Positions 1 to 39,855 of a stretch of DNA of 39,855 nucleotides are shown in pieces. The stretch lies in NCBI GenBank assembly GCA_937139515.1, contig CAKZQI010000298.1, positions 1 through 39,855 of the forward strand. Reading direction: 5' to 3'. The position numbers were made by a program, and so were the translations under genes. How positions within the stretch are numbered: position 1 is the first letter of the stretch; every line of letters starts with the position of its first letter. The DNA comes from an uncultured Armatimonadota bacterium (lineage in GTDB: Bacteria; Armatimonadota; Fimbriimonadia; Fimbriimonadales; GBS-DC). Below the pieces are notes generated by a model, which saw only the letters and a list, made by a program, of their open reading frames with translations, was not told the DNA's origin and searched no databases.

Positions 1-1
1 A

Positions 2-1951
2 CGACGACGAGGCGACTATGAAACGGCAGAAGAGCATTACAAGCGCGCACTGGAGATTTACGAACAAGTGGTGCCCGATTCGCTGAGCGTAGCCGACACA
101 CTCACCAATCTGGGGGTGCTGGCGCGCCACCGAGGCGACTTTGAAATGGCGGAGGCGTATCACAAGCAGGCGTTAGAAATCTGCGAGCGCCGTGTGCCCG
201 ACTCGCTGAATGTCGCCGATACGCTCACCAACCTTGGGGTGCTGGCGGGCAACCGAGGCGACTTAGAAACGGCAGAAGCCTATTACAAGCGGGCGTTGGT
301 CATCCGCGAACAACTGGCACCCAACTCTTTGGAGATGGTATTAATCCTCACCAATCTGGCGCACCTTGCATGCCAACATAAAGACTGGAGAACTGCCCAG
401 ACCTACCTCCAACGCGCCATCCAGATCACCGAGACCCAACGCCAAACCATCCGAGACCCCGAAACCCGCACCCTCTTCGCCCAACGCTACAGCGACCCCT
501 ACGCGCTGATGACCCTTACCTACCTCGCCACCAACCAGCCCCGCCAAGCGTTGGAAACCATAGAGCGCGCTCGCGCCCGCGCCCTCACCGAACTCATCGC
601 TGAACGCGAATGGCGCGTCGCCCCCGATGTACCCCCCGCTCTCCAACAACGCCAACAACAACTTCACGCCCGACGCACTTATGCCTACCGCCAGCTTGCC
701 AAAGCCGATAAGCGCACGCCTCCGCAAGAAGTCGCTCGCTGGCAACAGGAACTCCAGGAGGTCGCCGCGCTCCAGCGCGCCCTGAACGCCGACCTGCGCC
801 GTGCCTCGCCTCGCTACGCCCAACTGCGGTTCCCACCTCCGCTGAGCGCACAAACTATCCTGCGGTCGTTGGACGAGGGCACGCTGTTGGTCAGTTTCAT
901 CGTGGACGAGGCGGGCGTGTGGCTGTTGACCGCCACGCGCCAACAGGTGCGCGCCCATCGGCTCAACATCAGCGTGCGAGACCTGCGCCATCAGGTGAGG
1001 CGCTACTGCGACCTGCTCGCCCGCCCGACGCGCACCGCCAGCCCACAGTTGGTGCAGAGGGGCAGGGCGTTGTACCGTGCTTTGCTCCAACCTGCCGAGC
1101 GCGAGTTGCGCACCGCGAAGCGTCTGTTGATGGTGCCCGACGAGGCCCTGCACACCTTGCCCTTTGGAGCGTTGGTGGTGGGCACGAGTTCAGGGGGGCG
1201 TCCGACCTATCTGGTGGAGCGGTGGGCGGTACATCAAGTGCCGTCGGTGGGCACTTATCGTCAGGTGCGGGCGGTTCCGCGTGAGCGTCGTGGGGGGTAT
1301 GCGCTGTTGGCGGTGGGCGACCCGCGGTACGTGCCTGCGGGCACGGAAGTGGCTCAGCTTCGTTCTGAATTGGCGGAGCGGGGACTGAACCTAGAGCCGT
1401 TGCTCGCCACGCGTGAGGAGGTGCGGGCAATCGCACGCTTGTATGGCACGAACAGCAAGGTGTTGTTGGGGACTCAGGCAACGGTGAGGGCGGTGGTGCG
1501 CGAAGCTCCGAACGCGCAGGTGTTGCACTTGGCGTGTCATGGGGTGCTGGACATCAAAGACCCCTTGAGTTCGGCGTTGGCGTTGACGGCGGTGGATGGG
1601 GACGACGGGCTGTTGCGGGCGTATCAGGTGTTGGGCGAGTTGCGCTTGCAAGCGGAGTTGGTGGTGCTGGGTGCGTGTGAGACGGGTTTGGGTGAGGCGC
1701 GTCGTTCGGAGGGCGTGGTCGGGCTGAGTTGGGCGTTTTTGAGTGCGGGTTCTCGGAGTGTGGTGGTGTCGCTGTGGAAGGTGGACGACAAGGCGACGCG
1801 TCAGTTGCTAGTGGGGTTTCATCGCGCTTGGCGTGGGGGGCGGAGCAAGGATGAGGCACTGCGTGAGGCGCAGTTGGCGTTGGTGCGTTCGGAGGCGTAC
1901 AGTCATCCGTACTACTGGGCAGGTTTCGTGTTGATGGGGGACTATCGGTAG
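2..1951 (+). CDS. TPR-CHAT protein (5' end outside the window)
   Basis: The reading frame is open to the left edge and the first visible residues already belong to a tetratricopeptide repeat, so the true start lies outside the window; an internal GTG at 68 is not credible as the start. The N-terminal part holds at least three kinesin-light-chain-type TPRs with a 41-residue period (repeated TLTNLGVLA and AEAYYKRAL cores), then a helical linker. The last 300 residues or so are a CHAT domain, the caspase-like (clan CD) peptidase fold. Counting from 68, the HLACHG motif places the catalytic His at 491 and the GACETGLG motif places the catalytic Cys at 537, so both residues of the dyad are present. 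Proteins of this type cleave a partner after TPR-mediated recognition in some systems; substrate and role here are unknown. The protein ends with the usual CHAT tail (HPYYWAGFVLMGD). The family call is secure; function is inference. Confidence 0.93.
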   Translation, partial: RRRGDYETAEEHYKRALEIYEQVVPDSLSVADTLTNLGVLARHRGDFEMAEAYHKQALEICERRVPDSLNVADTLTNLGVLAGNRGDLETAEAYYKRALVIREQLAPNSLEMVLILTNLAHLACQHKDWRTAQTYLQRAIQITETQRQTIRDPETRTLFAQRYSDPYALMTLTYLATNQPRQALETIERARARALTELIAEREWRVAPDVPPALQQRQQQLHARRTYAYRQLAKADKRTPPQEVARWQQELQEVAALQRALNADLRRASPRYAQLRFPPPLSAQTILRSLDEGTLLVSFIVDEAGVWLLTATRQQVRAHRLNISVRDLRHQVRRYCDLLARPTRTASPQLVQRGRALYRALLQPAERELRTAKRLLMVPDEALHTLPFGALVVGTSSGGRPTYLVERWAVHQVPSVGTYRQVRAVPRERRGGYALLAVGDPRYVPAGTEVAQLRSELAERGLNLEPLLATREEVRAIARLYGTNSKVLLGTQATVRAVVREAPNAQVLHLACHGVLDIKDPLSSALALTAVDGDDGLLRAYQVLGELRLQAELVVLGACETGLGEARRSEGVVGLSWAFLSAGSRSVVVSLWKVDDKATRQLLVGFHRAWRGGRSKDEALREAQLALVRSEAYSHPYYWAGFVLMGDYR

Positions 1952-2028
1952 GAAGACGAGCACTTGTAGACCTCCCATAAGCAGGACAATCCCCCAACTC
2001 AACGAACCTACTGCAACAGGAGATGGGG

Positions 2029-4212
2029 ATGTTGATTGAGGGACTCGCTATGACACTAATCTGCCAGACGATGAGCAGTTATCAACTCCAGCCCTTTTTG
2101 CAAGACCGAGCGACCCACTACACGGTGCGTGAGGGGCTACCCGATGAGGGCGTCCACTGGATTGCGGTGTCGGGCAAGTGGGTGTGGGTTGCTACGCCCA
2201 AGGGAGTTGCCCGCGCCGACTGGAGCGCGCCCGCACGCTGGGAGCTGGTCGCCCCAACACCTGCCCGATGGCTCGTGCCCGATGGTCAAGGGGGCGTATA
2301 CTACGCAGACGAGCAGTCGGTAGGGCATCTTGCCCACGATAAGACTCACACCCGAAAGTTCACGATGGGCGAACTGGGTATCCAGATTGGGGCAAGCCGT
2401 ATCATCGGTATCCACCCTGCACGCGTGGGTGGGTTGTGGGTGTTGACTCCCGAATCGCTCCTCCACTGGGAGGGCACGCTCAAAGCGCATCACCCCGCAC
2501 CGACGAACCGTCAGTTTCGCTGGATGATAGAGGATGCTCAGGGCAGGCTCTATGCCTATGCCGAAGGCGAACTGGAGCGCCACCTGTACCGCTCCACGCC
2601 CGACGGCTGGCAGATTGTGGGTGTCAAAGACAATCGGGGACGCTACTACGATGACCTATGGTTCTGTGCGCTCAGCGACTCCAAAGGACACCTGTGGATT
2701 GGCACGCGCCCAGGCTTGCTGATTGGGGACGGCGAGGGCTGGTGGCTCACGCGTGAGGGGCGGGAGGGCGGTCCGCCGTATGGGATGGTACGTACGCTGG
2801 CTATCGCACCGAATGGCGACCTGTGGGCGGGTACACCCGAAGGTGCATGCCGACAGCGCGAGGGCAGGTGGAGCTACTTCTGGGGCAAACGCTGGCTCCC
2901 CAACAACCAAGTGAATGCGATAGCGATAGACCCCCAGAACCGCGCATGGGTCGCCACCAACGGGGGCGTCGCCTGTATCGAATCGGTGCGCTTGAGCCTG
3001 CGCGAGAAGGCAGAGCATTACGAGCAGATGATTGCCCTGCGCCACAATCGCAACGGTTTCGTCACCAACTGCGACTGGGACGACCCGAACGACCCCGACG
3101 GATGGAAGATTGAGGCGAGCGACAACGACGGGCTGTGGACGGCACTCTACAGCGCCGCGCAGTGCTTCCAATACGCCACCACCAAAGACACCCAAGCGCG
3201 CGAGCGTGCCCGCAAATCGATGCGTGCCCTGCTGGACTTGGAACGCTTGACGGGCATCCCAGGTTTCCCAGCACGCAGTATCATTCGCAAGGATGAGACT
3301 CGCTACTACCAATCGCGGGGCGAATGGCACGAATCGCCCGTAGACCCCAACTACATCTGGAAAGGTGACACCAGCTCCGACGAGCTGGATGGACACTACT
3401 TCATCTGGGCGGTCTACTACGACCTGGTGGCGGACGAGGGGGAGAAAGAGGCGATTCGCGGGGTGGTCAGGCGCGTGACCGACCACCTGATGCAAAACAA
3501 CTGGCGCCTGATAGACAAAGACGGCAAGCCGACCCGCTGGGCAATCTTCAATCCCGAAGCGATTAACGACGACCCGATTTGGGAAGAGGAGCGCGGGCTG
3601 AACTCGCTCTCGATCCTCTCGCACCTGAAAGTGGCGTACCATATCACGGGCGATGCGAAGTATCAGCAAGCCTATGAAGAACTCATCCGCAAGCACCACT
3701 ATCTCATCAACGCTATCACCCAGAAGATGCTCCCACCCTACGAGGTGAACCACTCGGACGACCAGTTGGCGTTTTTGTGTTACTACCCGTTCGTTATGTA
3801 CGAGCAAGACCCTGACTATCGGCGGATGTGGTTGATGAGCTTAGAGCGCAGTTGGCAGATAGAGCGCCCTGAGCGTAGCCCGCTGTTCAACTTCATCTAC
3901 GGGGCGCTCACGGGGAAGCCCTGCGATGTGGAGGCGTCGGTGCAGACCCTTCAGGAGTGGCCCCTCGACCTACGCAACTGGGAATGCCGAAACAGCCACC
4001 GTGCCGACATCGTGTTGGATACGCGCAAAGGACGTTTCGGCGAGTGGCAGTCGGTAGAGATTGTGCCCTACAGCGAGCGTTGTATGATGCGCTGGAACGG
4101 CAACCCCTACTGGCTGGATGCGGGCGACCCGCTGGGCAGGCGTGAGGAGGACGGCACAGCGTTCCTGTTGCCCTACTGGATGGGACGCTATCACAAAATC
4201 ATCTTGGAGTAG
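2029..4212 (+). CDS. Two-component-regulator-type beta-propeller protein with C-terminal alpha-toroid-like domain
   Basis: A protein of 727 residues. The first 320 or so contain repeated propeller blades of the Reg_prop type (LWIGTRPGLLIGDGEGW, LWAGTPEGACRQREGRW and WVATNGGVACIE), as found at the sensor end of hybrid two-component proteins, but no kinase follows. Residues from about 325 on are rich in Trp, Asp and Tyr (CDWDDPNDPDGW, SDNDGLWTALYSAA, KGDTSSDELDGHYF) and look like an (alpha/alpha) toroid of the kind seen in glycosidases and lyases. There is no clear lipobox or strong signal peptide. An AGGAG at 2018-2022 abuts an ATG at 2023 but sits 6 nt before the ATG at 2029, so 2029 is preferred; 2050 is a further alternative. 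The 77-bp gap after the CHAT gene holds no clear terminator, so co-transcription is possible. Substrate and catalytic activity are not evident. Confidence 0.85.
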   Translation: MLIEGLAMTLICQTMSSYQLQPFLQDRATHYTVREGLPDEGVHWIAVSGKWVWVATPKGVARADWSAPARWELVAPTPARWLVPDGQGGVYYADEQSVGHLAHDKTHTRKFTMGELGIQIGASRIIGIHPARVGGLWVLTPESLLHWEGTLKAHHPAPTNRQFRWMIEDAQGRLYAYAEGELERHLYRSTPDGWQIVGVKDNRGRYYDDLWFCALSDSKGHLWIGTRPGLLIGDGEGWWLTREGREGGPPYGMVRTLAIAPNGDLWAGTPEGACRQREGRWSYFWGKRWLPNNQVNAIAIDPQNRAWVATNGGVACIESVRLSLREKAEHYEQMIALRHNRNGFVTNCDWDDPNDPDGWKIEASDNDGLWTALYSAAQCFQYATTKDTQARERARKSMRALLDLERLTGIPGFPARSIIRKDETRYYQSRGEWHESPVDPNYIWKGDTSSDELDGHYFIWAVYYDLVADEGEKEAIRGVVRRVTDHLMQNNWRLIDKDGKPTRWAIFNPEAINDDPIWEEERGLNSLSILSHLKVAYHITGDAKYQQAYEELIRKHHYLINAITQKMLPPYEVNHSDDQLAFLCYYPFVMYEQDPDYRRMWLMSLERSWQIERPERSPLFNFIYGALTGKPCDVEASVQTLQEWPLDLRNWECRNSHRADIVLDTRKGRFGEWQSVEIVPYSERCMMRWNGNPYWLDAGDPLGRREEDGTAFLLPYWMGRYHKIILE

Positions 4213-4215
4213 GCG

Positions 4216-5541
4216 TCAGCGTTCGGACGAGTCCTCGCTGGAAGCGCGTCGCAACCGCTCCAGAAAGGCGCGCAGGCGCTCCTCCTGACCGTGCGTAGTC
4301 GGCTCGTAGTAGGGCAGGCTCCAGTCGCCTTCGGGCATGTACACTTGGGCGACCCAGCCTTCGGGATAGTCGTGGGGGTACAGGTAGCCTTCGCTGTGTC
4401 CCATCGCTTTGAGCTGAGGGTGGGGCGCATTGCGCAGGTGAAGCGGAATGGGCGTCACAGGTTTAGAGCGCACATCGTCCATCGCACGCTTGATGCCCAC
4501 ATACGCCGAGTTGCTCTTTGGGGAGCAGGCTAAGTAAGTGGTGATATGCCCCAAGATAATCTGCGCTTCGGGCATCCCCACGCGCTCCACCGCCTGCGTG
4601 CCCGCTATTGCCAAAATCAGCGCCGTCGGGTTGGCGTTGCCGATGTCCTCGCTGGCAAGGATGAGCAAGCGACGCATAATGAAGCGTGGGTCTTCCCCCG
4701 CAACCAACATTCTCGCCAAGTAGTGCAACGCTGCGTCCGGGTCGCTCCCTCGGACCGACTTGATGAACGCCGAGATGGTGTCGTAGTGGTAATCGCCCTG
4801 CTGGTCGTAGCGGGGCATTGGTTTTTGGAGCAGTTGTTCTATCAGGCTCAGCGTAATCGTGCCCCCTGCAGGGGTTTGTACTCCAGCGGTCTCTAAGAGG
4901 TTCAGCGCCAGTCGCGCATCGCCATTCGCCACCCGAATGAGGTGCTGGAGGGCGTCGTCTTCAATCTGCAAGTTCAGGGTGCCCAACCCCCGTTCGGTGT
5001 CGGTGAGGGCGCGTTGGATCAGAAGGCGCAGGTGGGTTTCTTCCAACGGCTTGAGAGTCAGCACGCGCGCCCTGGAGAGAAGCGCTCCCGCCAACACGAA
5101 GAACGGGTTCTCGGTCGTCGCTCCAATCAAGGTGAAAGTGCCATCCTCCAAGTAGCCGAGAAGCGAGTCTTGCTGGGTGCGGTTGAAATGGTGGATTTCG
5201 TCCAGCAGGAGGATGGTGCGTTGTCCGCTGGCACGGCGTCGCTGGCGGGCGCGTTCTGCGACCTTGCGTATCTCCTGCACGCCTATCGCCACAGCACTGT
5301 GGCTTTCCACGATGGCGTTGGAGTAGCGGGCAATCAGGTGAGCGAGGCTGGTTTTGCCACAGCCCGGAGGCGCCCACAGGATGACCGAACCGAGTATGCC
5401 CTGCTCAATCGCTTGGCGGATGGGCATTCCTGACGCCAGAAGATGTTCCTGTCCGACATACTCGTCCAGCGTTCGGGGGCGCAGGCGCGTCGCCAGCGGA
5501 AGCGTCGGGTCATGCTCATCTCCAAACAGGTCTGCCTGCAT
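4216..5541 (-). CDS. rarA: Replication-associated recombination protein A (MgsA/RarA family AAA+ ATPase)
   Basis: The 441-residue product matches the usual RarA length. It carries PLATRLRPRTLDEYVGQEHL near the N terminus, Walker A (APPGCGKTSL), Walker B (LLLDEIHHFN), sensor 1 (GATTENPFF) and the C-terminal tetramerisation region containing GSDPDAALHYLARM and EDIGNANP. The family acts at stalled replication forks with SSB and RecA as a clamp-loader-like ATPase. The frame extends upstream to 5775, but homologues begin near MQADLFGDE, so the start is the ATG at 5541. A TATGAT box ends 6 nt before this ATG, which suggests leaderless transcription. The gene is convergent with the propeller gene, 3 bp away, and divergent from the phenylalanine hydroxylase gene. 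Confidence 0.95.
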   Translation of the reverse strand: MQADLFGDEHDPTLPLATRLRPRTLDEYVGQEHLLASGMPIRQAIEQGILGSVILWAPPGCGKTSLAHLIARYSNAIVESHSAVAIGVQEIRKVAERARQRRRASGQRTILLLDEIHHFNRTQQDSLLGYLEDGTFTLIGATTENPFFVLAGALLSRARVLTLKPLEETHLRLLIQRALTDTERGLGTLNLQIEDDALQHLIRVANGDARLALNLLETAGVQTPAGGTITLSLIEQLLQKPMPRYDQQGDYHYDTISAFIKSVRGSDPDAALHYLARMLVAGEDPRFIMRRLLILASEDIGNANPTALILAIAGTQAVERVGMPEAQIILGHITTYLACSPKSNSAYVGIKRAMDDVRSKPVTPIPLHLRNAPHPQLKAMGHSEGYLYPHDYPEGWVAQVYMPEGDWSLPYYEPTTHGQEERLRAFLERLRRASSEDSSER

Positions 5542-5547
5542 AACCGT

Positions 5548-5553
5548 ATCATA
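5548..5553 (-). promoter_or_regulatory. -10 box of rarA (leaderless geometry)
   Basis: Read on the minus strand the sequence is GG-TATGAT, 6 nt and then the rarA ATG. No convincing -35 is visible. The spacing would place the transcription start at or within a base or two of the start codon. Confidence 0.5.
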
Positions 5554-5571
5554 CCTGCACAAAGCGTGGGG

Positions 5572-5580
5572 TATTATAAC
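5572..5580 (+). promoter_or_regulatory. -10 region of the phenylalanine hydroxylase gene
   Basis: GG-TATTATAAC contains two overlapping -10-like hexamers (TATTAT and TATAAC). They lie 16-24 nt upstream of the ATG at 5596, with a GAGGTGA ribosome-binding site between, so this transcript should carry a short leader. It lies back to back with the rarA promoter. Confidence 0.45.
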
Positions 5581-5595
5581 GCTGAGGTGATTGCA

Positions 5596-6528
5596 ATGAC
5601 GCAGACCGAAGTGAGGCTTTATCCCGGCATGGGGCTGACCACCACCAAAGCCCCTTTCATCGAGGTGGCGCGCAGTAAGGGCGAACTGTATATTGAGCAA
5701 CCTTACGAACTGTACTCCGAAGAGAACCACGAAGCTTGGCGAAGGCTCTACGCACGAATTCAAGAACGATGGCACAAATACGCCACTGACAAGTTTCTGG
5801 AGGGGATTTCTAAACTCTGCTTAGACCCGAACCGTGTGCCCCGCTTGGACGATGTGAACCAGTTCCTTGCACCGCTCACCGGTTTCAAGGCGAAGGCGGT
5901 TTCAGGCTATGTGCCTGCGTATATCTTCTTTGATTGCCTGCGCAACCGTGAGTTCCCCACCACAATCACCGTGCGTAGTATTGACTCGCTGGACTATCTG
6001 CCCGAGCCAGATATTTTCCACGACATTGCAGGGCATGTGCCGATGCACACCGACAAGCGGTTTGCCGACACGCTTGTGCGCTTTGGCGAGGCGGCGCACA
6101 CCGCCGCACGGCTCGTGCAGGAAATCAAAGACCCTGACCTCCAAGTTCAGCGCATTATCAGCATCACCAAAGCATTGGCGCGATTCTTCTGGTTCACCAT
6201 TGAGTTTGGGCTGATGCGCGGAACGAACGGCGAACTCCGAGTTTACGGCAGTGGGCTTCTCAGCTCGTATGGCGAGCTGGCACACGCCATCGAATCGCCC
6301 GATGTCCAACGCTACCCCATCCAGCTGGAGTGGGTGATTAACCAATACTTTGAGATTGACCACTACCAGCCGTTGCTGTTTATCGTCGACTCGTTTGACC
6401 ATCTGTTCGACCTGGTTGACCAGTTGGAGCGCTGGATGCTGGAAGGCAAGCTCAACAATGTCGCTCCGGGCGAGCCGAAGATGAGCGAGCAGGATATTCG
6501 TAGCTTCTTGGAGGCTTCGGTAGACTAA
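5596..6528 (+). CDS. phhA: Phenylalanine 4-hydroxylase (aromatic amino acid hydroxylase family)
   Basis: A 310-residue pterin-dependent non-heme iron hydroxylase, expected to convert phenylalanine to tyrosine with tetrahydropterin and oxygen. The iron-ligand motif PDIFHDIAGH is at residues 138-147 (His142, His147) and the acidic ligand lies in FWFTIEFGL (Glu203). The His147-Glu203 distance is 56 residues, longer than the roughly 40 of well-studied members, with an added segment around QEIKDPDLQVQRIIS. YGSGLLSSYGE is also typical of the family. The start is the ATG at 5596 with GAGGTGA 5 nt upstream; the upstream in-frame extension overlaps rarA. A GC-rich hairpin follows at 6551-6590. The family call is secure; the exact substrate (Phe, Tyr or Trp) is inferred from bacterial precedent. 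Confidence 0.92.
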   Translation: MTQTEVRLYPGMGLTTTKAPFIEVARSKGELYIEQPYELYSEENHEAWRRLYARIQERWHKYATDKFLEGISKLCLDPNRVPRLDDVNQFLAPLTGFKAKAVSGYVPAYIFFDCLRNREFPTTITVRSIDSLDYLPEPDIFHDIAGHVPMHTDKRFADTLVRFGEAAHTAARLVQEIKDPDLQVQRIISITKALARFFWFTIEFGLMRGTNGELRVYGSGLLSSYGELAHAIESPDVQRYPIQLEWVINQYFEIDHYQPLLFIVDSFDHLFDLVDQLERWMLEGKLNNVAPGEPKMSEQDIRSFLEASVD

Positions 6529-6550
6529 GCAAGTGCGTGTTTGAGAAACA

Positions 6551-6590
6551 GCAGGGGGGCTGGCGTCATTCACACTACTTGCCCCCCTGC
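6551..6590 (+). terminator. Probable terminator hairpin after the phenylalanine hydroxylase gene
   Basis: A perfect 10-bp inverted repeat (GCAGGGGGGC at 6551-6560, GCCCCCCTGC at 6581-6590) flanks a 20-nt loop, followed by ATCTTTC. The stem is strong but the T tract is poor, so termination may depend on other factors. Confidence 0.5.
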
Positions 6591-6666
6591 ATCTTTCAGA
6601 GAACTTCAGTGTTCTCCTATCCTTTCTCGGTTTATTCATTCGTGTCATCCCGCTGTTTTTCAAAGG

Positions 6667-6672
6667 TATACT
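6667..6672 (+). promoter_or_regulatory. -10 box of the ArnT/PMT-like gene (leaderless geometry)
   Basis: GG-TATACT ends 7 nt before a GTG start codon at 6680. No ribosome-binding site lies between them. Confidence 0.55.
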
Positions 6673-6679
6673 GCCGGGC

Positions 6680-7933
6680 GTGCGCTGGGTAATCGGGTTT
6701 TGGAGCCTTTTGGTAGTGCTGAGGCTGGGCTACGCGCTCTTGGCGCCCTCATTAGACCCATTCCTGCGCAACGACCCCCTGCACGGCGATGCGCGCGCCC
6801 ATGACCAGATTGCTTGGACGCTGGCAAGCGAGGGGCGCTACGAGTTCGTCAAGGGTCTACAAACCGCCCCAGCTTATTTGGTGCTGATGGCGGGCGTCTA
6901 TTCCTTTGTGGGGCACGAACCTCAAGCCGTGCGCCTGCTTAATGGGCTACTGGGCATACTGACGCTGTGGGGGATTTTTCGGTTGGCAAGGCGATGGCTC
7001 GGTGAGCGCCTCGCCTACTGGGTTGTGGGACTTTGTGCCGTTCATCCGCACCTGCTGATGACTTCGGGCTGGCTCTACACCGAGAATTTGGTGTTGCCCC
7101 TCGTTGTGTGGGCGATTGCACTGGCGGTTGGGGCGCGTAGTTACTCGGATGCCGTAGGGGTTGGACTGCTGTTGGGGCTTTTGGCGCTCACACGGGCGAA
7201 CTTTCTGCCTTTTATCGTGCTGGTGGCACTGTGGTGGGGGCTACTGGTGTTGAAGCGCACCAATGACTCGGCGCCAAAAGTGGACTATCTGGGCGCGGTG
7301 GTGATGCTCCTGACCGCCAGTATTGTGATGGCTCCCTACATCGCCTATCTGTACGGTCGGTTCGGGCATTTTATCCCGATTAGTTTGGGGGGGTACACCT
7401 TCCTCTGGGCGAACAACCCTGAAGCCGACGGGGGGTTCCGCGCCGATTTCTTGGAACTCAGGATGACGGTGGACGGGCAGATGGTGCGCGTGCGGGACTA
7501 CATCGCCTCGCCTGACCCTGTGGAGCGCGACCGAAAGGCGCTCCGACTGGCAGTGGACTGGATACGGCAGAACCCTACCGATTTCCTTAGCCTCCTCTGG
7601 AAGAAGACCCGACTGAGCCTGTCGGCATTCGGGCTTCAAGAGGCGGGCAATCGCCGAATGGTGCAACTGCTCCGATTGACCGATGGGGTCTATTGGCTCT
7701 TCTTGCTGGTGGCGCACATAGGGTTCCTATGGGGGGTGCGCGGGCACTGGCGCGAGTGGGGGCTGGTCGCCCTGCTGTGGGGCTGGATATGGCTCGGGAT
7801 ATGGCTCTACGCAGGGGGGAGCCGTGTGCTTCTGCCCGTGATGCCGTTCGTGGTGCTGTTTTTTGTGCGGGGCGTTGCGCTCATCCTGTCTCGGCGCCAG
7901 CGCCCAGCACACGCAGATACTGCTCCACAATAA
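6680..7933 (+). CDS. Polyprenol-linked glycosyltransferase-like membrane protein (ArnT/PMT, GT39/GT83-like)
   Basis: A polytopic membrane protein of 417 residues with about ten hydrophobic segments and a long extracytoplasmic loop in the middle. The N-terminal loop after the first membrane span carries the acidic DPLHGDARAHDQIAWTLASEG stretch, matching the GT-C fold site where an Asp acts in catalysis. The ends of the protein are basic or hydrophilic. GT-C enzymes of this type move a sugar from a polyprenyl phosphate to a lipid, protein or glycan outside the membrane. The start is GTG at 6680, supported by the TATACT box 7 nt upstream. The 3' end overlaps the 3' end of the convergent GT4 gene by 53 bp. 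Sugar and acceptor are unknown. Confidence 0.82.
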   Translation: MRWVIGFWSLLVVLRLGYALLAPSLDPFLRNDPLHGDARAHDQIAWTLASEGRYEFVKGLQTAPAYLVLMAGVYSFVGHEPQAVRLLNGLLGILTLWGIFRLARRWLGERLAYWVVGLCAVHPHLLMTSGWLYTENLVLPLVVWAIALAVGARSYSDAVGVGLLLGLLALTRANFLPFIVLVALWWGLLVLKRTNDSAPKVDYLGAVVMLLTASIVMAPYIAYLYGRFGHFIPISLGGYTFLWANNPEADGGFRADFLELRMTVDGQMVRVRDYIASPDPVERDRKALRLAVDWIRQNPTDFLSLLWKKTRLSLSAFGLQEAGNRRMVQLLRLTDGVYWLFLLVAHIGFLWGVRGHWREWGLVALLWGWIWLGIWLYAGGSRVLLPVMPFVVLFFVRGVALILSRRQRPAHADTAPQ

Positions 7934-8975
7934 CCCCCTCTTCAAACTGCTGAAGCCATTCGTCGGGCACGGATTGTCCGCCTCCCTCAAGCACTTCCAA
8001 GATTGCTTTCGCCATCGCGACGGGGTCAGCGACTGGCACGAGATGTCCATAGCGCCCGCCGTCCAAGATTTCACGCGGTCCGCTGGGGCAATCGGTGCTC
8101 ACGACGGGACAGCCACACGCCATCGCTTGGATGAGCGCATTCGGCAGCCCCTCAAAGCGTGAGGAGAGCACGAACACGCTGGCGTGGCGCATCGCAGGGA
8201 ACGGGTTCGGCGTGAAGCCTGGCAAAGCCACATGGTCGGCGATACCCAACGATTGCGCGAGCCTCTCAAGGTGAGAACGCTCGTTACCCTCGCCGAATAT
8301 CACCAAGCGCGCTGGGCGCACCTGCAACACAATCGCAAACGCATTCAGCAAGGTCGCAAAGTCTTTCTGAGGTTCCAATCGCCCCACCCCCAACACGACG
8401 GGCACTTCGGGCGTGTGGAACCACGGATGGGTGGGCATCTCCCGACTGAGCTGGCGCAGGCGGTCGTTCAACACGGGGTTGTAGATGACCACGGGGTTGG
8501 GTACGCCCAGCGCGCTCAGCGACTCGGCGACCCCACGCGACACGGCGACCACCACATCGGCTTGACGGTATATGCGCGCAATCAAGCGGGGCACGATGCG
8601 GTCTTTGAACAGTTGGGCTTGACGGAACTCTTGCGTGGGTGTGTTCGCCTCGCGCACCACCACGCGGGTCGGTACACGCGCCAGCCTGCGGGCGAGAATG
8701 GCGACTAAGTTTGGCTGGGAGAGCGTCGCCAGCAGGGCACTGGGACGCTCCTGCTTGAGATAGCGCGCCAAGCGTGGGAGCGCACGCACCATACGCCCAG
8801 CACCCAAGTCCACCACACGGATGGCGTGGTTCAGCTCTTTGAGTAGCTCGCCCTCTGCGCTGGACAGCACGAGTTCAACGGAGTGCCTGCGCGCACGGAA
8901 TCCGTGCATCAGAGTCGACATCACCCGCTCAGCGCCACCCGCGTGCAGGTGCGCCATAAAAATCGCCAGTTTCAC
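7881..8975 (-). CDS. Glycosyltransferase family 4 protein
   Basis: A GT-B fold glycosyltransferase of 364 residues. The N-terminal Rossmann domain starts MKLAIFMAHLHAGGAERV, typical for GT4 enzymes that bind an acceptor next to a glycine loop. The C-terminal domain has GVGRLEPQKDFATLL, then RLVIFGEGNERSHLE, and the donor-binding EGLPNALIQAMACGCPVVST segment with SGPREIL. It transfers a nucleotide-activated sugar at the inner membrane face, probably in cell-surface glycan assembly, which fits the neighbouring GT-C gene. The start codon is GTG at 8975, 7 nt after a TACAAT box. The 3' end overlaps the convergent upstream gene. The specific sugar cannot be told from sequence. Confidence 0.9.
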   Translation of the reverse strand: MKLAIFMAHLHAGGAERVMSTLMHGFRARRHSVELVLSSAEGELLKELNHAIRVVDLGAGRMVRALPRLARYLKQERPSALLATLSQPNLVAILARRLARVPTRVVVREANTPTQEFRQAQLFKDRIVPRLIARIYRQADVVVAVSRGVAESLSALGVPNPVVIYNPVLNDRLRQLSREMPTHPWFHTPEVPVVLGVGRLEPQKDFATLLNAFAIVLQVRPARLVIFGEGNERSHLERLAQSLGIADHVALPGFTPNPFPAMRHASVFVLSSRFEGLPNALIQAMACGCPVVSTDCPSGPREILDGGRYGHLVPVADPVAMAKAILEVLEGGGQSVPDEWLQQFEEGVIVEQYLRVLGAGAETG

Positions 8976-8982
8976 TGAGCCA

Positions 8983-8988
8983 ATTGTA
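8983..8988 (-). promoter_or_regulatory. -10 box of the GT4 gene (leaderless geometry)
   Basis: On the minus strand GG-TACAAT is followed by 7 nt and the GTG start codon. It is divergent from the panB promoter only 9 bp away. Confidence 0.55.
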
Positions 8989-8997
8989 CCGCTCAGG

Positions 8998-9003
8998 TAG
9001 AAT
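8998..9003 (+). promoter_or_regulatory. -10 box of panB (leaderless geometry)
   Basis: GG-TAGAAT is followed by 7 nt and the panB ATG at 9011, with no room for a ribosome-binding site. Confidence 0.55.
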
Positions 9004-9010
9004 CGTGTCT

Positions 9011-9808
9011 ATGTCAGAGAAAGTCACCGTGCGTACCCTCAGGCAGATGAAGACGCGTCACGAACGGATTGTGGCAATCACTGCTTACGATTATCCCTCT
9101 GCCGCGCTTGCTGACTCGGCGGGCGTGGATGTGGTATTGGTGGGCGATTCGGTGGGCAACACGGTGCTGGGCTACGACACGACCCTGCCCGTGCGTCTGG
9201 AGGAGATAGAACACCACCTGCGAGCGGTTCGGCGGGGGCTGAAGCGCGCTCTGCTCGTTGCCGATATGCCGTTTCTGACCTACGGCGTGTCGGTGTCCGA
9301 GTCGGTTCAGAATGCGGGGCGCCTCATGCAAGCGGGCGCGGAGGCGGTCAAGGTAGAGGGCGCAACCGAGCCAGTGCTGGAAGCCATCCGCGCGATGGTG
9401 GGCATCGGCATTCCTGTGATGGCACACTTAGGGCTGACACCTCAATCCATACACCAGTTCGGCGGGTATCGGGTTCAAGGGCGTGGCGAGCAGGCGCGGG
9501 CATTACTTCAGTCTGCGCAGGCGGTGCAGTCGGCAGGGGCGTTCGCCGTGGTGCTGGAGGTCATTCCAGCCTCGCTCGCCCAACAGATTACCGAGACGCT
9601 GGAAATCCCCACGATTGGCATCGGCGCAGGCGTCCACTGCGACGGCGAAATCCAAGTGTGGCACGATCTGCTGGGACTGAACCCCCAGACATTCAAACAC
9701 GCTAAGCGCTACGCCAACCTTCACGAGGTCATCCAAGGCGCCTTGCGCGCGTACGCCCGGGAGGTGCGCGAGCGAAAGTTCCCCACCGAAGAACACAGTT
9801 TCGAGTAA
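9011..9808 (+). CDS. panB: 3-methyl-2-oxobutanoate hydroxymethyltransferase
   Basis: A 265-residue protein, the usual PanB length. It performs the first committed step of pantothenate synthesis: transfer of a hydroxymethyl group from methylene-tetrahydrofolate to 2-oxoisovalerate, giving ketopantoate. Diagnostic segments are VVLVGDSVGNTVLGYDTTLPV, ADMPFLTYGVS, MAHLGLTPQSIHQFGGYRVQGR and PTIGIGAGVHCDGEIQVWHD, covering metal and substrate binding in the TIM barrel. The start is ATG 9011 because the leaderless -10 box lies immediately before it; the in-frame extension to 8984 overlaps that box. No panC or panD is next to it. Confidence 0.97.
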   Translation: MSEKVTVRTLRQMKTRHERIVAITAYDYPSAALADSAGVDVVLVGDSVGNTVLGYDTTLPVRLEEIEHHLRAVRRGLKRALLVADMPFLTYGVSVSESVQNAGRLMQAGAEAVKVEGATEPVLEAIRAMVGIGIPVMAHLGLTPQSIHQFGGYRVQGRGEQARALLQSAQAVQSAGAFAVVLEVIPASLAQQITETLEIPTIGIGAGVHCDGEIQVWHDLLGLNPQTFKHAKRYANLHEVIQGALRAYAREVRERKFPTEEHSFE

Positions 9809-9830
9809 GCCACTCTGCCCCAAACTGGGG

Positions 9831-9836
9831 TATAAT
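9831..9836 (+). promoter_or_regulatory. -10 box of anmK
   Basis: A consensus TATAAT preceded by GGGG and followed by a purine-rich start region (AGAAGATTG). It lies about 125 nt upstream of the anmK start, giving a long leader unlike most genes here. A small CCCC-AAACT-GGGG hairpin ends right at the box. Confidence 0.6.
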
Positions 9837-9844
9837 AGAAGATT

Positions 9845-9950
9845 GTAGGGTTGGCGATAAGCTCCTTTCCGGTCTTTACCTACCAACCCCACCACAGAGG
9901 GAGGCGCGAAAAACCCCGCCGCGCCTCCCTGCCAACCTGACCAAGGAGAG
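9845..9950 (+). ncRNA. Structured 5' leader of anmK (possible cis-regulatory RNA)
   Basis: Between the TATAAT box and the anmK ribosome-binding site the leader can form a 7-bp stem (GGGTTGG at 9848-9854 with CCAACCC at 9883-9889) and an 11-bp perfect stem (9898-9908 with 9920-9930, loop of 11 nt). A second CCAACC at 9932-9937 just before the ribosome-binding site can pair with the same GGTTGG, so two exclusive folds are possible. There is no T tract after the strong hairpin, so a simple terminator is unlikely. No known riboswitch class is recognised. The folding is seen in the sequence; a regulatory role is inference. Confidence 0.4.
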
Positions 9951-9962
9951 GATGGTACTCGT

Positions 9963-11174
9963 ATGACTGCCAACGCGCCCGAAAGGTTCCCCCAAAAAGG
10001 TTGGATTGCCGAGTGGCTTAGCGATTTAGCCCAGAAGCCCGAACGGTACGCCATCGGCTTGATGGCGGGCACCTCTATGGATGGGCTTGATGGCGCGCTG
10101 GTGCGCATCACGGGCAAGGGCAACGAGCGACGCGTGCAAACACTCGCCACCCACCCAATCCCCTACACCCCCGAAGAGCGGGAGGCTCTGAACCGCCTGC
10201 TCCACAGCCCCGACTTGGAGACGCTGGTCGCTTGGGACGCCTACTTGGGGGAGCGGTTCGCCGAATGCGCCCTTGCCCTGATGGCACATGCTGAGGTGGA
10301 CTTCATCGGCTCGCACGGTCAGACGGTCTGGCATGTGCCGAATGCGAGTGTGCTGGGGCGCACGGTACGCAACACGCTCCAGATTGCCCAGCCTGAGGTG
10401 ATTTTTGCGCGCACGGGGGTTCCTGTGGTGGGCGATTTCCGAACGCGCGATATGGCGCTCGGCGGACAGGGTGCGCCTCTTGTGCCGTTTGTGGACTGGC
10501 TCCTGCTGAGCCACCCCACCGAACCGCGCGCCGTGCTCAACATCGGGGGTATCGCCAACCTCACCGTCCTGCCTGCCCAGCCCGCGCCCGAACACATCTG
10601 GGCGTTTGACACAGGTCCGGGCAACACGCTGATAGACAGCGCGCTTCAAACGCTCACAGGCGGGAGGCTTCGGTACGACCCTGGCGGCTCCCTGGCGCAG
10701 AAGGGGCAACCCCACCTGCCGCTCTTAGAGCGCTTGCTGGCACACGACTATTTGCAGATTGCGCCCCCCAAATCCACTGGGCGCGAGCAGTTCCATCTGG
10801 GTCTGCTGGACGCCGTTGACCCCTCGTGGCGGACGCTAGGGCTGGAAGACCTGTGTGCCACACTTGCCGAATACACTGCCCGCACGATTGGGGAGGCGCT
10901 CCAGTGCTGGGTTCTGCCCAGCGTGCCCGTCCAGCGGGTGATTGTTTCGGGTGGGGGCATTCACAATCGGTTTCTATGGAGCCGTTTGCGAGACCTGCTC
11001 CCCGCGCCGATAGCGCTCAGCTCCAGCGCTGAGTTCGGCATAGACCCCGACTACAAGGAGGCGATTGCCTTTGCGGTGTTAGCCGATTGCTACTTGTTGG
11101 GCGAGGCGGTTTCGTTCCCCGGCACGACGGGCGTCTTGCGCCCGGCGCGGTTGGGCAAGCTCTGCGTGGGATGA
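9963..11174 (+). CDS. anmK: Anhydro-N-acetylmuramic acid kinase
   Basis: A kinase of 403 residues from the actin-like ATPase superfamily. It phosphorylates and hydrolyses anhydro-N-acetylmuramic acid to N-acetylmuramic acid 6-phosphate during recycling of cell-wall fragments. The N-terminal phosphate loop YAIGLMAGTSMDGLDGALV is diagnostic, followed by DFIGSHGQTVWH, VGDFRTRDMALGGQGAPLVP, LNIGGIANLTVLP, the FDTGPGNTLID loop, and a C-terminal VIVSGGGIHN. A 40-residue extension precedes the usual start of the kinase domain. The start ATG 9963 is preceded by AAGGAGAGG. The transcript carries the structured leader described separately. No murQ or other recycling genes are adjacent. Confidence 0.97.
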   Translation: MTANAPERFPQKGWIAEWLSDLAQKPERYAIGLMAGTSMDGLDGALVRITGKGNERRVQTLATHPIPYTPEEREALNRLLHSPDLETLVAWDAYLGERFAECALALMAHAEVDFIGSHGQTVWHVPNASVLGRTVRNTLQIAQPEVIFARTGVPVVGDFRTRDMALGGQGAPLVPFVDWLLLSHPTEPRAVLNIGGIANLTVLPAQPAPEHIWAFDTGPGNTLIDSALQTLTGGRLRYDPGGSLAQKGQPHLPLLERLLAHDYLQIAPPKSTGREQFHLGLLDAVDPSWRTLGLEDLCATLAEYTARTIGEALQCWVLPSVPVQRVIVSGGGIHNRFLWSRLRDLLPAPIALSSSAEFGIDPDYKEAIAFAVLADCYLLGEAVSFPGTTGVLRPARLGKLCVG

Positions 11175-11248
11175 GTGGAGTCTGACGAGAAAACATTCGT
11201 TGAGTTCCAGTTTCCCGAACGCGTGCGAGGGTGTTTGAAAAATCGTGG

Positions 11249-11267
11249 CACGGGCATCCTGCCCGTG
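11249..11267. repeat. Dispersed palindrome CACGGGCATCCTGCCCGTG, copy 1
   Basis: An 8-bp inverted repeat around a 3-nt centre. Identical copies lie at 11385-11403 and 18951-18969. Confidence 0.85.
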
Positions 11268-11384
11268 GAGCGAAGCACGCAAGCCATGAGGTAGGGTAGG
11301 ATGTGTCCGCTGGGAACGCATGCGTCTCGCCTGCACCACTGGTGAGAACATCTTGAGCAAGGATACCCAAGCCACGCAATGTAG

Positions 11385-11403
11385 CACGGGCATCCTGCCC
11401 GTG
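11385..11403. repeat. Dispersed palindrome CACGGGCATCCTGCCCGTG, copy 2
   Basis: Identical to the copies at 11249 and 18951; it follows the pair-repeat unit in the truncated element. Confidence 0.85.
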
Positions 11404-11464
11404 GAGAGTCTCTTGGGCAAGGATGCCCAAGCCACGAGCGGTGAGTTTCACCTCAACCCGAAAA

Positions 11465-11570
11465 GCCCACCCTATCACCCTGAGCGAAGCGAAGGGTCTG
11501 TGCTTGAGGTTGCATAGAGATTCTTCGCTTCGCTCAGAATGACAGAAGGGCATGTCAGAATGACAGTGGG
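11465..11570. repeat. CCCTGAGCGAAGCGAAGGGTC-type dispersed inverted repeat
   Basis: One arm reads CACCCTGAGCGAAGCGAAGGGTCT and the other AGATTCTTCGCTTCGCTCAGAATGAC, then a short GTCAGAATGACAG repeat. Related arms occur at 19378-19565, 39568-39665 and 39828-39855. The rest of the 11175-11689 spacer holds no gene I can support. Confidence 0.7.
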
Positions 11571-11580
11571 GGACGAGGGA

Positions 11581-11598
11581 CTGACGAAGGAGCGTCAG
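11581..11598. promoter_or_regulatory. Short palindrome upstream of flhB (possible operator)
   Basis: CTGACG-AAGGAG-CGTCAG is a perfect 6-bp inverted repeat lying 17 bp upstream of a TATGAT -10 box. Function as an operator is only a guess. Confidence 0.25.
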
Positions 11599-11614
11599 AG
11601 TAGGGGCGGATTGG

Positions 11615-11620
11615 TATGAT
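11615..11620 (+). promoter_or_regulatory. Candidate -10 box of flhB
   Basis: GG-TATGAT lies 69 nt upstream of the flhB ATG. A second candidate, GATAAT at 11676-11681, ends 8 nt before the ATG but lacks the GG. Confidence 0.35.
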
Positions 11621-11689
11621 ATTGAACGCTGCGGTTGTACCCTTATCAGCTCTAAACCCACCCCGCTTCCTGCCCGATAATTTTACGGG

Positions 11690-12727
11690 ATGGCAGACGA
11701 GGAACGCACCGAACAGGCGACACCCCGTCGTCGGCAAGAGGCGCGCAAGAAAGGGCAGGTCGCTCGCTCAGTGGAAATCAACGGGGCGGTTATCTTCTTA
11801 GCTTTTGTGTTGCTGATGCCGATTGTGCTGAACTTGGGAGGTATTCGCCTGTTGAGTGCGTTCCAACACGGTTTAGCCCAAGCGGGGAGCGCTCGGTTGT
11901 CCGACGCCCTCCTTTTTAGTGCGCTGGCAATCCTGCTCCCGCTGATGGCGGGGGCGTTTCTGGTCGCCTTGCTCACCAACGCAATGCAGGTCGGGCTGGT
12001 GCTGAGCGCGCAACCGCTGGCGCCCGACCTCAAGCGGATTGACCCCCTCAAGGGCTTCCAGCGCCTATTTTCGCGTCGGGCATTGGTGGAGCTGGTCAAA
12101 GCGGTGCTCAAGTTCGGCTTGATTGCGTGGGTGGCGTGGGGAGCCATTCAGAGCCGTCTGCCCGAACTGGTTCAGGCGTCTCAGATGGCGATGCCTCACG
12201 CTCTGCATCCCCTCTCAGAAACACTCTATCAAATCGGGCTACGCGTGGGCATCCTGTGGCTGGTGTTGGCACTGCTGGACTATCTGTACCAACGGTGGGA
12301 TTTTGAGAAAAGCATCCGAATGTCGCGCTACGAACTCAAAGAGGAGTACAAGCAGACCGAAGGAGACCCGCATATCAAGTCGCGCCTGCGCCAGCAGATG
12401 CAAAAGATTGCCCGCCAACGGATGCTGAGCGATGTGCGCAAAGCCGATGTGGTCGTCACGAACCCAGTGACTTACGCGGTGGCGTTGCGGTACGACCGAA
12501 CGAGCATGGGCGCCCCGCGTGTGGTCGCGAAGGGCAAGGGGTGGTTAGCGCGCCGTATTCGTGAGGAGGCGCTCCGCTGGCATGTGCCGATTGTGCCCAA
12601 CCCACCACTCGCCCGAAGCCTACACGCTCAGGTTGAGGTCGGGCAAGAGATACCCTCCACCCTCTACCAAGCGGTGGCGGAAGTGATGGCTTATGTGTAT
12701 CGGCTACGGCGTGCCCGACGCGCTTGA
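11690..12727 (+). CDS. flhB: FlhB-family type III export switch protein
   Basis: A 345-residue protein with the FlhB N terminus (DEERTEQATPRRRQEARKKGQVARS), four hydrophobic spans and a cytoplasmic domain. In the flagellar or virulence type III export gate, FlhB/SctU switches substrate specificity after self-cleavage at Asn-Pro in an NPTH loop. Here the loop reads TNPVTYAVALRYD with Asn258-Pro259-Val260-Thr261: the Asn-Pro pair is kept but Thr-His is replaced by Val-Thr. DPHIKSRLRQQMQ and the C-terminal VPNPPLARSLHAQVEVGQEIP are conserved. There is no ribosome-binding site at ATG 11690. No other flagellar or type III gene is in the window, so whether it serves a flagellum cannot be decided here. 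Confidence 0.93.
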   Translation: MADEERTEQATPRRRQEARKKGQVARSVEINGAVIFLAFVLLMPIVLNLGGIRLLSAFQHGLAQAGSARLSDALLFSALAILLPLMAGAFLVALLTNAMQVGLVLSAQPLAPDLKRIDPLKGFQRLFSRRALVELVKAVLKFGLIAWVAWGAIQSRLPELVQASQMAMPHALHPLSETLYQIGLRVGILWLVLALLDYLYQRWDFEKSIRMSRYELKEEYKQTEGDPHIKSRLRQQMQKIARQRMLSDVRKADVVVTNPVTYAVALRYDRTSMGAPRVVAKGKGWLARRIREEALRWHVPIVPNPPLARSLHAQVEVGQEIPSTLYQAVAEVMAYVYRLRRARRA

Positions 12728-12729
12728 GG

Positions 12730-12735
12730 TATCCT
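12730..12735 (+). promoter_or_regulatory. -10 box of the flavin-reductase-like gene (leaderless geometry)
   Basis: GG-TATCCT lies directly after the flhB stop codon and ends 6 nt before the ATG at 12742. Confidence 0.5.
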
Positions 12736-12741
12736 ATCGCC

Positions 12742-13248
12742 ATGCCAGAACCCCTGAGCCAGATTGACCGCGAGGCTTGGCGCTTCATCAACTCGGTCAG
12801 TGTGATTACGGTCGCCGTGGAAGGTGTTGCGAATGCGATGAGTGCCGAATGGTGTGCCCCCGTCTCGCTCAAGCCGCCTTTGATTGGGGTGTTTGTCGGT
12901 GAGGAGCGTTTCACGCGCCGACTGATTGAGCGTGCTGACACCTTCGGGGTCAGCCTTCTGGCGGAGGACCAGGCTTGGATTGCGCGTGCCTGTGGGCGCC
13001 ACTCTGGAAGCGAGGTCAACAAACTCGCCGAGTTCAACATTCCCACCGAGCCTGCGCTTTATATCCCCGCACCGTTGATTGCTGGCAGTTGTGCCCAGTT
13101 TGAATGCCGTGTGTTAGACCGACGGGTGTACGGGAGCCATATGCTGGTGGTGGGGGAACCCTTGCGCGCGGTGGGCTATCCTCAAAAGCGCACGATGGCG
13201 TACCACCGAGGGCACTACTACACGCTGGGCGAGGAGCGGACTCCGTAG
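12742..13248 (+). CDS. Flavin reductase-like domain protein (FMN-binding split barrel)
   Basis: A 168-residue protein of the flavin reductase-like fold. The core VSVITVAVEGVANAMSAEWCAPVSLKPPLIGVFVG resembles the FMN-binding strand and loop of the family, followed by ERADTFGVSLLAEDQ and a final HLLVVGEP-like strand (GSHMLVVGEPLRAVGY). Such proteins bind FMN and often reduce it with NAD(P)H for a partner oxygenase, though many members have unknown roles. The start is the ATG at 12742, immediately after the -10 box; the in-frame codon at 12724 is within the flhB stop region. It is convergent with the HIT gene, 29 bp away. No partner oxygenase is adjacent. Confidence 0.85.
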   Translation: MPEPLSQIDREAWRFINSVSVITVAVEGVANAMSAEWCAPVSLKPPLIGVFVGEERFTRRLIERADTFGVSLLAEDQAWIARACGRHSGSEVNKLAEFNIPTEPALYIPAPLIAGSCAQFECRVLDRRVYGSHMLVVGEPLRAVGYPQKRTMAYHRGHYYTLGEERTP

Positions 13249-13277
13249 GTCGCTTAGGTTGTTGGAAAGGTCAGTCC

Positions 13278-13622
13278 TTATCCGGGGGGCCAGCCCATCG
13301 TGCGCCCACCCAACAGGTGTAGGTGTAAGTGATAGACCGACTGCCCTGCGTTGGCGTTCGTGTTGGCGACCACACGGTAGCCCTCCGGCTCGATGCCTTC
13401 TCGGCGGGCGAGCTCGGCGCAGACCCAAAGCAAGTGTCCCATTAGCCCCTCGTGTTCGTGGGTCATCTCGGCAAGGTTGGCGACATGGGTTCGAGGTACG
13501 ACTAAGATGTGGATGGGCGCTTGGGGATTGATGTCGCGGAAAGCGAACGCCTGCTCATCTTCGTACACGATTTGGGTGGGGATTTCGTGGCGCACGAACT
13601 TGCAAAAGAGGCACTCACTCAT
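13278..13622 (-). CDS. HIT family protein (HINT-type nucleotide hydrolase)
   Basis: A 114-residue histidine-triad protein. The N-terminal CLFCKFVRHEIPTQIVYED and the FRDINPQAPIHILVVPRTH segment are typical of HINT, and the triad lies at H98-L-H100-L-H102-L-L. The family hydrolyses purine nucleoside phosphoramidates and adenylated intermediates. The two N-terminal cysteines fit the zinc-binding pair seen in some members, though a second pair is not obvious. Its ATG lies inside the end of the upstream transposase/sigma fusion gene (8-bp overlap), with GGAGG 7 nt upstream, so the two are likely translated together. Confidence 0.95.
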   Translation of the reverse strand: MSECLFCKFVRHEIPTQIVYEDEQAFAFRDINPQAPIHILVVPRTHVANLAEMTHEHEGLMGHLLWVCAELARREGIEPEGYRVVANTNANAGQSVYHLHLHLLGGRTMGWPPG

Positions 13623-14355
13623 GGCGTTTTCCTCCGGAACGATTTAGGTACTGCTCGCGTGTCATCGTACGCATCCGTTCTAAGGCGTCGCGCTCGAATT
13701 CGCGCACTTCATCGGGCTTCAACGAGAGTTGTTCGGCGACCTCTTCGTGGGTGTGCGCCTTTTCGCCTTCCAAGCCGTAGAGCAGGCACATCACCACGCG
13801 CTCGGCAGGGAGCAGATGCTCCACCAAGCGCTCCATCTGGCGGGGGCTGAAAGGTTCGTTCTGTCCGAACACAATCTGCACGACCGCCTGTTCCTCGCTC
13901 TTGTTGCGCGATTGCCAGATTTTCAGGAGGTTGAGAATCTGGTTGTGGCTGAGGGTCTCAGCGAAGTAGCCTTCCGCCCAGAAGTTGCGCCTGCCAATCC
14001 GTTGCTCCAGGTCGGAAATCGTTTCAAAGAGGCGGTGCGCAGTGCTCCGCTTGATATTACTCACTATGTCGGCAATCGCATCGGTGGGTTTGAAGCCTAT
14101 TACGAGATGAATCTGATTCGGCGTAAGACGATATGCAATCAATTCGTACTCGTAGGTCTTGCACACCTCGGGTAGATGGGCACTCAGGATCGGAACCGCT
14201 TCCGAGTCGATAAGTGGGCTGCGAGCGCGGGCGTAGAAGGCTATCAGCGCATAAAGCCGATAGGCACTAGCTCCCGTCGTTCGCAACTTCTCAAACGGAG
14301 AGCCTTGCCCCTTTCGGCTGGACTGCTTCGTCTCTTGGGAGGACTGCTTCGCCAT
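13615..14355 (-). CDS. Degenerate Y1 (IS200-type) transposase domain fused to a sigma-70 region 4-like domain
   Basis: A 246-residue protein. Residues about 28-150 follow the plan of IS200/REP-associated Y1 transposases: YRLYALIAFYARARSPLI, then YELIAYRLTPNQIHLVIGF, SNIKRSTAHRLF and FWAEGYFAETLS. The HUH metal motif is broken: His-x-His is Gln81-Ile-His83. The helix that should carry the catalytic Tyr reads LLKIWQSRN, with Ile146-Trp147 in place of Tyr. Residues about 171-229 match sigma-70 region 4 (LPAERVVMCLLYGLEGE, THEEVAEQLSLKPDEVREFERDALERMR). The protein therefore looks like a domesticated DNA-binding protein rather than an active transposase. The start ATG at 14355 has GAGGG 5 nt upstream; the extension to 14487 overlaps the promoter. 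The HIT gene overlaps its 3' end. No flanking element ends are visible. Role unknown. Confidence 0.85.
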   Translation of the reverse strand: MAKQSSQETKQSSRKGQGSPFEKLRTTGASAYRLYALIAFYARARSPLIDSEAVPILSAHLPEVCKTYEYELIAYRLTPNQIHLVIGFKPTDAIADIVSNIKRSTAHRLFETISDLEQRIGRRNFWAEGYFAETLSHNQILNLLKIWQSRNKSEEQAVVQIVFGQNEPFSPRQMERLVEHLLPAERVVMCLLYGLEGEKAHTHEEVAEQLSLKPDEVREFERDALERMRTMTREQYLNRSGGKRHE

Positions 14356-14388
14356 CGTATCCCTCACACGCACTAGCCGTATAGTTAG

Positions 14389-14394
14389 AGTATA
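14389..14394 (-). promoter_or_regulatory. -10 box of the transposase/sigma-4 fusion gene
   Basis: Minus-strand GG-TATACT lies 33 nt upstream of the ATG at 14355, leaving a short leader with a GAGGG ribosome-binding site. Confidence 0.45.
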
Positions 14395-14464
14395 CCACAA
14401 GTCGGCTCGGGGCAACACGCAAAAAGCCACTCCCTCGCTGTCTACGCGGTTCCGCTGCTTGAGG

Positions 14465-14470
14465 TATATT
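14465..14470 (+). promoter_or_regulatory. -10 box of the alpha/beta hydrolase gene
   Basis: GG-TATATT is followed by 21 nt containing AAAGGA (14478-14483), then the ATG at 14492. The -10 lies divergent from that of the transposase/sigma fusion. Confidence 0.5.
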
Positions 14471-14491
14471 AGTCTTGAAAGGAACAACCCT

Positions 14492-15646
14492 ATGAGCCAG
14501 TTAGACTATTCAGTATCGGGGCGATTTCGGGCTGGACGACGGCGTGTGTCAGTACGACGGGCAAATGGTTCCACTTTCAACGCGCAACTCTACTACCCTG
14601 CGACCGCAACAGGCGAGAACACTCCCTACGATGGCAGTGAGGCGCCCTATCCTGCGATCAGCTTCGGGCACGGGTTCCTCCAGCCGCCCGAACGCTACCG
14701 CTCCACGCTGGAGCATCTCGCTACCTGGGGCTACTGGGTGATTGCCACCGAGTCGGGGCAAGAGCTGTTTCCCAACCACCAGCGCTACTCTGAAGACCTC
14801 CGAGACTGTCTGACCTATTTAGAACAGCAGAATGCCGAACCGACCTCCATCCTCTATCAGCAGGTGGCGACCGACCGCTTCGGCATTTCGGGGCACTCGA
14901 TGGGCGGAGGTGCCAGTGTGTTGGCGACCGCCAGCGACGCCCGTATCCGAGCGATTGCGACGCTCGCCGCTGCCGACACCAACCCGTCGGCAATCCAGCA
15001 ATCGCCGAACATCACCGTGCCTCACAGCCTGATTTCGGGCAGTGCCGACACAATTACCCCGCTCGCCAATCACGGGCAGCGGATGTACAACGCGGGCTTC
15101 GCTCCCAAACTGCTCCCCGTGATTCAGGGAGGGTGGCACTGTGGGTTCCAAGACAGTTCCATCATCGGGTGCGACAGCGGTCCGATGTCGCGTGCCACCC
15201 AGCTCCAAATCACGCGCCGATTGCTCACCGCCTTTTTTGAGCTTTATCTGCGAGGCGATTTGCGGGCATGGGACGATGTCTGGGGCGCTGGGGTGTTGGG
15301 CGACCCACGCATCGTGCTGTCGGCGGAGTCGGGCATTGCTGTGGAGCCTGACTTTCAGCGGCAAATAGCGTTCACACCGCGTATCCTGACTTATGGGCTT
15401 GCAATTGCCAACCTCAGCCGATACCCTCAGCGCTATCAAATCCTGATTGAGGGCAACCGCTGGCAGACCGAAGCCCTGCCGAACCCCACGCCTCAGGTGG
15501 CTCCGGGTGGGGTGGTGAAGGTGCAGGTGCGTGTGCGTGTACCCCGCGCGCGACCGGGGAGTAGCGACCTCGCTCAGGTCAGTGCGCTCTCCCTTCGAGA
15601 TGGGGGCACACGTGCGATTGCACGGATACAGACCGTCCTGCGCTGA
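14492..15646 (+). CDS. Alpha/beta hydrolase, cutinase/PETase-like (polyesterase family)
   Basis: A 384-residue alpha/beta hydrolase. The oxyanion-hole segment SFGHGFLQPPERY precedes the nucleophile elbow GHSMGGGAS with Ser136, the acid is in SGSADTITPLANHG (Asp186) and the base in GGWHCGFQD (His216). These spacings (50 and 30) are close to those of actinobacterial cutinases and PET-degrading enzymes, and GHSMGGGAS, DTITP and the following HGQRMY stretch resemble that group. Unlike those secreted enzymes, no signal peptide is visible, so an intracellular esterase or lipase is more likely. A 100-residue beta-rich C-terminal extension after about residue 285 is unusual. The start codon at 14492 has a good ribosome-binding site. 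The natural substrate is unknown. It is convergent with the isomerase gene, 3 bp away. Confidence 0.88.
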   Translation: MSQLDYSVSGRFRAGRRRVSVRRANGSTFNAQLYYPATATGENTPYDGSEAPYPAISFGHGFLQPPERYRSTLEHLATWGYWVIATESGQELFPNHQRYSEDLRDCLTYLEQQNAEPTSILYQQVATDRFGISGHSMGGGASVLATASDARIRAIATLAAADTNPSAIQQSPNITVPHSLISGSADTITPLANHGQRMYNAGFAPKLLPVIQGGWHCGFQDSSIIGCDSGPMSRATQLQITRRLLTAFFELYLRGDLRAWDDVWGAGVLGDPRIVLSAESGIAVEPDFQRQIAFTPRILTYGLAIANLSRYPQRYQILIEGNRWQTEALPNPTPQVAPGGVVKVQVRVRVPRARPGSSDLAQVSALSLRDGGTRAIARIQTVLR

Positions 15647-15649
15647 GCG

Positions 15650-16399
15650 CTACATCCGTCGAACAGCCTCTTGCAGGGCTTGTAAGCACTCGCGCAGAGC
15701 AGGCATTGGCTCGTCGGGTTCCTCTTCGTATTCCAGAGCGAACGAGCCTTTGAAATCGATTTGGCGCAGGGCGCGCAAGAACCCCACCATGTCCAAATCG
15801 CCTTTGCCCAAGCGAGTGTACTGGGTGCGGTCTTTCACATCTTTGATATGCACGGCGTGAACCCGTTCCTTGCCGAAGCGCCGAACCGCTTCCACAGGGT
15901 TCTCCCCAGAGCGCAGGAGGTGCGCCGTATCAATACACGCCCCAATCCAGCGAGGTTGACCGCGCATCGCCTCCTCTATCGAGCGGATGGTGTCGTAGCG
16001 TGAACCCGGTCCGTGGTTGTGGATGGCAATCGGGATTTTGAACTCTTCGCACAGCCTGTTCAGAAAGCCGAAACTGGCGGGTTCAGGGTCCGCTGTGATG
16101 ACCTCAATCCCCATCGCCTTGGCGAACTCAAATACCTGTCGAGCGTTCTTCTCGTCCCGCCCGAAACTCACCACGCCGTAGGCAATTAGCTTCCTGCCCG
16201 AGTCGGCAATCATGCGTGCCGACTCGCGCCATTTTTCGGGTGGGGCGAAATAGGGCAGGTGCATCGGGAACGCCTCCACATACTCCAAACCCAGCTCGCG
16301 GGTCATTCGTAGCGCCTCTTGAAAACTGAACTTGCGCATCGAATAGCTCTGGATGCCCATTCGGAACGGTCCGTACGGATTGCGTGTTTGTCTTCGCAT
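15650..16399 (-). CDS. Sugar phosphate isomerase/epimerase-like TIM barrel protein
   Basis: A 249-residue xylose-isomerase-like (AP endonuclease 2 superfamily) TIM barrel. Segments are GIQSYSMRKFSFQEALRMT with a Tyr-Ser loop, LEYVEAFPMHLPYF, AIHNHGPGS (His), IGACIDTAHLLRSGENPVEAVRRF (Asp-Thr-Ala-His) and VHAVHIKDVKD, then GDLDMVGFLRAL and GSFALEYEEEPDEP, a typical metal-binding set of Glu, Asp and His. Such proteins epimerise or isomerise sugars or inosose. The exact substrate is unknown. The start is taken as the ATG at 16399, which has GGAGA 5 nt upstream; an in-frame ATG at 16438 sits directly against an AGGAG and so is less likely. Confidence 0.88.
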   Translation of the reverse strand: MRRQTRNPYGPFRMGIQSYSMRKFSFQEALRMTRELGLEYVEAFPMHLPYFAPPEKWRESARMIADSGRKLIAYGVVSFGRDEKNARQVFEFAKAMGIEVITADPEPASFGFLNRLCEEFKIPIAIHNHGPGSRYDTIRSIEEAMRGQPRWIGACIDTAHLLRSGENPVEAVRRFGKERVHAVHIKDVKDRTQYTRLGKGDLDMVGFLRALRQIDFKGSFALEYEEEPDEPMPALRECLQALQEAVRRM

Positions 16400-16508
16400 C
16401 GCGTTCTCCAGCAATAGGATTCGGCAAGGTCGTGCCATCTCCTTTTTTCGCTCTCACTCTTGCCTGACCAGCCCTTCAACTAAGAATCGGAACGAACCCC
16501 CCAAAGGG

Positions 16509-16514
16509 TATCCT
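16509..16514 (+). promoter_or_regulatory. -10 box of the aminotransferase gene (near-leaderless)
   Basis: GG-TATCCT ends 9 nt before the ATG at 16524. Confidence 0.45.
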
Positions 16515-16523
16515 ATTAGGCTA

Positions 16524-17735
16524 ATGGAGACGCCTCGTCCTCTCTCGGAGCGCGCTCGGCAGGTACAGCCCTCGCCGACCTTAGCCTTGACCGCCCGTGC
16601 CCAAGAGATGCGCCGTCAGGGCATCGATGTGCTGTCGTTCACGGCAGGCGAACCCGACTTTGACACGCCCGACTTCGCCAAAGCAGGCGCGTTAGAAGCC
16701 ATCCACGCAGGTTATACCAAGTACACCCCGACCCCTGGCATCCTGCCCCTGCGCGAAGCCATCTGCGAAAAACTTTGGGAAGAGAACCACCTGCGCTACA
16801 CGCCCGACCAGATTATCGTCTCGTGTGGCGCGAAGCACTCTATCTTCTGTGTGCTGATGGCGCTGTTAGACCCCGGCGACGAGGTGATTATCCCCACGCC
16901 GTGTTGGGTCTCGTACCCGGAGCAGGTGCGGTTGATGGATGCAGTGCCCGTGTTCGTACCCGCCGATGAGCAGACCGATTTCTTGCCTGATTACGACGCT
17001 ATGCGCCGTGCCATCACTGCGCGCACGAAAGCGATTATCCTCAACACGCCTTGCAATCCCACGGGGGCGGTCTTCCCCCGCCAGAAACTGAAGGAAATCG
17101 CCTCGCTGGTACTGAGCCACAACCTCTGGATTGTGGCGGACGAAATCTATGAGAAGTTGACCTACGACGGGCACACTCACGAGAGCATCGGCGCGCTCGG
17201 CAAGGAGGTGTTTGCCCACACCATCACCATCAACGGCATGTCCAAAAGCTATGCGATGACGGGCTGGCGGATTGGCTATATGGCAGGACCGACCGAGGTC
17301 GCGCGCGCCGTCAACCGCCTGCAAGACCAAATGACCTCCAACGCCTGCTCCATTGCCCAGTATGCCTCGCTTTCCGCCTTGCAAGATAAGAGCGATTGGC
17401 ACGAGCGGGTGCGCCGAGCCTACGACCGCCGTCGGCAAATCATCGTGGACGGCTTGAACGCTATTCCCGGCATCTCGTGCTGGCGTCCGCGTGGAGCGTT
17501 TTATGTCTATGCGAATGTAGCGGGTCTGCTGGGCACATGCGCCAACGGTAAGACCTTAGAGACCTCCGCCGATGTCGCCGAATATCTGCTTGAGCGGGCG
17601 CGGGTCGCTGTGGTGCCCGGTGAGGGCTTCTGTGCGCCTGGCTACATTCGGCTCTCCTACGCCACCGCCGATGCGATTATTGAACAGGGGATTGCCCGGA
17701 TTGCCGAAGCGGTTCATCAGCTGGAGGGACTATGA
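16524..17735 (+). CDS. aspC: Class I/II pyridoxal phosphate aminotransferase (aspartate aminotransferase type)
   Basis: A 403-residue fold-type I aminotransferase resembling thermophilic aspartate aminotransferases (subgroup I gamma). LSFTAGEPDFDTPDFAKAGA and YTKYTPTPGILPLREAI are family signatures; NTPCNPTGAVF holds the PLP-binding Asn and IVADEIYEKLTYDG the PLP ring Asp/Tyr. The Schiff-base Lys is K241 in NGMSKSYAMTGWRIGY. The C-terminal domain contains RLSYA, with the substrate carboxylate Arg. The upstream in-frame extension to 16353 overlaps the divergent isomerase gene and is discarded. The downstream HD gene overlaps its stop by 4 bp (ATGA), so the two form an operon. The donor and acceptor amino acids are inferred from homology only. 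Confidence 0.94.
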   Translation: METPRPLSERARQVQPSPTLALTARAQEMRRQGIDVLSFTAGEPDFDTPDFAKAGALEAIHAGYTKYTPTPGILPLREAICEKLWEENHLRYTPDQIIVSCGAKHSIFCVLMALLDPGDEVIIPTPCWVSYPEQVRLMDAVPVFVPADEQTDFLPDYDAMRRAITARTKAIILNTPCNPTGAVFPRQKLKEIASLVLSHNLWIVADEIYEKLTYDGHTHESIGALGKEVFAHTITINGMSKSYAMTGWRIGYMAGPTEVARAVNRLQDQMTSNACSIAQYASLSALQDKSDWHERVRRAYDRRRQIIVDGLNAIPGISCWRPRGAFYVYANVAGLLGTCANGKTLETSADVAEYLLERARVAVVPGEGFCAPGYIRLSYATADAIIEQGIARIAEAVHQLEGL

Positions 17736-18289
17736 CGCTGGACGAAGCGTGGAACCTGCTTTGTGAGTACACTCAGTCGGAGTCGCTTCGCAAGCACGCT
17801 CTGGCGGTTTCGGCGAGCATGCGCTACTACGCCCGCCTGTTCGGCGAAGATGAAGAACTCTGGGGCGTGGTGGGACTGCTCCACGACTTTGACTACGAGC
17901 GCTACCCCTCGCTGGAGGAGCATCCGTTTCGCGGGATGGAGATATTGCGCCAGCGGGGTGTGTCCGAAGTGATTGTGCGGGCAGTGGGCGCGCACGCCAA
18001 CCACACAAGCATCCCGCGCGAAAGCCTACTGGAGCACGCTATCTTCGCCTGCGACGAAATCAGTGGGTTCGTGATTGCGGTGGCGCTGGTTCGCCCCAAC
18101 CGTTCGCTGAGCGAGGTGGACGCCCAAGCCGTGCGCAAAAAGATGAAGGACAAGGCGTTCGCACGGGGCGTGAACCGAGACGACCTACTCAACGGCGCGG
18201 AGGAGCTCGGTATCCCTTTTGACCAGCATGTACAAAATATCATCGAGGCGCTCAAACCCATCGCCACTCAGTTGGGGCTGAACCCTTGA
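17732..18289 (+). CDS. HD domain (HDIG-type) phosphohydrolase
   Basis: A 185-residue protein. His22 (KHALAVSASM) and the metal pair His51-Asp52 in GLLHDFDYERYPSLEEHPFRG are of the HD superfamily, followed by VGAHANHT and FACDEISGF, which supply further metal ligands. This subtype is common in bacteria as a small stand-alone hydrolase; it often acts on nucleotides or nucleic acids, but the substrate is not known for this one. The ATG overlaps the aminotransferase stop, and a TTG start for the next MFS gene overlaps its own TGA, so all three genes are translationally linked. Confidence 0.9.
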   Translation: MTLDEAWNLLCEYTQSESLRKHALAVSASMRYYARLFGEDEELWGVVGLLHDFDYERYPSLEEHPFRGMEILRQRGVSEVIVRAVGAHANHTSIPRESLLEHAIFACDEISGFVIAVALVRPNRSLSEVDAQAVRKKMKDKAFARGVNRDDLLNGAEELGIPFDQHVQNIIEALKPIATQLGLNP

Positions 18290-18919
18290 AATCGGCATCC
18301 ACGCGCCTTCCGAAACCCGTGATTGCGCTGGGCGGTGTGAGCCTGCTCAACGACACCAGTAGCGAGATGCTCTACCCCGTGCTACCGCTGTTCCTGCGTC
18401 AGTTGGGCGCACCTGCGAGCGCGATTGGGCTGATTGAGGGCGTTGCGGAGGCGGTAGCGAGCCTGCTCAAACTCTTCTCAGGTTGGCTGGCAGACCGCTT
18501 GGGGCGCCACCGTGAACTGGCGTTTTGGGGCTACGCCATCTCGGTTCTCACACGCCCCTTCTACGGATGGGCGACCACCCCGTTCTATGTGCTTGCCCTG
18601 CGCACGACCGACCGCTTCGGCAAAGGCATTCGGAGTGCCCCCCGCGACGCCCTCTTAGCCAGCGCTGAGAGCCGATGATACGGGGGCGTGCGTTCGGCTT
18701 CCACCGTGCGATGGACAACCTCGGCGCGATGCTCGGTCCGCTTTTGGCGACTTTGGTGCTGACGCTGGCTTCCAACGACTATCGCTGGGTGTTTTGGGTG
18801 TCGGCGGTTCCTGCACTGCTATCGCTGGCGGTTTTTCGGTGGGGGGTGCCCGCTGTGTCGTTGTCTACAGCTCAGCACGTCGGTCGTCATCCGCTATCGG
18901 GTGCGAGGGCGCTGATTCG

Positions 18920-18928
18920 GGGCAGGTT
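18920..18928. repeat. 9-bp target-site duplication, left copy
   Basis: GGGCAGGTT immediately precedes the MITE-like element; the same 9 bp follow it at 19117-19125. Confidence 0.85.
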
Positions 18929-19116
18929 GAGGGTGTTCGAAAAATCGTAGCACGGGCATCCTGCCCGTGAAAAATCGGGTAGGTCGGGGCAGAATGGGTC
19001 CGCTGGGAGCGCAGGCGTCTCGCCTGCATTGTCGTTGAGAACCGCTTGGTGAGGGATGCCCATGCCATGCATGCGGGCGGGACGCCCACGATCCCAGTGA
19101 TTTTTCAAACACCCTC
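18929..19116. mobile_element. 188-bp MITE-like element with 18-bp terminal inverted repeats
   Basis: It begins GAGGGTGTTCGAAAAATC and ends with the inverted copy (one mismatch, C/T) GATTTTTCAAACACCCTC. It is flanked by the exact 9-bp repeat GGGCAGGTT (18920-18928 and 19117-19125). It carries no coding capacity but contains a CACGGGCATCCTGCCCGTG palindrome (18951-18969) and a GGCGTCTCGCC segment also present in the spacer at 11227-11440. A 9-bp duplication is common for transposases of the IS4/IS50-like and some other DDE families, so it was probably mobilised in trans by an element elsewhere. It interrupts the MFS pseudogene. Confidence 0.85.
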
Positions 19117-19125
19117 GGGCAGGTT
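19117..19125. repeat. 9-bp target-site duplication, right copy
   Basis: GGGCAGGTT identical to the copy at 18920-18928 on the other side of the element. Confidence 0.85.
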
Positions 19126-19269
19126 CGGTTGGTTCTTGCTATGGGACACCTTCGGGATGGCATTAGCATTCAGTTGGAGCGCTGGGCTGAGCCTGCTGGC
19201 GTGTGTGGGGCTGATGAGGATTCATAACGAGGGATGGCGTTCCGCCTGTGTCCTTAGTTGAGAAGCTTG

Positions 19270-19565
19270 TATTTACCTCACCCCTGACCCCCTCCTGGTA
19301 AGGGTACATCGCTTGAGTTCAAAATCACGCTAACTCATCCGTATTTTGACGGCTCTCCGTTAGCCCTCTCGCCCCAAATGTCATTCTGAGCGAAGCGAGG
19401 CTTTTCGCCTTCGGCTCAGAGTGACAAGACCCTTTGCTGACGCTCAGGGTGACAGGGTAGAGGACTGTCATTCTGGCGCCCCCCTTTTGTCATTCTGAGC
19501 GCAGTGAAGAATCTCCGTGCCACCCGAAGTAGAGACCCTTCGCTGGCGCTCAGGGTAACAGGGTG
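19270..19565. repeat. Gene-free spacer with dispersed repeats
   Basis: The stretch 19262-19712 contains no supportable gene. Around 19275-19310 there is a CCTCACCCCTGACCCCCTC piece like that at the right end of the window. From 19378 there are alternating TGTCATTCTGAGCG... and ...CGCTCAGGGTGACAG arms: at least two inverted pairs (19378-19455 and 19485-19565) of the CCCTGAGCG-type repeat. The promoter of the next gene follows near 19688. Confidence 0.6.
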
Positions 19566-19687
19566 GGGTGTTCGGGTGGAAGCGAATCTCACGGCTCAGG
19601 GCTACTGCCTGCGTCTCAAAGTGGCAGGCGTTCTGGAAAATTGAACTCAACAATGTACCCCTATCGGGGGGACTAAGCGGGGTAGGG

Positions 19688-19693
19688 TACAAT
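19688..19693 (+). promoter_or_regulatory. -10 box of the DinB-like gene
   Basis: GG-TACAAT lies 19 nt upstream of the ATG at 19713, with AGGAG at 19702-19706 between. Confidence 0.5.
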
Positions 19694-19712
19694 TTCGAAG
19701 CAGGAGCAAGGG

Positions 19713-20210
19713 ATGAGAACGCAGGTTCAGTTTCTCAAGCGGTTATTAGAGCAGGCATACGAGGGCAGTCGCTGGCACAGTTTCCGTTCCGCTGTAGAGG
19801 GTCTCACCGACGACGAGGCGCTATGGGTGCCCCCCACAGGCTTCAAAGGATTCCGTTGGGCAGATGGTTCCATCCTCAAAATCATTTTTCATGTGGGCGC
19901 GGACAAAATCGTGCAGATTTCCACCGCATTTGGCGAGGGCGGAGTTGACTGGCTGGCGATGGAACACCGCTTCAAAGCGATGGGAGGCAACCTGCAAGCG
20001 GCGCTCCAGATTGCCCAAGAGGGACACGAAACGGTGCTGGACGCCATGGCTCCCCTGACCGATGACGACCTGGAAGTGGAGCGCCCCACCTACGGGAGCG
20101 GACGCATCACGACGGGCAGCCTGTTCTTGATGCTCGCGGAACACGATTTCTATCACGCAGGGCAAATCCAATACATTCGCGGTCTGATTTCCGCACAGCG
20201 AGGGAAGTAG
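19713..20210 (+). CDS. DinB family protein
   Basis: A 165-residue four-helix protein of the DinB/YfiT superfamily. The metal-binding His residues that define the fold appear to be in [10 protein letters not shown] and in [17 protein letters not shown] near the C terminus. Family members include thiol transferases and stress-induced proteins, mostly without assigned function. The start ATG 19713 has AGGAG 6 nt upstream. It is the first gene of a row including pgk (2-bp gap), so it is likely transcribed with pgk. A link between the two is contextual only. Confidence 0.85.
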
Positions 20211-20212
20211 CC

Positions 20213-21385
20213 ATGACAAAGAAAACGGTTCGGGATGTGGAGGTTCAAGGCAAACGCGTGCTGGTGCGCGTGGATTTCAATGTCCCCCTCCAAGAGGGGC
20301 AGATTACCGACGATCGGCGTATCCGCGAGGCGCTCCCCACCATCCAGTATCTGCTGGAGCGAGGCGCGACAGTGGTGTTGATGTCGCACTTGGGGCGCCC
20401 GAAAGGTCAACCTGACCCGAAGTACAGCCTGCGTCCCGTTGCCAACCACCTCAGCGAACTGCTGGGGCGCCCCGTGCCCTTTTTTGAGGACTGTGTGGGC
20501 GAGGCGGTTGTAGAGGGGGTACGGTCGCTTGCGCTCGGCTCGGTGGCGCTGTTGGAGAACCTGCGCTTCCATCCTGAGGAAGAGGCGAACGACCCAGAAT
20601 TCGCTAAATCGCTGGCTCAGCTGGGTGAGCTGTATGTGAACGACGCGTTCGGCTCGGCACACCGCGCCCACGCCTCCACCGAGGGCGTAGCGCACTACCT
20701 GCCTGCGGTAGCGGGCTTGCTGATGGAGAAGGAGCTGAACTATCTGGGAGGGGCGCTCGCCCAGCCCGAACGCCCCTTCGTCGCTATCTTGGGTGGGGCG
20801 AAAGTGCACGACAAAATCGGCGTGATTGAGAACTTGCTTCCTAAGGTTGACCGCCTGCTCATCGGAGGTGGAATGGCGTTTACCTTCCTCAAGGCACAGG
20901 GCTACGAGGTGGGTAAGTCGCTGTTGGACGCCGAGAGCTTAGAGTTCGCACGCCGAGTGTTGGATCAAGCAGACGACAAGATTGTCTTGCCGACCGATGT
21001 GGTCGTCGCCGAGCGATTGGAGCCGAACCTCCCGACCGAGGTCGTGCCTGTCAGCGCTATCCCCGCCGATAAGATGGGACTGGACATCGGTTCGGAGACC
21101 GCCCAGCGTTTCAGTGAGGTGGTTCGCTCGGCACGCACCGTCGTATGGAACGGACCGCTGGGCGCTTTTGAGACCCCGCCGTTTGAACAAGGCACCCGCT
21201 CCGTGATGCAGACGCTGGCAGAATCGGGGGCACTTTCTATTCTGGGAGGGGGCGACACCGCCGCCTGCGCCGAGCAACTGGGCTTGGCAGACAAGATGAG
21301 CCACATCTCCACAGGTGGGGGCGCGTCGCTGGAGTTCTTAGAAGGGCGCACCCTGCCCGGCGTGGCAATCCTGCAAGACCGATAG
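20213..21385 (+). CDS. pgk: Phosphoglycerate kinase
   Basis: The 390-residue glycolytic enzyme that transfers phosphate between 1,3-bisphosphoglycerate and ADP. Diagnostic segments are [113 protein letters not shown] and the C-terminal [13 protein letters not shown] and [15 protein letters not shown]. The length is usual for a bacterial PGK. It is not next to gapA or tpiA, unlike the common glycolytic cluster. Confidence 0.98.
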
Positions 21386-21390
21386 GCAGG

Positions 21391-21396
21391 TATACT
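21391..21396 (+). promoter_or_regulatory. -10 box of ridA
   Basis: GG-TATACT ends 6 nt before an ATG at 21403 and 18 nt before the preferred ATG at 21415. A start site near 21403 would leave a 12-nt leader containing GGAGG. Confidence 0.5.
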
Positions 21397-21414
21397 CGTT
21401 AGATGGAGGTGGAA

Positions 21415-21798
21415 ATGGCGAAAAAGGCGGTTTTATCCCACGACGCTCCTGCTCCTATCGGACCCTACTCCCAAGCGGTTGAGGTCGGCAGTTGGATTTT
21501 CATTTCGGGGCAAATCCCCATAGACCCCACAACAGGCAAACTGGTGGAGGGGGGGATTAGCACGCAAACCCGACAAGTTCTGAACAATCTACAAGCCGTG
21601 CTGACCGCAGTGGGACTAAATATGGACGCGGTGGTCAAGACCACGATTTATCTAACCGACTTAGGTGAGTTCAGCCTAGTAAACGAGATTTACGAGGAGT
21701 ACTTTCAACCGCCCTATCCTGCACGCGCCACCGTGGAGGTGTCAGCACTGCCGCGGGGCGTGCGGATAGAAATAGAGGCGATCGCCTACAAACGATGA
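21415..21798 (+). CDS. ridA: RidA family reactive intermediate/imine deaminase
   Basis: A 127-residue RidA protein (YjgF/YER057c/UK114), a trimer that hydrolyses reactive enamines and imines made by PLP enzymes. APAPIGPYSQAVEVGSWIFISGQIPIDPTTGKLV and the C-terminal PARATVEVSALPRGVRIEIEAIAYKR, with the catalytic Arg, are diagnostic. The start at 21415 has GGAGG 5 nt upstream; a start at 21403 (MEVE extension) is possible if the transcript is leaderless. It overlaps the following aldehyde dehydrogenase by 4 bp (ATGA), so the two are translationally coupled. Confidence 0.96.
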   Translation: MAKKAVLSHDAPAPIGPYSQAVEVGSWIFISGQIPIDPTTGKLVEGGISTQTRQVLNNLQAVLTAVGLNMDAVVKTTIYLTDLGEFSLVNEIYEEYFQPPYPARATVEVSALPRGVRIEIEAIAYKR

Positions 21799-23225
21799 GA
21801 ACTGCACAGAAGATGCTCATCGGTGGGCACCTGGTGGGTGCCAACCAGTGGCTGGAAGTGTTAGACCCCTACTCGGGGGAGCCTTTAGACCATGTGGCGC
21901 GCGGAACCGCGCAACATGTAGACCAAGCGGTGGCAATCGCCCGACACGGCGCCGACCTGATGCGCGAAATGCCCCTCTCTCAACGGGCGCATGTGCTCAA
22001 GCAGGTTGCGCACCTGATTCGTCAGGAGCAGGAGGCATTGATTACTCTGCTGGTGCGCGAGACGGGCAAGCGTCTTGTAGAAGCGCGGGCGGAGGTGGAG
22101 CGTACTATCATCCTGTTTGAACTCGCTGCGGGGGCGTGCCATCACCCCCGAGCCACTCAGTTCTCGCCCGAAACCTTCTCCGATGGCGTCTCGCGGTTCG
22201 GCTTCTGGGCACGGGAGCCTCGCGGGGTGGTCGTATCCATTCTGGCGTTCAATCTGCCCTTGGTGAGCGCTGCGCAGAAGACCGCACCGGCGATTGCAGC
22301 GGGGAATGCTATCCTCCTCAAACCTTCCACCGATGCGCCGTTGACCTGCTTGCGTCTGGGGTTGCTTCTCTATCGGGCGGGTCTTCCCACCGAAGCGCTG
22401 AGCATCCTCACGGGCAAGGGCGACGAGATAGGCGACGCGCTCGCTAAACACGAGGCGGTGGACCTGCTGACCTTTACCGGGAGCCGAGAAGTGGGGCTGA
22501 AACTACCAGCCAACGCTAGCTCCAAACAAATCTGGATGGAGTTGGAAAGCGTCGGCGGGGTGGTCTTGACCGAAAGCGCCTCGGTGGAGCGCGTCGCAGA
22601 GAAGGTCGCCTGCTGTGGGTTCATCATGGCGGGGCAGTCCGCAAGTGCCATTCAACATGTGTGGGTGCCAAGCAAGCTGCGCCAAGCGTTCTTAGACCAC
22701 CTGATACCACGATTGCAAGCCCTCCAGGTAGGCGACCCGATGGACGAGGCGACCACCCTCGGACCGCTGATTAACCCCAATGCGCTGGAGCGGGTGAGCC
22801 GATGGGTTCAAGAAGCGATTGAGGGACGCGCGAAGGTGCTGTTGGGCGCGCAGGCACAACCGCCGTTCTACCTGCCCACCGTGTTGGAAGAGGTACCCAC
22901 CAACTGTATGCTCTATCGCGAAGCGGTGTTCGGTCCTGTGGTGCTCCTGCACACCTACGACGACCTAATGGCGCTCGTGCCCACCCTGAATGCGCTGGAG
23001 CCGGGGCTTCACTTGGGGCTGTTCACGCGCGACCTGCACGAGGCGTTCCAAGTGGCTCGGCGTGTGCGGGCGCTCTCGGTGCATATCAACGAGGTGCCCC
23101 TCTCGCCCACCGACCCGCTCATCAAAGGCGACCTTCAGGAACACCATATGTGCTTGGAAGATATGCGCTCACGGATTGAGCAGATGAGCCTTCCCAAATA
23201 TGTGGTGTTCTCGGCGATGGAATAG
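21795..23225 (+). CDS. Aldehyde dehydrogenase superfamily protein lacking the catalytic cysteine
   Basis: A 476-residue protein of aldehyde dehydrogenase fold: LDPYSGEPL near the N terminus, the Asn-containing SILAFNLPLVSAAQKTAPAIAAGNAILLKPS, and the cofactor-binding TFTGSREVGLKL. The general base glutamate is Glu249 in WMELESVGG. Thirty-four residues later, the usual spacing to the nucleophile, the expected GQxC reads GQSAS: Ala283 replaces the Cys. The other C-terminal motifs (FGPVVLLHTYDD) are present. Loss of the Cys should abolish aldehyde oxidation, so the protein may be a pseudoenzyme or carry another function. It lies in an operon with ridA upstream and a lipoprotein gene 6 bp downstream. 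Confidence 0.93.
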   Translation: MRTAQKMLIGGHLVGANQWLEVLDPYSGEPLDHVARGTAQHVDQAVAIARHGADLMREMPLSQRAHVLKQVAHLIRQEQEALITLLVRETGKRLVEARAEVERTIILFELAAGACHHPRATQFSPETFSDGVSRFGFWAREPRGVVVSILAFNLPLVSAAQKTAPAIAAGNAILLKPSTDAPLTCLRLGLLLYRAGLPTEALSILTGKGDEIGDALAKHEAVDLLTFTGSREVGLKLPANASSKQIWMELESVGGVVLTESASVERVAEKVACCGFIMAGQSASAIQHVWVPSKLRQAFLDHLIPRLQALQVGDPMDEATTLGPLINPNALERVSRWVQEAIEGRAKVLLGAQAQPPFYLPTVLEEVPTNCMLYREAVFGPVVLLHTYDDLMALVPTLNALEPGLHLGLFTRDLHEAFQVARRVRALSVHINEVPLSPTDPLIKGDLQEHHMCLEDMRSRIEQMSLPKYVVFSAME

Positions 23226-23231
23226 GCAGGG

Positions 23232-23915
23232 ATGACACGGCTTGGCGGATTCGGGATGGCGCTACTGCTCCTTTGGTTGGGTGGATGTGCGCGTTTCCCC
23301 GATGCCCCTCCCGGAGGCGGGGTGCGTCGGCTGGTGATAGAGATGCAGGTGGCAGGACGGATTCGCCCTGAATACCACTACTTCGTGCTGTTCAACCTCA
23401 GCAACGACCCCACTGGGCAAGCGGGTCCCGTGCCCGTGCTGGTTCCGCCTTGGGGCAACGGCTTTGCAGGAGGCGCCTTCACCCACTTCATGCGCTTTGA
23501 CCGCTTCCAACCCCAAGCGCGCTACGCCCTCTACCGCGTAGTGCAGGGCACGAACCTCTCGGTCTTTGAGTTCCTCGGCGTGCCCATCTCGGTTCAGCCA
23601 GTGAGTGCCGAGTCGAACCGCTTGCGCTTTGAAATCCTGCTCACCCAGTTCATCCCCGACCCTGAAGATGCTCAAGCGATGCAGTTTATCCAGTTGAACT
23701 TTATCGCCACCGACCGCGTGCCGATAGACCCCAACGACACCACCCCCAAGGTGAGCGATGCGCTTGGAGCGCCCGGCTTGGGACAGTACCTGAACCTGCG
23801 CATTGACCAAGACCGGATTATTCGTAATCTGGACACGGGGCTGGAGAGCGGGGGCGATGTGGCAGACCCTGATTTAGACATCGTGGACTGGCGCGTGGAG
23901 GTGCGTACCCTGTGA
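23232..23915 (+). CDS. Predicted lipoprotein of unknown function
   Basis: A 227-residue protein that I do not recognise. The N terminus has a basic residue, a hydrophobic core (MALLLLWLG) and a lipobox LGGC with Cys near residue 19, followed by a Pro/Gly linker, so it is likely a lipoprotein. The mature part is beta-rich with Pro, Phe and Arg-rich segments (YHYFVLFNLSN, FTHFMRFDRFQP) and ends with an acidic tail. Gap to the ALDH gene is 6 bp, and its stop overlaps the GTG start of the MFS-HEAT gene by 4 bp, so the three are likely co-transcribed. Confidence 0.8.
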   Translation: MTRLGGFGMALLLLWLGGCARFPDAPPGGGVRRLVIEMQVAGRIRPEYHYFVLFNLSNDPTGQAGPVPVLVPPWGNGFAGGAFTHFMRFDRFQPQARYALYRVVQGTNLSVFEFLGVPISVQPVSAESNRLRFEILLTQFIPDPEDAQAMQFIQLNFIATDRVPIDPNDTTPKVSDALGAPGLGQYLNLRIDQDRIIRNLDTGLESGGDVADPDLDIVDWRVEVRTL

Positions 23916-26278
23916 AGCCCGAGATGCCCGCGCTCACGCGCCTTGAGGTCATGCGCGGACTGCGCTGGGCGAACTGGGACGCTATCTTCATCACGCTCTA
24001 TATCGCCCTCACGACGGGCGCATTTCAGATTGGTTTAGCACGCTATTTTGGAGCGAACGACCTCTGGATTGGTATCATCACCTCGGTGCCCTCGTTGGCG
24101 GGCGCACTCCAGATTTTCACCGCCTACCTCGCTGACACCACACCCAGCCGCAAGCTGATGGTGCTGAAGTACGCTACCCTCTCACGCATTCCGCTATTGC
24201 TGATTGCGGTGTTGCCGTTCCTGTCGCCCGATTTCCCGCGCCTGTTCTCCTTCACGGCGCTCTTAATCCTCTCAGCGGTGATTGGGGCGTTTGCGGGACC
24301 TGCGTTCCTTGCATGGCTGAGCGACCTTGTACCACCTGACCATCGGGGGCGCTATTTCGGCAGGCGCAATATGATTTTGGGGCTGGTCTCGGCGGGTGCG
24401 GCGCTCCCTCCAGCGATTTTCTTGGACCAAGCCGTGAAGTACGAGCGTTTCCCCCAGACGGTGGCGTTCGGGGTGCTGTTTGGGTTGGGGGCGTTGTTCA
24501 CTTTCGCTTCGCTGTGGGCGTTGAGCCGAATGCCCGAACCGCCTCGCATACCTGCCACCGCGCGCGGGTTGAAGGGGATACTGGACTTTTACCGTGAGCC
24601 GTTCCGCTCGCGCAACTTCCGCCTCCTGCTTGGGTTCAACTCCTTCCTGGTGTTCGGGCAGATGTTCGCAGGGCAGTTCTTCACCGTCTACATGCTGGAG
24701 CAAATCAAGATGCCCTACCTGATGGTGCAGGTGACGGGGTTGGTCGCCGCTCTGTTCAGCAGTCTGGCGATGCCGGTGTGGGGCTATCTGGCGGACAAGT
24801 TTGGCAACAAGCCCCTGCTCATCCTCTCGCTGGGTGGGGTGACCTTTTTGCCCTACCTGTGGTTTTTGACCGACCCTGAACGCTACTTGTGGAGTGTGGG
24901 CGTGATTATGCTGATTCAGGTGTTCGCTGGGTCGCTCTGGGCGGGAGTCGGTTTGACCCAGTTCAACTTGAATGTGGCGGTGGCGCCTCCTCAACAGCGC
25001 GCGGTGTACATGGGAGCGCTGTCTACCGTCGTGGCGGTGATGGGGGGCATCGCCGCATTCGGCAGTGGTGCGGTGATGGAAGCGCTCAAGCCATATGTGG
25101 CAGACCCAGCGCGCTTTTTCATTCTGTTCGCCTGCGCCTCAGCCTTCCGACTGCTCGCCTTTCCGTGGCTCAGGGGCATCCAAGAACCGGAGGGGCGCAG
25201 CGCAGGCTATGTGATTGCCCAGCTCCGTTCCTCGGTGCGCCCGCGAGGGTGGCGCGCGATGCGTCAACTACGCCGTCAATCGGACGAGGCGACCCGCCTG
25301 CAAGCGATACGCACTCTCGCCCAAGAGCGCACGCCCTTGGCGGTGGAGGAGCTGGTCAGCGCGCTGAGCGACCCTGTGCTGGAGGTGCGCCGTGAGGCGG
25401 CGCGTGCGCTGGGCGAGATTGGCGATGCGCGCGCCGTGCCCGCCCTGCTGAGAGCGATGCAAGACCCTGCCAGCAACATCCTGCTGGAGTGCGCAGAGGC
25501 ACTCGGCAAAATCGGCAGCCCTGAGGCGGTGCCCGAGCTCGTGCAGTTGTTAGACCATCCGACGATTGAGGCGCGGATGTCGGCGATTCAAGCCCTCCGC
25601 CAGATTGTAGACCCCCGCGCCCTCACGCCCCTGATTGAACGGCTCCCTCACGTGCCCGGTCCGCTGGAGCAGTCCAGTTTGCTGGAGGCAATTGAGGCGA
25701 CGCTCAGCCGAGTTTCAGACCCGCACCTGCTGAGCAATGTTTCGGGGTTGGAGAGCCTCCCTGCGTGGCTCGATTCGCCTCATCCGAATGTACGCGCTGA
25801 TTGTGCGGGTGCGCTGGCGCAACTACCCTCTGACCCCCAGCTGGCTCCGATTTTGCGTTCCCACCTGAAAGACGAGACTGACCCTGCGGTGTTGACCAAC
25901 TTGGCGCGCGCTATAGCCCAACACGGCGCTCTGGGCGACCTACCGTTGTTAGCGCAAGGGATGGCGCGGGTTCAGTCGCCTCTGGCGCGTCAGCAGGTGG
26001 CGCTGAGTATTGCGCGCTTGGCAGGACAATACGAACGGCTCTATGCCCTACTGACTGCCGACGAGATGGGGCGCGACCGCTTATTGGAGCGTCTGCTGGC
26101 GCCTCACCTGCGGGAACATCCCGAACTGTCGGACGCACTGCGTGCCTACGCTTACGGCGACTATCGCACGGCGTTGGAAACCCTGCTCAGCGTCTATCCA
26201 GACCACCCCCTGCTGACAGCGATACGCGCCGTGCCCGATTGCGTTGAATCATGGTTGCTCGCAGTGAGTTTGATTTAG
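23912..26278 (+). CDS. MFS transporter fused to HEAT/PBS-lyase repeats
   Basis: A 788-residue fusion. Residues 1-430 or so form a 12-span major facilitator transporter, with the inter-helix motif DLVPPDHRGRYFGRRNMI and hydrophobic helices throughout. From about residue 450 the sequence becomes soluble and contains HEAT/PBS-lyase-type repeats of about 31 residues (EVRREAARALGEIGDARAVPALLRA, ECAEALGKIGSPEAVPELVQLL, ARMSAIQALRQIVDPRALTPLIERL), then a less regular helical tail. HEAT domains usually bind other proteins, so the tail may couple transport to a partner, which is inference. The start GTG overlaps the lipoprotein stop. The gene is convergent with mutS, 4 bp away. The transported substrate is unknown. 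Confidence 0.88.
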   Translation: MKPEMPALTRLEVMRGLRWANWDAIFITLYIALTTGAFQIGLARYFGANDLWIGIITSVPSLAGALQIFTAYLADTTPSRKLMVLKYATLSRIPLLLIAVLPFLSPDFPRLFSFTALLILSAVIGAFAGPAFLAWLSDLVPPDHRGRYFGRRNMILGLVSAGAALPPAIFLDQAVKYERFPQTVAFGVLFGLGALFTFASLWALSRMPEPPRIPATARGLKGILDFYREPFRSRNFRLLLGFNSFLVFGQMFAGQFFTVYMLEQIKMPYLMVQVTGLVAALFSSLAMPVWGYLADKFGNKPLLILSLGGVTFLPYLWFLTDPERYLWSVGVIMLIQVFAGSLWAGVGLTQFNLNVAVAPPQQRAVYMGALSTVVAVMGGIAAFGSGAVMEALKPYVADPARFFILFACASAFRLLAFPWLRGIQEPEGRSAGYVIAQLRSSVRPRGWRAMRQLRRQSDEATRLQAIRTLAQERTPLAVEELVSALSDPVLEVRREAARALGEIGDARAVPALLRAMQDPASNILLECAEALGKIGSPEAVPELVQLLDHPTIEARMSAIQALRQIVDPRALTPLIERLPHVPGPLEQSSLLEAIEATLSRVSDPHLLSNVSGLESLPAWLDSPHPNVRADCAGALAQLPSDPQLAPILRSHLKDETDPAVLTNLARAIAQHGALGDLPLLAQGMARVQSPLARQQVALSIARLAGQYERLYALLTADEMGRDRLLERLLAPHLREHPELSDALRAYAYGDYRTALETLLSVYPDHPLLTAIRAVPDCVESWLLAVSLI

Positions 26279-26282
26279 GCAA

Positions 26283-28907
26283 TTACTTGATCTGACGCTT
26301 CCACGCCTCTATCTTCATCAGCGCCTCTACAGGGGTGATGGAGCTGGTGTCCAGCTGGCGTATCTCTTCCAGCACGGGATGCTCCTCGGCTTCAAAAAGC
26401 GTCAGTTGCAGTTTGCGCGTTTGGATGGACGGTGCGCTCTCGCTGGGGGGTTGAATGGCGCCCTGTACCCCACGCTTTTCAAACTCACGCAGGACGCTCT
26501 CGGCGCGGTTCACCACTTCGGGGGGTGCGCCTGCCATTCGCGCCACATGCACGCCATAACTGCGGTCGGTCCCGCCCGGAAGCACCTTATGGAGCCAGAT
26601 GATACGGTCGCCCTGTTCCTTGACGGCGACGCGGTAGTTGGCTACGCCCTCCAAGCGGTTCGCCAACTCGTTCAGATAGTGGTAGTGGGTGGCGAAGAGG
26701 GTCTTACAGCCGACGGCGTGCAGGTACTCGGCGACCGCCCACGCAATCGCCAAGCCGTCGTAGGTGCTGGTGCCCCGCCCGATTTCGTCCAGAATGACCA
26801 GACTGCGCGGGGTGGCGTTGTTGAGGATATTGGCGGTCTCGCTCATCTCCACCATGAAGGTGGATTGCCCTGTGGCGAGTTCGTCGCGTGCGCCCACGCG
26901 CGTGAAGATGCGGTCTACTAGTCCAATCTCGGCACTGTCGGCGGGCACGAAACTGCCCAGATGCGCCATCAGCACAATCAACGCACACTGGCGAATATAG
27001 GTGCTTTTGCCACTCATGTTGGGACCTGTGAGGATAATCAAGCGTTGTTGGGGGTGCAGGTGGCAGTCGTTGGGCACGAAGGGGTTCTCGCTGTAGCGCT
27101 CCACAACGGGATGGCGTCCTCCCTGAATGAGGATGCGGTCTTCCGTGTCCACTATCGGGCGTACATAGTTGTAGCGCACGGCGTTCTCTGCGAAGGTGCA
27201 CAGGCAGTCTAGGTCGGCAATTGCACGGGCGACCTCCTGAAGCGCGGGCGTCTGGCGCGCCACTTCGTCCCGAACGGCGCAGAACAGGTTGTATTCCAGC
27301 GTGGTAATCCGTTCGTCGGCGCTGTTGAGGATGGCTTCTTTCTCTTTCAGTTCGGGCGTGATGAAGCGCTCGGCGTTGGTGGTGGTCTGCTTGCGGATGT
27401 AGTGGCTGGGCACTTTGCTCAGGTGGGGCTTGGTGACCTCGATGTAGTAGCCGAACACGGCGTTGTAGCCGACTTTGAGGCTGGGGATGCCTGTGCGCTC
27501 CCGCTCTTGACGCTCCAGTTGAGCAATCCACACCTGCCCTTCCTGCTTGATGGTGCGCTGGCGGTCTAACTCAGGGTCGTAGCCCTCTCGGATGAGCCCG
27601 CCCGATTTGAGGTCGGCGGGTGGCTCGTCCACCAGCGCACGCTGGAGCAGGGCACAGAGCTCCTCCAGTGGGTTGAGGCGCCACTCAATCTGCCTAAGCA
27701 GGCTGGGCGGGTTCTCTTGCTGGGCGAGCAGTTCAGTGAGGGTGGCGCGCAGGGTGGGCAGTTGCTCCAGCGAGGTGCGCAGGGCGACCAAATCGCGTGC
27801 GTTCGCGGTGCCTGCGCTGGCGCGTGCGCTGATGCGCTCTATGTCATTCAGCCGATGTAGGCTCTCACGCAGGGCATCACGGATAGTGCTGTGGCGCACG
27901 AGCAGTTCAACCGCATCTTGGCGGGCGTGGATGCCTTCCAAGTTCAATAGAGGCTCGTCCAGCCAGCGTCGGAGGGTGCGGGCGCCCATCGGTGTGCGGG
28001 TGCTGTCCAGCACTGCCAGCAGGGTGTAGCGCTTGGAGCCGTCCAGCTGATTGCGCGTGAGTTCCAAATGACGCCGTGCGACCGAGTCGAGGTACATAAA
28101 CTGCCCAACCGAGTAGGTGGCGAGCGTGCGAATGTGGCTGAGCGCAGGGAGCTGGTTCTGCTGGAGATACTTCAGCACGAGCGCGGCGGCGTCCAGCCCG
28201 CGCGTGTACTCCTCACAGCCGAACCCGCGCAGCGACTCCACTTGGAAATGCTCCAGCAGGATGGTGCGCGCTTCGCGTCCCAGCCACTGCTCGGCGCACA
28301 CGGGGGTAATCGTCGCTTGGGTCTGTTCCTTGAGCAGGCTGATGAGTTCCTCTTGGTGTTCGGGCACGAGGATTTCGGCGGGTTGCAGGCGGAAGATTTC
28401 GTCTAAGAGTTTCTGCAGGCGCTGTTCGCCCGCCACTTCGGTCGTCAAGAACTCGCCGGTGGACACATCGACCACGCTCAGCCCGTGCGCGGGTTCGCCA
28501 ATCACCGCCGCCACGAGGTAGTTGTTGCTCTGGGCGTCGAGCATTGAGTCCTCAAGCAGGGTGCCGGGCGTCAGCACGCGGGTCACTTTGCGTTTGACCA
28601 GCCCTTTGGCGAGCTTGGGGTCTTCCACTTGGTCGCAGATGGCGACTCGGTATCCCTTCTGGATGAGCCGTGCGAAGTAGCGTTCGTAGGCGTGGATGGG
28701 GATGCCCGCCATCGGGATGCGCCCGTTGGAGCCGTCTTCGCGTCCGGTGAGGGCGATTTCGAGTGCCTGGGCGGCGATTTCGGCATCGGCGCCGTAGAAC
28801 TCGTAGAAGTCGCCCACCTGCATCGCCAGCAGGACATCCGGATGCTCTGCCTTGATACGAAAATATTGCTGAAGCAGTTGAGTTTGGGGTCTAAAACTCT
28901 GCGCCAT
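26283..28907 (-). CDS. mutS: DNA mismatch repair protein MutS
   Basis: An 874-residue MutS. The mismatch-reading Phe-x-Glu lies at F34-Y-E36 in QVGDFYEFYG. Later come the connector and lever domains, the clamp region, and the ATPase with Walker A ILTGPNMSGKSTYIRQ, the signature GQSTFMVEMSETANILNNAT, Walker B SLVILDEIGRGTSTYDGLAIAW and THYHYLNEL. It binds base mismatches and starts methyl- or nick-directed repair. No mutL is adjacent. Its ATG is 8 nt after a GG-TATACT box, suggesting leaderless transcription. Confidence 0.97.
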   Translation of the reverse strand: MAQSFRPQTQLLQQYFRIKAEHPDVLLAMQVGDFYEFYGADAEIAAQALEIALTGREDGSNGRIPMAGIPIHAYERYFARLIQKGYRVAICDQVEDPKLAKGLVKRKVTRVLTPGTLLEDSMLDAQSNNYLVAAVIGEPAHGLSVVDVSTGEFLTTEVAGEQRLQKLLDEIFRLQPAEILVPEHQEELISLLKEQTQATITPVCAEQWLGREARTILLEHFQVESLRGFGCEEYTRGLDAAALVLKYLQQNQLPALSHIRTLATYSVGQFMYLDSVARRHLELTRNQLDGSKRYTLLAVLDSTRTPMGARTLRRWLDEPLLNLEGIHARQDAVELLVRHSTIRDALRESLHRLNDIERISARASAGTANARDLVALRTSLEQLPTLRATLTELLAQQENPPSLLRQIEWRLNPLEELCALLQRALVDEPPADLKSGGLIREGYDPELDRQRTIKQEGQVWIAQLERQERERTGIPSLKVGYNAVFGYYIEVTKPHLSKVPSHYIRKQTTTNAERFITPELKEKEAILNSADERITTLEYNLFCAVRDEVARQTPALQEVARAIADLDCLCTFAENAVRYNYVRPIVDTEDRILIQGGRHPVVERYSENPFVPNDCHLHPQQRLIILTGPNMSGKSTYIRQCALIVLMAHLGSFVPADSAEIGLVDRIFTRVGARDELATGQSTFMVEMSETANILNNATPRSLVILDEIGRGTSTYDGLAIAWAVAEYLHAVGCKTLFATHYHYLNELANRLEGVANYRVAVKEQGDRIIWLHKVLPGGTDRSYGVHVARMAGAPPEVVNRAESVLREFEKRGVQGAIQPPSESAPSIQTRKLQLTLFEAEEHPVLEEIRQLDTSSITPVEALMKIEAWKRQIK

Positions 28908-28915
28908 TGCGAGAG

Positions 28916-28921
28916 AGTATA
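28916..28921 (-). promoter_or_regulatory. -10 box of mutS (leaderless geometry)
   Basis: Minus-strand GG-TATACT ends 8 nt before the mutS ATG, in the short gap between mutS and the methyltransferase stop. Confidence 0.5.
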
Positions 28922-28933
28922 CCCCGCCTCTGC

Positions 28934-29836
28934 TTATGTAAAGAGGAGCTTCTGCTCAAGAATAGCGCTAATCCGTTTCTGGGCAGTACGAATATACTCT
29001 GGCTCCAGCTCATAGCCGACGAACTGCCGTCCTGCCTTGAGCGCAGCAACCGCTGTGGTTCCACTTCCCATAAATGGGTCAAGCACTATCTCATCCGAGT
29101 AGGTGTACAGTTGGATACAACGGTAGGGAAGCTCTACTGGAAACGGGGCGGGATGCCCTACTTTGGACGCTTGTTCCGCTCCGAATCGCCAAACGCTCTT
29201 CGTGTACTCTAAAAACTCGTCGCGAGTGATGGTGGCTCGGCGTCCCTCTACTTCGGGACGGCCAAAAGTCTGCTTAGAAAACACCATGATATACTCGTGA
29301 GTATCCCTTAGCGTCGGGTTGCGTGGCGAGCACCAGCTTCCCCATGCGGTGGAGGGGCTGGCGCTGGACGCTTTATCCCAAATGATTTCCCCACGCATCA
29401 GGAAGCCCATCTCAAGCATATCTTCGATGAGGAATCCATGCAGGGGCAGGTACGGTCGTCGCCCCAAGTTCGCCACATTGATACAGGCGCGACCTCCGGG
29501 CACCAGCACTCTGTAAACTTCTGCCATCACGCGCTTCATAAAGGCGCGGTACTCGTCCAGCGTCATGTCCTCGTCATAAGTTTTTCCAACATTGTAGGGC
29601 GGTGAGGTCACCATCAAGTGTACCGACGCATCAGGCAGTTCCTCCATCACTTCAGAACTTTTGCAGAAAATCTTGTTGAGGTGTTCCTCAGGGATGGGAT
29701 TTTCAAAGTAGTCCACGGACACTTCTTTAGGCAAATCCTCGTAGAGCCTTCTGCTGTAGAAGGTGGACGAGTCGTGTCCTATCCGTGCTGGACTGCCGAA
29801 ATCGCTGGTTTTGGAGCCTTTGCGTCGTCGATTCAT
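28934..29836 (-). CDS. Beta-class DNA methyltransferase (N4-cytosine or N6-adenine)
   Basis: A 300-residue methyltransferase of a type II restriction-modification pair. The catalytic motif IV T77-S-P-P-Y-N lies N-terminal to the SAM-binding motif I (D253-P-F-M-G-S-G-T-T), so the motif order is that of the beta class; SPPY is often seen in N4-cytosine enzymes but does not prove it. FSKQTF and the LVPGGRACINVANLG strand fit the fold. The target site cannot be predicted. Its ATG overlaps the endonuclease stop by 4 bp (ATGA), so both are read from one transcript with the endonuclease first. Confidence 0.93.
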   Translation of the reverse strand: MNRRRKGSKTSDFGSPARIGHDSSTFYSRRLYEDLPKEVSVDYFENPIPEEHLNKIFCKSSEVMEELPDASVHLMVTSPPYNVGKTYDEDMTLDEYRAFMKRVMAEVYRVLVPGGRACINVANLGRRPYLPLHGFLIEDMLEMGFLMRGEIIWDKASSASPSTAWGSWCSPRNPTLRDTHEYIMVFSKQTFGRPEVEGRRATITRDEFLEYTKSVWRFGAEQASKVGHPAPFPVELPYRCIQLYTYSDEIVLDPFMGSGTTAVAALKAGRQFVGYELEPEYIRTAQKRISAILEQKLLFT

Positions 29837-30399
29837 TGCTCATCCTCCTGTTGCCACAGCTCAATCCACTGCTGGAGCGACTGTTCTCTTAGTTCGGCGC
29901 GACTCTTCGAAATCCTCCAAGAGATGCTCAATCGCTTTGTGTGAGGTTGTGCCAACATCTGGCTGACCGCCTCACGAGAGATTTCAACTCCACGCGGGTT
30001 AGTGCCTGGTTTGGGCAGGTTCAAGAACTTGCTCCTGCCTATATCCTGCAACACTCTGTTTTGCACCTCTATCGGTATGACGAACAAGCCTCCCTCACAG
30101 TCTTTGCAAATTGTCGCAAGTAGAATGTCAACTTTGGGGTTATAGGTATCGTAGAAAGCTTGTGCCGCGCTTGCATCCACCGTCCAACTGACCTTGAACG
30201 AGGGAACCGCTGTAGGCGTAGAGAGCGTGATGGTCTTTATGGATACACCGTAGCCTCCGACCAGCACATCGGCTTCGGGTTCTATCACCGAGACATCTGG
30301 ATTAACTTGGTGCTTCCCGAACTTGTAGATAAGTAAGGCAATCAAGACCTTCTCGCGGAGTGTGCCTGCTTCCATTCCCACACGCCCACCCCGCTCCAC
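29833..30399 (-). CDS. Putative type II restriction endonuclease (probable frameshifted gene)
   Basis: A 188-residue protein directly upstream of and overlapping the methyltransferase, the standard place for a partner endonuclease. A possible PD-(D/E)xK core is EADVLVGGYGVSIKT with Asp44 and Lys55; the middle acidic residue is not obvious. I cannot name the family or its recognition site. The GTG at 30399 is probably not the real start: in-frame coding-like sequence continues upstream (residues LPLLFALAEVQ), and another frame starting with a GTG at 30500 reads MQSKRPILNLFDDPALNLKY and would join it by restoring one base near 30430. The gene therefore looks frameshifted near its start, or else starts internally. 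Confidence 0.7.
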   Translation of the reverse strand: MERGGRVGMEAGTLREKVLIALLIYKFGKHQVNPDVSVIEPEADVLVGGYGVSIKTITLSTPTAVPSFKVSWTVDASAAQAFYDTYNPKVDILLATICKDCEGGLFVIPIEVQNRVLQDIGRSKFLNLPKPGTNPRGVEISREAVSQMLAQPHTKRLSISWRISKSRAELREQSLQQWIELWQQEDEQ

Positions 30400-30410
30400 T
30401 TGAACCTCGG

Positions 30411-30500
30411 CTAAGGCAAACAGCAGAGGAAGTTTGCTCTGTATTTTAGGTTGAGCGCTGGGTCATCAAACAGGTTCAGTATGGGTCGCTTGCTTTGCAC
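30411..30500 (-). pseudogene. Out-of-frame 5' part of the restriction endonuclease gene
   Basis: A 29-codon open frame starts at a GTG at 30500, 11 nt after a TATAGT box, and ends in TAG at 30411-30413. Its sequence (LFDDPALNLKYRANF) joins naturally to the LPLLFALAEVQ stretch of the next frame if one T is added to the TT at about 30430. This may be a real lesion or a sequencing/assembly error. Confidence 0.5.
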
Positions 30501-30511
30501 GATAGGATTTT

Positions 30512-30517
30512 ACTATA
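30512..30517 (-). promoter_or_regulatory. -10 box of the restriction-modification operon
   Basis: Minus-strand GG-TATAGT, 11 nt upstream of the GTG at 30500. It reads away from the neighbouring membrane protein gene. Confidence 0.4.
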
Positions 30518-30539
30518 CCTCATAGGTGGCGCATAAGCA

Positions 30540-30577
30540 AGGGGTGAGACAGCGAATTTCAAAACCTGCTTACCCCT
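30540..30577 (-). terminator. Possible terminator after the sigma operon
   Basis: On the minus strand, AGGGGTAAG at the stop codon of the membrane protein pairs with CTCACCCCT 20 nt on (9 bp with one G-T). The tail is only weakly T-rich, so support is modest. Confidence 0.35.
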
Positions 30578-31149
30578 CACTCACTCGCGGTTGGGAGTTC
30601 CATCGTCTCGCCGAACATCGGGCTGAGTATGCCCCCAACCGCCTGAAAGACCCAGTAAAGCCCCAGCGCCCACCCGAACAGCGGTATCCACACCACCGCG
30701 ATGAACAACGCCGTGCCGACCAATACCGCCCAGCCGGGCGCGACCTCAGGGCGGGCGAAAACCGACAGCACCAGTGTGCCGAGGTTCCACATCACCGCTC
30801 CAAACCCCAGCAACACCAACAACACAAACCCCAACAGCAGAAGCGCAATCACCAAGTTCACTGCTTGATTGTTGCCCACCCGCTCACTGAGCAAGCCGAG
30901 CAGGGCTATCACCAGCGCGAAACCCAGCGTGATGAGCGCACCGCGTATCACGACCGTGCGATGGGCACGGGTAATCCCTTGCAGGCACTGGCGCGACAGA
31001 TTGCTAAACAGGCTAATCGCCACCAAGCCCACACCCGACAGCGCCAAGTAGATTAGCAGAACCCCAGCAATCCCTGTTCCCACTGGCTCCTCCTGAGCAA
31101 GCGCGAGGGTCGGCAGAACCGCTAGCCATGCTGTCAGCAATCGCCTCAT
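30577..31149 (-). CDS. Membrane protein of unknown function, last gene of the sigma operon
   Basis: A 190-residue protein. The N terminus is signal-peptide-like (MRRLLTAWLAVLPTLALAQEE) and four further hydrophobic segments follow (GVLLIYLALSGVGLVAISLF, IRGALITLGFALVIALLGLL, VIALLLLGFVLLVLLGFGAVMW, WAVLVGTALFIAVVWIPLFGWAL). It has no recognised domain. Its ATG overlaps the anti-sigma stop by 4 bp, so it belongs to the sigma/anti-sigma operon and may be part of the signal that releases the sigma factor, which is inference. Confidence 0.8.
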   Translation of the reverse strand: MRRLLTAWLAVLPTLALAQEEPVGTGIAGVLLIYLALSGVGLVAISLFSNLSRQCLQGITRAHRTVVIRGALITLGFALVIALLGLLSERVGNNQAVNLVIALLLLGFVLLVLLGFGAVMWNLGTLVLSVFARPEVAPGWAVLVGTALFIAVVWIPLFGWALGLYWVFQAVGGILSPMFGETMELPTASE

Positions 31150-31562
31150 CCCAGCACCCCCTGCAGGTGTTTCCAGAGGCTTAGCGCAAGGTTCAGAATC
31201 TGCTCAGAAAACACGGCGAATTCGGAATAGGGCCAATAATTCCCCAACTGGCTCAAATAGCCCTGAGCGAACCACCGGCTGACTAACCACGCCGAAGGCA
31301 CACACAACACCAGCCACAGCGCCGCCATCTCGCGCAGGGCGAGTGTGGGCGGGAGCGATACAGCGATTCGGCGCCCTCGTGGGGCGGGCAGGCGGGGCAG
31401 GTCGCGTAGGGCGTCGCTAATCCGAACCCAGCCCACCACCTTGCGCTGACAATCCGGGCACTCCCGCAGATGCGCCTCCACACGAGCGCGCTCAGACTCT
31501 GCGAGCCAGCCCTCTACAAAATCGTGTAGGTGCGGTTCCAACTCAGCGCATTCGGTTCTCAT
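31146..31562 (-). CDS. Zinc-finger anti-sigma factor (zf-HC2 type)
   Basis: A 138-residue protein with the ZAS signature His31-x3-Cys35-x2-Cys38 in HLRECPDC, one central-to-C-terminal membrane span (MAALWLVLCVPSAWLV) and an extracytoplasmic tail. Such proteins hold an ECF sigma factor at the membrane until a signal frees it. The start at the ATG of MRTECAELEP is chosen because it overlaps the sigma stop (ATGA); the longer frame to 31583 lies within the sigma gene. Confidence 0.92.
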   Translation of the reverse strand: MRTECAELEPHLHDFVEGWLAESERARVEAHLRECPDCQRKVVGWVRISDALRDLPRLPAPRGRRIAVSLPPTLALREMAALWLVLCVPSAWLVSRWFAQGYLSQLGNYWPYSEFAVFSEQILNLALSLWKHLQGVLG

Positions 31563-32095
31563 CCTAACTCTTCCTCCATCCACTGCCTGAGGCTCTCACG
31601 GGCGCGGTAGAGCCAAGTCTTCACTGTGCCCACCGGCACATCCAACGCCTGCGCCACCTGCTGGAGCGGGAGCTCCTCGTAATAGTGGAGCAACAGTGCC
31701 GTCCTTTGATTAGGAGGCAGGCGCAGGATGAGCCGTTGAAGCGTGCGTTGGCGCTCTCGTTCGTAGAGCTGCTCCTCCCAAGTCAGGCTTGGTGGCATCG
31801 CCTTCAAGGCGCGTTCCATCTTTTGCTGTTCGGTGTTTCGGTTGCGTCGGGCGTTCAGACATAGGCGCGCTGTGAGACACAAAAGCCAAGTCGCAAACGA
31901 CTGGCTGGGGTCATACAGCGCCAGCCGTGTGTAGGCGCGCAGGAACGACTCTTGCATCAAATCCTGCGCCCAGTCCGCCTCGCCCAGAATGCGGAACGCC
32001 AACGAGAACACGCGGTCGCGGTAGCGCTCCACCAACTGGTCAAAGGCGGTCGTATCGCCTTGTAAACACTGGTTCACAAGTTCGGCATCGCTCAT
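31559..32095 (-). CDS. RNA polymerase ECF-type sigma factor
   Basis: A 178-residue sigma-70 family protein with region 2 (DAELVNQCLQGDTTAFDQLVERYRDRVFSLAFRIL, QDLMQESFLRAY, FATWLLCLTARLCLNARR) and region 4 (RLPPNQRTALLLHYYEELPLQQVAQALDVPVGTVKTWLYRARESLRQ). It recruits core RNA polymerase to alternative promoters and is controlled by the anti-sigma protein encoded immediately downstream. It begins 1 bp after the stop of the secreted protein gene. Its target promoters are not identifiable with confidence; a GAAAC-like box upstream of the operon might be an autoregulatory one. Confidence 0.96.
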   Translation of the reverse strand: MSDAELVNQCLQGDTTAFDQLVERYRDRVFSLAFRILGEADWAQDLMQESFLRAYTRLALYDPSQSFATWLLCLTARLCLNARRNRNTEQQKMERALKAMPPSLTWEEQLYERERQRTLQRLILRLPPNQRTALLLHYYEELPLQQVAQALDVPVGTVKTWLYRARESLRQWMEEELG

Positions 32096-33169
32096 CTAAC
32101 GCACCTTCTGCACCGAGCGCACCACCCAGCGGTTGCTCGGTGTGCCCATCTCCATAAAAATACCCACATCAATCAGGCTCACCAGCTTGATTTTGGCGGG
32201 GTCTAATTTGCCATCGCCTTTGCCCTTCGTGTCATCGGTGATGGTGAGGGCGTTCCAGAGGACTTGATAGCTCTCGGTTTTCTCCTCGCCCCCGATTTCG
32301 CTCGTCACTTGCCATCGCTCGCCATCCTCCTCTTCCACCACGAGCGCCAGCACGGTCATGTTGCGCACGGACAGGCTCACCTGAATCCCGCGCGTGCCTT
32401 TGAGGCTCCCGACAGGGATTGGCTTGAGAACGGCGAAGATGCCCGGGATAGGGCTATCGTATTCCACACGCATTGCGTTGCCTTCCTTGCGTATCTGCAC
32501 GCCCTGCGTGGGAATCCAAGTGAGGTAGTCGCGCTGAAAATCGTCAACGCTGTCGGGACGCTGGGGGCGTGGGGGAGCCTTGCTGAGGAACTCAAAATCG
32601 TCCAGCCAGAGCATCCGTGTGCCTTTTTGCTCGCCGAACAGGATTGCCACTTCGGGATTAGCGAAGAAGAGCGCACCCACATCCACAAACCCTATCCCCG
32701 CAACATCCTGCATATCCAGTTTGCCGTTTTGGCGGGGGCTATCTTCGGCGCGTTCAAAATCGCTCAGCGCCAGCGTGACCTGTTGCCACTGGTTCCCACC
32801 GACCCAGAAGGCGGCTTGCCAGCGCTCCTCGCTCTCTTCCGAGACGGCGAACGCCACAATCGTCGGTCGGCTGGTCTTAATCCAGAACCGAAAGCCCTCC
32901 GCCCATGGCTCGGCTTCCAAGCGTAGGATAACATTCAACACATCCTTGCCTGCGATGTAGGTGTACTGGAGCGCCTGTTTGCCACTTTTGACATCAACGG
33001 CGTTGGTGGTCAGCTCCAGCTTGCCATCTGCCCCAGGTAGCACGAACCAGCCGTGGTCGCTCTTTTCAAAATCAATCACCGAACGGGGGTCTTGCTGGGC
33101 GTTTCCGATGCTCTCTCCGAGAGCCATCCACCCCAGCGTCATCAGTCCCAACAGCGCGTAGGCTCGCAT
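32096..33169 (-). CDS. Secreted protein with two carbohydrate-binding-like (jelly-roll) domains
   Basis: A 357-residue protein. It starts with a signal peptide (RAYALLGLMTLGWMALGESIGNAQQ) and contains two copies of a beta-rich module of about 150 residues, each resembling CBM11/galactose-binding-like domains (SVIDFEKSDHGWFVLPG and DSVDDFQRDYLTWIPTQG at their starts; NGKLDMQDVAGIGFVDVGALFF and DGKLDPAKIKLVSLIDVGIFM near their ends). The internal repeat suggests an old duplication. The start is the ATG at 33169 with GGAGG 7 nt upstream. It is the first gene of the sigma operon. A role as sensor or as the output protein is equally possible; no catalytic domain is present. Confidence 0.82.
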   Translation of the reverse strand: MRAYALLGLMTLGWMALGESIGNAQQDPRSVIDFEKSDHGWFVLPGADGKLELTTNAVDVKSGKQALQYTYIAGKDVLNVILRLEAEPWAEGFRFWIKTSRPTIVAFAVSEESEERWQAAFWVGGNQWQQVTLALSDFERAEDSPRQNGKLDMQDVAGIGFVDVGALFFANPEVAILFGEQKGTRMLWLDDFEFLSKAPPRPQRPDSVDDFQRDYLTWIPTQGVQIRKEGNAMRVEYDSPIPGIFAVLKPIPVGSLKGTRGIQVSLSVRNMTVLALVVEEEDGERWQVTSEIGGEEKTESYQVLWNALTITDDTKGKGDGKLDPAKIKLVSLIDVGIFMEMGTPSNRWVVRSVQKVR

Positions 33170-33183
33170 TTTTGCCTCCACTA

Positions 33184-33189
33184 AGTCTA
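33184..33189 (-). promoter_or_regulatory. Candidate -10 box of the sigma operon
   Basis: Minus-strand TAGACT lies 14 nt before the ATG at 33169. A TTGAAA/GAAAC-like stretch lies about 20 nt upstream of it; spacing is not ideal, so both housekeeping and ECF recognition remain open. Confidence 0.3.
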
Positions 33190-33293
33190 CACAGGTGGTG
33201 GGTGTGGGGTTTCAAAAGAGTGGGGAGTTTTGAGAATGTTGACCTTGGGCGGGATACCCCATCCGCCTTTTGGTTTCCTTGTCCGTCAGCGGG

Positions 33294-33299
33294 TACACT
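33294..33299 (+). promoter_or_regulatory. -10 box of trxB (leaderless geometry)
   Basis: GG-TACACT ends 8 nt before the trxB ATG at 33308. Confidence 0.5.
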
Positions 33300-33307
33300 T
33301 TAGGCGT

Positions 33308-34252
33308 ATGGAAGCACTCAACAGCGTGGAGAAGCTCATTATCATCGGCTCAGGTCCTGCAGGCTACACCGCCGCACTGTACGCTGCGCGGGCGAGTTTA
33401 GAACCTCTGTTGTTCGCAGGCGTGCAACCCGGCGGGCAACTGATGATTACGACCGATGTGGAGAACTATCCCGGCTTCCCTGAGGGCATTCAGGGACCCG
33501 AGATGATGGAACTGTTCCGCCAACAGGCAGAACGGTTCGGGACGCGGATTTTGTATGAAACAATTACTCAAGTGGACTTCAGCCAGCGCCCGTTCACGGT
33601 CTACAGCGATGTGGGCAAGGCGTATCAGGCGTATGCAGTGATTGTGGCGACGGGCGCGTCGGCTAAATGGCTCGGCTTGGAATCGGAAGCACGCCTGCAA
33701 GGGCGTGGGGTCTCTGCCTGCGCCACCTGCGACGGCTTCTTCTTCCGTGGCAAGCGCGTGATTGTCGTGGGCGGAGGCGATACCGCGATGGAAGAGGCAA
33801 TCTACCTCACCAACCACTGCGAAAAGGTCTATGTGGTGCATCGGCGCGACGAACTCCGCGCTTCCAAGATTATGCAAGACCGTGCCTTCCGCAACCCCAA
33901 GATAGAGTTTATCTGGAACACTGTGGTGCGCGACATCCACGACCCTAACTTAGGCAAGGTGGTCGGTGTGCGCCTGCACAACCTAAAGACCGACGAGGAG
34001 TACGACTTCCCCATCGATGGCGTGTTCATCGCCATCGGACACCAACCCAACACCCAGATTTTTCAAGGCATTCTGGAGATGGATGAGCAAGGCTACCTCA
34101 TCACGCACAACGGCACCTACACCAACATTGAGGGGGTGTTCGCTTGCGGGGATGTGATGGACAAGGTCTACCGTCAGGCAGTCACTGCCGCAGGCACGGG
34201 GTGTATGGCAGCGATCGACGCGGAGCGATGGCTGGCTCTCCATTTCCACTAA
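33308..34252 (+). CDS. trxB: Thioredoxin reductase (NADPH, low molecular weight type)
   Basis: A 314-residue flavoprotein. The FAD site IIGSGPAGYTAALYAARASLEPLLF is at the N terminus, the redox motif C138-A-T-C141 (VSACATCDGFFF) and the NADPH site VVGGGDTAMEEAIYLT follow, and the C-terminal FACGDVMDKVYRQAVTAAGTGCMAA closes the FAD domain. It keeps thioredoxin reduced. The upstream in-frame extension to 33230 is rejected since the -10 box lies immediately before the ATG at 33308. Confidence 0.97.
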   Translation: MEALNSVEKLIIIGSGPAGYTAALYAARASLEPLLFAGVQPGGQLMITTDVENYPGFPEGIQGPEMMELFRQQAERFGTRILYETITQVDFSQRPFTVYSDVGKAYQAYAVIVATGASAKWLGLESEARLQGRGVSACATCDGFFFRGKRVIVVGGGDTAMEEAIYLTNHCEKVYVVHRRDELRASKIMQDRAFRNPKIEFIWNTVVRDIHDPNLGKVVGVRLHNLKTDEEYDFPIDGVFIAIGHQPNTQIFQGILEMDEQGYLITHNGTYTNIEGVFACGDVMDKVYRQAVTAAGTGCMAAIDAERWLALHFH

Positions 34253-34266
34253 GAGGTGAACAAACT

Positions 34267-34878
34267 ATGCGACGACTCGCCGTTGTTGGGATTATTATCA
34301 GCCTTTTGATGTTCGCAGTGGCACAGCAGGCACAGCAACCCGACCAGCAACCGAAACAGCCTGCTGGAAACGCCTCCAACAACCAGTCTCCTGCTGGGGG
34401 TACGCCCCCGCCTCAATTCCCAGTGCCCAAGCGTCCAGGGGTGCTAAAAGCGGAGGGGCGCCCGCTCAGCTTCTTCGCACGCGGGGAGGGCACGCTCACC
34501 CTGCGCGGGCGCGGCTATGTGCTCATCAACGACCCGACGGGCAATCTCAAGATTGAGGTCTCTGGCTTCCAAGAGGTCAAGGAACTCCCGCGCAATGTGC
34601 GCCTCCAAGCCCCGATGAACCAGCGTATCCGAGTGTTTCAAGGGCAGGGCACAATTACGGTGCGGGGCAAGTTCGATTCGGTGCGCGCCGTCCTGCGTCA
34701 AGGCACCGTAGATTTCAAGGGCATCGCTGCTTTCAACATAGGCGGTTCAGGCAAGGCGCTTTTGGATGGCGTAGAGCGTCAGCTCTTCCCGACCAGCACC
34801 TTCACCCTGCTGGTGCCTGAACCGAATTGGCAACAACAGCAGGAGGATGTGAAACCCGCGCCGAATCCACGCGATTAG
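34267..34878 (+). CDS. Predicted secreted protein of unknown function
   Basis: A 203-residue protein that I do not recognise. MRRLAVVGIIISLLMFAVAQQ is a signal peptide, then comes a Gln/Pro-rich linker, and a beta-rich domain with GEGTLTLRGRGYVLINDPTGNLKIEVSG and GQGTITVRGKFDSVRAVLRQGTVDFKGIAA, two strands repeating a Gly-rich motif. The region resembles beta-solenoid/adhesin-like domains only loosely. The start has GAGGTGA 7 nt upstream, 14 bp after trxB; sbcC starts 6 bp after its stop. Confidence 0.8.
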   Translation: MRRLAVVGIIISLLMFAVAQQAQQPDQQPKQPAGNASNNQSPAGGTPPPQFPVPKRPGVLKAEGRPLSFFARGEGTLTLRGRGYVLINDPTGNLKIEVSGFQEVKELPRNVRLQAPMNQRIRVFQGQGTITVRGKFDSVRAVLRQGTVDFKGIAAFNIGGSGKALLDGVERQLFPTSTFTLLVPEPNWQQQQEDVKPAPNPRD

Positions 34879-34884
34879 TAAACA

Positions 34885-37707
34885 ATGCGCCTACAATCGC
34901 TGGAACTGGAGAACTTTCGGCAGTATGCCCATGCCCGAGTCCAATTAGATACGGGCATCACAGCGATTGTGGGCGCCAACGGAGCGGGCAAAAGCACGCT
35001 CGTAGAGGCTATTTTGTGGGCGCTGTACGGCGCGCGGGTCGTGCGTGAGGGGGCTAAAACGCTCCGTTTCCACTGGTCTCAAGGCGGCACGAAGGTTCAA
35101 GTCAAGTTGGAGTTCAGCTTGGGCAACCAATCCTATCGTGTAGAACGCACGCCCACCGATGCACTGTTGGCTCACCTTCAGGGAGCGAGTTGGGTCTCCA
35201 TCGCACGGGGCACCGCGCCCGTCAACCTCTCCATCCAGCAACTGTTGGGGATGGACGAACGCCAGTTCCAAACCAGCTTCTGCGCCCGACAGAAGGAACT
35301 GGAGTTTATGCGCTATCAACCCCAACGCCGACGCGAAGAAATCAGCAAAATGCTCGGCTACGAACGGGTGAGCAAGGCATACGACCTCATCACCAACGAT
35401 ACCCGCCAGCTGAACGCCCGCGTGGACGGCTTGAAACAAGGCATCGGAGACCCCCAAATCTTTGAACAGCAAATCGAGCAGACCGAACGCACAATAGAGA
35501 GCCTCCAAAAGGAAACGACCCAGCTGGAGCAACTTCTGAGCCAGCATAAGCAAGCACTGGAACAAGCCCGCGAGGAATGTGTCCAGCACGAGCAGAAACG
35601 CCAATCCTATCAAGAACTCACCAAGACCAAACAGGTGCTGGAGGCACGCCTGAGCGAAATCGAACGCCGATTGGAAGAGCAACGCAAAGAGTGGGACGAG
35701 GTACAACAAGCGAAAGAGCGACACAAAGCCATCAAAGACAATGTGGAGCGTTATTCCCACCTCGTCAAGGAGCTGCGCCAGTTAGACCAGCTCGCTCAAT
35801 CGGAACGGGAACGCACTCGGCTCACCACCCAAATCGATACCGCCCTCCAACAGGCAAATCAGGTGCAACAAAAACTCGACGCGCTCCAGCAGAAGCGGGA
35901 AGAGTACGAGGCGCTCCAGCCTGAGTTGAAGCGCGTGCAGTCTCTGGAGCGGGATTTAGCCGAGATTCGGAAAGCGGGTCAGCAGGCGGGTCGCCGTGCC
36001 CAGCTTGCTGAGCGGTATCAGCAACTGCTTCAGCGTATTCAAGAGCTGGATAGGGTAGCGGAACAACTCGCTCAAACCGAAACGCAGCTTACCCAACAGC
36101 GTCAAGACCTCAAAACGCATCAGCAGGTGATAGAAGCACAGAGCCAGCGGGTGCGCGAAGCACACGACGCATGGATGCACCAGCGTTCTGAGGCGCGGGC
36201 AGTGCTCCAATCGCTTCAGCGCGAGCACCACCAACAGAAGGAGCGCTACGACCAGCTTCAGGCGCTCGGTGCGGAGGGCACCTGCCCCACCTGTGGTCAG
36301 ACCCTCGGAGAGGGCTATCAGCAGGTGCTGGAGGAGCTGAACGCCGCGCTGAGAAACCTGCAAACACAAATCCAGCAAGCACGCCAGCAGGTAGAGGCGT
36401 TGGAAAAAGAGCCAGAGAGCCTCGTTGCCCTACGCAAGGAACTGGAACGGTTTCAGGAAGAGGGCAACCAACTGCGCACGCGTGAAGCCCAACTTGCCCA
36501 ACAGGTTAGCCAGCTTAAAACCCAACTGAGCCAGCGTTCGGATCTCCAAAAACAAGCCGAGCAGACCCAACGCGAGATAGCCTCCATCCCCGAATACGAC
36601 CCCGAACAGGAGCGCAAACTGCAAGCCCAACGGGACAGCTTAGAACCTATCGTTCAGCAAGCGCGCACGCTGGAGATAGAACTGCGTGAGGCGCCGAAAC
36701 TGGAGAGTGAACTGAAGCAAATCCAAGCCCAAATCGCCCGACTCCAACGCCAGCTAAACGAGCTCCCTCAAGGCTACGACCCCGTCCTGCACAAGCAGAC
36801 CCGCCAAGAGGTGGAGGCGCTTACCCCGTTTTATGAAGAGTACAACCAGCTGGTGCCCATCCTGAAAAAGAAGGATAGCCTGTGCGCTCAAATCAAAGCG
36901 ACACGCGCCGAACAAGAGGAGCAAAAACGCCAGCTGGAACAGACCGAGGAACAAATCGCCCAGCTCGGCTACGACGAGCCAGCCTACCTGCGGGCACTTC
37001 AAGCTTATCAAGTCGCAGAACAGCAGTACAAGCAGACCGAGCAACGCTACACCGACCTGAAATCCCAAATAGAGGCGCAGAGTCGGCTTCTCCAAACGCT
37101 TCAGGAAAATCTTAATCAGATTCGTGCACGCCAGCAGGAACTTCAGGAGGCGCAGAAGGCGCTGAACCTGCACCAGGTGACGCGTCAAGCCCTGCAGGAT
37201 TTCCGTTCGGAACTCAACACCCGCCTTCAGCCTCTGCTCTCCAGCTATGCTACCGAGTTTCTCACTGCGCTCACCAACGGGCGCTACACCGAGTTGGAAC
37301 TCAACGAGGATTTTGAGTTCTTCATCAAGGATGAGGGCATCCGCAAGGAAGTGATTTCGGGCGGTGAGGAAGATATTGTCAACCTGAGCATGCGCCTTGC
37401 GCTGGCGCGACTCATCACCGAGCGCGCGGGGCAACCGCTGTCGCTCCTCATCTTAGACGAGGTGTTCGGCTCATTGGATACGGACCGTCGCCGAAGCGTG
37501 ATGAACCTGCTCAATAGCCTGCGCGACTGGTTTGAGCAGATTTTGGTCATCTCGCATATTGAGGAAATCAACGATTCGGCAGACCGATGTTTGTATGTGG
37601 TGCGCGATGAGCGCACGCGTGCCAGCACGGTGATGGAACGGCTCGCTGCCGATGCTGAGGGCCTTATGGAGCAGCTGCTCGCTGAGGACCCCAGCGAGGC
37701 AGTCTAA
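34885..37707 (+). CDS. sbcC: SbcC/Rad50-type SMC-like ATPase
   Basis: A 940-residue ATPase. The Walker A motif G30-A-N-G-A-G-K-S-T is followed by two very long coiled-coil arms rich in Gln, Glu and Leu, with the zinc-hook CPTC (Cys467, Cys470) near the middle, then the signature EVISGGEEDIVNLSMRLALARL, Walker B PLSLLILDEVFGSLD and the D-loop. With SbcD nuclease the complex opens hairpins and processes DNA ends. No sbcD gene is adjacent; in most bacteria it lies directly upstream. The start is ATG 34885, 6 bp after the preceding gene, without a strong ribosome-binding site. Confidence 0.94.
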   Translation: MRLQSLELENFRQYAHARVQLDTGITAIVGANGAGKSTLVEAILWALYGARVVREGAKTLRFHWSQGGTKVQVKLEFSLGNQSYRVERTPTDALLAHLQGASWVSIARGTAPVNLSIQQLLGMDERQFQTSFCARQKELEFMRYQPQRRREEISKMLGYERVSKAYDLITNDTRQLNARVDGLKQGIGDPQIFEQQIEQTERTIESLQKETTQLEQLLSQHKQALEQAREECVQHEQKRQSYQELTKTKQVLEARLSEIERRLEEQRKEWDEVQQAKERHKAIKDNVERYSHLVKELRQLDQLAQSERERTRLTTQIDTALQQANQVQQKLDALQQKREEYEALQPELKRVQSLERDLAEIRKAGQQAGRRAQLAERYQQLLQRIQELDRVAEQLAQTETQLTQQRQDLKTHQQVIEAQSQRVREAHDAWMHQRSEARAVLQSLQREHHQQKERYDQLQALGAEGTCPTCGQTLGEGYQQVLEELNAALRNLQTQIQQARQQVEALEKEPESLVALRKELERFQEEGNQLRTREAQLAQQVSQLKTQLSQRSDLQKQAEQTQREIASIPEYDPEQERKLQAQRDSLEPIVQQARTLEIELREAPKLESELKQIQAQIARLQRQLNELPQGYDPVLHKQTRQEVEALTPFYEEYNQLVPILKKKDSLCAQIKATRAEQEEQKRQLEQTEEQIAQLGYDEPAYLRALQAYQVAEQQYKQTEQRYTDLKSQIEAQSRLLQTLQENLNQIRARQQELQEAQKALNLHQVTRQALQDFRSELNTRLQPLLSSYATEFLTALTNGRYTELELNEDFEFFIKDEGIRKEVISGGEEDIVNLSMRLALARLITERAGQPLSLLILDEVFGSLDTDRRRSVMNLLNSLRDWFEQILVISHIEEINDSADRCLYVVRDERTRASTVMERLAADAEGLMEQLLAEDPSEAV

Positions 37708-37724
37708 GCACAAGCGCCTCCCCT

Positions 37725-39013
<1,289 letters not shown>

Positions 39014-39072
39014 CCGCCCCTACGCAACTTACTCCCGTAAGAAGGAGTCTAACCAAGCGCAGGAGGATCGAT

Positions 39073-39150
39073 GTGAAGATTGACGAGCACCTGTGGAATA
39101 TACCCTATGCGGGCGGCAAAAACTCAAGGAACGAGGTGGCAAAACAATGA
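39073..39150 (+). CDS. Small 25-codon ORF translationally coupled to the LuxR-type gene
   Basis: A perfect AGGAGG (39061-39066) lies 6 nt upstream of a GTG at 39073, which opens a 25-codon frame ending in TGA at 39148-39150. That stop overlaps the ATG of the next gene (ATGA, 39147-39150). The peptide starts MKIDEHLWNIPYAGG and ends NEVAKQ. An ATG at 39071, out of frame, is followed directly by TGA. The ribosome-binding site quality and exact coupling suggest real translation; no homologue is recognised, so it may act as a leader peptide or a small protein. Confidence 0.45.
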   Translation: MKIDEHLWNIPYAGGKNSRNEVAKQ

Positions 39151-39407
39151 GCCAAAGGGATTGGCAAACGCGCAGTAAGCCCGTTCGGCTAACGAAGCGC
39201 GAGATTGAGGTGCTGAGCCTGATTGCACAGGGACGCTCGTCACAGGAAGTGGCGGACACGCTCTTCGTGAGCAAACGCACGGTGGACTTCCATTTAGCCA
39301 ACATCTACGAGAAGCTCAATGTGAACAATCGGGTGAAAGCCTTCCGACGCGCAGCACAGATGGGGCTGATACCGGTCGAAGCCTTCTTCGGCGAAGTCGC
39401 AGACTAA
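39147..39407 (+). CDS. Small LuxR/GerE-type helix-turn-helix regulator
   Basis: An 86-residue protein consisting almost only of the LuxR DNA-binding domain: LTKREIEVLSLIAQGRSSQEVADTLFVSKRTVDFHLANIYEKLNVNNRVKAFRRAAQMGLI. No receiver or ligand domain is present, as in GerE-like stand-alone regulators. The start at ATG 39147 has GAGGTGG 7 nt upstream and overlaps the stop of the 25-codon frame. The longer frame to 39093 (GTG) runs through that small frame. A hairpin terminator follows. Confidence 0.9.
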   Translation: MSQRDWQTRSKPVRLTKREIEVLSLIAQGRSSQEVADTLFVSKRTVDFHLANIYEKLNVNNRVKAFRRAAQMGLIPVEAFFGEVAD

Positions 39408-39415
39408 GGCTCAGG

Positions 39416-39437
39416 GGGGCAGGGGTCATCCTGCCCC
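39416..39437 (+). terminator. Intrinsic-type terminator after the LuxR gene
   Basis: GGGGCAGG pairs with CCTGCCCC (8 bp) around a 6-nt loop and is followed by a pyrimidine-rich tail (TTCTCCTGCTTCTG). The T content is moderate. Confidence 0.5.
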
Positions 39438-39555
39438 TTCTCCTGCTTCTGTTCCCTTCCTGAGATGTTCTCCTAGCTGACAACTTTGTTAAGTTCAAGT
39501 TTCAGAAACACCTGCCTACTTTCAGAAGCACTGACCAGAGAGGTTCGGCTCAACG

Positions 39556-39680
39556 CCAAAACCCCATCCTGTCACCCTGAGCGTCAGCGAAGGGTCTCTG
39601 CTTTGGATGCCACAGAGATTCTTCGCTGCGCTCAGAATGACAGAAAGGGGGTGTCAGAATGACAGCCCCCACCCTGTCAC
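39556..39680. repeat. CCCTGAGCGTCAGCGAAGGGTC-type dispersed repeat
   Basis: TGTCACCCTGAGCGTCAGCG followed by AAGGGTCTC and, after 18 nt, the opposing arm AGATTCTTCGCTGCGCTCAG/AATGACAG, then GTCAGAATGACAG. It is closely related to the arms at 11465 and 19378. A partial arm also closes the window at 39828-39855. The 39441-39550 stretch before it holds no gene. Confidence 0.65.
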
Positions 39681-39717
39681 CCTTAGCGTCGGTGAAGGGC
39701 CTGGGGTAATCCTTCAA

Positions 39718-39817
39718 CCTCACCCCCCTGTGTCCCCCCTCTCCGCAAGCAGAGAGGGGGGAAGTACACTGCTACTAAGCCCCCTCTCCGTTTACGGAGA
39801 GGGGGTCGGGGGTGAGG
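39718..39817. repeat. Nested cloverleaf-like palindrome (CCTCACCCCC ... GGGGGTGAGG)
   Basis: Outer arms CCTCACCCCC (39718-39727) and GGGGGTGAGG (39808-39817) enclose two inner hairpins: CCCCCCTCTC / GAGAGGGGGG (10 bp, 39734-39761) and CCCCCTCTCCG / CGGAGAGGGGG (11 bp around TTTA, 39780-39805). A truncated relative may lie at about 19275-19310. This layout resembles an interspersed repeat found in many GC-rich genomes; its function is unknown. Confidence 0.65.
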
Positions 39818-39855
39818 TCAATCAGGTTGCACCGAGATTCTTCGCTGCGCTCAGA

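What the first reader, a model, noticed from the sequence alone, without database searches (positions are those of the whole stretch)
9831..9962. anmK leader with two mutually exclusive pairings
Most genes here have almost no leader, yet anmK has about 120 nt with a consensus -10, an 11-bp perfect hairpin, and a GGGTTGG that can pair either with CCAACCC at 9883 or with CCAACC at 9932 beside the ribosome-binding site. That arrangement is typical of switch-like RNAs, and a wall-recycling kinase is a plausible regulated target.
Basis: partly seen in the sequence, partly recalled or inferred. Interest (0 to 1): 0.5.

Follow-up and report, generated by a model that had tools for sequence, protein, structure and literature searches.

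The report
Conserved stress-type small RNA beside anmK
The supposed regulatory leader of a cell-wall-recycling gene is really a conserved two-hairpin RNA locus, most likely a small RNA read from the opposite strand by a stress-type (ECF) promoter, in a little-studied bacterial family.

Summary
The listed motifs are real, and the block is conserved: one strong copy in 14 of 18 family genomes, a fifteenth (G005, E 0.034) accepted by eye, nothing convincing in 273 other phylum genomes. In nine genomes of one genus its 70-bp core is 93-98% identical beside stretches of 23-48%. Covariation supports the hairpins. But the second pairing exists in 1 of 15 copies (the window), and the element is not tied to anmK: other neighbours in G006 and G005, another gene between in G012. 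An anmK switch is not supported.

New: in 13 of 15 copies the minus strand carries an ECF-type promoter, GGGAACCT-N16/17-GTCWWA (window 9962-9991), pointing into the element. The strict motif has 34 sites in 17 of 18 genomes, its reversed control 0; 11 of 18 other sites examined precede prepilin genes. Hairpin P1 fits minus-strand RNA better; hairpin P2 leans to plus; a plus TATAAT is kept in 15 of 15.

Best reading: a convergently transcribed noncoding-RNA locus whose main product is an ECF-dependent small RNA of about 110 nt, here antisense to the anmK leader. Expression, 3' end and targets are unproven.

The parts
9962..9991 (-). ECF-type promoter GGGAACCT-N16-GTCATA (-35 at 9991-9984, -10 at 9967-9962), overlapping the first codons of anmK and pointing into the element
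   Evidence: strict motif 34 sites in 17 of 18 genomes, reversed control 0
9845..9955 (-). predicted small RNA: 5' end about 9955 (inferred, 6-8 nt after the -10), 3' end unknown, drawn to the base of P1
   Evidence: MFE -52.4, z -3.00; no U-tract terminator found
9898..9930 (.). hairpin P2 (11 bp on plus, 12 bp on minus), loop with conserved CCCCGC (plus) = GCGGGG (minus)
   Evidence: wobbles and z lean to plus
9845..9892 (-). hairpin P1; conserved arm CCAACCCCACCAC (plus) = GTGGTGGGGTTGG (minus); apical loop GGAAAGGAG (minus) = CTCCTTTCC (plus)
9831..9836 (+). plus-strand -10 box TATAAT, kept in all 15 copies; probable promoter of the anmK mRNA here
9932..9937 (+).
9963..11174 (+). anmK, anhydro-N-acetylmuramic acid kinase
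   Evidence: PF03702
8984..9808 (+). panB, ketopantoate hydroxymethyltransferase; upstream neighbour here (M32 carboxypeptidase in G012 by Pfam, and by its C-terminus, judged by eye, in nine other copies)

Best explanation
A single-copy noncoding-RNA locus of about 160 bp, found in one Armatimonadetes family, with two promoters facing each other. On the plus strand a sigma-A-like TATAAT starts transcription at the foot of P1; in the window this is the anmK mRNA. On the minus strand an ECF-type promoter starts a small RNA of about 110 nt that folds into P2, a G-rich linker and the long P1. When the ECF sigma factor is active, with a conserved prepilin gene in its apparent regulon, the small RNA would be made. 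I infer that it acts in trans as the noncoding arm of an ECF response, as RybB/MicA and FoxI/FoxJ do, and in the window also in cis by covering the anmK leader and ribosome-binding site and by promoter collision. Shown: conservation, structure, ECF motif and its strand, changing neighbours. Inferred: transcription, ends, trans action, effect on anmK.
For: Element in 15 of 18 family genomes: 14 with E<=8.4e-7, one strong copy each; G005 at E 0.034 accepted by eye. In nine g4 genomes the 70-bp core has identity 0.93-0.98 per ten bases, with 0.23-0.48 just before the TATAAT and just after P2. ECF-type promoter at 13 of 15 copies on the minus strand, 16-33 nt before the element. Strict motif: 34 sites in 17 of 18 genomes, 0 for the reversed pattern; 12 of 34 at the element. 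Of 18 non-element sites examined (4 had no locus), 9 stand 25-36 nt before the start of one conserved prepilin, and 2 before another (N_methyl/DUF1559 by Pfam in the window's genome). P1 is more stable as minus RNA in 15 of 15, by 0.5 kcal/mol or less in G009, G011 and G012 (sum -430 against -354); against shuffles its z is lower on minus in 13 of 15 (mean -3.54 against -2.32). Whole element more stable on minus in 13 of 15. Covariation on the minus alignment: 10 pairs changed on both sides against 3.2 in shuffles, 0 of 500. Indels between g4 copies break any shared frame. Neighbour genes differ. Hfq and CsrA genes in 16 of 18 genomes each.
Against: P2 leans to plus: energies -392 plus, -386 minus, minus better in 9 of 15, but its z against shuffles is lower on plus in 15 of 15, and its wobbles are G-U on plus in 9 cells against 1. 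Raw energies favour the G/U-rich minus strand partly by composition: in the window the shuffles themselves differ by 8.5 kcal/mol and z is -3.00 against -2.73. The plus TATAAT is kept in 15 of 15, the ECF box in 13 of 15, missing in G001 and G005. The looser ECF motif is weakly enriched in the own genome, 10 sites against 5. 'Further pair types' in the covariation test were not above shuffles (56 of 500), and that alignment was fitted to the structure. No transcript data; no target found.
Confidence: 0.5

Rival explanations
1. A sense/antisense RNA pair: both strands are functional and the two RNAs or promoters regulate each other, switching the locus between a housekeeping and an ECF state.
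For: Both promoters face each other in 13 of 15 copies; P1 looks shaped for the minus RNA and P2 for the plus RNA, by wobbles and by z against shuffles (P1 minus in 13 of 15, P2 plus in 15 of 15).
Against: P2 is a nearly perfect hairpin on both strands, so its z difference largely reflects the composition of the unpaired linker; its wobbles are six cells of one outer pair, two in G005 and one in G003; no expression data.
Confidence: 0.2
2. Plus-strand small RNA: the sigma-A TATAAT drives a C-rich two-hairpin RNA whose loops CUCCUUUCC and ACCCCGC act as anti-Shine-Dalgarno seeds in trans; the minus ECF promoter merely opposes or tunes it.
For: TATAAT in 15 of 15, with -35-like hexamers at 18 nt in G005, G012 and G006; in G005 no ORF follows in the plus direction for about 690 nt except a 65-aa one antisense to another ORF; P2 leans to plus.
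Against: P1 folds worse on plus in 15 of 15, with 10 A-C cells against 1 G-U in the plus-fitted alignment, one junk row left out, beside 7 cells that pair on neither strand. The CUCCUUUCC loop is missing in G012, G006, G001 and G005.
Confidence: 0.17
3. First reader's cis-regulatory leader (riboswitch-like attenuator) of anmK.
For: The element lies 29-164 nt before the AnmK match in 11 of 15 genomes; the plus fold beats shuffles.
Against: Alternative pairing in 1 of 15; neighbours change; P1 favours the other strand; no Rfam match.
Confidence: 0.08
4. CsrA-binding sponge RNA on the minus strand: GGA motifs in the P1 loop (GGAAAGGAG) titrate CsrA.
For: CsrA gene in 16 of 18 genomes; GGAAAGGAG in 10 of 15 copies exactly and as AGAAAGGAG in G017.
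Against: Loop lost in G012, G006, G001 and G005 while the rest of the core stays; other GGA motifs are buried in stems.
Confidence: 0.05

Closest known systems
FoxJ / FoxI of Fusobacterium nucleatum (PMC11005410, abstract read)
   Same: ECF (sigma-E) dependent small RNA in a phylum far from E. coli; FoxJ, ~156 nt, had been misannotated as the 5' UTR of ylmH, much as this one was read as the leader of anmK.
   Different: FoxJ is experimentally shown, with targets such as fomA; here no transcript or target is known, and the predicted RNA runs opposite to the neighbouring gene. No sequence comparison was made.
RybB and MicA, sigma-E dependent small RNAs of Salmonella (PMC1804206, abstract read)
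   Same: ECF-driven noncoding arm of an envelope response; an Hfq gene is present in 16 of 18 genomes here.
   Different: Their targets are omp mRNAs, tested in vivo; here targets are unknown and no terminator U-tract was seen. No sequence comparison was made.
ftsZ-DE RNA (Rfam RF02985)
   Same: Weak full-length hits to the window (11.8 bits) and to L023 (21.1 bits) over the element.
   Different: Gathering score 72.2 not reached; not listed for 8 other loci, though that larger search would have shown only hits of about 21 bits or more. Treated as chance.
CsrB/RsmZ-type CsrA sponges (recalled)
   Same: GGA in a loop; CsrA present.
   Different: The loop is not kept in 4 of 15 copies; only one such loop.

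Membership tests
ECF sigma-dependent small RNA | ECF-type promoter directly upstream of the RNA | tested here: met
   13 of 15 copies; motif specific against reversed control and found before prepilin genes
ECF sigma-dependent small RNA | conserved noncoding structured region on that strand | tested here: inconclusive
   conserved and structured; P1 fits minus, P2 leans to plus
ECF sigma-dependent small RNA | Rho-independent terminator or defined 3' end | tested here: not met
   U-tract terminator-like site on minus in 1 of 15, about 130 nt beyond the TATAAT; another kind of 3' end is possible, so it is filed as works-like and candidate, not as a proven member
ECF sigma-dependent small RNA | ECF-dependent expression and mRNA targets | not testable with these tools
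   no transcriptome; duplex test with co-regulated prepilin leaders gave nothing
Riboswitch / cis leader of anmK | linked to one gene or pathway | tested here: not met
   next to anmK in 11 of 15; otherwise in G006, G005, G012 and G015
Riboswitch / cis leader of anmK | conserved mutually exclusive structures | tested here: not met
   second pairing in 1 of 15 copies
Riboswitch / cis leader of anmK | match to a known class | tested here: not met
   none of 4227 Rfam families at gathering score in the window
ftsZ-DE RNA RF02985 | score above gathering threshold | tested here: not met
   11.8 and 21.1 against 72.2; not listed
CsrA sponge RNA | several GGA-bearing loops, conserved | tested here: not met
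   one loop, lost in 4 of 15 copies

The most novel reading that the evidence does not exclude
A compact two-way RNA locus in which a housekeeping promoter and an ECF stress promoter fire at each other across one two-hairpin sequence, giving two complementary RNAs with separate roles: P1 is shaped for the minus RNA and P2 for the plus RNA. The ECF response would turn a resident C-rich (anti-Shine-Dalgarno) RNA off by making its G-rich antisense partner.
Probability: 0.2. Interest if true: 0.68.

Novelty: new member of a known kind. Interest (0 to 1): 0.5.

Why it matters
Noncoding arms of ECF responses are known in Proteobacteria and shown in Fusobacterium. A conserved candidate in Armatimonadetes would extend the theme to another deep branch. 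It also gives a concrete ECF promoter motif and partial regulon (prepilin gene plus RNA) for a phylum with little known regulation, and shows how a plausible leader on one strand can hide an RNA gene on the other.

Tried and rejected
Known riboswitch or RNA family: Rfam at gathering score on the whole window, 0 hits; permissive scans gave ftsZ-DE at low score and low-scoring hits to other families, mostly miRNA models. A search for ftsZ-DE papers matched 187 papers; the 20 listed are about FtsZ or cell division, none about the RNA by title.

Coding leader peptide MT..RFP downstream of P2: rejected, because in G011, G006 and G004 the ATG is replaced (TAAGAC, TTAGAC, TTAGAC) while AGGTTCC stays; it is the reverse complement of the ECF promoter. 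Minus-strand ORF through the element: rejected because indels between g4 copies shift the frame (sequences).

Spread beyond the family: model R1 gave 16 of 291 phylum genomes at E<=0.01, 14 of them in the family; G037 and G272 were read and dropped because by eye they share only a GC hairpin. R2 gave 15 of 291, again 14 plus G037. Both phylum runs used stricter filters and did not report G005. G002 (E 0.12) was dropped on reading. G013 and G014 (81% and 65% complete) had no hit. Further weak matches (E 0.007 to 1), some of them the element's other strand, were not pursued, except L049, read and dropped.

Autoregulated ECF gene: a loose site upstream of an ECF gene on C122 lies inside another ORF; dropped. 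Targets: duplex energies between the element (both strands) and the leaders of the co-regulated prepilin gene in 8 genomes were not clearly better than shuffled leaders; the best of 16 comparisons had 25 of 200 shuffles as good. Alignments A1 and A2 misplace the distal P1 arm in some rows; A3 held junk matches, so A4 (15 rows) was used; A5 contains one junk row. The Frateuria AnmK locus L032 was not examined.

Because P2 leans to plus there in 15 of 15, I lowered the best explanation from 0.58 to 0.5 and raised the sense/antisense pair from 0.13 to 0.2, the novel case from 0.15 to 0.2 and the CsrA rival from 0.04 to 0.05.

Literature: searches (Armatimonadetes + small RNA + ECF sigma, 0 papers; 15 of 247 listed; 20 of 79 listed; anmK + riboswitch, 1 paper, on E. 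coli genome sequencing; 12 of 21,102 listed) showed no description of this element in what was listed; only titles, abstract starts and two abstracts were read.

Full report
The finding and what is in the sequence. All listed motifs are there, at or within a base of the stated places: TATAAT 9831-9836, GGGTTGG 9848-9854, CCAACCC 9883-9889, the 11-bp hairpin 9898-9908/9920-9930, CCAACC 9932-9937, and ATG 9963 of anmK (PF03702). The plus strand folds better than shuffles (z -2.98; z -2.73 for 9838-9955). The favoured fold pairs 9848-9854 with 9883-9889; the second partner is not used for it.

Conservation. A DNA search of 61 genomes gave its best non-self hits upstream of anmK in G011 and G004. 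Reading the regions before 18 AnmK matches showed the block in 11, the window included. A covariance model (R1) then found it in 14 of 18 family genomes at E<=8.4e-7. A fifteenth, G005 (E 0.034), I accepted by eye because it has TATAAT, CACCAACCCCAC and a hairpin with a CACCCCGC loop. G002 (E 0.12), G013 and G014 I count as without. Over the phylum, 14 of 291 genomes hit strongly, all in the family; the weak extra hits G037 and G272 were dropped on reading. G004's contig has the same length as LDYB01000018.1 of the MAG 'Armatimonadetes bacterium DC', found with the same gene, so the family belongs there. In nine of the eleven g4 genomes that have the element (the divergent G006 and G012 left out), mean identity per ten bases is 0.93-0.98 across the 70-bp core, 0.60-0.76 in the other P1 arm and loop, 0.92 at the TATAAT, 0.23-0.48 just before it and just after P2, 0.66 and 0.85 at the two ECF boxes, and 0.64-0.93 in the coding sequence before it. 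This is selection, not shared ancestry alone.

Context. AnmK is the next gene in 11 of 15 genomes, its match starting 29-164 nt behind the element. In G012 a DUF4058 gene lies between, with an M32 carboxypeptidase upstream; G015 shows a similar DUF4058-like start up to the contig end (by eye). In G006 the neighbours are an Omp85 protein and a thioesterase. In G005 it lies about 70 kb from anmK on the same contig, between two ORFs without a Pfam match, and in the plus direction no ORF of 60 aa or more follows for about 690 nt except a 65-aa one antisense to another ORF. So it is a unit of its own, not an anmK part.

The other strand. Behind P2 the g4 copies, G000 and G004 keep T(A/T)(A/T)GAC...AGGTTCC at fixed spacing even where the ATG is lost. 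Read on the minus strand this is GGGAACCT-N16/17-GTCATA, GTCTTA or GTCTAA, the textbook ECF promoter shape (consensus recalled, not from a call), pointing into the element. The strict pattern has 34 sites in 17 of the 18 family genomes and its reversed control none; 12 of the 34 are at the element, and G004 adds a thirteenth without the first G. G001 and G005 lack it. Of the 22 other sites I examined the 18 that had loci: 9 stand 25-36 nt before the start of one conserved prepilin (seven by the ORF listed; G007 and G012 by the same start seen in the printed sequence), and 2, in G003 and G017, before a second prepilin; the other 7 precede other ORFs. A looser pattern is only weakly enriched in the own genome, 10 against 5. 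In the window the site is 9962-9991, inside the first codons of anmK.

Which strand is the RNA? P1 is more stable as minus RNA in 15 of 15 genomes (sum -430 against -354 kcal/mol), though by 0.5 kcal/mol or less in G009, G011 and G012. Part of that is composition: the minus strand is rich in G and U, and in the window its shuffles also fold 8.5 kcal/mol better. Against shuffles of each strand, P1 still has the lower z on minus in 13 of 15 (mean -3.54 against -2.32; G008 and G012 the other way), but P2 has the lower z on plus in 15 of 15 (mean -5.73 against -3.03), while its raw energies are about equal, -386 minus and -392 plus. Changes in P1 are mostly A-C on plus, that is G-U on minus: 10 against 1 cells in the plus-fitted alignment, with 7 cells that pair on neither strand. 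In P2 it is the reverse, G-U on plus 9 against 1: six cells of one outer pair, two in G005, one in G003. Covariation on the minus alignment is strong: 10 pairs changed on both sides against 3.2 in shuffles, 0 of 500, and at most 5 in slid controls; further pair types were not above shuffles (56 of 500), and the alignment is fitted to the structure. In the window the minus RNA gives -52.4 kcal/mol, z -3.00. The plus TATAAT is kept in all 15, with a -35-like hexamer at 18 nt in G005, G012 and G006. I put the minus RNA first because of the ECF promoter and P1, but do not exclude a plus RNA or both.

Mechanism. Most likely an ECF-dependent small RNA, acting in trans on envelope or pilus functions, and here also antisense to the anmK leader. 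The family has Hfq and CsrA genes in 16 of 18 genomes each, and the own genome has 22 PF08281 matches, 16 over the cut-off, one in the window itself at 31562-32095. The sigma factor concerned is not identified. No target was found, and no terminator.

Known relatives. By kind it resembles FoxI/FoxJ (PMC11005410) and RybB/MicA (PMC1804206), of which I read the abstracts. No sequence relation was tested. The window matches no Rfam family at threshold. Paper searches listed no earlier description; others gave capped lists.

Noticed in passing
window 31562-32095 (-): An ECF sigma factor gene (Sigma70_r2 and Sigma70_r4_2) lies in the same window; whether it serves the element's promoter is unknown.
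   Followed up: partly
window 17751-17781 (+): A second loose ECF-like site, GGAACCT-N18-GTCGGA (the pattern is expected 0.04 times per window).
   Followed up: no
L065, L066, L068, L076, L077, L078, L087, L093, L094: A conserved prepilin gene (N_methyl/DUF1559 by Pfam in L065) starts 25-36 nt behind the same ECF-type motif in nine family genomes.
   Followed up: partly
L043 about 1435-1500 and L045 near the match (G012, G006): In G012 and G006 the plus TATAAT sits, by eye, in the loop of a 10-12 bp inverted repeat not noticed in the other copies.
   Followed up: no
L028 and other places: The block around GGGGTATAATA recurs in family genomes (16 weak matches in G001, most of them to this stretch), and looks like the family's usual -10 promoter form.
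   Followed up: no
L006 1210-1288: A short tandem repeat (GGCTTGCAGCAA type) on the 3' side of anmK in G001, seen through false miRNA hits.
   Followed up: no

Follow-up and report, generated by a model that had tools for sequence, protein, structure and literature searches.

The usual assumption about domesticated Y1 proteins is that they act by cutting single strands. The TnpA-Y1 family has been defined by a common HuH/Y core, and the C-terminal additions named in the 2018 census of this family are Bac_DnaA_C, HTH_23 and HTH_28 (PMC6006769). That census lists no sigma region 4 among such additions, and the word sigma is absent from its text (PMC6006769). In the same element family, nuclease-dead homologues of TnpB have turned into transcription factors, the TldR proteins (PMC13418256). 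No description of a Y1 transposase fused to sigma region 4 was found in the literature searched, whose coverage was limited.

Here we describe such a fusion protein, encoded in a stretch of 39,855 nucleotides from an uncultured Armatimonadota bacterium (the window). It shares with the IS200/IS605 TnpAs (ISDra2 TnpA, PDB 2XM3; NF033573) the fold, an ungapped alignment of the core and a score above the NCBIfam cut-off, but it lacks the HUH His, the Tyr and the Gln ligand, carries an extra region 4, and is single-copy and fixed in its lineage. TnpA_REP/RAYT proteins are also domesticated Y1 proteins, some of them with a C-terminal HTH; unlike the fusion protein, however, they keep both HUH and Tyr. 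The complete helical arrangement of region 4 is common to RpoD/SigA and the fusion protein, whereas in the latter no region 2 was detected and the residues that read the -35 element are replaced. TldR offers an analogy in function: there an enzyme of the same element family gave up its nuclease activity and turned into a regulator, although TldR derives from TnpB and not TnpA, is RNA-guided and acts by repression.

A Y1 domain without its cutting residues

The fusion gene lies on the minus strand at 13615..14355, with an ATG at 14355 and a stop codon at 13615-13617, and its translation gives 246 amino acids without an internal stop. Residues 31-141 (13933..14265, minus strand) form a Y1_Tnp domain like that of IS200/IS605 TnpA, found with Pfam (E 2.6e-18, 66.7 bits against a cut-off of 23), with the NCBIfam IS200 model and by Foldseek to ISDra2 TnpA. 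Residues 179-229 (13669..13821, minus strand) form a sigma-70 region 4-like domain, found with Pfam (Sigma70_r4, E 5.3e-6, 26.3 bits against 24.1) and Foldseek. Both matches exceed the Pfam cut-offs, in agreement with the initial annotation of one continuous ORF joining these two domains, and each domain was detected in 16/16 aligned orthologues (E <= 0.01). An AlphaFold2 model of the protein, predicted as a monomer, had a mean pLDDT of 82.6; its Y1 fold was intact and its region 4 fold helical. An assembly chimera is ruled out by the occurrence of the same fusion in 18 genomes, one of which is a single contig (G003, AP024673.1).

The best match of the Y1 half was the NCBIfam IS200/IS605 transposase model (NF033573; 67.1 bits against a cut-off of 55), and the score with the RAYT model NF047646 was below threshold (35.3 bits against 80). 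The initial description as IS200/REP-associated-transposase-like therefore stands for IS200/IS605; a RAYT origin was rejected on the model scores and the protein tree described below. The AlphaFold2 model matched ISDra2 TnpA in Foldseek with an E-value of 1.4e-9, bearing out the intact outline read from the sequence, and an alignment of the protein with the solved ISDra2 TnpA was free of gaps across residues 31 to 151. A further Foldseek match of the model, to tRNA-His guanylyltransferase, probably reflects a generic shared fold.

In the gap-free alignment, Gln81-Ile-His83 of the fusion protein falls on His67-Val-His69 of ISDra2 TnpA and Ile146-Trp147 on Tyr132-Ile133, the register being set by the Y132F mutant structure entry, which has Phe at chain position 132. 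This placement agrees with the broken HUH motif and the Ile-Trp at the Tyr position noted at the outset. The third ligand of ISDra2 TnpA is Gln136, and the catalytic positions of the window protein are now Gln81, Ile146 and Arg150. Gln stands in place of the first HUH His in 17/17 orthologues, and the Tyr132 equivalent is I, M, L, V, A, Q or S in these 17 proteins and Tyr in none. Arg replaces the Gln136 equivalent in 16/17, and the second HUH His is kept in 12/17 and is Tyr, Asn, Gln or Ile in the other five. Loss of the first His and of the Tyr is thus common to all 17 aligned orthologues from the 18 genomes with the fusion, neither HUH nor Tyr is intact in any fusion orthologue, and nearly all Y1 relatives outside the fusion clade keep HUH. 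The net charge of the Y1 domain ranges from -2 to +8 across orthologues and is undecisive on nucleic-acid binding.

Single origin and purifying selection

A protein search of 61 genomes, comprising the organism's own and 60 relatives, recovered a full-length orthologue in 18/18 genomes of its own family (six genera), the orthologues of the 17 relatives being 38-64% identical to the window protein. No full-length orthologue was found in the other 43 genomes of the order, where matches spanned only one half. The family consists of thermophilic Fimbriimonadales (Armatimonadota) from hot springs. When 291 genomes of the phylum were searched with a profile, the same 18 were recovered and, among the matches listed, there was no further two-domain match in the 273 others. 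A scan of 84,980 species genomes, seeded by short motifs such that distant fusions outside the phylum could escape it, yielded 16 orthologues, from assemblies whose titles read Fimbriimonadales, Armatimonadetes or unclassified bacterium (KatS3mg018, HRbin15 and Armatimonadetes bacterium DC among them); its remaining matches were sigma-like domains or sigma factors and one Treponema Y1 fragment. Viral contigs held IS200-type TnpA but no fusion, and a plasmid search gave no match above 80% of the query length. Among the loci fetched for comparison, only those of the family carry both domains in one frame.

In a tree with other Y1 proteins, the fusions make up a single clade (support 99/96) on the IS200/IS605-type TnpA side, which is represented by sequences of viral contigs and of the phylum; the exact sister group is unsure because of long branches. 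Both domains gave dN/dS values of 0.02-0.18 in the 20 closest pairs; these are rough, as the simple Nei-Gojobori method was used and dS was often near or above 1. The gene is a single DNA copy in its genome, and no short paired repeats were found on its two sides. The fusion is a fixed, domesticated gene, and neither a pseudogene nor a mobile element. Single copy number, fixation in one family, purifying selection and the loss of catalytic residues in the orthologues uphold the earlier view of a domesticated transposase that does not behave as a mobile element, and we regard domestication with loss of catalysis as close to certain. The sequence comparisons place a single origin of the fusion in this family: the Y1 domain and a primary-type sigma region 4 were joined as one protein in the family ancestor; this protein lost the HUH/Tyr chemistry and has been kept under purifying selection, encoded by a host gene that has a single copy and a promoter of its own.

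Surface of the region 4 domain and proposed role

When predicted alone, the C-terminal domain had a pLDDT of 81, and the best 50 PDB matches of this model were all sigma region 4 (probability 1.00, target TM up to 0.81), at E-values that are modest owing to the small size of the domain. The structure model thus came out region 4-like, as had been read from the sequence, and the contrary outcome was not found. The nearest relatives of the domain in the same genome are its two primary-type sigma factors. Sigma70_r2 had no match at E <= 1 in the fusion protein with Pfam, and region 3 had only a sub-threshold match, located inside the region 4 HTH.

Residues that contact the -35 element or bind the polymerase core were taken from PMC4943231. 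The seven basic -35-contact positions were basic in 4 of 112 cells across 16 orthologues, compared to 14/14 cells in the organism's own two primary-type sigma factors. Position 586 was acidic in 16/16 orthologues and position 584 was Pro in 13/16, the Gln589 equivalent was retained in most, and the net charge of the recognition helix was -2 to +2, in contrast to +4 to +6 in the organism's own sigma factors. Since basic -35 contacts are lost in every orthologue, ordinary -35 binding by this region 4 appears unlikely, and the DNA-binding role that had initially been suggested is likewise improbable if it is to run via region 4. On the core-binding side, Glu555 was retained in 15/16 orthologues, position 565 was Leu in all, matching the own sigma factors, and position 598 was hydrophobic in every orthologue; every orthologue has Leu in place of Arg562 and Ala in place of Gly577, and Phe563 was replaced by Tyr or His. 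In these alignments the core-facing positions are better preserved than the -35-contact ones, though partly changed.

As judged from sequence, textbook residues are gone from both surfaces that act on nucleic acid, with both folds under purifying selection, a pattern that points to protein docking. We consider it fairly probable that region 4 serves for protein docking rather than -35 binding; docking, be it on the RNA polymerase beta flap or on the HIT protein, would be the best explanation left. The Y1 part would form a dimeric platform that may still hold structured single strands, and the region 4 part, devoid of -35-reading residues, would be the docking module. RNA polymerase is the leading candidate partner, and the most natural docking site would be its beta-flap tip, which is normally gripped by region 4; we hold the beta flap as the partner to be conceivable, at somewhat less than even chance. 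Taken together, a domesticated, non-cutting IS200/IS605-type TnpA may act as an RNA-polymerase-associated regulator, neither enzyme nor sigma factor, a proposal that we put forward tentatively and rate a little short of even. A more specific version, in which the protein mimics sigma region 4 on the flap near the RNA exit channel and the Y1 dimer recognises hairpins as they emerge, or single strands left exposed, seems improbable; if true, it would provide a transposase-derived sensor tuning initiation, pausing or termination.

Throughout the family the cutting chemistry is gone, while the fold remains under strong conservation and is joined to a part of the transcription apparatus. The fusion is a TnpA-side counterpart of the recently described route from TnpB to TldR, and a clear, testable case of a transposase becoming a non-enzymatic host protein. 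Automatic annotation as 'IS200/IS605 transposase' would mislabel it.

Promoter, neighbourhood and rival readings

When upstream regions were compared, a conserved promoter-like element of the extended -10 type, TGTGGTATACT, emerged at 14389..14399 (minus strand), some 40 nt ahead of the start codon. In most members a GGTATACT element and a GGAGG-type ribosome site are conserved upstream of the fusion. The GGTATACT element also occurs often upstream of other family genes, with a count in the window above chance, and since it precedes unrelated genes it reads as an ordinary promoter; an autoregulatory inverted repeat upstream of the fusion was rejected on the same grounds. The recurrent extended -10 of the family, (TG)GGGTATA(A/C)T, was seen at 14389-14399 and upstream of many genes in loci L032-L047, and no -35 hexamer was evident by eye.

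A conventional regulator, with the Y1 part providing dimerisation as in HTH-bearing RAYTs and the region 4 HTH recognising duplex DNA of a novel specificity, would agree with the known C-terminal HTH additions to Y1 proteins (PMC6006769), the intact HTH fold and the retained Gln589 equivalent; the near-complete loss of basic DNA-contact positions, one of which is acidic throughout, and the low charge of the recognition helix make it rather unlikely. A different partner is suggested by the HIT-domain gene at 13278..13622 (minus strand; Pfam HIT, 7.9e-29), whose start overlaps the end of the fusion ORF by a few bases, as was noted initially. The HIT gene overlaps or directly follows the fusion in 15/18 genomes, in one further genome the contig ends, and no other tested neighbour is common to the family genomes. 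The fusion protein might then scaffold or regulate the co-transcribed HIT hydrolase, unrelated to RNA polymerase. However, in the basal genomes G002 and G005 the fusion gene lies elsewhere, next to pyrR-pyrB-like ORFs in one genome and near a ribonucleotide reductase in the second, with HIT encoded on a different contig, so the fusion protein is probably older than the linkage; we think this reading unlikely.

The genome also contains about 196 GTRG-tagged CACGGGCATCCTGCCCGTG palindromes, and the only Y1 protein detected in it is the catalytically dead fusion, which could thus bind these GTAG-tagged hairpins without cutting. Copy number is, however, patchy in the family (0 to 196): the repeats are absent from 8/18 fusion-carrying genomes, and G018 and G041, which lack the fusion, have 33 and 87. 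Because several of the repeats sit at the ends of contigs, the assembly may lack a genuine RAYT. A dedicated REP binder was rejected, as repeat counts do not track presence of the fusion, and hairpin binding of this kind is a very unlikely explanation. Finally, the missing catalytic residues could be those of a decaying transposase or an annotation or assembly artefact, but the ORF is open in all 18 genomes, including the single-contig one, under strong purifying selection and with a conserved promoter and ribosome-binding site; this reading is refuted by conservation and has a negligible probability. The RNA-polymerase-associated regulator remains our preferred reading.

Copies of the GTRG-tagged palindromes in the window (GTRGCACGGGCATCYTGCCCGTG) are found at 11245-11267, 11381-11403 and 18947-18969, the nearest being 2.2 kb and 4.6 kb from the fusion gene and not flanking it. 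A second family of intergenic palindromic repeats, CACCCTGAGCGAAGCGAAGGGTCT / AGATTCTTCGCTTCGCTCAGAATGACA, occurs in several orientations at 11472-11566, 19372-19568 and 39526-39855. Host genes around the fusion encode AnmK, FlhB, a flavin reductase, HIT, a hydrolase, a TIM-barrel protein, an aminotransferase and an HD protein; flhB (11690-12727) stands amid non-flagellar neighbours. A small ECF-like sigma factor with regions 2 and 4 is encoded at 31559-32095. In G005, a class II ribonucleotide reductase with a LAGLIDADG intein lies near the fusion gene (L155, 10908-14873).
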